A DNA stretch of 30,900 bases from a virus, in the IMG/VR virus record IMGVR_UViG_3300025941_000074, positions 1-30,900 of that record. One strand, written 5' to 3'. The translations under genes and the position numbers were made by a program. A model generated the notes under the pieces. The model was not told the origin of the DNA. It saw only the letters and a list, made by a program, of their open reading frames with translations, and did no database searches. Below are positions 1 to 30,900 of this stretch, one piece after another. Numbering within the stretch: the stretch's first letter is position 1; each line of letters starts with the position of its first letter.

Positions 1-64
1 CGCCGTTGCCGCGCGCCTGTGCGGCCTGCGAGAGGATGTCGGCGGCGGTTGCAATGTCGTTCAT
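1..64 (-). CDS. Unidentified protein, N-terminus only (partial)
   Basis: This is the first 21 codons of a minus-strand gene that leaves the window on the left. The peptide begins MNDIATAADILSQAAQ. Its ATG overlaps the TGA of the upstream exonuclease gene in an ATGA arrangement, the coupling used throughout this operon, so the start is well supported. The visible residues suggest a short alanine-rich helix. Too little is present to name a family. From position, it belongs to the leftward early operon next to two DNA-processing nucleases. Confidence 0.7.
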   Translation of the reverse strand, partial: MNDIATAADILSQAAQARGNG

Positions 65-648
65 GCTTGTGTCTCCAGTGACTTGAGGTGGAAATAGACG
101 CGGCGGCACGCGGCAACGTCGATCATCGCGTCGTGCGCGCCTTCGAGCGCCTCATCGAAGAAATGCCGGATGCACTCCTCCAGCTTCGGCGGCTTCGGCT
201 TGTTGAACCCGGCGGCGAGCATCCGCTCGGTCGGCGGCAGGTTCACGATTGGGGTTGCCGACTCCATGGTGCAGAAGGTCGGCTTCGTCAGCACGGTCGA
301 TCGCTTGAGGAACCGGGTTATTTCCGACGCCATGACCGGCACGTCGAACGCGACATTGTGACAGACGACCAGATCGGCGAGCCGGTAGAAGTGCCGGAAC
401 AGGTCGATAGCGAATTCCAGATCGACGCCGCGCGCGCCCGCAATCTCGTTGGTGATGCCGTGCACTTCCGAGGCCCGCGCCGGGATCGGAAAGGGGCAGT
501 CGATAATCAGCGACATGCCCATGACGGGGCGCCCGTCATCCTCGCAGAGTTCGGCGGCGAGCTGCACGATATGCGGCTGTCCCGCGTGATCCGGGGGCAG
601 CTTTTGGTCGTAGAAGCCCGTCGTCTCGGTGTCGAAAAAGAGGATCAA
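61..648 (-). CDS. DEDDh-family 3'-5' exonuclease (DnaQ-like)
   Basis: The product is 195 residues and is predicted to remove nucleotides from DNA 3' ends. The DnaQ/RNase T-type motifs are in order: DTETTG at residues 6-11 (D6, E8), HNVAFD at 97-102 (D102) and AHDAMIDV at 171-178 (H172, D177), giving a complete DEDDh metal-binding set. The start is inferred to be TTG at 648, which overlaps the TGA of the preceding RecE-like gene (TTGA). It places the first beta-strand right at the N-terminus, as is usual in this family, and the open frame upstream of it is antisense-like. It lies between a PD-(D/E)XK nuclease and an unknown gene, so a role in phage recombination or nucleotide salvage is likely. 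Family is secure; substrate is not. Confidence 0.9.
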   Translation of the reverse strand: MILFFDTETTGFYDQKLPPDHAGQPHIVQLAAELCEDDGRPVMGMSLIIDCPFPIPARASEVHGITNEIAGARGVDLEFAIDLFRHFYRLADLVVCHNVAFDVPVMASEITRFLKRSTVLTKPTFCTMESATPIVNLPPTERMLAAGFNKPKPPKLEECIRHFFDEALEGAHDAMIDVAACRRVYFHLKSLETQA

Positions 649-1550
649 TGGCCGTACTCCAAAAGGCCGGCAGTGGCCTGCTTGTCCAGGTCGGTGATGC
701 GCCACGGCGGCAGGTCGATCATCTCGACATCGCGCCCGTAGCCCGGCCACTTGTCGCGGCTCAGGCAGTCGGCGAACTTGCGGATTGCGCGGCGGTTGAT
801 CGCGGCGCCCCAAGAGCGCGCCGTCTCGTCAAGCTGGTAGATTTGCGCCAGATGCGGCGCTTCCTTTTCCTGTGCGACGAACATGAAGGCTTCCGGGCGC
901 TGGTCGAGCGCCTGTTCCAGCCCTTCGAGATAGAGCGCGGCGGACAGGTGATAGCCGTAATTGTCGACCGCCTTGCGGAACGCATCGGGGCTGGCATCGA
1001 CGCAGGTCTTATAGTCCGGCACGAAGCGCGGGACATGCGGCAGCCAGTCGGGCCGCACGCGCAGCCAGATGCCGGTTTCCTTGTCGGGCCATGCGACCGT
1101 CACTTCCGCCTCGCCGCCGCTGAACAGCGCGTCGATCAGGTCGTTGTGCCGGAGCCGTTCGGCCATCGCGCGCGCCGTCGCGGCATCGGCGAAGCTCAGC
1201 ACCGTGGCGCCGTGCTCGATTGCCTCTTCCTCTTCGGCGATGGCGTCGGCCCATTTGTTGGCATGCCCGCGGTTATAGCCTTCGGGCGCGACCCAATAGG
1301 CGCCGGGCCAATTCTCGCCCAGGCCGATGATGTCGTGCGCGGCCTTGCCGAGATTGAGCGCGCGCGTCGTCTTGCGCGGCTGGCGATCCGGGTTGAGCGG
1401 CGATTGCAGCCAGTATTTGAGCGGGCAGCGGTCGAGCAGCTTCAAGCCCGAGGATGAGATCGACGGGCCGGGGCAAATCTCGTCGGCGCCGTGGTACACG
1501 TCGAGCGGGATGCCGCTGTAGCGACCGGGCTTGGAGATAAGCGCGTTCAT
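645..1550 (-). CDS. Exodeoxyribonuclease VIII (RecE-like) PD-(D/E)XK nuclease
   Basis: The 301-residue product matches the RecE C-terminal nuclease type, which chews the 5' strand of linear DNA ahead of a single-strand annealing protein. Visible catalytic features are H72 in GKAAHDII, E147/E149 in GGEAEV, D168 in RPDWL and D179/K181 in VPDYKT. These are followed by a YGYHLSAALYLEG helix where relatives usually carry a conserved Gln. ATG 1550 is chosen because it overlaps the TGA of a small upstream ORF (ATGA); a TTG three codons earlier is possible. A cognate RecT/ERF-type annealing protein is not in the window and may lie to the left. The nuclease fold call is firm and the RecE-type role is an inference from similarity. 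Confidence 0.85.
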   Translation of the reverse strand: MNALISKPGRYSGIPLDVYHGADEICPGPSISSSGLKLLDRCPLKYWLQSPLNPDRQPRKTTRALNLGKAAHDIIGLGENWPGAYWVAPEGYNRGHANKWADAIAEEEEAIEHGATVLSFADAATARAMAERLRHNDLIDALFSGGEAEVTVAWPDKETGIWLRVRPDWLPHVPRFVPDYKTCVDASPDAFRKAVDNYGYHLSAALYLEGLEQALDQRPEAFMFVAQEKEAPHLAQIYQLDETARSWGAAINRRAIRKFADCLSRDKWPGYGRDVEMIDLPPWRITDLDKQATAGLLEYGH

Positions 1551-1633
1551 GCCACCCAAGCCATCATGACGAGCGCAGCAACGAGTGCGATTGAGAGGGT
1601 GGCCGAGCGGGTCACTTGCTCAGTCGTCATCAT
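1547..1633 (-). CDS. Very small single-span membrane peptide
   Basis: A 28-codon ORF starts inside the aspartate-coding run at the end of the upstream gene and stops in an ATGA overlap with the RecE-like gene. The peptide is MMTTEQVTRSATLSIALVAA followed by LVMMAWVA, which is one hydrophobic helix of about 17 residues with a short polar N-terminus. No clear Shine-Dalgarno is visible, so translation would rely on coupling to the upstream gene. Position and overlap at both ends argue for it; small size and lack of a ribosome site argue against. No function can be assigned. Confidence 0.5.
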   Translation of the reverse strand: MMTTEQVTRSATLSIALVAALVMMAWVA

Positions 1634-2018
1634 CGTCGTCAGCGCTGGGCAGCGAGACGGAAACGGAAATGCCGCCCTGTTCCATGAGCGCCGCGACCTT
1701 GTCGATGTAGGCGTCGGCGATGTTCTCGGCGCTGATATGGGCGATGATCTTGTCGCGCAAAGCATCTCGCTTCGACGCGAACCACTCGGCGATCACGACC
1801 TTGACATACGCCTTGATTTCGCCGTCGATCAGGGTTTCGAGATAGGTCTGATCATCCTCGCGAAAGCGGCCGAGATATCCGAATAGGGAGCCATACATCC
1901 CCCTGTCGCCGGGCGCGTTCAAAATCTGCGCGGCCTTGTCCGCCAGAAATTCAGGCCCGTTGTCGGAGATCGCCTTGATGACAGCGGCGGTCACTACGTT
2001 CTTGATCTTGTCGTCCAT
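1620..2018 (-). CDS. Hypothetical protein with poly-Asp tail
   Basis: The product is 132 residues and I do not recognise its family. It is largely helical, with the central segment DGEIKAYVKVVIAEWFASKR, and ends in six consecutive aspartates. The start at 2018 is preceded by GAAGGA about seven bases upstream, a good Shine-Dalgarno. It sits in the leftward early operon, 14 bases after an unknown gene, and its 3' end overlaps a tiny membrane ORF. The charged tail and size suggest a soluble small phage protein. Confidence 0.8.
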   Translation of the reverse strand: MDDKIKNVVTAAVIKAISDNGPEFLADKAAQILNAPGDRGMYGSLFGYLGRFREDDQTYLETLIDGEIKAYVKVVIAEWFASKRDALRDKIIAHISAENIADAYIDKVAALMEQGGISVSVSLPSADDDDDD

Positions 2019-2032
2019 TTTCAGTCCTTCGT

Positions 2033-2479
2033 TTAAGAGATGTCCCCGCGCATCTCAGCCGTAACCAGCCGGATTGCGTCGTCTGTGGTGGTGACCTCCC
2101 GCATCGCCTCATCGAACGGCTCGCAGGCGGCATCGAACGCGGCCCAGGCGCCATCGTTGGCGGCGAGCGGTTGCCTCGGCATTGCCGCCGAGATATGCTC
2201 GTCCCGCACGTTCTCGATGATGCGCAGCAGGTCGCGTTGCACCGATCCGAGTTCGCCCCGCGCTTCCATCGCCGAGCCGTGATCGAGCGCCCAAAGCGGC
2301 TCGCAGGCGATGGCGACTTCGAGCATGGCGACGATGATCGGGCGGGCTATGTCGACCCAGCGGTTTGCGGCGGCGAGGGCATCGGCAATCGGATCGCGCG
2401 CATCTGCCAGCACGCCGATCTTCGCCAGCATCTCGCGTTCGCTGTTCGCACGGACGCGCTCGGATTGGGCGAGGCTCAT
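2033..2479 (-). CDS. Hypothetical helical protein
   Basis: The 148-residue product starts MSLAQSERVRANSERE. ATG 2479 is chosen because it overlaps the stop of the upstream ABA-sandwich gene (ATGA); the reading frame remains open further upstream but that part is antisense to the neighbour. It looks mostly alpha-helical and soluble, with no signal peptide or catalytic motif. It is a middle gene of the leftward operon. No function is proposed. Confidence 0.8.
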   Translation of the reverse strand: MSLAQSERVRANSEREMLAKIGVLADARDPIADALAAANRWVDIARPIIVAMLEVAIACEPLWALDHGSAMEARGELGSVQRDLLRIIENVRDEHISAAMPRQPLAANDGAWAAFDAACEPFDEAMREVTTTDDAIRLVTAEMRGDIS

Positions 2480-2901
2480 GATGCTTGCTCCGATGCTGCT
2501 CGGGCGCGGGCACGAAGGGCGGCGCAGCACAATGCCAGCGCAGGGGTTGCGGCGGCATAGCAGTACTCGCCGCGGTTTCCCTCGGTCCAGCATGACGCGC
2601 GGGCCGTGTGCTGCCGATCATCGGTGGTTCGAACGCCGAAGCCCCACCCCTCCGGCACCAGCGACAGCGCGGCATCGAGGGAGGCGGTGTAGCGCGGCAC
2701 GAGGCTGTCCTGAGCGCCATTGCCGGGTTCGACACGAGCGCCGTCGTCATCGACATATCCGATCATCGGCTCGGCACCCGGCCAGCGGGGCTCAGCGACG
2801 TAGAAGCGGCCAAGCAGCCCGATCGCTACGTCCAGTTCGCGATCCGCCCCCGTCGCCGCTTCGGCCCTCGCCGCCAGCGCAAGCAATGCTTCCCCGCTCA
2901 T
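2476..2901 (-). CDS. Phage ABA-sandwich domain protein
   Basis: The product is 141 residues. The pattern ASLDAALSLVPEGWGFGVRT at about residues 73-92, then an aromatic stretch and a C-terminal ATPALALCCAALRARA helix, is typical of phage 'ABA sandwich' proteins. These are small proteins of unknown biochemical role that are common in temperate phages. The start overlaps the preceding stop in an ATGA junction and is preceded by GGAG in the leader. Family membership is a recognition call from memory and not a search. Confidence 0.8.
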   Translation of the reverse strand: MSGEALLALAARAEAATGADRELDVAIGLLGRFYVAEPRWPGAEPMIGYVDDDGARVEPGNGAQDSLVPRYTASLDAALSLVPEGWGFGVRTTDDRQHTARASCWTEGNRGEYCYAAATPALALCCAALRARARAASEQAS

Positions 2902-3206
2902 GATGGCTCTCCGGTGGCTTTGGTGATGCGCTGACCTTCGCGCGGAGGCACAGGCTTCGGGGCTTCCTCGAAATACCTCCCCGAAGGCCCACAGTGCAGG
3001 CTCCCATCGAACCAGCCGCGATCCCGCGCGCGCTCGCTTTCGCAGGTCTTGGCCTCGCGCACGGTGCGGCGACCATAGACCGGATCGGGGATGCGGATTC
3101 GCGTCCGGGCACAGGTCGGCGCCCCGGAGTAGATGCCGATGCTGAACTCGCCGAAGCGGCAGAACTTGCAGGCGCTAGGCTCTGGTTTCGGTTCGCGCGT
3201 CATCAT
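2898..3206 (-). CDS. Small cysteine-rich hypothetical protein
   Basis: The 102-residue product contains a CKFC pair at residues 13-16 and further cysteines at about 32, 55 and 72, which could form a zinc-binding site. ATG 3206 overlaps the upstream TGA (TGATG), so translation is coupled to the preceding zinc-ribbon gene. The open frame runs far upstream, but that part is antisense-like and overlaps two better genes. I do not recognise the family; a small metal-binding accessory protein is the most that can be said. Confidence 0.75.
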   Translation of the reverse strand: MMTREPKPEPSACKFCRFGEFSIGIYSGAPTCARTRIRIPDPVYGRRTVREAKTCESERARDRGWFDGSLHCGPSGRYFEEAPKPVPPREGQRITKATGEPS

Positions 3207-3391
3207 CAAACCACCTCCCGCTCGCGCTCGACAAAGCCCGTGCCGCCGCAATCGTCGCAGTCGAATTCCTCCGGCGCAGGACCGCCATCGGAAAGGAAAT
3301 AGCCACGGCCTCGGCACTCGGGGCACGGCTGCTCGGAAGCGTCCGGGCGATACGGATGCAGGTGGCGTAGGGGGGCGAAGGGGGCGGTCAT
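3206..3391 (-). CDS. DnaJ-type zinc-ribbon small protein
   Basis: The product is 61 residues with two CxxCxGxG-type knuckles: CPECRGRGY near residue 23 and CDDCGGTGF near residue 45. This is half of the four-knuckle zinc domain found in DnaJ and is common as a stand-alone small protein in phages. The start lies in an ATGA overlap with the stop of the upstream gene and has GAGG a few bases before it. It probably binds one zinc ion; its partner is unknown. Confidence 0.8.
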   Translation of the reverse strand: MTAPFAPLRHLHPYRPDASEQPCPECRGRGYFLSDGGPAPEEFDCDDCGGTGFVEREREVV

Positions 3392-3573
3392 GCCTCTGCC
3401 TTCCCGGCGCGCTCGTCCATGTCCTCGATCTGATCGAGCAGCGGGTGGCGGAACGCGCGCTCGCCACGGCTTTCGAGCACCGCCCAGAGCAGATCATAGA
3501 CCTGCCCGAGCCGCCCATCCTGCCATCCGCCGTCGCCTTCATAGGCAGAGCGCGGGAGCGTGTCGTCAGCCAT
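3388..3573 (-). CDS. Hypothetical protein, 61 residues
   Basis: This is a short acidic protein beginning MADDTLPRSAYEGDGG, with a helical centre (LGQVYDLLWAVLESRG). It overlaps the next gene by an ATGA junction and lies three bases after the upstream stop, so it is firmly embedded in the leftward operon. I do not recognise a family or motif. Confidence 0.75.
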   Translation of the reverse strand: MADDTLPRSAYEGDGGWQDGRLGQVYDLLWAVLESRGERAFRHPLLDQIEDMDERAGKAEA

Positions 3574-3576
3574 CGC

Positions 3577-3852
3577 TCAGCCCCCCGCCACTTCGCGGGC
3601 CATGGTGGGAGAGGGGCGCCACGCCTTCATCCCGGCGAAAGTCATGGTCACGGTATCGAAGTTGCGCGCCAGTAGGTTGCGGCGGAGCATCTTGTTCACG
3701 ACGCGCCAGAAGCCGGCGTTGGTCATGTGTCGCGCGCTTCCGCGCAGCGCTGCCAAGCGAACCGTCTTATCGGGGGCGCGGTCCACTTCGCCTAGCAGGA
3801 AGCGTTCGCTGGCAGTCAGCGCGGCGGCGTTCGTCTCGGCGGTGGCAGGCAT
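3577..3852 (-). CDS. Hypothetical protein, possible winged helix; first gene of leftward operon
   Basis: The product is 91 residues. Residues 12-75 look like a compact helix-helix-helix-strand unit (TASERFLLGEVDR, VRLAALRGSARH, FWRVVNKMLRRNL, then FDTVTMTFAGMKAW), which could be a winged-helix DNA-binding domain; this is inference. A GAGGGA site lies about ten bases upstream of the ATG. It is the promoter-proximal gene behind the operator-containing promoter at 3891-3917, a position where phages often put small regulators or host-takeover proteins. Confidence 0.75.
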   Translation of the reverse strand: MPATAETNAAALTASERFLLGEVDRAPDKTVRLAALRGSARHMTNAGFWRVVNKMLRRNLLARNFDTVTMTFAGMKAWRPSPTMAREVAGG

Positions 3853-3890
3853 CGTTCGTATCCCTCGAGCCGGTTTGGCTTGGGGACATA

Positions 3891-3917
3891 TCTATATGCG
3901 CATGCGCATAGACACAA
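3891..3917 (-). promoter_or_regulatory. Putative leftward early promoter (P-left)
   Basis: On the minus strand, TTGTGT (3917-3912) is a candidate -35 and TATAGA (3896-3891) or the overlapping TAGATA (3894-3889) is a candidate -10, spaced 15 or 17 bases. The region between them is almost exactly filled by a 16-bp palindrome. It precedes the first leftward gene, which begins at 3852. The hexamers are only moderate matches, so the assignment rests mainly on position and operator content. Confidence 0.5.
3895..3910. promoter_or_regulatory. 16-bp perfect palindrome, putative repressor operator
   Basis: TATGCGCATGCGCATA is a perfect inverted repeat. It can be read as two overlapping TATGCGCA half-sites pointing at each other. 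The 10-bp core TATGCGCATA, which is itself palindromic, recurs over the cro promoter at 5013-5022, and a half-site TATGCGC lies at 3926-3932. The shared motif at both early promoters suggests binding by the XRE repressor and/or the Cro-like protein encoded between them. Confidence 0.65.
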
Positions 3918-3959
3918 GCGTTATTTATGCGCCTGAGAATTTTTTATTTTGGGGAGAGC

Positions 3960-4262
3960 CTACTCGAATGTCTCAGCCAGTTCGTCCGGATCGTCGGCTT
4001 GCTCAAGGGCGCGCATCCCCTGACGGTAGAAGATGAAGCCGACAATCAGCGCCCCGGGAATATAGTAGAAGGTGGCCCACCAGACAAAGGGGCCGCCGTG
4101 CGCGAACCCGAACCCGGCGGCGGCGCTCGCGGTAAGCCAGCCCGCCACCACCGAGGCCAGCTTGCCGAAAACCGGGTCGTTCATCACCCGCTTGAACAGC
4201 GCCCACTCCCAAAGCGCCGCCAGCAAATAGACGGCCATGGCGCCGCCGATGATCGTCCCCAT
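3960..4262 (-). CDS. Small membrane protein, possibly a lysogeny-expressed exclusion protein
   Basis: The 100-residue product has about three hydrophobic segments: GGAMAVYLLAALWEWALF near the N-terminus, LASVVAGWLTASAAAGFGFA in the middle, and FVWWATFYYIPGALIVGFIF, followed by a charged acidic tail. ATG 4262 has GAGGAAG about seven bases upstream. It lies downstream of the repressor gene in the same direction, with its own leader holding an inverted repeat. Genes in this position in temperate phages are often expressed in the lysogen, so a superinfection-exclusion role is possible, but nothing in the sequence proves it. Confidence 0.75.
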   Translation of the reverse strand: MGTIIGGAMAVYLLAALWEWALFKRVMNDPVFGKLASVVAGWLTASAAAGFGFAHGGPFVWWATFYYIPGALIVGFIFYRQGMRALEQADDPDELAETFE

Positions 4263-4440
4263 GGGGTGCTTCCTCGTTAGGCTTATATCTTAGGTTAAAT
4301 TTGAACCTATTTCATGCATACTGGTATCCCCCAAACATGTATGATTCGCGGGGGAGAAAAGGGCATGCGAGCCCACCACCCATTGTTACCGCAGCCTAGA
4401 GCTTCCCCAGCGTGCGAAAGGGGCTGCACAAACTGCACCA
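4263..4440. other. Non-coding gap between membrane protein and repressor
   Basis: This 178-bp stretch is the leader of the membrane-protein gene and the trailer of the repressor gene. It is less GC-rich than its surroundings near 4281-4325. It contains the inverted repeat at 4291-4309 and a direct repeat CTGCAC-AAA-CTGCAC at about 4424-4438. No convincing intrinsic terminator for the repressor was seen. Confidence 0.5.
4291..4309. promoter_or_regulatory. Imperfect 19-bp inverted repeat upstream of membrane-protein gene
   Basis: TAGGTTAAA-T-TTGAACCTA is an inverted repeat with eight of nine matching arm positions. On the minus strand it lies just upstream of or across a plausible promoter (ATGAAA, 17 bases, TAAGAT; or TATAAG closer to the gene). 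It differs from the TATGCGCATA motif, so a different regulator, possibly a host one, would bind it. Confidence 0.4.
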
Positions 4441-4938
4441 TCAGATGCGCGGTTGCGACCGGGATTCGCGACGATCTCCAGCACGAAGTCGATCACCTTC
4501 TGGACCTTGCGGCCCATCAGAAGCCGACACCGGCAGAGGTTGAAGACCTATCGTCCGCGCTAGACCACCTGGAAGATGCTGAGCGAGCACTGGAGCAAGT
4601 ACGTCCGCAAGCTGCTGCTGTCCCGCCGCGTGAAGCATCCCGACAAACATGTCGGTCAGGTCGGCTTCATTAGGCAGCGACACCGGCATCATCACCGCAG
4701 CGTGCGAGCCCGACACCACGCTTTGCGCTCGGGCTTGAGCGAGCGGCACCGACAAGAGCTGGTCGACCGAAACGCGCGCGATCCTCGCCGCGCCTGCCAG
4801 CGCGTCCATCTTGCGCGGAGGCTTGCCGCTGATCCAGCGCGAGATCGCGCCTTGGCTTACCCCGATGCTCTCGGCGAGCAGGGTTTGGCCGCCAGCCTGT
4901 TCGGCTAGAAGCCGGATGTTGTCACCTAGCACGGTCAT
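4441..4938 (-). CDS. XRE-family phage repressor (CI-like, no peptidase domain)
   Basis: The 165-residue product has an N-terminal helix-turn-helix: LLAEQAGGQTLLAESIGVSQ and GAISRWISGKPPRKMDALAG at about residues 10-50. Its last part, from about residue 130, is polar and low in complexity. No S24 LexA-like autopeptidase domain is visible, so induction by RecA cleavage is not expected. It is transcribed away from a Cro-like gene whose start lies 93 bp away, the usual layout of a lysogeny switch. ATG 4938 is the first start giving a standard XRE N-terminus; upstream in-frame sequence is antisense to the cro-like gene. Regulation of TATGCGCATA sites is inferred. Confidence 0.8.
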   Translation of the reverse strand: MTVLGDNIRLLAEQAGGQTLLAESIGVSQGAISRWISGKPPRKMDALAGAARIARVSVDQLLSVPLAQARAQSVVSGSHAAVMMPVSLPNEADLTDMFVGMLHAAGQQQLADVLAPVLAQHLPGGLARTIGLQPLPVSASDGPQGPEGDRLRAGDRRESRSQPRI

Positions 4939-4996
4939 GCCGCGCTCGTTACCGCGAGAGGGCCACGACCCCCAATTCGCGCACGCATAATCCGGC

Positions 4997-5026
4997 TTGC
5001 ATGTCGTATTCGTATGCGCATATAGT
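4997..5026 (+). promoter_or_regulatory. Putative rightward early promoter (P-right) for the Cro-like gene
   Basis: TTGCAT (4997-5002) and TATAGT (5021-5026) are 18 bases apart, a fair sigma70-type promoter. The -10 box ends only five bases before the ATG at 5032. The expected start of transcription is therefore at or next to the start codon, giving a leaderless message. The operator core at 5013-5022 overlaps the -10. Confidence 0.6.
5013..5022. promoter_or_regulatory. Operator core TATGCGCATA over the P-right -10
   Basis: This is a perfect 10-bp palindrome identical to the core found within the 16-bp palindrome at 3895-3910. It overlaps the first bases of the proposed -10 box, so a bound repressor would block RNA polymerase directly. 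Confidence 0.6.
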
Positions 5027-5031
5027 GCGCC

Positions 5032-5229
5032 ATGGCTGATATTCGCGCGATCCGCACCGAACTTGGGCTCACGCAGGGCGAATTCGCCGCGAAGCTGGGG
5101 CTCCATCAAACCACCATTTCGCGGCTGGAAACCGGCGAATTGCCGCTCGATGCGCGCACGACGCTGGCGATCGAAATGCTGCAGGCGAAGGGGAGGCAGG
5201 CGCCCGCCGACCAAGCCGACGCAGCATGA
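5032..5229 (+). CDS. Cro-like XRE transcriptional regulator
   Basis: The 65-residue product is almost entirely a helix-turn-helix domain: IRAIRTELGLTQGEFAAKLG, then HQTTISRLETGELPL, with a short polar tail. It matches single-domain Cro/antirepressor-type proteins in length. It is the first gene of the rightward early operon and faces the larger XRE repressor. No Shine-Dalgarno precedes the ATG; together with the promoter spacing this suggests leaderless translation. Its 3' end overlaps the next ORF by ATGA. Confidence 0.85.
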   Translation: MADIRAIRTELGLTQGEFAAKLGLHQTTISRLETGELPLDARTTLAIEMLQAKGRQAPADQADAA

Positions 5230-5336
5230 AGCGTCACCATCCCCCCTCCCCTTCGCCGACGTCTTCCCCTTTCGTCGGCAAGGGCGGCGCGGTCCAGCGT
5301 AACCGGGCCGCGCCGTTCGAGGGGGTTGGGGGATGA
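5226..5336 (+). CDS. Small Pro/Gly-rich ORF, uncertain
   Basis: A 36-codon ORF has ATGA overlaps with the Cro-like gene before it and the membrane peptide after it, which favours translation. The peptide (MKRHHPPSPSPTSSPF...) is low in complexity, and the same DNA contains two stem-loops (5255-5279 and 5285-5315). It may therefore be a structured untranslated segment and not a functional protein. Third positions are mostly G/C, but so is the whole segment. Confidence 0.4.
   Translation: MKRHHPPSPSPTSSPFVGKGGAVQRNRAAPFEGVGG
5255..5315 (+). promoter_or_regulatory. Tandem stem-loops downstream of the Cro-like gene
   Basis: GCCGACG (5255-5261) pairs perfectly with CGTCGGC (5273-5279), with an 11-base loop. 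CGGCGCGG (5285-5292) pairs perfectly with CCGCGCCG (5308-5315), with a 15-base loop. Neither is followed by a U-tract. The position, directly after cro, corresponds to where lambda has nutR and tR1. A factor-dependent terminator or antitermination element is possible. Confidence 0.4.
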
Positions 5337-5476
5337 CGGCCGCGCTGTGGACCGCGATCGGGTGGACGCTTGAGGCGCTGAAATGGTTCGGGCTGCTTGA
5401 GCTGCTGATCTCGCTCGGGTTCGTCGCGATTGCGGCCCGCTACCGGCGGCGCATGGTGAAGCGGGGGAGCTGGTAG
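5333..5476 (+). CDS. Small single-span membrane protein
   Basis: The 47-residue product has a hydrophobic stretch (FGLLELLISLGFVAIAA) followed by a strongly basic tail (RYRRRMVKRGSW). This gives an N-out or inner-membrane anchor with a positive cytoplasmic end by the positive-inside rule. GAGGGG lies about six bases before the ATG, and the start overlaps the preceding stop by ATGA. It is the first of three consecutive membrane peptides. Function unknown. Confidence 0.65.
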   Translation: MTAALWTAIGWTLEALKWFGLLELLISLGFVAIAARYRRRMVKRGSW

Positions 5477-5620
5477 ATGGCGCGCATTGTCCTGAAAGCC
5501 GTGTCCGGGCTGCTGATCCTCTTCATCGTGCCGCTCGCCGTGGTGCTCGTCGCAGCCGCTCGGCTTTATGCGATCATCGAGGATGCGCGGGTTGATCTCG
5601 GCGATCGGGGAGCTTGCTAG
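5477..5620 (+). CDS. Small single-span membrane protein
   Basis: The 47-residue product begins MARIVLKAVSGLLILFIVPL and continues with a hydrophobic AVVLVAAARL segment, then an acidic tail (IIEDARVDLGDRGAC). It starts immediately after the stop of the previous membrane peptide, with GGGGAG upstream. It is likely an inner-membrane peptide. Function unknown; candidates include lysis timing or host membrane interference. Confidence 0.65.
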   Translation: MARIVLKAVSGLLILFIVPLAVVLVAAARLYAIIEDARVDLGDRGAC

Positions 5621-5791
5621 ATGCCCCTCCCCAACCACGACACCATCATCGTCATCGCCGCGCTCGGCTGTTTCGTGTTCGCCAGCGTCATCGCTCGCAT
5701 CGCTGGCAAGGCCCATCGCGCGCGCCTTGCCGATCACGACATGCGCAACATCGCCGAAGGTTCGGAAGCCGATCATGGGGAGCGCCAATAG
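5621..5791 (+). CDS. Small single-span membrane protein
   Basis: The 56-residue product has one hydrophobic segment (TIIVIAALGCFVFASVIA) near the N-terminus and a charged, His/Arg/Asp-rich tail. It abuts the previous gene (TAG then ATG), which implies translational coupling. No family recognised. Confidence 0.65.
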   Translation: MPLPNHDTIIVIAALGCFVFASVIARIAGKAHRARLADHDMRNIAEGSEADHGERQ

Positions 5792-6244
5792 ATGCCCGAC
5801 CAACCGCATTTCCACGGCAAACGGCCCGTGTTTTCCGCTTCGTCGGTGCTGGATGCACTCGGCGGGGAGCTTGCCGCGATCAAGAGCGCGGACCGGCTGA
5901 CATGGGACGATATCGCCGCGGTGCTCGGCAAGAGCGCTGATCAGGCCGCGAAATATGCGGAAGGCTCGGCGGAGATGGGCATCGTCGCGTTCGGGCGCGC
6001 CAAGCGGGAATGGAACGGGCGCTTTACCGGCGCTTTCGACCGCCTGTGCTCCGATAGCAGGCCCGCCGCTGTGAACCCGCGCGAGTGCGAAAGCAAGGTG
6101 CTGCAGGCGGCGCTCGCGCTGTCCGTGGCGCTCGCTGACGGCGAACTGTCCGACGAAGAGATCAGGGCCAACCGCGCGTCGCTGGAGAATGCGCGCGATG
6201 CCATCGAGGGGCTGCTCGGGCGGCTCGGGGTGGTGGCGGTATGA
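5792..6244 (+). CDS. Hypothetical protein, two helical parts
   Basis: The 150-residue product has an N-terminal part around LTWDDIAAVLGKSADQAAKY (residues 36-55) that resembles a helix-turn-helix, and a helical C-terminal part containing ALADGELSDEEI. GGGGAG precedes the ATG, and the stop overlaps the next start by ATGA. It may be a DNA-binding early protein; I do not recognise the family with certainty. Confidence 0.75.
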   Translation: MPDQPHFHGKRPVFSASSVLDALGGELAAIKSADRLTWDDIAAVLGKSADQAAKYAEGSAEMGIVAFGRAKREWNGRFTGAFDRLCSDSRPAAVNPRECESKVLQAALALSVALADGELSDEEIRANRASLENARDAIEGLLGRLGVVAV

Positions 6245-6438
6245 GCGAGCCTTTCACTCCCGCCATGATCACCACGCTTCTGCGTGCCATGCCCGCGGAC
6301 CGACTCGCCGTCGTTCGCCCGGCTGCTTTCCAGACGTGGCCAACGCGGAAAATCGTGGCGGGAAAGGTCATCCTCGAATTGATCGCAAACGAAACAGCAA
6401 GGAGGCAGCGTAATGGAAAGCCCAGCCTATCTGGTTGA
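6241..6438 (+). CDS. Hypothetical protein, 65 residues
   Basis: This small soluble, mostly helical protein has its start in an ATGA overlap with the preceding gene. Its 3' end overlaps the next gene by 26 bases, and that next gene's strong AGGAGG lies inside this one. No motif is recognised. Confidence 0.65.
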   Translation: MSEPFTPAMITTLLRAMPADRLAVVRPAAFQTWPTRKIVAGKVILELIANETARRQRNGKPSLSG

Positions 6439-6718
6439 CCAGTTCGCCAAATCGCGCGGCGTATCGGCGAACAACGCCAAGCGCGCGATGATGATGCAGA
6501 CCTATGCCGAGGAAGGCAAGTCGCTAACCGCGACGGTTCACGCGCTCGGGATCAGCCGCGACACCGGCATGATGATCTGTCGTCGGTTCCTGATCGACTT
6601 CCCCGATTATCGGCCATTCGCGAGCAAGGAGAAGAAGGGCGAGGCGCGTCCCGAGCCCTATATCCGCGAGTGCGCGCCCGCGTCGGGGCTGCCAATCTTC
6701 GCAGCGCTGACCCAGTGA
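6413..6718 (+). CDS. HTH-like early protein
   Basis: The 101-residue product has a central segment (SLTATVHALGISRDTGMMIC) that fits a helix-turn-helix. The start is set by a textbook AGGAGG about seven bases before ATG 6413, the strongest ribosome site in this operon, so it may be made in larger amounts than its neighbours. It ends in a GTGA overlap with the next small gene. A DNA-binding regulator of early transcription is plausible but unproven. Confidence 0.75.
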   Translation: MESPAYLVDQFAKSRGVSANNAKRAMMMQTYAEEGKSLTATVHALGISRDTGMMICRRFLIDFPDYRPFASKEKKGEARPEPYIRECAPASGLPIFAALTQ

Positions 6719-6822
6719 TCCGCACAGCCCTCCTCCTCGCCTGCCTCGTTGGTCTGGCGCTTGGTGCCGCCCACCTGCTCGCGCGAGGGGATGCGGACGA
6801 TAGCGATTGGGCGGGGGCGTGA
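6715..6822 (+). CDS. Very small membrane or secreted peptide
   Basis: The 35-residue peptide starts at GTG 6715 (GTGA overlap) and ends overlapping the methylase start (TGATG). It is MIRTALLLACLVGLALGAAH followed by an acidic tail. The hydrophobic core with a Cys at residue 10 looks like a signal-anchor and loosely like a lipoprotein signal. Overlaps at both ends support translation. Function unknown. Confidence 0.55.
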   Translation: MIRTALLLACLVGLALGAAHLLARGDADDSDWAGA

Positions 6823-7490
6823 TGGCTGCCTGGCCTTTCGGTGACCTGCCTCGGGGCGGGTTCGGGTGCATCTACGCGGACCCGGCGTGGCGCTTTGCGA
6901 CCTATAGCGCCAAGGGCCGTGGGCGGTGTCCTGATGGCCCGGCGACCAACGAGCGCCGCAACTTCATCGACGGCGCGAACAACCGCCCCGAACGCCATTA
7001 TGAGACCATGATGCTGGACGAGATCAAGGCGCTCCCGGTCGCCGATCTCGCCGCGCGCAATTCGGTGCTGCTGCTGTGGGCCGTCGATCCGATGATTCCA
7101 CAAGCGCTCGAAGTCGGCAAGGCGTGGGGTTTCACGTACAAGACCGTCGGCTTCTATTGGGCAAAGCTTCGCCGCGAAACCTCGCTGCGCGCGCGGGACA
7201 TGCACGAGCCCGAGCACAAGCTGTTTCCGATGGGCACCGGCTATTGGACGCGCGCCAATCCCGAGTGCTGCCTCCTCTTCACCAAGGGCTCGCCGAAGCG
7301 GCTCAGCGCCAGCGTGCGCAAGCTGATCGTGTCGCCGCGCCGGGAGCATAGCCGCAAGCCCGAAGAGGCATACGGCCATATCGAGCAACTGGTCGGCGGC
7401 CCCTATCTCGAATTGTTCGCCCGCACCGCCCGCCCCGGATGGGAATCATGGGGCAACGAAGTCGGCAAGTTCGACGCGGAGGCAGCATGA
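6822..7490 (+). CDS. MT-A70-family DNA adenine-N6 methyltransferase (orphan)
   Basis: The 222-residue product carries the MT-A70 core. The catalytic motif is DPAW at residues 20-23 (usually DPPW), inside IYADPAWRFATYS. It is followed by VLLLWAVDP, a strand-turn with GFTYKTVGFYWAKL, and a C-terminal GPYLELFARTARPGWESWGNE, the usual SAM-pocket end of this family. It should methylate adenine in DNA using S-adenosylmethionine. No restriction partner is adjacent, so protection of phage DNA or regulation is likelier than a restriction-modification system. ATG 6822 is preferred over an earlier ATG because it overlaps the preceding stop. Confidence 0.88.
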   Translation: MAAWPFGDLPRGGFGCIYADPAWRFATYSAKGRGRCPDGPATNERRNFIDGANNRPERHYETMMLDEIKALPVADLAARNSVLLLWAVDPMIPQALEVGKAWGFTYKTVGFYWAKLRRETSLRARDMHEPEHKLFPMGTGYWTRANPECCLLFTKGSPKRLSASVRKLIVSPRREHSRKPEEAYGHIEQLVGGPYLELFARTARPGWESWGNEVGKFDAEAA

Positions 7491-7561
7491 TCCCCGCCCG
7501 CCCTCGTGCCGCTACGGGCGGCTTCCCCTACACGGCGCGAACCGTTGCGGAGGTTTCATGA
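7487..7561 (+). CDS. Possible 24-residue coupling peptide
   Basis: A tiny ORF fills the gap between the methylase and the next gene with ATGA overlaps at both ends. The peptide (MIPARPRAATGGFPYTARTV) has no recognisable feature. It may only serve to carry ribosomes to the next start, which has its own GGAGG-like site (GCGGAGG). Uncertain. Confidence 0.35.
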   Translation: MIPARPRAATGGFPYTARTVAEVS

Positions 7562-7974
7562 CGCAGACATTCCCCTATCCGGCCCGCACGCAGGCAGACA
7601 TCGCACCCCGAGGCTCAGTCCGCCCCGAGCACCGCGAGCTTGTCGAGACGTTGCTCATCAACAACGGCTCGGCGTCGGTAGCGCGCACATTGGCGGTATC
7701 GGGCATCGCATACAGCTATCCGGCAATCGACCGTGTGCGCCGCGAGATGGCGAAGAACGGCATCCGCCCGCCCCTGAAACAGCCCGCCGACCAGTCGTGC
7801 ATCCATGCGCCCCAGGACCATGCCGAGGCGGGCAGGCGCTGCGACGCGCTCCATTTCGCCACGCTGAGCATGTTCCGCCGCACCGCCGAACGCGAGGGGA
7901 TCACGCTCGCCGAGGCAGGCGTCCGCGCGCTCTACGGGCAGGCGGCTTTCGAGCGGTGGAGGGCGCAGGCATGA
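7558..7974 (+). CDS. Hypothetical protein with possible HTH
   Basis: The 138-residue product has a segment (SASVARTLAVSGIAYSYPAI) that could be a helix-turn-helix, followed by basic DRVRREMAKNG. The C-terminal half is helical (RRTAEREGITLAEAG). GGAGG lies about six bases before the ATG, and the stop overlaps the next start by ATGA. Role unknown. Confidence 0.75.
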   Translation: MTQTFPYPARTQADIAPRGSVRPEHRELVETLLINNGSASVARTLAVSGIAYSYPAIDRVRREMAKNGIRPPLKQPADQSCIHAPQDHAEAGRRCDALHFATLSMFRRTAEREGITLAEAGVRALYGQAAFERWRAQA

Positions 7975-8168
7975 TGCACCGCAACCCCGCCAAGCCCACC
8001 GAGATCACGCTCGCCGAGGCCAAGGCGCAGATGATGGATTTCCTCTACGGCTGCCGTCTGCACAAGCTGAACGCGGTGACGGTGGACGAGCTGCACAGGC
8101 GCCACCGGGTGCCGCGGGCGGTGATCGAGCACGAGTTGGCGACTGCGCGACAGGTGCGGGCGGGGTGA
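7971..8168 (+). CDS. Hypothetical protein, 65 residues
   Basis: This short soluble protein starts at ATG 7971 in an ATGA overlap and ends in a GTGA overlap with the VRR-NUC gene. The stretch VDELHRRHRVPRAVIEHELA looks like a small DNA-binding helix pair. The frame is open further upstream, but that part is a shadow of the previous gene. No family recognised. Confidence 0.7.
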   Translation: MMHRNPAKPTEITLAEAKAQMMDFLYGCRLHKLNAVTVDELHRRHRVPRAVIEHELATARQVRAG

Positions 8169-8611
8169 CGCTGCTGCTCGCCTTTGACGCGCTCGAGCGC
8201 CAGTTGGACCATCCCTGGCATATCGACGCCAAGGACAAGGACGTGCGCGGCGAAGGGGCACGCCAGCTTGCGTTCCTGAGAGACGCGCGAATCCAGTGCC
8301 CCGCGGTCGATATCTTCGCGGTGCCAAACGCGGGCAAGCGCAGCCAATGGGAAGTGAACCAGCGCAAGCGGGAAGGCATGAAGGCCGGCGCGCTCGATCT
8401 GGTCGCGACGTGGAAGCCGCTGATCGGTGCGCGCGGGGTGGCATTCCTTGAGTTCAAGAACGGCTTCGAAGACCCGGACCCGAACCAGCGCGACCGGCTC
8501 AATCTCTATTGGGAGCAGGGGCACCATTGCGGGGTGTTCAGGCGTCCCGATACCGCGCTGGCGTTCCTGCGGGCCTGCGGGGCACCGTTTAGCGATCGGG
8601 GGTGGGCATGA
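8165..8611 (+). CDS. VRR-NUC domain endonuclease
   Basis: The 148-residue product shows the PD-(D/E)XK signature of VRR-NUC proteins: GALDLVATW (D78), VAFLEFKNG (E96, K98) and a following QRDRLNLYWEQGHHCGVFR (Q108). VRR-NUC domains are found in phage nucleases and in structure-specific nucleases such as FAN1. The start is GTG 8165 overlapping the previous TGA. Its position just before the helicase suggests a role in replication or in resolving branched DNA before packaging; the exact substrate is inferred. Confidence 0.85.
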   Translation: MTLLLAFDALERQLDHPWHIDAKDKDVRGEGARQLAFLRDARIQCPAVDIFAVPNAGKRSQWEVNQRKREGMKAGALDLVATWKPLIGARGVAFLEFKNGFEDPDPNQRDRLNLYWEQGHHCGVFRRPDTALAFLRACGAPFSDRGWA

Positions 8612-8931
8612 ACGTGCCCGCCACAACCCAGCCCGCCGAATGGGAGCGCTATATCGGCGAGGTCCGCGCGAGCTTCCCCGGCATCGAAGCCGAGGAATTG
8701 CGGCTGCGTTGCGGGCTGTTCGCACTCCGCGATGCGGCGAGCCGCAAGATCGCGGGCGAATACACCCAGTGGGCCGCCTATTCGGCCGCCGCGTCGATCA
8801 TGCCGGTTGCGCACGCTTCGGCGGTTTCCGCGCTCGACATAGCGAGCCTCGCCCGCGCTCGCCGCGCGCTGGTCCGGATGATGATGGCGGCGAACGAGTT
8901 GGAGGAAGCATTCGGTGGCGGGAGGGACTGA
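8608..8931 (+). CDS. Hypothetical helical protein next to helicase
   Basis: The 107-residue product is helical, with an Ala-rich middle (QWAAYSAAASIMPVAHASAV) and a terminal helix with RARRALVRMMMAANELEEAF. ATG 8608 overlaps the previous stop (ATGA); a GTG two codons earlier is possible. It precedes the helicase by a few bases or overlaps it, depending on the helicase start. It may be a replication accessory protein, but this rests on position only. Confidence 0.75.
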   Translation: MNVPATTQPAEWERYIGEVRASFPGIEAEELRLRCGLFALRDAASRKIAGEYTQWAAYSAAASIMPVAHASAVSALDIASLARARRALVRMMMAANELEEAFGGGRD

Positions 8932-8935
8932 CGAC

Positions 8936-10348
8936 ATGGGGCCCGGTCCCGAGGATTTCGCTTCGACCTTCGGTCCCGGCGCAATGCCCGATGACGACGG
9001 CTGGGCGGGCATCGAGGATAGCGGCGCATGGGATAACGTGCACGTCCTGCCCGGCGCCAAGCCCGGCGAGGTGTCCGAGGATACCATCGCGCTTGCCTTC
9101 ACCCGCGAGCACGGGCCGGAGATGCGTTTCGACCATGACGCCGGCCACTGGTATCAGTGGCAGCATACGCATTGGGCGGTGCTGAAAATCCCCGTCGCGT
9201 TCCATTATGCCCGCGAGCTCGGGCGGCGCCTGGGCGCTGGCAAGCGGATGCACTGCAAGGCGAGCGTGGCCGCGGGCGCCGAGAAATTCGCGCGCGCCGA
9301 TCCGAGTCACGCCGTCACGTCGGATATCTGGGACCAGGACCCCTGGCTGCTCGGCACACCCAAGGGCACGCTCGACCTTCGCAACGGGCGGATGCACAGC
9401 CCCCGCAAGTCGGAGAACATCACCAAGCTGACGAGCTGCGAGCCGGAGAACAAGCCCGCCGATCGCTGGCTTGCCTTCTTGAACGACGCGACGCGTGGCG
9501 ATGCCGCGATGCAGGTCTATCTGCAGCGCATCGCCGGCTATTGTCTCACCGGTCTCACCAACGAGCACGCGCTGTTCTTCATCTACGGCCCCGGCGGCAA
9601 CGGCAAGTCGGTGTTCCTCAACATGCTGAGCCACATTCTCGGCGACTATGCCATGTCGGCACCAATGGACACGTTCGCGTCGTCCAAGTTCAGCGCGCAT
9701 CCGACCGAGCTGGCGATGCTCAAGGGCGCCCGCCTCGTGACCGCCTCAGAGACCGAGGAAGGCAGGGCATGGGCAGAGGCGCGCATCAAGGCGCTGACCG
9801 GCGGCGACAAGATCACGGCGCGCTTCATGCGGCAGGACTTCTTCACCTACATGCCGCAGTTCAAGCTGCTGTTCGCCGGCAACCACCAGCCGCAGTTGCA
9901 CAATGTCGACGAAGCGATGCGCCGCCGCTTCAACATGATGCCCTTCATCAACAAGCCCGCCGAGCCCGACCACATGCTTGAGGAGAAGCTGAGGGTCGAA
10001 GCCCCGCGCATCCTCGCTTGGGCGCTCAAGGGCTGCCTCGACTGGCAAAAGCATGGCCTCGGACGCCCCGAGAGCGTGACGCAGGCCACCGACGAGTATT
10101 TCAGCGACCAGGACGTGTTCGGCCAATGGATCGAGGCCGAATGCGAGACCGACCCCCGCGACTGGGAGATGCCCACGCCGCTGTTCAATGCCTGGTCCAA
10201 GTTCGCGAAGGCCAATGGCGAAGACCCCGGCACCAGCGTTTCGTTCGCGTCGCGGATGAAGAAGCGGGGGTTCATAAACGGCAAAGGCAGTGGCGGGTTG
10301 AGGCGTTGGAACGGCATCGCGTTCAAGCGGAAGGGCGACGAACAATGA
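8936..10348 (+). CDS. D5-like SF3 DNA helicase (phage/plasmid primase-helicase family, primase domain absent)
   Basis: The 470-residue product has a D5_N-like part at about residues 80-200, then an SF3 ATPase: Walker A GPGGNGKS at 218-225, Walker B region RLVTASETEE at 266-275, sensor strand KLLFAGNHQP at 310-319 and arginine finger region DEAMRRRF at 325-332. The C-terminus is winged-helix-like. It should unwind the phage origin. Relatives often carry an N-terminal Prim-Pol domain; here only about 80 low-complexity residues precede D5_N, so primase must come from elsewhere. ATG 8936 has GGAGG ten bases upstream; an alternative GTG at 8915 with GGAGGA upstream would add seven residues. Confidence 0.9.
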   Translation: MGPGPEDFASTFGPGAMPDDDGWAGIEDSGAWDNVHVLPGAKPGEVSEDTIALAFTREHGPEMRFDHDAGHWYQWQHTHWAVLKIPVAFHYARELGRRLGAGKRMHCKASVAAGAEKFARADPSHAVTSDIWDQDPWLLGTPKGTLDLRNGRMHSPRKSENITKLTSCEPENKPADRWLAFLNDATRGDAAMQVYLQRIAGYCLTGLTNEHALFFIYGPGGNGKSVFLNMLSHILGDYAMSAPMDTFASSKFSAHPTELAMLKGARLVTASETEEGRAWAEARIKALTGGDKITARFMRQDFFTYMPQFKLLFAGNHQPQLHNVDEAMRRRFNMMPFINKPAEPDHMLEEKLRVEAPRILAWALKGCLDWQKHGLGRPESVTQATDEYFSDQDVFGQWIEAECETDPRDWEMPTPLFNAWSKFAKANGEDPGTSVSFASRMKKRGFINGKGSGGLRRWNGIAFKRKGDEQ

Positions 10349-10568
10349 AATCGGGATTTTCAACCCGCCACAACCGGTTTGTGGATTTTCAAACACTTAG
10401 CCGAATAGTTGTGGCGGGTGTGGCGAGTCTGGGCGGGTTTCACCACTATAGGCACAGCGCGCGCCCGCGTTACGTTATAGAGTACAGACCCGCCCCAACC
10501 CGCCACCCGCCACTGCGAAACGCAATATGCCCTTCGCTGATGCACGACAACCAGCAGCGGGGAGGGGG
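10349..10568. other. Putative replication origin with iteron-like repeats
   Basis: This gap behind the helicase gene has weaker codon bias than its flanks and is rich in repeats. CCCGCCAC occurs at 10364-10371, 10499-10506 and 10506-10513, and inverted at 10411-10418, with a 7/8 match at 10420-10427. Shorter CCCGCC forms lie at 10489-10494 and inverted at 10432-10437. A perfect 12-bp inverted repeat pairs 10363-10374 with 10408-10419. GGATTTTCAA is directly repeated at 10354-10363 and 10383-10392 in a locally AT-richer part. This layout next to an SF3 initiator-helicase fits a theta-type origin. Function is inferred. Confidence 0.55.
10363..10419. repeat. 12-bp perfect inverted repeat
   Basis: ACCCGCCACAAC at 10363-10374 is the exact reverse complement of GTTGTGGCGGGT at 10408-10419, with 33 bp between. 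The left arm also forms a nested near-palindrome with GGTTTGTGG (10376-10384). Both arms contain the CCCGCCAC iteron-like motif. Confidence 0.8.
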
Positions 10569-10571
10569 ATG

Positions 10572-10754
10572 ATGGGGGCAGCAGCCCGCGGCCGACCAGC
10601 GCAACGCCTCAACCCGACACGCCGCCGCGTGCTGACGTACCTCCGCGACCACGCCCATTGCACCATCGGGCAGGCGGTCCGCGCAACGGGTGTCGAGCGG
10701 TCACGGCTCAAGCGGATCATGCGGGCGCTGGAGAGCATGGGCGAAAAAATATGA
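10572..10754 (+). CDS. Small winged-helix-like protein
   Basis: The 60-residue product contains RRRVLTYLRDHAHCTIGQAV and a following RATGVERSRLKRIMRALESM, the helix pattern of a compact winged-helix domain of MarR/ArsR style, ending at GEKI without an obvious wing. ATG 10572 is chosen for its six-base distance from GGAGG; ATG 10569 is also possible. It lies between the origin-like region and TerS, so it might regulate late transcription or bind the origin. Confidence 0.7.
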   Translation: MGAAARGRPAQRLNPTRRRVLTYLRDHAHCTIGQAVRATGVERSRLKRIMRALESMGEKI

Positions 10755-10813
10755 TGCGCCGAATTATAGCCCCCTCCCCAAGCTGATTTTATGCGGATAT
10801 TTGGTAGCCCGCC

Positions 10814-11203
10814 ATGCCAGCGGGACGTCCATCATCCTACCTGCCCGAATACTGCCAGCGGGTCATTGAGCTGGGCGAAACCGGCGCGTCGATTGTCGAG
10901 ATGGCATACGAACTGGACGTTAGCCGCCCGACGCTTGAGGAAAACTGGCCCGCCGCGCACCCCGAATTTCTTGAAGCCTTGAACCGCGCGAAGGTCGCAT
11001 CGCAGACATGGTGGGAGCGCAAGGGCCGTTCAAATCTTGAGGCGCAGAACTTCCAATCCTCGATGTGGTCGCGTTCGATGGCTGCTCGATTCCCAGACGA
11101 TTGGCGCGAAAGCAAGAACCTCAATCACTCGGGCGAAATGACCGTCACGTCCAAGGAACAGCGCGACGCGGCGGTTTCCGCGGCAACGCGTGCTGACGGA
11201 TGA
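10814..11203 (+). CDS. terS: Terminase small subunit
   Basis: The 129-residue product begins MPAGRPSSYLPEYCQRVIEL, the typical 'GRPxxY' opening of small terminases, followed by a helix-turn-helix (GASIVEMAYELDVSRPTLEE) for recognising the packaging site. A middle helical region (FLEALNRAKVASQTWWERKG) would form the oligomer core, and the polar tail would contact TerL. It overlaps TerL by a few bases, and gene order (TerS-TerL-portal) confirms the call. TerS would recognise viral DNA and direct the TerL motor to cut it. Confidence 0.88.
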   Translation: MPAGRPSSYLPEYCQRVIELGETGASIVEMAYELDVSRPTLEENWPAAHPEFLEALNRAKVASQTWWERKGRSNLEAQNFQSSMWSRSMAARFPDDWRESKNLNHSGEMTVTSKEQRDAAVSAATRADG

Positions 11204-12663
11204 TGGCGACCAAGGCACTCACCGCCGAAGACTTCGCCTTCTCGCGGCTCATCGCCTACGCCGCGTTCCAATGGCCTGACTATCGCGACGCGCCGCACCA
11301 CCGGCTGATCGCGCGCCATCTGGAGGCCGTCGAGCGTGGCGAGATCAAGCGGCTGATGATCACCATGCCGCCGCGCCACGGCAAATCAATGCTCGCCAGC
11401 GAGTTTTTCCCGGCTTGGTATCTCGGGCGCAACCCGGATCACTACGTCATCACCGCGACCTATGCCCAGGAACTCGCCGACGATTTCGGGCGCAAGGTCA
11501 AGAACCAGATCGAGGACGCGGCCTTCCGCACGATCTTCCCCGGCGTTGGCCTGAGCGGCGACAGCAAGGCCGCAAAGCGCTTCCACGTCGAGGGGGCGCT
11601 GGGCGGTGTCGAGCACGTCACGACGCAAAAGGGCGCGTTCTACGCGGTCGGCATCGGCGGCCCGCTGACGGGTCGCGGCGCGCACCTGCTGCTGATCGAC
11701 GACCCGGTAAAGAACCGCGAGGAAGCCGAGTCAGAGGTCATCCGCCGCAAGACGCGCGATTGGTACACCTCGACCGCCTACACCCGCCTGATGCCCGGCG
11801 GGCGCATCGTCGTCATCCAGACCCGCTGGCACGAGGATGACCTGTCCGGGTGGCTGCAAGCCGAGCACGGCCACGAGGATTGGACGATCCTCGACCTGCC
11901 CGCGATCAACGACAACGGCGAGCCGCTTTGGCCCGAGCAATACCCGCTGGAGGAGCTGGAGCGCATCAAGCGGGCGCTTCCCCCTCGCGACTGGTCCGCG
12001 CTGTACCAGCAGCAACCGAGCCCCGAGACGGGCGACTATTTCCGGCGCGAGTGGATTCACCCGGTCGACCACGTACCGCCGCGCGAATCCATGTCGATCT
12101 ATGGCGCCAGCGACTACGCCGTCACCTCGGACGGCGGCGATTACACCTGTCACGTCGTCATCGGCATCGCCAGTGACGGGCGCATGTACCTGCTCGACCT
12201 GTGGCGCGAGCGGGCATCGTCGGACGTGTGGGTCGACAGCTTTTGCCACCTCGTGCGCAAGTGGAAGCCAATCGGCTGGGCGGAGGAAACGGGCCAGATC
12301 AAGTCCGGCATCGGCCCGTTCCTCACCAAGCGCATGCTCGAAACGGGCAGCTACACCGCCCGCGAGCAATTCCCGACGCGCGGCGACAAGGCGGTCAGGG
12401 CACAGTCGATGCGCGGGCGCATGGCGATGGCCGGGCTTCACGTCCCCCGCGATGCCCCGTGGCTGACCGACTTCATTACCGAGCTGATGCACTTCCCGGT
12501 CGGCGTGCATGACGACCAGGTGGATGCAATCGGCCTCGCCGGACAGTTGCTCGACCGCATGGAGATGGGTCGCAAGCCCAAGGAACAGGCGCGAGCCCGC
12601 CACGCACCGGCCATGGTCGCTGACGGCGTGATCGCCCCGCCGCTTCGGATGCCGGGGCGATGA
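11200..12663 (+). CDS. terL: Terminase large subunit
   Basis: The 487-residue protein is the DNA-packaging ATPase-nuclease. The Walker A PPRHGKS is at residues 57-63 and the Walker B LLLIDDP at 163-169. A motif around TRWHEDDLSGWL follows the ATPase. The C-terminal RNase-H-fold nuclease shows ASDYAV near residue 300 and HDDQVDA near 455, with acidic residues for metal binding. It is of full length. It overlaps TerS before it and the portal gene after it by ATGA junctions. Start ATG 11200 could equally be ATG 11203. Whether packaging is headful or site-specific cannot be told here. Confidence 0.95.
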   Translation: MMATKALTAEDFAFSRLIAYAAFQWPDYRDAPHHRLIARHLEAVERGEIKRLMITMPPRHGKSMLASEFFPAWYLGRNPDHYVITATYAQELADDFGRKVKNQIEDAAFRTIFPGVGLSGDSKAAKRFHVEGALGGVEHVTTQKGAFYAVGIGGPLTGRGAHLLLIDDPVKNREEAESEVIRRKTRDWYTSTAYTRLMPGGRIVVIQTRWHEDDLSGWLQAEHGHEDWTILDLPAINDNGEPLWPEQYPLEELERIKRALPPRDWSALYQQQPSPETGDYFRREWIHPVDHVPPRESMSIYGASDYAVTSDGGDYTCHVVIGIASDGRMYLLDLWRERASSDVWVDSFCHLVRKWKPIGWAEETGQIKSGIGPFLTKRMLETGSYTAREQFPTRGDKAVRAQSMRGRMAMAGLHVPRDAPWLTDFITELMHFPVGVHDDQVDAIGLAGQLLDRMEMGRKPKEQARARHAPAMVADGVIAPPLRMPGR

Positions 12664-15080
12664 GCGTGGAAACCGATCTCGAGGAAGCCGACAGCTTCAA
12701 GGGCGACGGCGACAGCAAGCCCAAGTCGAGCGCATCGGTGCTGGCAGCGCTGCGCAAGGCCGAAGATGCGTTCCGGCCGTGGCAGACGACGTGCGACCTG
12801 ATCGACCGCATCTACAACCTCGACGGCTATCTCGACGGGTTCGGGCCGGACTGGGGGAGCTGGAAGGACAGCGAACTGGACCTGTTCTGGGCCAGCTTCG
12901 AAATCCTCAAGCCCGCGGTCTATTCGAGGCCACCCCAGCCCGTCGTTGCCCCGCTGTTCAAGGACGGTGAGGCGATCATGAACGTCACCGCCGAGATGCT
13001 GGAGCGCTGCGCCATTTCGGTGTTCAAGCGCACGGGCATTGACGACGTGATGCTTGGGGCGCGGGATGACCTGATCTTCGCCGGGCGCGGGCCTCTCTGG
13101 GTCCGCCACGAGGTCGAGAAGGGCAAGCACGCCGTCTGCGTCGAGCATAAGGACCGGCTCGACTTCCTCCACGAGCCGGCCCGCAAATGGTCCGAGGTCG
13201 GCTGGGCTGCAGGTGCGGCATGGCTGACGCGCAAGGAAATGCGCGCGCGCTTCCGCAGGACCAGCGGCGATGCGTACCAACGCGCGCAATATACGCTCTA
13301 CCGGGGCCGCGACGACGGCGACAACGACCGCGACCTTGAGAAGCGCGCCGCGACGCGCAAGGCCAAGGTCTGGGAGGTCTGGCACAAGGCCGACAGCCGC
13401 GTCTACTGGGTGACGGACGGCTGCGACGTGTTCCTCGATGAAGGCGAACCGCACCTTGAGCTGTCCGGCTTCTTCCCGTGCCCCAAGCCAGCCTATGCGA
13501 CGCTTCGCCGCCGGTCGTTGATCCCCGTTCCCGACTGGGAGCGCTACGCCGTCCACTTCCGCAAGATCAGCGAACTGACGCGCCGCATCTACTCACTGCT
13601 CGATGCGGTGAAGATGAAGGGCATCGTTGCCGGTGGCGGGGATGTGGGCGACGCGATCGAGGCCGTTCTCAAGGACGACAGCGACGAGATCATCATCCCC
13701 GTGCCCGGCGCCGCATTGCTGGCACAAGGCGCAACGCCGCTGGTCGTGTGGCTGCCCCTCGCCGAGATCGCGACCGCGATTCAGGGGCTGATCGAGGCCC
13801 GCGGGCAGCTTATCCAGGACTTCTATCAGCTCTCCGGCATCTCCGACATCATGCGCGGCGCCACGGAAGCCGAGGAGACGCTAGGGGCGCAGGAACTCAA
13901 ATCGCAATACGGTTCGGTGCGCGTCCGCGAGAAGTCGTGCGAGCTGCAGCGCGTCGCCGCCGATGCGGTCAAGATCGCCGCCGAGATCATCGCCGAGAAG
14001 TTCCCGCAGGACCAGATGCTCGAAATGTCGGGCATGACGATTCCGACCCGCGCCGAGCTTGAGCACAAGGTCAAGGAACTCGAAGCCGCGGCGCGCAAGG
14101 AACTGCACGAACTCGGCGAGAAGGCCAAGCAGGCCGCCGCGCAACAGCCGCAACAGCCGCAACAGGGCGGGCAGCAGGGCCAGCAGATCGACCCGGCACA
14201 GGCACAGCAGGCGTTCGAGCAAGCGCAGCAGCAGATCATGGCCAAGTACGCGCCGCAGCTTGCCCAGATCGAAGAGCAAGTGCCGATTGAGGACGTGATG
14301 AAGCTGCTGCGCGACGACCGCGCCCGCGGCTTTGCGTTCGAGATCGAAAGCAGCTCCACCATCCTCACCGACGAGCTTGCCGAGAAGCGCAGCCGCAACG
14401 AGTTCATGGGCGAGTTTTCGAGCGCTACGCAGTCATTGCAGGGCCTCATGGCGATGGGCGAGCCGGGCGCCAAGCTTGCCGGCGCGATGCTCAAGTTCGT
14501 GCTGGCGCCGTACCGCGCGGGCCGCGAACTGGACGGGGCGATAGACGAGTTCATCGACGCGGCGCCCGAGATGGCGGCGAAGGCCGCGGCTGCAAGCGGC
14601 GAGAGCGACGATCTGGCGGCGGCCAACAAGATGCTGGGCGAGGCCGAACTGGCCAAGGCGCGCGCCGCAACGATGAAGGTGGAAGCCGACGCGCGGAACG
14701 ACCAAGCCGAGATGCAGCGCAAGATGGCCGAACTGCAGCAGAGCGCCTTTGCCGCGCAGATGAAGGGGCAGCAAGAGAACGCGAAGCTCAAGGGCCAGCT
14801 TACCGAGCAGGCCGCGAAAATCCACCTCATGGAAGCGCAGACCGCGCAAATCCTCCACGCCATCGGCCTAGATGTCCGCAAGCAGGACTTGGCCGAATAC
14901 AAGTTCGTCGCCGACGAAAACCGCGCTGCGGCCGACCAGCAGATGCAGCAGGTCGAGATGCAGCAAGGCGTCGAGGATCGCGAGACGGAGAACCAGTTCC
15001 GCGAGCGCGGCGAAGAACGCGCCGATCGGCAGCAAGACTTGTCCGAGCGCACGGCATTGAATGGAGGCGGGGATGCCTAG
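12660..15080 (+). CDS. Portal protein, P22-like, with long barrel extension
   Basis: The 806-residue product is a large portal of the podovirus (P22) type. The crown and stem region holds the ISDIMRGATEAEETLGAQEL segment and the helix that follows (YGSVRVREKSCELQRVAADA) at about residues 393-438, which is characteristic. The C-terminal 280 residues are Gln/Ala/Lys-rich coiled helices, including a run of QQPQQPQQ, as expected for the barrel that extends into the capsid. It forms the dodecameric ring that binds TerL during packaging and the tail adaptor later. It overlaps TerL (ATGA) and the following gene by 8 bases. Confidence 0.93.
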   Translation: MSVETDLEEADSFKGDGDSKPKSSASVLAALRKAEDAFRPWQTTCDLIDRIYNLDGYLDGFGPDWGSWKDSELDLFWASFEILKPAVYSRPPQPVVAPLFKDGEAIMNVTAEMLERCAISVFKRTGIDDVMLGARDDLIFAGRGPLWVRHEVEKGKHAVCVEHKDRLDFLHEPARKWSEVGWAAGAAWLTRKEMRARFRRTSGDAYQRAQYTLYRGRDDGDNDRDLEKRAATRKAKVWEVWHKADSRVYWVTDGCDVFLDEGEPHLELSGFFPCPKPAYATLRRRSLIPVPDWERYAVHFRKISELTRRIYSLLDAVKMKGIVAGGGDVGDAIEAVLKDDSDEIIIPVPGAALLAQGATPLVVWLPLAEIATAIQGLIEARGQLIQDFYQLSGISDIMRGATEAEETLGAQELKSQYGSVRVREKSCELQRVAADAVKIAAEIIAEKFPQDQMLEMSGMTIPTRAELEHKVKELEAAARKELHELGEKAKQAAAQQPQQPQQGGQQGQQIDPAQAQQAFEQAQQQIMAKYAPQLAQIEEQVPIEDVMKLLRDDRARGFAFEIESSSTILTDELAEKRSRNEFMGEFSSATQSLQGLMAMGEPGAKLAGAMLKFVLAPYRAGRELDGAIDEFIDAAPEMAAKAAAASGESDDLAAANKMLGEAELAKARAATMKVEADARNDQAEMQRKMAELQQSAFAAQMKGQQENAKLKGQLTEQAAKIHLMEAQTAQILHAIGLDVRKQDLAEYKFVADENRAAADQQMQQVEMQQGVEDRETENQFRERGEERADRQQDLSERTALNGGGDA
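14142..14165 (+). repeat. Low-complexity CAA/CAG-CCG repeat in the portal gene
   Basis: A tandem 9-bp unit (CAACAGCCG) is repeated here and encodes the QQPQQP run. It is the most likely spot in the window for repeat-length variation. It sits in the flexible link between the portal stem and barrel. Confidence 0.6.
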
Positions 15081-16842
15081 CGGTCCCGCCGTCACCCTGG
15101 TCGCGTTCGGCGGCCTGCCCATCATGCCCGTAGATGACGGCGCGCCGCTCATGTCGCGCGTGGATAGCGGGGGCATCGCCGTCAGCTATTCGGCCACAGG
15201 AACGCCCTTCGTTGTCGAGGGCGGCATCACGCCGCCGGACCAAAACCCGGCGACCGCGCGAGATAGACTGATCACGAGCGCGGACGGGCTGAACAGCTAC
15301 AGCACCAACTTCACGCTCACCTACAACAGCCTGGTCGTGAAGCTCTACGCCATCAACGGCAGCGACACCGTGCCCACGGTCGCGGCGACGTTCGACGGTG
15401 TTGCCATGACACAGATCGGGCTTGAGGCCGAAGCCGTAGCGGGCACCAGCGTTGTCGCCGCCTTCGCGCTTCGCGGCGCCCATGCCGGGACAAAGGCGCT
15501 GGCGATCACCACCACCGGTGGCTCGCTGGGCTTTGGCGCGCTCCGCATCACCGAAGTTGCCGGGCTTACCTCGGACTGGGCTGCGAACGCGCACTGGACC
15601 GGCCCTGAGAACGATATTGCAGGCTTGGACGACGTTATCGAGGTCGATGCGCCCGATGGGCCAGCGGCCGGCGCGGCGATCGTTTCAACCATCGCCGGCT
15701 GGGCCGACTGGACCGCCTACCCCATCGACCCGCGGTATAGCGACACCGAACAATGGGCCAATTCCCACCTGTTCAGTTCGGATAAGAGCGCGGCGTGGCG
15801 GTTCGGCTATGCGCTCAGCCCATCGGGCGAAGGCAGCAACCTCTATCGGTTCGATTCCGACAATAGCAGCCTCTTCTCGCCCAACGGCGCCGTGTTCCAG
15901 TTGAAGGGTGCTAGCATCACCACCATTGGCACGGCTTGGACCTCGCAAGCCTCCGCCGCCGATGTCCAGTGGTTCGATGTGGCGTGGGCGCCGAGCCTGA
16001 ACCTGTTCTGCGCCGTAGCGCTCACCGGCACGAACAACGGCGTGATGACCTCGCCTGATGGCATCACCTGGACGACGCGCGTCCCCGCCGCGAACAATGC
16101 GTGGCGAGCCATCTGCTGGTCGCCGGACCTGTCGCTGTTTGCCGTGTCGGGCTCTACCGGAACGGGCAACCGGTTGATGACCTCGCCTGATGGGATCAAT
16201 TGGACGATACGCACCAGCACCGCCGACAATAGCTGGGTCGACATCGCTTGGTCGCCGTCGCTGGCGCTGTTCTGCACCGTGGCGCAGTCGGTCAACCGCG
16301 CCATGACCTCGCCAACGGGGGTCACCTGGACGCAGCGCACAACGGCGTCATCGGCGACTTGGACCTCGATCTGTTGGGCCGACACGCTTGGCATGTTCGT
16401 CGCGGTCGGCACCAACGCGGTGCAAACATCGGTCAACGGCACGGCATGGGTACTGCAGACGGCTCAGACCGGCACCTGGACCGCGGTTACATGGTCGCAC
16501 GAATTGGGCCTGCTGGTCGCGGTCGCCTCGGGCACCGCGCCATCGGCATCCATGACTTCTCCGGACGGCGTGACGTGGACGCTCCACACTGGCGCCATCC
16601 CGACCGGGGGATGCACTGGCGTCACTTGGGCGGCGTCAATCGGGCTGTTCGTGGCGACCTCGACCGCTTCCACCAATTCGATTTGCACGTCGCCGGACGG
16701 CATTTTCTGGACCCGCCAGACCACGCCCACATCGCTGAACAGCAGCACGTGGCGAAACCTCTGCTGGTCCCCGCAACTGAGCAAGCTCGTCGCCGTGGCT
16801 TCGGCCGGGACAGCCGGACATTTCGTGATGAGTGCACCGTAA
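15073..16842 (+). CDS. Virion-associated protein with C-terminal seven-bladed beta-propeller
   Basis: The 589-residue product begins MPSGPAVTLVAFGGLPIM; ATG 15073 has GGAGG five bases upstream. Residues up to about 280 are beta-rich and unassigned. From about residue 290, seven repeats of roughly 40 residues follow the pattern W-x-x-(I/V)-x-W-(S/A)-x-x-L-x-L-F-x-x-V ... MTSPDG-x-x-WT-x-R. The repeat cores begin WFDVAW, WRAICW, WVDIAW, WTSICW, WTAVTW, CTGVTW and WRNLCW. A WTSQ strand before the first repeat and the missing terminal WT strand in the last indicate closure of the ring by the N-terminal strand. It lies between portal and scaffold, so a head-surface or portal-vertex protein, perhaps for binding a cell surface sugar, is likely. 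Confidence 0.8.
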   Translation: MPSGPAVTLVAFGGLPIMPVDDGAPLMSRVDSGGIAVSYSATGTPFVVEGGITPPDQNPATARDRLITSADGLNSYSTNFTLTYNSLVVKLYAINGSDTVPTVAATFDGVAMTQIGLEAEAVAGTSVVAAFALRGAHAGTKALAITTTGGSLGFGALRITEVAGLTSDWAANAHWTGPENDIAGLDDVIEVDAPDGPAAGAAIVSTIAGWADWTAYPIDPRYSDTEQWANSHLFSSDKSAAWRFGYALSPSGEGSNLYRFDSDNSSLFSPNGAVFQLKGASITTIGTAWTSQASAADVQWFDVAWAPSLNLFCAVALTGTNNGVMTSPDGITWTTRVPAANNAWRAICWSPDLSLFAVSGSTGTGNRLMTSPDGINWTIRTSTADNSWVDIAWSPSLALFCTVAQSVNRAMTSPTGVTWTQRTTASSATWTSICWADTLGMFVAVGTNAVQTSVNGTAWVLQTAQTGTWTAVTWSHELGLLVAVASGTAPSASMTSPDGVTWTLHTGAIPTGGCTGVTWAASIGLFVATSTASTNSICTSPDGIFWTRQTTPTSLNSSTWRNLCWSPQLSKLVAVASAGTAGHFVMSAP

Positions 16843-16863
16843 TTTAGCAAGGGAGTCAACGAC

Positions 16864-17301
16864 ATGGTAGCCAATGCGAACAGGTTCGTGGAGCTGGGCA
16901 TGGTCCCGGAACTCGCGACCGAAGTGAAAGCGCAGATCGACGCCAATCTCCCGGTCACGCCGGATTCGATCGTCAACGCCGACATCAACTCGGCCGCGGC
17001 GATCGACCTGTCGAAGCTGGCCACCGGCTCGTTGCCGAGCGGGATCAAGGTCGCGCACGCCAACATTACGGCCGGCACCATCGTCAATGCGGACATCAAT
17101 GCGTCGGCGGCAATTGCCAGCACGAAGCTGTCCTCCACCACTGCGGTAGCGGCGCTGGTCGCCTTGACCGACAACAGCGGTGGCACGCCGAGCGACACCA
17201 TCCCCGACGTGCCCGGCAGCTATACCGAGGCGACGCTCGCCAACCAGATCGCGTCGCTGACGACCAAGATCAACGCGATCATCGCGGCGATCAAGACCTG
17301 A
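16864..17301 (+). CDS. Short fibre-like structural protein (head-fibre type)
   Basis: The 145-residue product holds two copies of an IVNADINxxAAIxxxKL unit (residues ~36-52 and ~73-89). It ends in SYTEATLANQIASLTTKINA IIAAIKT, a heptad-like helix suited to a trimeric coiled coil. The DNSGGTPSDTIPDVPGSYTE linker before it is common in phage head-fibre and small fibre proteins. GGGAG precedes the ATG. It follows the beta-propeller gene, and the two may form one accessory spike on the capsid; that link is inferred. Confidence 0.75.
   Translation: MVANANRFVELGMVPELATEVKAQIDANLPVTPDSIVNADINSAAAIDLSKLATGSLPSGIKVAHANITAGTIVNADINASAAIASTKLSSTTAVAALVALTDNSGGTPSDTIPDVPGSYTEATLANQIASLTTKINAIIAAIKT
16969..17130 (+). 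repeat. Two 51-bp diverged repeats in the fibre gene
   Basis: Bases 16969-17019 and 17080-17130 both encode IVNADIN-x-(A/S)-A-A-I-x-x-x-KL. They keep the same frame and are 111 bp apart. The DNA has drifted mostly at third positions, so this is an old internal duplication. Confidence 0.7.
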
Positions 17302-17304
17302 GCC

Positions 17305-17685
17305 GTGCCGCTGTACGACTTCCGATGCGGCGAGGGCCATCTGTTCGAGCGGATGGTCCCGCTTGCCCGCTTCGCCGAGCCCCAGCTTTGCGAGTGCGGC
17401 TCGGCGACGCAGCGGCTCGTCTCGGCGCCTCGGCTCGCCCCCACGGACGCAATCGAGCCGATCCGGGGCGCTGACGGCAAGATGCACGACAGCCTGTCCG
17501 GCTATCGTCGCACGCTCGAGCCCGGGGGCAACCCAAAGGGCGAACGCTACCTCGAGATCGGCAACGAGGAAATGCCCGTCGTGACCAAGGACTTCGACCG
17601 CAAGCAGCGGCGCGACGACATCAAGGCCGGAATCGAAGACGTGCGCAACGGGCGGGTTCCGCCTCCTGTCGCGCTGGAGATGTGA
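17305..17685 (+). CDS. FmdB-like zinc-ribbon protein
   Basis: The 126-residue product begins MPLYDFRCGEGHLFERMVPL and continues with a CECG pair near residue 33, the CxxxH...CxCG pattern of the FmdB-type zinc ribbon. The rest is polar and helical. The start is GTG 17305, which alone gives the family's MPLYDF(R)C opening. Similar proteins are frequent in phage head-gene clusters next to the scaffold. Its role there is unknown: assembly factor or minor component. Confidence 0.8.
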   Translation: MPLYDFRCGEGHLFERMVPLARFAEPQLCECGSATQRLVSAPRLAPTDAIEPIRGADGKMHDSLSGYRRTLEPGGNPKGERYLEIGNEEMPVVTKDFDRKQRRDDIKAGIEDVRNGRVPPPVALEM

Positions 17686-17686
17686 C

Positions 17687-18910
17687 ATGGACCTGCAAGA
17701 GCCCCTTTCCACCACGCTCGACACCGAAGCGACCCCGAGCGCGTCCGGGGGCGGGATGCCGTCGCTCACCGAGCCCGAGGCGACCAAGCCCGAGGCCAAG
17801 CCGGAAACCGCTCGCGAGTCCATTCAGGCGGCGCTGCGCGAAACCGAGGACAAGGCGCTCGGCGAGGCGGAAAAAGCCGAACAGGCAGCCAAGGATGCCA
17901 AGGCAGAGAAGGTCGCCGACAAGCCCGCAGCGGACGGCAAGGAAGCGAAGGCAGAGCCCGAGGCCAAGGAACCGGCCAAGGTCGCCGAGACGCCCGCGAA
18001 AGCCGCTCCCGAGGCCGGAGAGGCCGATGCGGACGCGACGGATGCCGAGAAGGCCGGCGAGCGCACCGAGGCACGCAGCACGCGCGGAGAGCCGCCGCGC
18101 AACTTCCTGCCCGATAGCCGCGAGGTCTGGCGCAACGTCCCCAATGTCGTGAAGCGCGATATCGAGACGATGGCGCGCGACCATGCCGCCGAGATCGAGC
18201 ACCACCGCGCCGCGTCCGAGCGCTATTCGCAGATCCGAGATTTCGATGAACTGGCCAAGTCCAACGGGCGCGAATTGCGCGACAGCCTGACCAAACTGGC
18301 GCAGATCGAGCACCAGATGAAGACGAGTCCGTTGACGGCGCTCAACAGCATCCTGATGGAAGTCGGGCCGCGCAAGGCCGACGGGCAGCCGGTTTCCATC
18401 CGCGAAGTCGCGCAGTTCGTCATGTCGCAGACCGATGAAGGCTATCAGCGGCTCATGCAGCAGGGCCAGCCGCAACAGCAACAGCCGCAGGTCGATCCCG
18501 AGGTCGCCCGGCTCAAGCAGCATGTCGCCGATCTGGAGACGCGGATGGTGACGGCGAGCATCATCCAACCCTTCGCCGACAAGCACCCGCGCTATCAGGA
18601 ACCGCAGATTCAGACCGATATTGCAATGTTCCTGAAAAGCGATAGAATATCCCAGAGCATGAGCCCGTCTGATCGACTGGCGGCGGCTTACGAAATGGCT
18701 GTGCGGATCAACCCCGCCTCCAGTTCCGTAACCATCGACCACTCCGCGGACGCCATGCCCGAACGCCGCGCTGATAACGACTTCGGCGGCTCCAAATCCA
18801 TCAAATCATCGCCTGGTTCAGTGACGGAAACCGTCGAGGATCAGGCTAAGGGCGGCGAAACGGCCCGGGAAAGCATCCTGGCAGAGTTGCGGCGCCTTAA
18901 CCGAGCTTGA
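17687..18910 (+). CDS. Capsid scaffolding protein
   Basis: The 407-residue product is highly charged and low in complexity, with an Ala/Glu/Lys-rich N-terminal 130 residues. The central coiled-coil-prone region (LAKSNGRELRDSLTKLAQIE) is followed by a Gln run (QQGQPQQQQPQVD), and a basic terminal helix (ESILAELRRLNRA) suited to coat-protein binding. It has no cysteine-rich or enzymatic motif. Its position directly before the major capsid gene, together with this composition, is the standard signature of a scaffold that guides procapsid assembly and is then expelled. Confidence 0.85.
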   Translation: MDLQEPLSTTLDTEATPSASGGGMPSLTEPEATKPEAKPETARESIQAALRETEDKALGEAEKAEQAAKDAKAEKVADKPAADGKEAKAEPEAKEPAKVAETPAKAAPEAGEADADATDAEKAGERTEARSTRGEPPRNFLPDSREVWRNVPNVVKRDIETMARDHAAEIEHHRAASERYSQIRDFDELAKSNGRELRDSLTKLAQIEHQMKTSPLTALNSILMEVGPRKADGQPVSIREVAQFVMSQTDEGYQRLMQQGQPQQQQPQVDPEVARLKQHVADLETRMVTASIIQPFADKHPRYQEPQIQTDIAMFLKSDRISQSMSPSDRLAAAYEMAVRINPASSSVTIDHSADAMPERRADNDFGGSKSIKSSPGSVTETVEDQAKGGETARESILAELRRLNRA

Positions 18911-18922
18911 GGAGCCCGACCC

Positions 18923-19933
18923 ATGTCGATCAACAGCGATCGCAATTATGGCCAGCTTCTGACCGCCGCCACCGCGCGGCGCAGCAAGGCCATCCAGGAT
19001 ATCGTCTACAATTCCACCCCGCTGACCCGCATCCTTCGCAACGAAGGCCGCATCAAGGTCAAGCGTGCCGGCGGCCCCGAGCTTCGGATTCCGGTCCAGT
19101 TCGACAAGCTGACGGCGCAGTGGTTCACCGGCTACGACAAGATCGAGATCACGCCGCAGGAACTGCTCAACTCGGCCGTGTTCAACTGGTCGCGCGTCGT
19201 CGGCATGTTCTCGCTGAACGGCACCGAGCTGCTTTACACGCGCGGCGAGGAGGAGCTGGTCGACCTCATGGAGTTCTACATGGACTCCGCCGAGAAGGCC
19301 GTGAAGGAGACCTTTGAGGTCGGCATGGTCGGCGACGGCACCAGCGACGGCGGGCGCCAGATGATCGGGCTGGGCGGGGCGATCCCCATCCTGCCGAACA
19401 CCGGCATCTATGGCGGCATCGACCGCGGCACCGTGACCGAATGGCGCACCAGCACCTTCGATATCCCGAACGGCGACGTGCTCAGCTATACGACGTGGGA
19501 CTCGACCACGGCGCGGCCGATCATCGAATATATCTCGCTCGCCCGCTCGCGGAACGGCCGGTACGCCGACCTGATCATCGCCGACGCGCTCAGCTATGCG
19601 CCTATTTCCGCATCGTTCGTCGCGCACCAGCGGCTGGCGTCGGAACGGCTCGCCAAGCTGGGCTTTGCCGGCCTCACCTACATGACCCCGGCTGGTCCGG
19701 TGGACATCGTGGCGGCAGGCGGCATCGGCAATGTCATGCCGACCAGCACCTTCTTCGGCATCGACACCGAAGGGCTGAGCATCTGGGAGTTCCCGGGTCA
19801 GCAGTTCGTGCCGTTCCATCCCGGCAACGGGCTTCGTCCGATCAACCAGGATGCGGTTGCGCAGGGCATCGTGTGGTCGGGCCAGCTCGTGCTCGAAAAC
19901 CCGCTGTTCAGCTACCGCGGCATCACGATCTAA
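18923..19933 (+). CDS. Major capsid protein (HK97-fold type)
   Basis: The 336-residue product has the usual pattern of a phage coat protein: an N-terminal helix-rich arm (YGQLLTAATARRSKAIQDIV), and a spine helix region (EEELVDLMEFYMDSAEKAVKETFEVGM). This is followed by a beta-rich P-domain that includes GIGNVMPTSTFFGIDTEGL, ending in LVLENPLFSYRGITI. GAGGAG lies about nine bases before the ATG. It follows the scaffold by 12 bases. Hundreds of copies would form the icosahedral shell. Family-level call is firm from context; the specific subfamily is not named. Confidence 0.9.
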   Translation: MSINSDRNYGQLLTAATARRSKAIQDIVYNSTPLTRILRNEGRIKVKRAGGPELRIPVQFDKLTAQWFTGYDKIEITPQELLNSAVFNWSRVVGMFSLNGTELLYTRGEEELVDLMEFYMDSAEKAVKETFEVGMVGDGTSDGGRQMIGLGGAIPILPNTGIYGGIDRGTVTEWRTSTFDIPNGDVLSYTTWDSTTARPIIEYISLARSRNGRYADLIIADALSYAPISASFVAHQRLASERLAKLGFAGLTYMTPAGPVDIVAAGGIGNVMPTSTFFGIDTEGLSIWEFPGQQFVPFHPGNGLRPINQDAVAQGIVWSGQLVLENPLFSYRGITI

Positions 19934-19948
19934 CCAGGAGCGAGGACC

Positions 19949-20323
19949 ATGACTGTATCGACCACCACCCCGTTCCGGATGAACCCGAGCCTCGGGCCGG
20001 ACCTCAACCAGGTCGTGAAGAAGGATCAGGTCTGGTACGCCGGAGCTGGTCGCGCCGCGGCCGGTGCCGGGCAGATCGCCAGCCCGCAGCTCGGCGACAC
20101 GGCGTTCGGCGACAATGGCCGCGAATATATGTGGGTCCAGGCGTCGGCGACCATTACGGTCGCCGCTGACCCGGGCACGCAGGTTGCCGTCACCGTCACC
20201 GCCCCGGACAACATCACCGTGGCGACCGGCTCGGGAGGTTGGTATGCCCCGCATACTGGCTTCTATTCGGGCACGCTCGTCTCGGGCGACCGCTTCTGGG
20301 TCGCCAAGGGCACGGCGCCGTAA
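19949..20323 (+). CDS. Small head protein, probable capsid decoration
   Basis: The 124-residue product is beta-rich, with the stretch ATITVAADPGTQVAVTVTAP and a C-terminal YSGTLVSGDRFWVAKGTAP. Size, composition and position directly after the coat gene fit a decoration or cement protein that stabilises the expanded shell. GAGGA precedes the ATG. It is followed at once by a strong hairpin. No family is recognised with certainty. Confidence 0.75.
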   Translation: MTVSTTTPFRMNPSLGPDLNQVVKKDQVWYAGAGRAAAGAGQIASPQLGDTAFGDNGREYMWVQASATITVAADPGTQVAVTVTAPDNITVATGSGGWYAPHTGFYSGTLVSGDRFWVAKGTAP

Positions 20324-20335
20324 CCTCGCGCGGGG

Positions 20336-20361
20336 TGGCCGGGCGGCTGCACGCCCGGCCA
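20336..20361 (+). terminator. Strong GC hairpin after the head genes
   Basis: TGGCCGGGCG (20336-20345) and CGCCCGGCCA (20352-20361) form a perfect 10-bp stem with a six-base loop. It is followed by a C/T-rich stretch, not a clear U-run. It stands in the only sizeable gap (74 bp) of the structural operon, after the two most abundant head proteins. It probably lowers transcription into the tail genes or protects the upstream mRNA 3' end. Confidence 0.65.
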
Positions 20362-20397
20362 TTCCCCTCCCCTTCCAACCGCCCCGGAGCCTGACCC

Positions 20398-21123
20398 ATG
20401 ACCCGCATTGTCGAGATCGACCCCCGCGAGATCACCATCACCCCGGTGTTCAAGATGATGAACATCGAGAACGTGCCCAAGTCCGAGCGCGCCGGTCATC
20501 TTGTCATGGAAATGCACGAGTGCGTCGAGGTGCGCTTTGCCGGCTCCAAGAACTACTCGCCGATCTTCCCGGCCGGCGCCTTTTCGCGGCGCGAGGGCAA
20601 CACCGTCATCACCTATGCCGAGCGCTGGCCCGAGCAATACCGCCAGTTCAAGGAAGGCAACCCGCAGGAAGCCAACGGCACGCCGCTGGAGATGCTGCGC
20701 CCCTACAACATCACGCCCGAAGCGCTGTCGCTGTGCCGCGCGCTGAAAATCTATTCGATCGAAGCGCTGCACCATCTCGAGGGGTCGGCCGCCAAGTCGC
20801 TCGGCATGAGCGCCAACAAGCTCAAGGATGCCGCGCGCCAGTTCATGGCCGACCGCGCGAAGAACTCCGGCGCGCTGGATGAGCTGGAAATGCTCAAGGC
20901 GCGCATCGCCGAACTCGAATCCGCATCGACGCGCGTTCCGGCGGCCGATCCCAAGCCCGAGGAAATCGAGGCGGCGGTTGCGACGGCGGATGCTGCGTAT
21001 CAGGCGATGGAAGACCCGGCGCTCAAGGACTTGATCCGCGACCGCACCGGCATCCGTCCGGCGGGCAACCCGAGCCGCGACACGCTGCTGCGCACGCTCA
21101 AGGAACTGGACGAGGCAGCCTGA
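20398..21123 (+). CDS. Structural or head-completion protein, unknown family
   Basis: The 241-residue product has a beta-rich N-terminal half (residues 1-100, e.g. IVEIDPREITITPVFKMMNI) and a helical C-terminal half with LDELEMLKARIAELESAS as a coiled coil. A polar, acidic end (RDTLLRTLKELDEAA) follows. It lies between the head genes and the tail adaptor and is probably a virion component or a tail-assembly factor. I do not recognise a specific family. Confidence 0.75.
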   Translation: MTRIVEIDPREITITPVFKMMNIENVPKSERAGHLVMEMHECVEVRFAGSKNYSPIFPAGAFSRREGNTVITYAERWPEQYRQFKEGNPQEANGTPLEMLRPYNITPEALSLCRALKIYSIEALHHLEGSAAKSLGMSANKLKDAARQFMADRAKNSGALDELEMLKARIAELESASTRVPAADPKPEEIEAAVATADAAYQAMEDPALKDLIRDRTGIRPAGNPSRDTLLRTLKELDEAA

Positions 21124-21126
21124 CCC

Positions 21127-21825
21127 GTGGCGATCCTCGCCGCCATGCAATCGGCCGCGCTGAGGGTCACAGGCGACCGGCCCACCGTGTTCTTCGGCTC
21201 GACGCGGAAAACCGAGCAGGAGCTTGCCGACCTCGCCAATGAGGTAGCAGCCGATATCGCCAAGTCGCACGACTGGCAGGCGCTGACCTCGGTTCGCACG
21301 ATGAACGGCGACGGCACGACCGTGCTGTTCAACCTGCCCGGCGACTATGACCGGATGCTGGTCAATACCGACATCCAGGACACGACAAGCTGGGCGTGGG
21401 GATATCGGCACATCACCGACATGAACGACTTCCTCTATTGGCAGGCGCGCGATTTCCAGCCATCGCCGGGGGGGTGGACGATTTACGGCAACGCGATGCA
21501 CTTCGTCCCCGCGCCGCCTGACGGGCAGAACGCGGTGTTTCCCTATATTTCGCGCTTCTACGCCCGAGACAGTGGCACGCAGGCGCTCAAGGGTGCGTTC
21601 GATGCCGACACCGACACGTTTCTCTTGCCCGAGCGGCTGCTGACATTGGGGCTGGTCTGGCGCTGGCGGGAGAACAAGGGCCTGCCCTTCGACGGCGACC
21701 AGGAAGCCTTCATGAAGGCGATCAGCGAATATGCCGCCAAGGACCGTGGATCGAGCGTCTATCGCCGCCGCCCGCGCATGACCTTCCCCGGCACCGCGCT
21801 CGCTTGGCCTTGGGAATTGGGCTGA
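21127..21825 (+). CDS. Head-tail adaptor protein (P22 gp4-like role)
   Basis: The 232-residue product starts at GTG 21127. The opening MAILAAMQSAALRVTGDRPT, then TRKTEQELADLANEVAADIA and SHDWQALTSV, are typical of phage adaptor proteins that cap the portal after packaging and start the tail. The beta-rich middle (MHFVPAPPDGQNAVFPYISR) and helical end (EAFMKAISEYAAKDRGSS) also fit. It is followed by the tail stabilisation protein, the same order as in short-tailed phages. Confidence 0.8.
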   Translation: MAILAAMQSAALRVTGDRPTVFFGSTRKTEQELADLANEVAADIAKSHDWQALTSVRTMNGDGTTVLFNLPGDYDRMLVNTDIQDTTSWAWGYRHITDMNDFLYWQARDFQPSPGGWTIYGNAMHFVPAPPDGQNAVFPYISRFYARDSGTQALKGAFDADTDTFLLPERLLTLGLVWRWRENKGLPFDGDQEAFMKAISEYAAKDRGSSVYRRRPRMTFPGTALAWPWELG

Positions 21826-23762
21826 TGTACGCCCGCACGATCCGGCGCCCCACACAGGTCAAGTCGCGTCCGAAGATGTTCCCGGCGCCAACCGCGGGCT
21901 GGATATCGAATCGCGCGCTGGCGACCCCGAACGACGGGACGCAGTTGCAGGGCGCAGCAGTGCTCGACAATTTCTTCCCGCGGGCAACGAGCGTGCTGCT
22001 GCGCCGCGGCAAGCTGCTCTATTGCACGCTCGGCATGGACGACCTCGATGCGTCGGCGCTGTTCAGCTACAACAACGGCGAGAACCGTAAGCTGTTCGGC
22101 GCGACCTCCGAAGCGATTTACGACATCACCAGCATCGTCTTTGCCGACAACAGCCGCATCACCGACGAAGACGGCAACCTGATCGTCACCGAGGATGGCG
22201 ACTGGTTCGGCTGGTCGTCCACGCTCGACTTCATCGAGATGGAAGGGCTCAGCGGCGGCAACTGGATTGTCGTCCAGTTCGCGACCACGGGCGGGGTGTT
22301 CCTCGTTGGCGTCAACGGCGTCGATACCGGGTTCATCTATGACGGCACCAGCTTTTATCCCAACGTCGCGGGTGGCATCTACGCGCTCGACTATGACGCC
22401 CAGACCGTAGCTTTCACGGAAGGCGCGATCTTGACGGGGGGCACCTCGGGCGCGACCGGCACCATCGTCAAGGTCATTCCCAACCCCGAGCCCGACGAAC
22501 TCACCGGCACGCTATGGCTCAAGGACGTGACCGGCGATCCCTTCACCGATGACGAGACGATCACCGATGACGGCCCCGATACGGGCTCGGCAGATGCCAA
22601 CGGCGCAGGCGCCATCGCGGTGCCGGGAATGGACTTCGGCTCGCTCACCAGCGCCGATATGTCGTTCGTCTGGGTCTATAAAAACCGCCTCTGGTTCGCT
22701 GAGAAGGACACCATGAACGCATGGTATCTGGACGACGTGGATGCGGTCGGCGGGGGCGCCACGATCTTTCCGCTGGCGGGCGTGTTCGGCAAGGGCGGCA
22801 CGCTCTTGTTCGGGCAGGCGTGGTCGCTCGAAACCGGGTCGCAAGGCGGGCTGTCCGAACAGAATGTGTTCGTGTCGTCGGAAGGGGAGGTCGCGGTCTA
22901 TCAGGGCGACGACCCGACCGATGCCGCGACATGGGCGCGCGTCGGCTTCTACCGCATCGGCCGCCCGCTCGGAAACCGTGCCTTCATCCGCGGCGGCGGC
23001 GATATCGCGGTTGCGACGAGCGTGGGGCTGGTGCCTCTCTCCAAGGCGGTCACGCTCGACGTGACCTCGCTCAATGTCGCCACGATCAGCTACAATATCG
23101 CCGATGCCTGGACGGACGCGACCCAGCTTCGCGGCATGGAAAACTGGCAGGCGGAAATCTGGCCAGAGCAGAAAATGGCCATCGTCGCCCCGCCCAACAT
23201 CATCGCCGCGGGCTCGCCGGTCATGTTCGTATCGAACACCGAAACCGGGGCATGGGGCCGCTATACCGGCTGGCAGGCGCTTTCGATGGAGGTATTCGAG
23301 GGGCGGCTCTATTTCGGGTCGGCCGATGGCCGCGTCTTCCTCGCCAATGTCTCGGGGCAGGACTATGGCGAGGCCTATTCGGGCGCCGTGCTGCCGCTGT
23401 TCGATGACTTCGGCACGCCGTCGAGCGAGATCATCCCCACGGTCGGTCGCGCCGTGGTGCGGGCTCAGGTGCCCTTGAACGACAATGTGACGTTCAAGGC
23501 GGACTTCGACATGAACTTGCCCCCCGCGCCCGACGCAACCGCGATTGGTGGGGCGGCGAACATCTGGGATGCCGGCGTCTGGGGCGTGTCGGTATGGAAC
23601 GCGGAGACGCCGCAGACCATCAACCAGCATTGGCGGTCGCTTGGCGGAACCGGGTACGCCGGCAGCCTCGCCTATCAGGTCACGAGCGGGTCGGTGCAGC
23701 CGCTGGATGCCGAAGTGATCCGGCTCGAACTGCTGTTTACCACCGCCGCGCCAGTGACGTGA
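21825..23762 (+). CDS. Tail stabilisation protein (podovirus tail-hub/nozzle type)
   Basis: The 645-residue product starts at ATG 21825 in a TGATG overlap with the adaptor. It opens with a polar arm (MFPAPTAGWISNRALATPND), then has repeated beta segments such as LLYCTLGMDDLDASALFSYN, SFVWVYKNRLWFAEKDTMNA, NVFVSSEGEVAVYQGDDPTD and SMEVFEGRLYFGSADGRVFL. These read like a beta-propeller-based tail nozzle, as in the P22 gp10 / T7 gp12 class. An inserted GGTSGATGTIVKVIPNPEPD module sits near residue 215. It probably forms the tail tube below the adaptor ring. Confidence 0.8.
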   Translation: MYARTIRRPTQVKSRPKMFPAPTAGWISNRALATPNDGTQLQGAAVLDNFFPRATSVLLRRGKLLYCTLGMDDLDASALFSYNNGENRKLFGATSEAIYDITSIVFADNSRITDEDGNLIVTEDGDWFGWSSTLDFIEMEGLSGGNWIVVQFATTGGVFLVGVNGVDTGFIYDGTSFYPNVAGGIYALDYDAQTVAFTEGAILTGGTSGATGTIVKVIPNPEPDELTGTLWLKDVTGDPFTDDETITDDGPDTGSADANGAGAIAVPGMDFGSLTSADMSFVWVYKNRLWFAEKDTMNAWYLDDVDAVGGGATIFPLAGVFGKGGTLLFGQAWSLETGSQGGLSEQNVFVSSEGEVAVYQGDDPTDAATWARVGFYRIGRPLGNRAFIRGGGDIAVATSVGLVPLSKAVTLDVTSLNVATISYNIADAWTDATQLRGMENWQAEIWPEQKMAIVAPPNIIAAGSPVMFVSNTETGAWGRYTGWQALSMEVFEGRLYFGSADGRVFLANVSGQDYGEAYSGAVLPLFDDFGTPSSEIIPTVGRAVVRAQVPLNDNVTFKADFDMNLPPAPDATAIGGAANIWDAGVWGVSVWNAETPQTINQHWRSLGGTGYAGSLAYQVTSGSVQPLDAEVIRLELLFTTAAPVT

Positions 23763-24139
23763 TCGTCACCGACATGCGGGTTGCCGTCTTCGTGTCGGCG
23801 CATCTCGGCTTTGCCCTTTGCCCACCCTTCACCGCGATGGGGATAGAGCGAGACGGCGAGATCGTCGCAGGCGTGGTGTTCAACGTGTTCGAAGGCGCCG
23901 ACGTGCATGTCTCGATAGCGGGGACGGGCTGGACGGGCAGCTTCATCCGCGCCGTTGGGAGCTATGTTTTCGACCAGCTCGGCTGCGAGCGGATGACGGC
24001 GCAGACCCGCGATCCCAAGGTCATTCGCTACGCCGAACGCCTCGGCGGCAAGGTCGAGGGCTGCAAGCGCAACCACTTCGGGCCGGGCAAGGATGCCACC
24101 ATCATCGGCATCTTGCGCGAGGAGTGGCTTTTCGGGTAG
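23759..24139 (+). CDS. GNAT-like protein of the tail module
   Basis: The 126-residue product starts at GTG 23759 in a GTGA overlap; ATG 23774 is a shorter alternative. The order GEIVAGVVFNVFEGADVHVS, AGTGWTGSFIRAVGSYVFDQ, then RDPKVIRYAERLGGKVEGCK and a final GILREEWLFG fits the fold of GNAT acyltransferases found in phage tail modules. The acetyl-CoA loop (usually Q/R-x-x-G-x-G/A) is not clear, so an active transferase is uncertain. Such proteins often accompany ejection genes in short-tailed phages; their role is not settled. Confidence 0.75.
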   Translation: MIVTDMRVAVFVSAHLGFALCPPFTAMGIERDGEIVAGVVFNVFEGADVHVSIAGTGWTGSFIRAVGSYVFDQLGCERMTAQTRDPKVIRYAERLGGKVEGCKRNHFGPGKDATIIGILREEWLFG

Positions 24140-24162
24140 AGTGCCCCCATCTCGGCGCGACT

Positions 24163-24195
24163 GGACCTACTTTGCGCGCTCTATCGAGTAGGTCC
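24163..24195 (+). promoter_or_regulatory. Stem-loop in the leader of the S74-domain gene
   Basis: GGACCTACT (24163-24171) pairs perfectly with AGTAGGTCC (24187-24195), with a 15-base loop. The right arm holds AGTAGGT, the only ribosome-site-like sequence before the proposed TTG start at 24202, so the hairpin could hide it. No U-tract follows, so it is unlikely to be an intrinsic terminator. Confidence 0.5.
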
Positions 24196-24201
24196 GCGCA
24201 C

Positions 24202-25179
24202 TTGGTCAGCTCCCCAAAACCGCCTGATCCGATGGCCACTGCACAAGCGCAGTCCGGCCTCAACATGGACACGGCGCTGACCCAGCAGATGCTGGGGATG
24301 ACCTCGCAGCACAATCCCTGGGGCAATGTCGACTACGACCAGACCGGCACCGGCAGCTTCACCGATTCCACGGGCCGCACGGTCAATATCCCGCGATACA
24401 CCCAGACGACAACGCTCTCGCCCGAACAGCAGCAGATATTCGACAAGTCGCAGGGCGCGCAGAGCAACATCGCGGGCATCGCGCAAGACCAGTCGGCGAT
24501 GCTGCACGACTATCTGTCCAAGCCGTTCGAGTTCAACAATCAGGACGCCGCCGATTGGTCCTATGACCTCGGGGCGTCGCGCATCCTGCCGCAGCAGCAG
24601 CACAACGAGCAGATGCTCCGCACGCGGCTGATCAACTCCGGCCTTCACCCCGGCACGCAGGCATGGAACTCCGAAATGGAGCGCATGACGCAGGGCAACA
24701 GCGACCAGCTCAACCAGTTGGCGCTGCAGGGCCGCGGGCAGGCATTCGGCGAGGCGCTAGCCACCCGCGCCGCCCCCATCAACGAGATTACGGCGCTGAT
24801 GTCCGGCTCGCAGGTGACATCGCCGGGGGCCATGTCCGGCCCGACGCCGCAGCCGGGCGTGGCGGGCACCGATTACAGCGGGTTGGTCGAACAGAACTAC
24901 GCGCAGAAGCTCGCCTCGCACAACGCGATGATGGGCGGCCTGTTCGGGCTGGCGGGCAATGTCGGTTCCGCGGCGATGATGTCGGACGTACGACTCAAGA
25001 CCGATATCAAGCCGGTTGGCGTGCTCGCCAATGGCCTCACCGTCTACAGCTTCCGCTACCGCAGCGGCGGCCCGGTGCAGATCGGGTTGATTGCGCAGGA
25101 AGTGCAGCAGGTCAATCCGGACGCGGTGCAAGAGCGAGACGGCTATCTGGCGGTTGACTATGCCAAGGCGGTTGCCTGA
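24202..25179 (+). CDS. Virion protein with C-terminal S74 intramolecular chaperone domain
   Basis: The start is taken at TTG 24202, giving the opening MVSSPKPPDPMATAQAQSGL; many phage relatives begin with a similar 'PKxPDPxxTAxAQ' arm. ATG 24232 would remove it. The 325-residue product is Gln/Ala-rich and helical in the middle. It ends with SDVRLKTDIKPVGVLANGLT, then a FRYRSGGPVQIGLIAQEVQQ region and VNPDAV, the clear signature of the peptidase S74 / endosialidase chaperone domain that drives trimerisation and then cleaves itself off. It heads the ejection-protein block. A tail or internal virion role is likely. Confidence 0.82.
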   Translation: MVSSPKPPDPMATAQAQSGLNMDTALTQQMLGMTSQHNPWGNVDYDQTGTGSFTDSTGRTVNIPRYTQTTTLSPEQQQIFDKSQGAQSNIAGIAQDQSAMLHDYLSKPFEFNNQDAADWSYDLGASRILPQQQHNEQMLRTRLINSGLHPGTQAWNSEMERMTQGNSDQLNQLALQGRGQAFGEALATRAAPINEITALMSGSQVTSPGAMSGPTPQPGVAGTDYSGLVEQNYAQKLASHNAMMGGLFGLAGNVGSAAMMSDVRLKTDIKPVGVLANGLTVYSFRYRSGGPVQIGLIAQEVQQVNPDAVQERDGYLAVDYAKAVA

Positions 25180-26336
25180 TGCCGCTGGACACCTTCCTCT
25201 GGGGCCACGGCGGCCGGCGGCTCACCCCCGACGATATCGCCCGCGAGCGCGCCATCGCGGCATCGCTCCAGCAAAGCGACTATTCGCCCATCCAGTCGCC
25301 GTGGCAGGGCCTTGCGCGCGTGTCGGGCAACATCCTCGGCGCATTGCACGAGCGCCGCGCAGAGCATGCCTACGACGCCAACCAGGCGGACCAGTCGCGG
25401 CTGATCGCGTCATTGCTTGGCGGCGGCGACACGACCGCTGCCGCTGGCGGCATGCCCGCCCCCATCCCCGGCGGCATGGCTGCCCCTGACCCTACCGCAA
25501 CGCCCCCGGCTGCCCCCCTTTCGCAGCTTGGGTCGTCGCCCCCCGGTGTAGCGCCCACGCCGCCGGGGGGCGGAACCGGCATGCCGAGCCTCAATCCTGC
25601 AATCGCCGAAGCGCTGTCGTCTCCCTATGCCGACGCTGGCACGCGGGCGCTGGCGCTGCAGCAGTACCGCGACGCGACCAAGCATGCGCAGCCGATCGAG
25701 GTGGGCGGCAAGCTGGTTGACGTGTCCGACCCGGTGCATCCCCGGCTCTTGGCCGATTACAGCACGCCGGACCCGTTCTCGCGGCTGCTCGCGGGCGCTG
25801 GCATCGACCCGAACAGCCCCGAGGGCATTGCCAAGACGCAGCAATATATCGGCAACCGGCTCGACCCGATTGTCTCAGTCCCGCTGCCCGGCGGCAATTT
25901 CTACACCGGGCCGCGCTCCGGCATGGCGTCGCATGGCGCCGGCACAGGCACGGTAACGCCGCAGTCTATGCCGCCCGCCACGCTGCCACCTGACTTCGAC
26001 TTCGGCGACGAAGGGAGTCCGCGCCCGGCTGGCGCGGGCGGCTTTCCAGTGAGCAACGGCGCGGAGGTCATCTCGGGCCTGTTCCCCGGCGCGCACGTGA
26101 CGGACAACCGGCGCCCGGCGGATAGCGCGCTCGGGCGTGCCAATCCCAATTCGTACCACGTGCGCAGCGGCGGCGCGGTGGACGTGCGCCCGATCCCCGG
26201 AATGTCGTTCGCCCAATATCTGCAGCACATCAAGGCGGCCGGCTATTCGGTCATCGAGGCCCGGGACGAGGTGAGGCACCCGAGCGCGCACGCGACCGGG
26301 CCGCACTGGCATGTCGTGATCGGAGGGCGCCAGTAA
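25179..26336 (+). CDS. Virion protein with C-terminal M15-like metallopeptidase domain
   Basis: The 385-residue product has a helical N-terminal part (ARERAIAASLQQSDYSPIQS) and a Pro/Gly/Ala-rich linker at about residues 80-140. The C-terminal ~100 residues resemble DD-peptidase/M15-type zinc domains: SYHVRSGGAVDV (H327, D335), then ARDEVRHPSAHATGPHWHVV (H371, H376, H378), matching S-x-H-x(6-8)-D ... H-x-H. It overlaps the previous gene by TGATG and the next by TAATG. It would probably cut peptidoglycan cross-bridges during DNA entry. It may be the cell-wall enzyme carried in the virion; activity is inferred from residues only. Confidence 0.75.
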   Translation: MPLDTFLWGHGGRRLTPDDIARERAIAASLQQSDYSPIQSPWQGLARVSGNILGALHERRAEHAYDANQADQSRLIASLLGGGDTTAAAGGMPAPIPGGMAAPDPTATPPAAPLSQLGSSPPGVAPTPPGGGTGMPSLNPAIAEALSSPYADAGTRALALQQYRDATKHAQPIEVGGKLVDVSDPVHPRLLADYSTPDPFSRLLAGAGIDPNSPEGIAKTQQYIGNRLDPIVSVPLPGGNFYTGPRSGMASHGAGTGTVTPQSMPPATLPPDFDFGDEGSPRPAGAGGFPVSNGAEVISGLFPGAHVTDNRRPADSALGRANPNSYHVRSGGAVDVRPIPGMSFAQYLQHIKAAGYSVIEARDEVRHPSAHATGPHWHVVIGGRQ

Positions 26337-29302
26337 TGGCCGAGCGCCGCACCTATCAGGGGCATACCTACGAACGCGCCGATCCGGGGCAGCCTTGGAC
26401 GCTCGTTGGCCCCGCGCAAGACGCTCCGCAGCAGCAGGGCGGGGGTTCGATCATCTCGAGCCCGACCCAGCCCTATGACATACAGAAGGCCCGTGCGCAG
26501 GCTCAGACCGCGACGGCAGAGGCGCCCTATGCCGCCGACACCGCCGCGGCCACGGTGCGCGAGACGGAAGCCAAGGCCAAGCTTGCCGAGTTTCAGGCGA
26601 TGCAGGCGCAGGCCGGCGTTGCCGAGCAGACGGCCACCATTCGCTCGCAGGCCCTTGGGGCATACAAGGCGGCCGAGAATCTCGACGGCATCATCGCTGA
26701 AATGGAGCAGCACTATAAGGAAGGCCCCGGCGCGACCAAGGGCATCATGGGCTTGGGTGACTTCCTGCCGATGCCATCGAACCAACGGTTCAATAAAGCC
26801 GCCGATGCTGCTCGCGGCGCCGCGATTCAGGCGCTCGGCTTCACCTCCGGCCAGACCAACACGGCGGCCGAAGCGCAGTTGAACCTCGGCGGATATATCC
26901 CGAGCGCCGGTCAATTTGATGCGACTATCACCGATTCCATCGAACGCCTCAAGCGCCTTCGCGACAATGCCAAGGCGAAGGCGGTCCAAATCCTCGGCGG
27001 CGTGCCCGATGCAAACGGGCGCATCACGCCGGTCCCGCAGGGCAAGCAGGCCGTGCCCGGGGCGACTCCGCCCGCGCCACCGTCGTTCGGCCCGGGTGGC
27101 GGCGCCCCCCCCAGCGGCGGTGGCGGCGCTCCTCGCGACCAAGCAGATCGTTCGAACACCTTCATCGCCGATCCATCCCACGACCCGATGGGCGTCGGCA
27201 TCGCGACGGGCGCGACCGCGCAACAGCCGGACCCCGCCAATTCGGCGCTGATCGACCGCCTCGTGCGCCAGGGCGCCAATGCCGACCAGATCAATTTCGC
27301 GCTGTTTCAGGCCAACCCGCATGCGTCTGGCGGCGTCTCGCAGGCATCGGTTGACGCGGCGCAAGCATGGCTCAAGACGCCGGATGGCCGCGCCTATAAG
27401 GGCAGCATGGGCAGCGCCATGCAAAGCGTTCCCGTCGCCGAGCAGCAGCGTAACCGCGGCGGGGCGCTGCTGTCCCCCTTGGGCACGGGCGCGGCCAAGT
27501 TCATGAACGCGGTCGGCTCCGGCCTTCCCGGGGCTGTCAGCGACGATGCGCGGCAGGCGCTGGACATCGCCTCAACCGTCAATCCGAAGTCGGCGTTGGC
27601 GGGCGACGTTCTGGGCACCGGGGCGCTTGCCTTCGGGGCCGGCGCCGCTGGCGGGGCTCTTCCGGGGATTGCAGGCCAGACCATGCGGGCTGGCGGCGGA
27701 ATCGTGCCGGATATCATGGTCGGCTCGGCCCGTGGTGCCGCGGAATCGAACGATGACCGACTCGGCGGCGCGATCACTGGCGGCTTGCTGGCGGCGGGGG
27801 GCAACCTCGGCGGCCGGTATGTGCTAGCCCCTGCCGCTGGCGCCGGCATCCGGCTGGCAGACCGGACGGGACGCAGCCTGTTCGGACTTGCCGATGCCCC
27901 TCAGGCATTGCTCCCCGGCGAGCGCAGCGTGGTGTCGGCGCTCAACCGTACCGGCATGCCAGAGGTCGAGCGTTCGCTGACGCAGGCCGCCGATCTCAAC
28001 GTGCCGATGGCGCTGGCGGACGTGTCGGGCGATCTCAATTCGCTGACGGGCGCCGCGGTGCGCCGTTCGCCGACTGCCGGGCAAGCCGTCCGAGACACGA
28101 TGCAGACGCGCGGGCGGGGGCAATATGACCGGCTCAATGAGGCCATCGCGGCGCATCTCGGGCCGGTCGAGAATGTGCCGAAACTGAGCGAAGACCTGAT
28201 CAAGGGCGCAAAGGCGAAGGCCGGGCCGCTCTATGATCAGGCCTATGCAGCGCCCGGGGCCGGGGCGGTGTTCCCGCATATTCAGGACATGCTGCAGCGG
28301 CCCTCCATGTCGCGAGCGCTGGCCAATGCGCGGCGCATCGTCATGGAGGAAGGCGGCGATCCCACCGCGCTCGGCTTCGACCTGACCAAGGGCGGCGAGG
28401 TCAAGCTGACCCGCGTGCCGTCCTGGCAGACGCTCGACTATGTGAAGCGCGGCATGGACGATGTGGTCGAGGGCTATCGTGACCCGACCAGCGGTCGCCT
28501 GAACCTCGACACCGAAGGCCGTGCGGTCAACGGCACGCTGCGCGACTTCCTCGGCGTGGTCGACAAATACAATCCGGCCTACGCCGAAGCGCGCGCCGCC
28601 TATGCCGGGCCAGCGTCCGAAAGCGGCTATCTGTCGCGGGGACAGAAGGCGCTCGACGCATCGCCCAGCCAGCTCGGCGTCGATACCGCTGGTCTTTCGC
28701 CGGAGCGCATGGGCCAGATGCAGCTCGGCTTTCAGTCGGGCTTGTCCGAGCGCGCCGGGGGGCTGCGGCACCAGACCAATCCGTTCGAGGCGACCCTCGG
28801 CACGCCCCGCATGGAGGAACGGCTCGGCACCATGTACCCGGGCCGCGAGGATGACATCGCTCGGCTGCTGATGACGCGCGATCTCGAGCGCGGCGTCGCG
28901 TCCTCAAGCAACCGGCTGATCGGCAATTCGATGACCGCCGAACGGGGGGCGGCCGATCAAGCCTTCGACCAGAGCAGCGGCATGCTTCCGCTGATGGCCG
29001 ATGCTGGAATGAATATGGCAGTCGGGCAGGTGCCGGTTTCGGCAATGCGTCAAGCGGCGGCCAATGCGCTGCGCGACAGGATGGCGCTTGGCCTCGGCAA
29101 TCGCGCCGTCACCCGCGCCGAGCAGATCGCGCCGCTAACCACTGTCGCTGATCCCGTTGATTCGCTTGAGATTGCGCGGAACCTCATGCTCCGCGACCAG
29201 GCTCGCAGCGACTATCTTGCCCGCACCACTCCCCGCGACCTTTCGACTGCGATCGCGCTTGGCCTTCTCGTCGGCCCGGCGACGACGACGGCGGTCCAGT
29301 AG
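26336..29302 (+). CDS. Large internal virion / DNA-ejection protein
   Basis: The 988-residue product starts MAERRTYQGHTYERADPGQP. Residues ~45-140 are Ala/Glu-rich coiled coil (KARAQAQTATAEAPYAADTA), then comes a Pro/Gly-rich linker (PPAPPSFGPGGGAPPSGGGG). A glycine/alanine-rich stretch with GTGALAFGAGAAGGALPGIA near 427-446 could cross a membrane. The second half is helical. Size, low complexity and last place in the ejection block fit P22 gp16/gp20-type proteins that leave the capsid ahead of DNA. The final ~55 codons have noticeably more T-ending codons than the rest. Confidence 0.78.
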   Translation: MAERRTYQGHTYERADPGQPWTLVGPAQDAPQQQGGGSIISSPTQPYDIQKARAQAQTATAEAPYAADTAAATVRETEAKAKLAEFQAMQAQAGVAEQTATIRSQALGAYKAAENLDGIIAEMEQHYKEGPGATKGIMGLGDFLPMPSNQRFNKAADAARGAAIQALGFTSGQTNTAAEAQLNLGGYIPSAGQFDATITDSIERLKRLRDNAKAKAVQILGGVPDANGRITPVPQGKQAVPGATPPAPPSFGPGGGAPPSGGGGAPRDQADRSNTFIADPSHDPMGVGIATGATAQQPDPANSALIDRLVRQGANADQINFALFQANPHASGGVSQASVDAAQAWLKTPDGRAYKGSMGSAMQSVPVAEQQRNRGGALLSPLGTGAAKFMNAVGSGLPGAVSDDARQALDIASTVNPKSALAGDVLGTGALAFGAGAAGGALPGIAGQTMRAGGGIVPDIMVGSARGAAESNDDRLGGAITGGLLAAGGNLGGRYVLAPAAGAGIRLADRTGRSLFGLADAPQALLPGERSVVSALNRTGMPEVERSLTQAADLNVPMALADVSGDLNSLTGAAVRRSPTAGQAVRDTMQTRGRGQYDRLNEAIAAHLGPVENVPKLSEDLIKGAKAKAGPLYDQAYAAPGAGAVFPHIQDMLQRPSMSRALANARRIVMEEGGDPTALGFDLTKGGEVKLTRVPSWQTLDYVKRGMDDVVEGYRDPTSGRLNLDTEGRAVNGTLRDFLGVVDKYNPAYAEARAAYAGPASESGYLSRGQKALDASPSQLGVDTAGLSPERMGQMQLGFQSGLSERAGGLRHQTNPFEATLGTPRMEERLGTMYPGREDDIARLLMTRDLERGVASSSNRLIGNSMTAERGAADQAFDQSSGMLPLMADAGMNMAVGQVPVSAMRQAAANALRDRMALGLGNRAVTRAEQIAPLTTVADPVDSLEIARNLMLRDQARSDYLARTTPRDLSTAIALGLLVGPATTTAVQ

Positions 29303-29389
29303 GGGATCGAAGATGGCCTTGAGCACCACCTTGAGCATGACGCCCGCGGGGATCGCGATCATCGCGGCTTGCCATGAGGCTGACGACAT
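29135..29389 (-). CDS. Possible antisense small membrane protein, uncertain
   Basis: An 84-codon minus-strand ORF starts in the 116-bp gap between the ejection protein and fibre genes and ends inside the ejection gene. The N-terminus has a hydrophobic segment (QAAMIAIPAGVMLKVVLKAI) followed by six arginines and a charged tail, plausible for a small inner-membrane protein. The part in the gap (28 codons) is about 86% G/C at third positions by my count. There is no good Shine-Dalgarno, and antisense ORFs are common in GC-rich DNA. Treat as a candidate only. Confidence 0.3.
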   Translation of the reverse strand: MSSASWQAAMIAIPAGVMLKVVLKAIFDPLLDRRRRRRADEKAKRDRSRKVAGSGAGKIVAASLVAEHEVPRNLKRINGISDSG

Positions 29390-29418
29390 TCCGGCGTCGA
29401 TACCAGAAGGGGCGCGTC

Positions 29419-30243
29419 ATGCCAAGAAACGCTGACGGCAGCTACAGCGCCCCCGGTGGCACGCTGGTCAATTCCGGCGACACCCTGCTTGTCTCACAGC
29501 ACAATCCGTTCGTCGCCGATATCGCTACGGCGGTGGGCAACAGCCTCGACCGCGACGGCTCGGGCGGCATGCGCGCGGCGCTCAATATGGGCGGCAATGC
29601 TATCCAGAACCTGACGCCCGGCACCAACCCGACCGACGCCGCGACCGTTTCTCAGCTCGGCTCGACTTCCTCTGTCCCGGTCGGCGCGATCATGGACTAT
29701 GCGGGAAGCTCGGCGCCTTCGGGCTGGCTGATCTGTGGGGGCCAGTCGATCAGCCGCGCCTCCTATGCCGCGCTGTTCGAGGTCATCGGCACGACCTACG
29801 GTGCTCTCGACGGCACCACGTTTCGCCTGCCCGACCTTCGCGGGCGCACGACGGCCGGAATGGATTTCAGCGTCTCGGGACTCGCGGGGCGGCTTTCGTC
29901 GGCCACCATGACCCCGGACGGCGCGACGCTGGCGGCGGTTGGCGGTACGCAGACGCACGTGCTGACCACGGCGCAAATGCCGAGCCACACCCACGCAATG
30001 ACCGGATCGACGAACGAAGCCGGCTCGCACTCGCATATCATCCTCGGCGACAATGTGGCCGGCGCCGTGCCGCATCCCATCACGGTCAATTCGACCGGCG
30101 GCGGCGATGAAATCGAAACCAGCACCGAAGGCGCTCACAGCCATACCATCGACGCGGCAATCGACGCGACCGGCGGCGGGACGGCGCACCTCAATGTGCA
30201 GCCGACCATGCTCATGAACAAGATCATAAGGGCGACCGCGTAA
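29419..30243 (+). CDS. Tail fibre protein with phage tail-collar domain
   Basis: The 274-residue product starts MPRNADGSYSAPGGTLVNSG; GAAGGGG lies about six bases before ATG 29419, and a longer frame from 29374 is less likely. The segment MRAALNMGGNAIQNLTPGTN is a typical phage tail repeat. Residues ~85-140 form the tail-collar domain (VGAIMDYAGSSAPSGWLICG, then GTTFRLPDLRGR). The His/Thr-rich stretch PSHTHAMTGSTNEAGSHSHI near the C-terminus fits the metal-binding needle of collar-type receptor-binding tips. It ends LMNKIIRATA and overlaps the next gene by TAATG. Confidence 0.88.
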   Translation: MPRNADGSYSAPGGTLVNSGDTLLVSQHNPFVADIATAVGNSLDRDGSGGMRAALNMGGNAIQNLTPGTNPTDAATVSQLGSTSSVPVGAIMDYAGSSAPSGWLICGGQSISRASYAALFEVIGTTYGALDGTTFRLPDLRGRTTAGMDFSVSGLAGRLSSATMTPDGATLAAVGGTQTHVLTTAQMPSHTHAMTGSTNEAGSHSHIILGDNVAGAVPHPITVNSTGGGDEIETSTEGAHSHTIDAAIDATGGGTAHLNVQPTMLMNKIIRATA

Positions 30244-30900
30244 TGTCCGGCATCGACATCCTCCCCCGCGACCTTGACCCCGCCATCACCGTCAACCCGA
30301 TGACCGGCGCGCTGATCATTGACGATGGCGTCAACGTCCAGAAGGCGACGCCGACGCAGATTGTCGATTCGGTGGCGCCCATCGCCTCGCAGCCGGAAGC
30401 GGTGGCGGGGGTCGAGAACACCAAGCGGATGACGCCGCTCCGGGTAGCGCAGGCCATCGCCGCCCAGCCCATCGCCGACGACGTGCTCACCAACATGCTG
30501 CTGGCGCGGCAATATGCGATTGCCTCGACCGATGACCCTATCGACGGCGCGATCGACGAGAGCGACCGGGGCTCGCGCTACTACTCGCTGACGGCGGGCA
30601 CCTATGCTGAGCAAACTCAGGCTGACGCGGCCGAAACCGCCGCCGATGTCATTGCTGCCGCCAATTCGGCGACCGCCGCCGAAACCGCAGCCCTTGGCGT
30701 CGGTAGCTTCCTGACGCTGGCGGACGGCATCGCGGGCACCAGCAACGGCGATATCTTCTCGGTGATCGGCGAGACGCCGGGCATCAAGTATTACCTGAAC
30801 AATTCGGGCGTCGGCGTTCTCAAGGACACCCTCCCCTCGGCGCAGCTCACCCCCTATGTCGGCGGCAATTTCGACGCCTTCCTCGGCAAGTCTGCCGACA
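30243..30900 (+). CDS. Second tail fibre/spike protein, N-terminal part only
   Basis: The frame opens at ATG 30243 (TAATG overlap) and is still open at the window end after about 219 codons. It begins MSGIDILPRDLDPAITVNPM. A segment ENTKRMTPLRVAQAIAAQ is common in phage tail fibre N-termini, where it helps attach the fibre to the tail. Next comes an Ala-rich coiled segment (EQTQADAAETAADVIAAANS), then a beta-rich start (FLTLADGIAGTSNGDIFSVI) like the head of a pectate-lyase-type tailspike. The receptor-binding end lies outside the window. Confidence 0.85.
   Translation, partial: MSGIDILPRDLDPAITVNPMTGALIIDDGVNVQKATPTQIVDSVAPIASQPEAVAGVENTKRMTPLRVAQAIAAQPIADDVLTNMLLARQYAIASTDDPIDGAIDESDRGSRYYSLTAGTYAEQTQADAAETAADVIAAANSATAAETAALGVGSFLTLADGIAGTSNGDIFSVIGETPGIKYYLNNSGVGVLKDTLPSAQLTPYVGGNFDAFLGKSAD

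Follow-up and report, generated by a model that had tools for sequence, protein, structure and literature searches.

The window, i.e. the whole 30.9-kb IMG/VR virus fragment that we have analysed, carries the genes of the small and large terminase subunits, followed by those of the portal, a propeller protein, a fibre-like protein, an FmdB-type protein, the scaffold, the major head protein and the tail; separate tail-fibre and collar genes are located at its right end. The features that are discussed here are collected in Table 1. The matches to PHROGs and TIGR02605 confirm what an earlier note on this DNA had read from the sequence, namely that the propeller gene is located in the head module, with the portal gene upstream, the scaffold gene downstream, and the fibre-like and FmdB genes adjoining it. 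The start codon at 15073 has GGAGG upstream and gives an overlap of 8 nt with the portal stop; the alternative in-frame ATG at 15061 is a less likely start. The host is probably an alphaproteobacterium, since the portal protein has its closest bacterial relatives in genomes of Sphingomonadaceae, Chelativorans, Devosia and Acetobacteraceae.

Table 1. Features of the portal-scaffold region, in window coordinates.
Feature	Position	Strand	Basis and remarks
Portal protein (phrog_12082)	12660..15080	+	PHROGs; upstream edge of the variable slot
Anchor - β-sandwich - seven-bladed propeller protein, 589 aa	15073..16842	+	
N-terminal anchor, residues 1-50, five repeats of ~10 aa (GxPVxxV)	15073..15222	+	HMM, period-10 test, AF2
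β-sandwich, residues 63-165, carbohydrate-binding-module-like	15259..15567	+	BLASTP, phmmer, AF2, Foldseek
Linker region, residues 166-285	15568..15927	+	AF2 pLDDT mostly below 50
Seven-bladed β-propeller, residues 286-589, velcro closed	15928..16839	+	
Head-fibre-like protein	16864..17301	+	
FmdB-type zinc ribbon and phrog_21669 domain	17305..17685	+	TIGR02605 above cut-off, PHROGs
Scaffold/virion structural protein (phrog_25516)	17687..18910	+	PHROGs; downstream edge of the slot
Major head protein (phrog_9953)	18923..19933	+	PHROGs

Elsewhere in the window, an MT-A70-type adenine methyltransferase gene (PF05063, E 3.4e-22) is located at 6807-7490, and the major head protein gene is followed by a 124-aa gene (19949-20323) that matches phrog_26298 (virion structural) and, weakly, the profile of an N4 gp52-like protein (E 0.08). 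The gene at 21804-23762 matches phrog_5107, which is labelled "amidase, lysis"; the label is probably wrong, since the gene occupies the tail-tube/nozzle position and its homologue in Rhizobium phage RHph_I3_18 is annotated as "neck protein". A PDB profile search with its product has returned no match.

The C-terminal domain of the 589-residue protein contains six SPxGxxW-type motifs, at residues 327, 371, 413, 453, 496 and 540, with a spacing of 40-44 residues, while the seventh motif is split: its "...FVMSAP" part is located at the C terminus and its "GTAWTSQ" part (residues 286-292) at the start of the domain. Most relatives of the propeller have the same arrangement, i.e. six whole motifs and the split motif at the domain ends. 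At a lag of 44 residues, the self-identity of the propeller is 0.227, whereas none of 500 shuffles exceeded 0.163. In the AF2 model (30 sequences; the propeller alignment was built without the short anchor proteins), residues 286-589 form seven four-stranded blades with a pLDDT of about 93, and the ring is closed in the velcro manner: strand 290-292 joins strands 559-588 to form blade 7, with the N-terminal strand completing the last blade. The best Foldseek matches are all propellers (WD40, YCF48 and streptogramin B lyase; E about 1e-10). The seven repeats with a velcro-type closing strand that the earlier note had described are borne out by the motif spacing, the lag-44 test, AF2 and Foldseek, and the structure prediction that it had proposed for the propeller residues has returned a closed seven-blade ring. 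The seven-bladed fold and the Asp-box-like SPDGxxW motif are shared with the YCF48, WD40 and BNR propellers, but the identity to the best Foldseek matches is only 9-17%; the SPDGxxW motif lacks one residue relative to the canonical Asp box. No Pfam or NCBIfam model matches the window's propeller, no BNR, sialidase or kelch profile matches the 589-residue protein, and the PDB sequence searches with the propeller, anchor, nozzle and MCP profiles have returned no significant matches.

Correct about the propeller, the earlier note had missed the two elements that precede it, i.e. the anchor and the β-sandwich. The anchor consists of five "GxPVTxV" repeats of about 10 residues, and its 10-residue period is seen in a lag-10 score of -0.29, against -0.74 for the best of 500 permutations. 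Residues 1-285 were not resolved in the first AF2 run, whereas in the second run, with anchor homologues, residues 1-50 were resolved well and residues 63-165 moderately: the anchor is predicted as five short strands (pLDDT about 90), and the β-sandwich, with a pLDDT of about 72, is matched by Foldseek to the sugar-binding domain of EclA (E 5e-4) and, more weakly, to CBM35/36.

In the sampled relatives, the gene that follows the portal gene often encodes a stand-alone protein of 49-68 aa, made of GxPVTxV repeats. We have trained an HMM on 19 of these stand-alone slot proteins only and used it to search the 19,511 ORFs on the two strands of all sampled loci. The anchor is matched in 45 of the 75 complete slots, a proportion that is not a genome-wide rate, as the loci were chosen for a portal or a propeller and include near-duplicates; all 47 mappable matches are located inside the slot. 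The 589-residue protein, which is absent from the training set, is matched at its N terminus with an E of 1.6e-7. Five repeats occur in nearly all members of the anchor family, with only three or four being recognisable in one sub-group (L016, L105 type), and searches of Pfam, PHROG, NCBIfam and PDB have returned no match for the family.

Two deviations from this arrangement have been observed at the portal end of the slot. In one strain of Sphingopyxis terrae, seen three times (L005:9801-12218, also L107 and L138), the portal frame continues into anchor repeats 3-5 (EEGAPVLTEVETGGIAVTLTEGATPVIIEHLPTP); the fusion is perhaps a prophage deletion, and we have rejected it as proof that the anchor docks on the portal. 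At two other loci (L104:11345-11599 and L135:8345-8599), the anchor gene is missing and the portal gene is followed instead by that of an 84-aa protein (MADTFTTQMNKTNPATTHFAVVPDDEDDF...), possibly an alternative decoration.

The cargo that follows the anchor varies from slot to slot: a Laminin_G_3 domain (L184), a GDSL/SGNH esterase (Lipase_GDSL_2; L149), a protein of ~1040 aa with an Ig domain, the sequence of which reads by eye as β-helix-like (L108), and further domains without assignment (L165, L020, L203). The window's own β-sandwich recurs behind the anchor in a 378-aa protein (L156; E 2e-7 when the two sequences are compared by BLASTP, 1.5e-4 by phmmer over the 19,511 ORFs). The portal protein of this last locus is 87% identical to those of two other loci (L147 and L199) and its anchor 62-64%, but the slot proteins of the latter are only about 60 aa long; since these loci share portal and anchor and differ in cargo, the sequences indicate that the anchor is kept while the cargo behind it is gained, lost or replaced.

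The second slot gene (16864-17301) encodes a protein with a conserved N-terminal helix motif (RFVELGMVPELATEVKAQI), a variable middle part and a C-terminal coil. The motif, RLxELGMVPxLAxEVAxQI, is found in 61 of the 75 complete slots, with one match elsewhere, while the rest of these proteins is variable, ranging from short coils up to proteins of 451-1042 aa. Some relatives of the protein are matched by head-fibre models: four of 14 second-gene relatives match phrog_6994 (head fiber protein; best E 2.3e-12), and PF11133 (Phage_head_fibr) matches one of the 14 that were aligned (E 1.9e-4); the window's protein itself has no Pfam match. The best PDB match of the second-gene profile, weak at an E of 0.06, is gp45 of Schitovirus B2 (PDB 9d82), a trimeric capsid decoration (PMC11654681). 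Like the head fibres (PF11133, B2 gp45, phi29 gp8.5), the window's protein is the product of a small head-region gene, with a short N-terminal part and a C-terminal coil (of the NAIIAALK / AAALVAAGLM type); unlike them, it falls below the Pfam models, and some of its relatives reach 450-1040 aa. As far as can be judged from sequence, these matches favour a location on the capsid. Large cargo occurs in the second gene at three loci, behind one to three copies of the N-terminal motif (L202:9805-12933, L196:9489-12002 and L200:6448-7803), in two of them with an esterase domain, of the SASA type (L196) or the lysophospholipase type (L200). At a further locus (L008:2503-2763), the motif is present three times in the second slot gene, and the next gene, which is collagen-like, starts with the same motif.

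The earlier note had grouped the propeller, the fibre and the FmdB gene into a three-gene cassette. Other portal-family loci have not upheld this grouping, which we have rejected: the propeller is found in the portal-adjacent slot of the window only, among all portal-family loci sampled, while the anchor recurs, as does the fibre-like gene. The zinc ribbon of FmdB is present in some relatives and absent in many, while its C-terminal domain (phrog_21669) is located beside the scaffold in nearly all of them; because this domain is there irrespective of the cargo, the FmdB-type gene counts, on gene content, as a core gene outside the adhesin.

Although confined to one of the slots, the propeller is common among phages. 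Direct searches of the IMG/VR viral contigs with the 589-residue protein alone or with one anchor have returned no matches, but alignment-based queries have yielded at least 510 confirmed propeller candidates. Elsewhere, its carriers have many different N termini, including those of Dit, Gp37-like, fibre and other tail proteins, and distant copies are found in Stenotrophomonas phage RAS14, Xanthomonas phage XacN1 and Synechococcus phage B23. DUF6242 is matched by 18 of 51 members of the propeller family, and no Pfam family covers this propeller as such. In Synechococcus phage B23 (MN695335; L018:6001-6936), the propeller ORF is open on the plus strand over two hypothetical genes annotated on the minus strand, gp328 and gp329, which are likely misannotated. 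The range of carriers, many of them tail proteins, suggests that the propeller is a widespread display domain of phages. Promiscuous Ig-like domains, e.g. those of Hoc, are similarly appended to many kinds of virion protein, from tail fibres and Dit to the capsid, and are thought to aid weak surface binding; the likeness lies in one domain being carried by many virion proteins, and the difference in the domain being here a seven-bladed propeller. The putative capsid protein of phAss-1 has a predicted C-terminal β-propeller behind Ig-like domains, at about residues 900-1666 (PMC10607447); going by that description, the propeller is there part of the capsid protein itself and no such anchor is reported.

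The anchor HMM also matches proteins of two cultured phages, both encoded at the tail-fibre end of the genome: EVC14_023 of RHph_I3_18 (E 9e-9), encoded after the endolysin gene, where the anchor is paired with a second, different propeller (BNR_4), and gp25 of Paracoccus phage KLEP18-1 (E 9e-8), encoded after the tail fibres, where it is paired with fn3. The latter is annotated in its record as "structural protein", an annotation for which our literature search has found no paper. These two genes indicate that adjacency to the portal is not required, and thus that the position of the gene does not fix the position of the protein in the virion.

The reading that we favour, at a probability of about 0.68, is that the portal and scaffold genes flank a modular display locus with swappable cargo, where an anchored adhesin is paired with a neighbour of the head-fibre family. 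We favour it because an HMM trained on stand-alone anchors finds them in the slots and, independently, in the 589-residue protein, because the cargo is swapped, because the relatives of the second gene include head fibres, because the propeller is carried by tail proteins, and because gp25 of KLEP18-1 is labelled structural. Weighing against it are the fibre-like protein that Pfam does not match, the two anchors at tail ends, and the anchor repeats at the portal C terminus of Sphingopyxis terrae; the portal C terminus lies inside the head in P22-like portals. In the proposed mechanism, the five-repeat anchor would dock the protein on the particle, the lectin-like β-sandwich would form its middle part, and the exchangeable tip, here the propeller, would bind a glycan of the host surface or capsule, or another surface ligand, and so help adsorption, with the head-fibre-family protein displayed beside it. 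The anchored protein would be a virion component, for which the capsid surface is the most likely site, at somewhat better than even odds, and the tail or portal vertex a less probable one. The adhesin system that the earlier note had proposed is well supported as an adhesin locus, by the anchor with its lectin and enzyme cargo and by the head-fibre-related neighbour, but the site that it had named, portal vertex or capsid, does not follow from the position of the gene, given the tail-end anchors.

It is possible, though less likely, that the slot gene encodes an ordinary receptor-binding protein of the tail or portal vertex, of the tailspike type, the gene of which has moved beside the portal gene and the anchor of which binds the portal/adaptor complex. 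Such a protein would account for the esterase, lectin and β-helix-like cargo, which is typical of tailspikes, and the slot proteins do have the tailspike-type layout, i.e. an N-terminal anchor and an exchangeable receptor-binding or enzymatic C terminus; the overlap with the preceding portal gene, the tail-end genes of RHph_I3_18 and KLEP18-1 and the portal-anchor fusion of one prophage (Sphingopyxis) point the same way. Yet the window has tail-fibre and collar genes of its own, the neighbouring gene is related to head fibres and, unlike tailspikes, the anchor of 49-68 aa is kept by many phages without cargo.

The location of the gene between portal and scaffold, together with the fusion in Sphingopyxis terrae, would also suit an assembly factor associated with portal or scaffold inside the procapsid, with the cargo as passengers without a surface role; we consider this improbable, as lectin, esterase and propeller cargo makes most sense outside, some anchored genes are located far from the head genes, and the fusion is a single event, found in one strain, where an internal ATG could still yield a separate product. 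Very improbable, in our judgement, is a moron site with cargo for lysogenic conversion or secretion that is not built into virions: the content of the slot is variable and several relatives are prophages, but the proteins share one N-terminal anchor and have no evident signal peptide, their genes lie on the same strand among overlapping late genes, a secreted function is not obvious for the stand-alone anchors, and the homologue in KLEP18-1 is annotated as structural.

Within the display-locus reading, the number of anchor repeats brings to mind the head spike of RcGTA, where a pentameric base (Rcc01079) and one head fibre (Rcc01080) are located at the capsid vertices; N-terminal hydrophobic repeats, described as a five-point star, fix the single fibre chain to the pentamer, and the fibre binds the polysaccharide capsule of the host (PMC7296036). 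The present anchor has five N-terminal repeats too, a likeness by description that suggests a five-fold docking on the capsid, but the repeats of RcGTA are of about two residues each, while those described here are of about 10 residues and form strands. By this analogy, which we offer tentatively and hold rather unlikely, the anchor would be a single-chain five-fold adaptor, one copy of which would bind each of the five subunits that make up a capsid vertex or a pentameric base, so that each vertex would carry one cargo protein, swapped by recombination; this would be a head-display system used generally by podoviruses of alphaproteobacteria.

Modular virion proteins that combine an anchor with cargo are already known as a kind; as far as the libraries and the literature that we have searched show, the anchor family and its slot are undescribed, as are the association of the family with head-fibre-like genes and the wide occurrence of the propeller as a display domain. 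If the five repeats do match a five-fold vertex, the symmetry trick of RcGTA would have a second, longer example in the anchor. More generally, the seven-bladed propeller, unannotated so far, appears to be a common display domain of phages, and the new anchor family marks a fixed slot where alphaproteobacterial podoviruses would exchange their surface cargo, giving a handle on host recognition by phages that are mostly uncultured.
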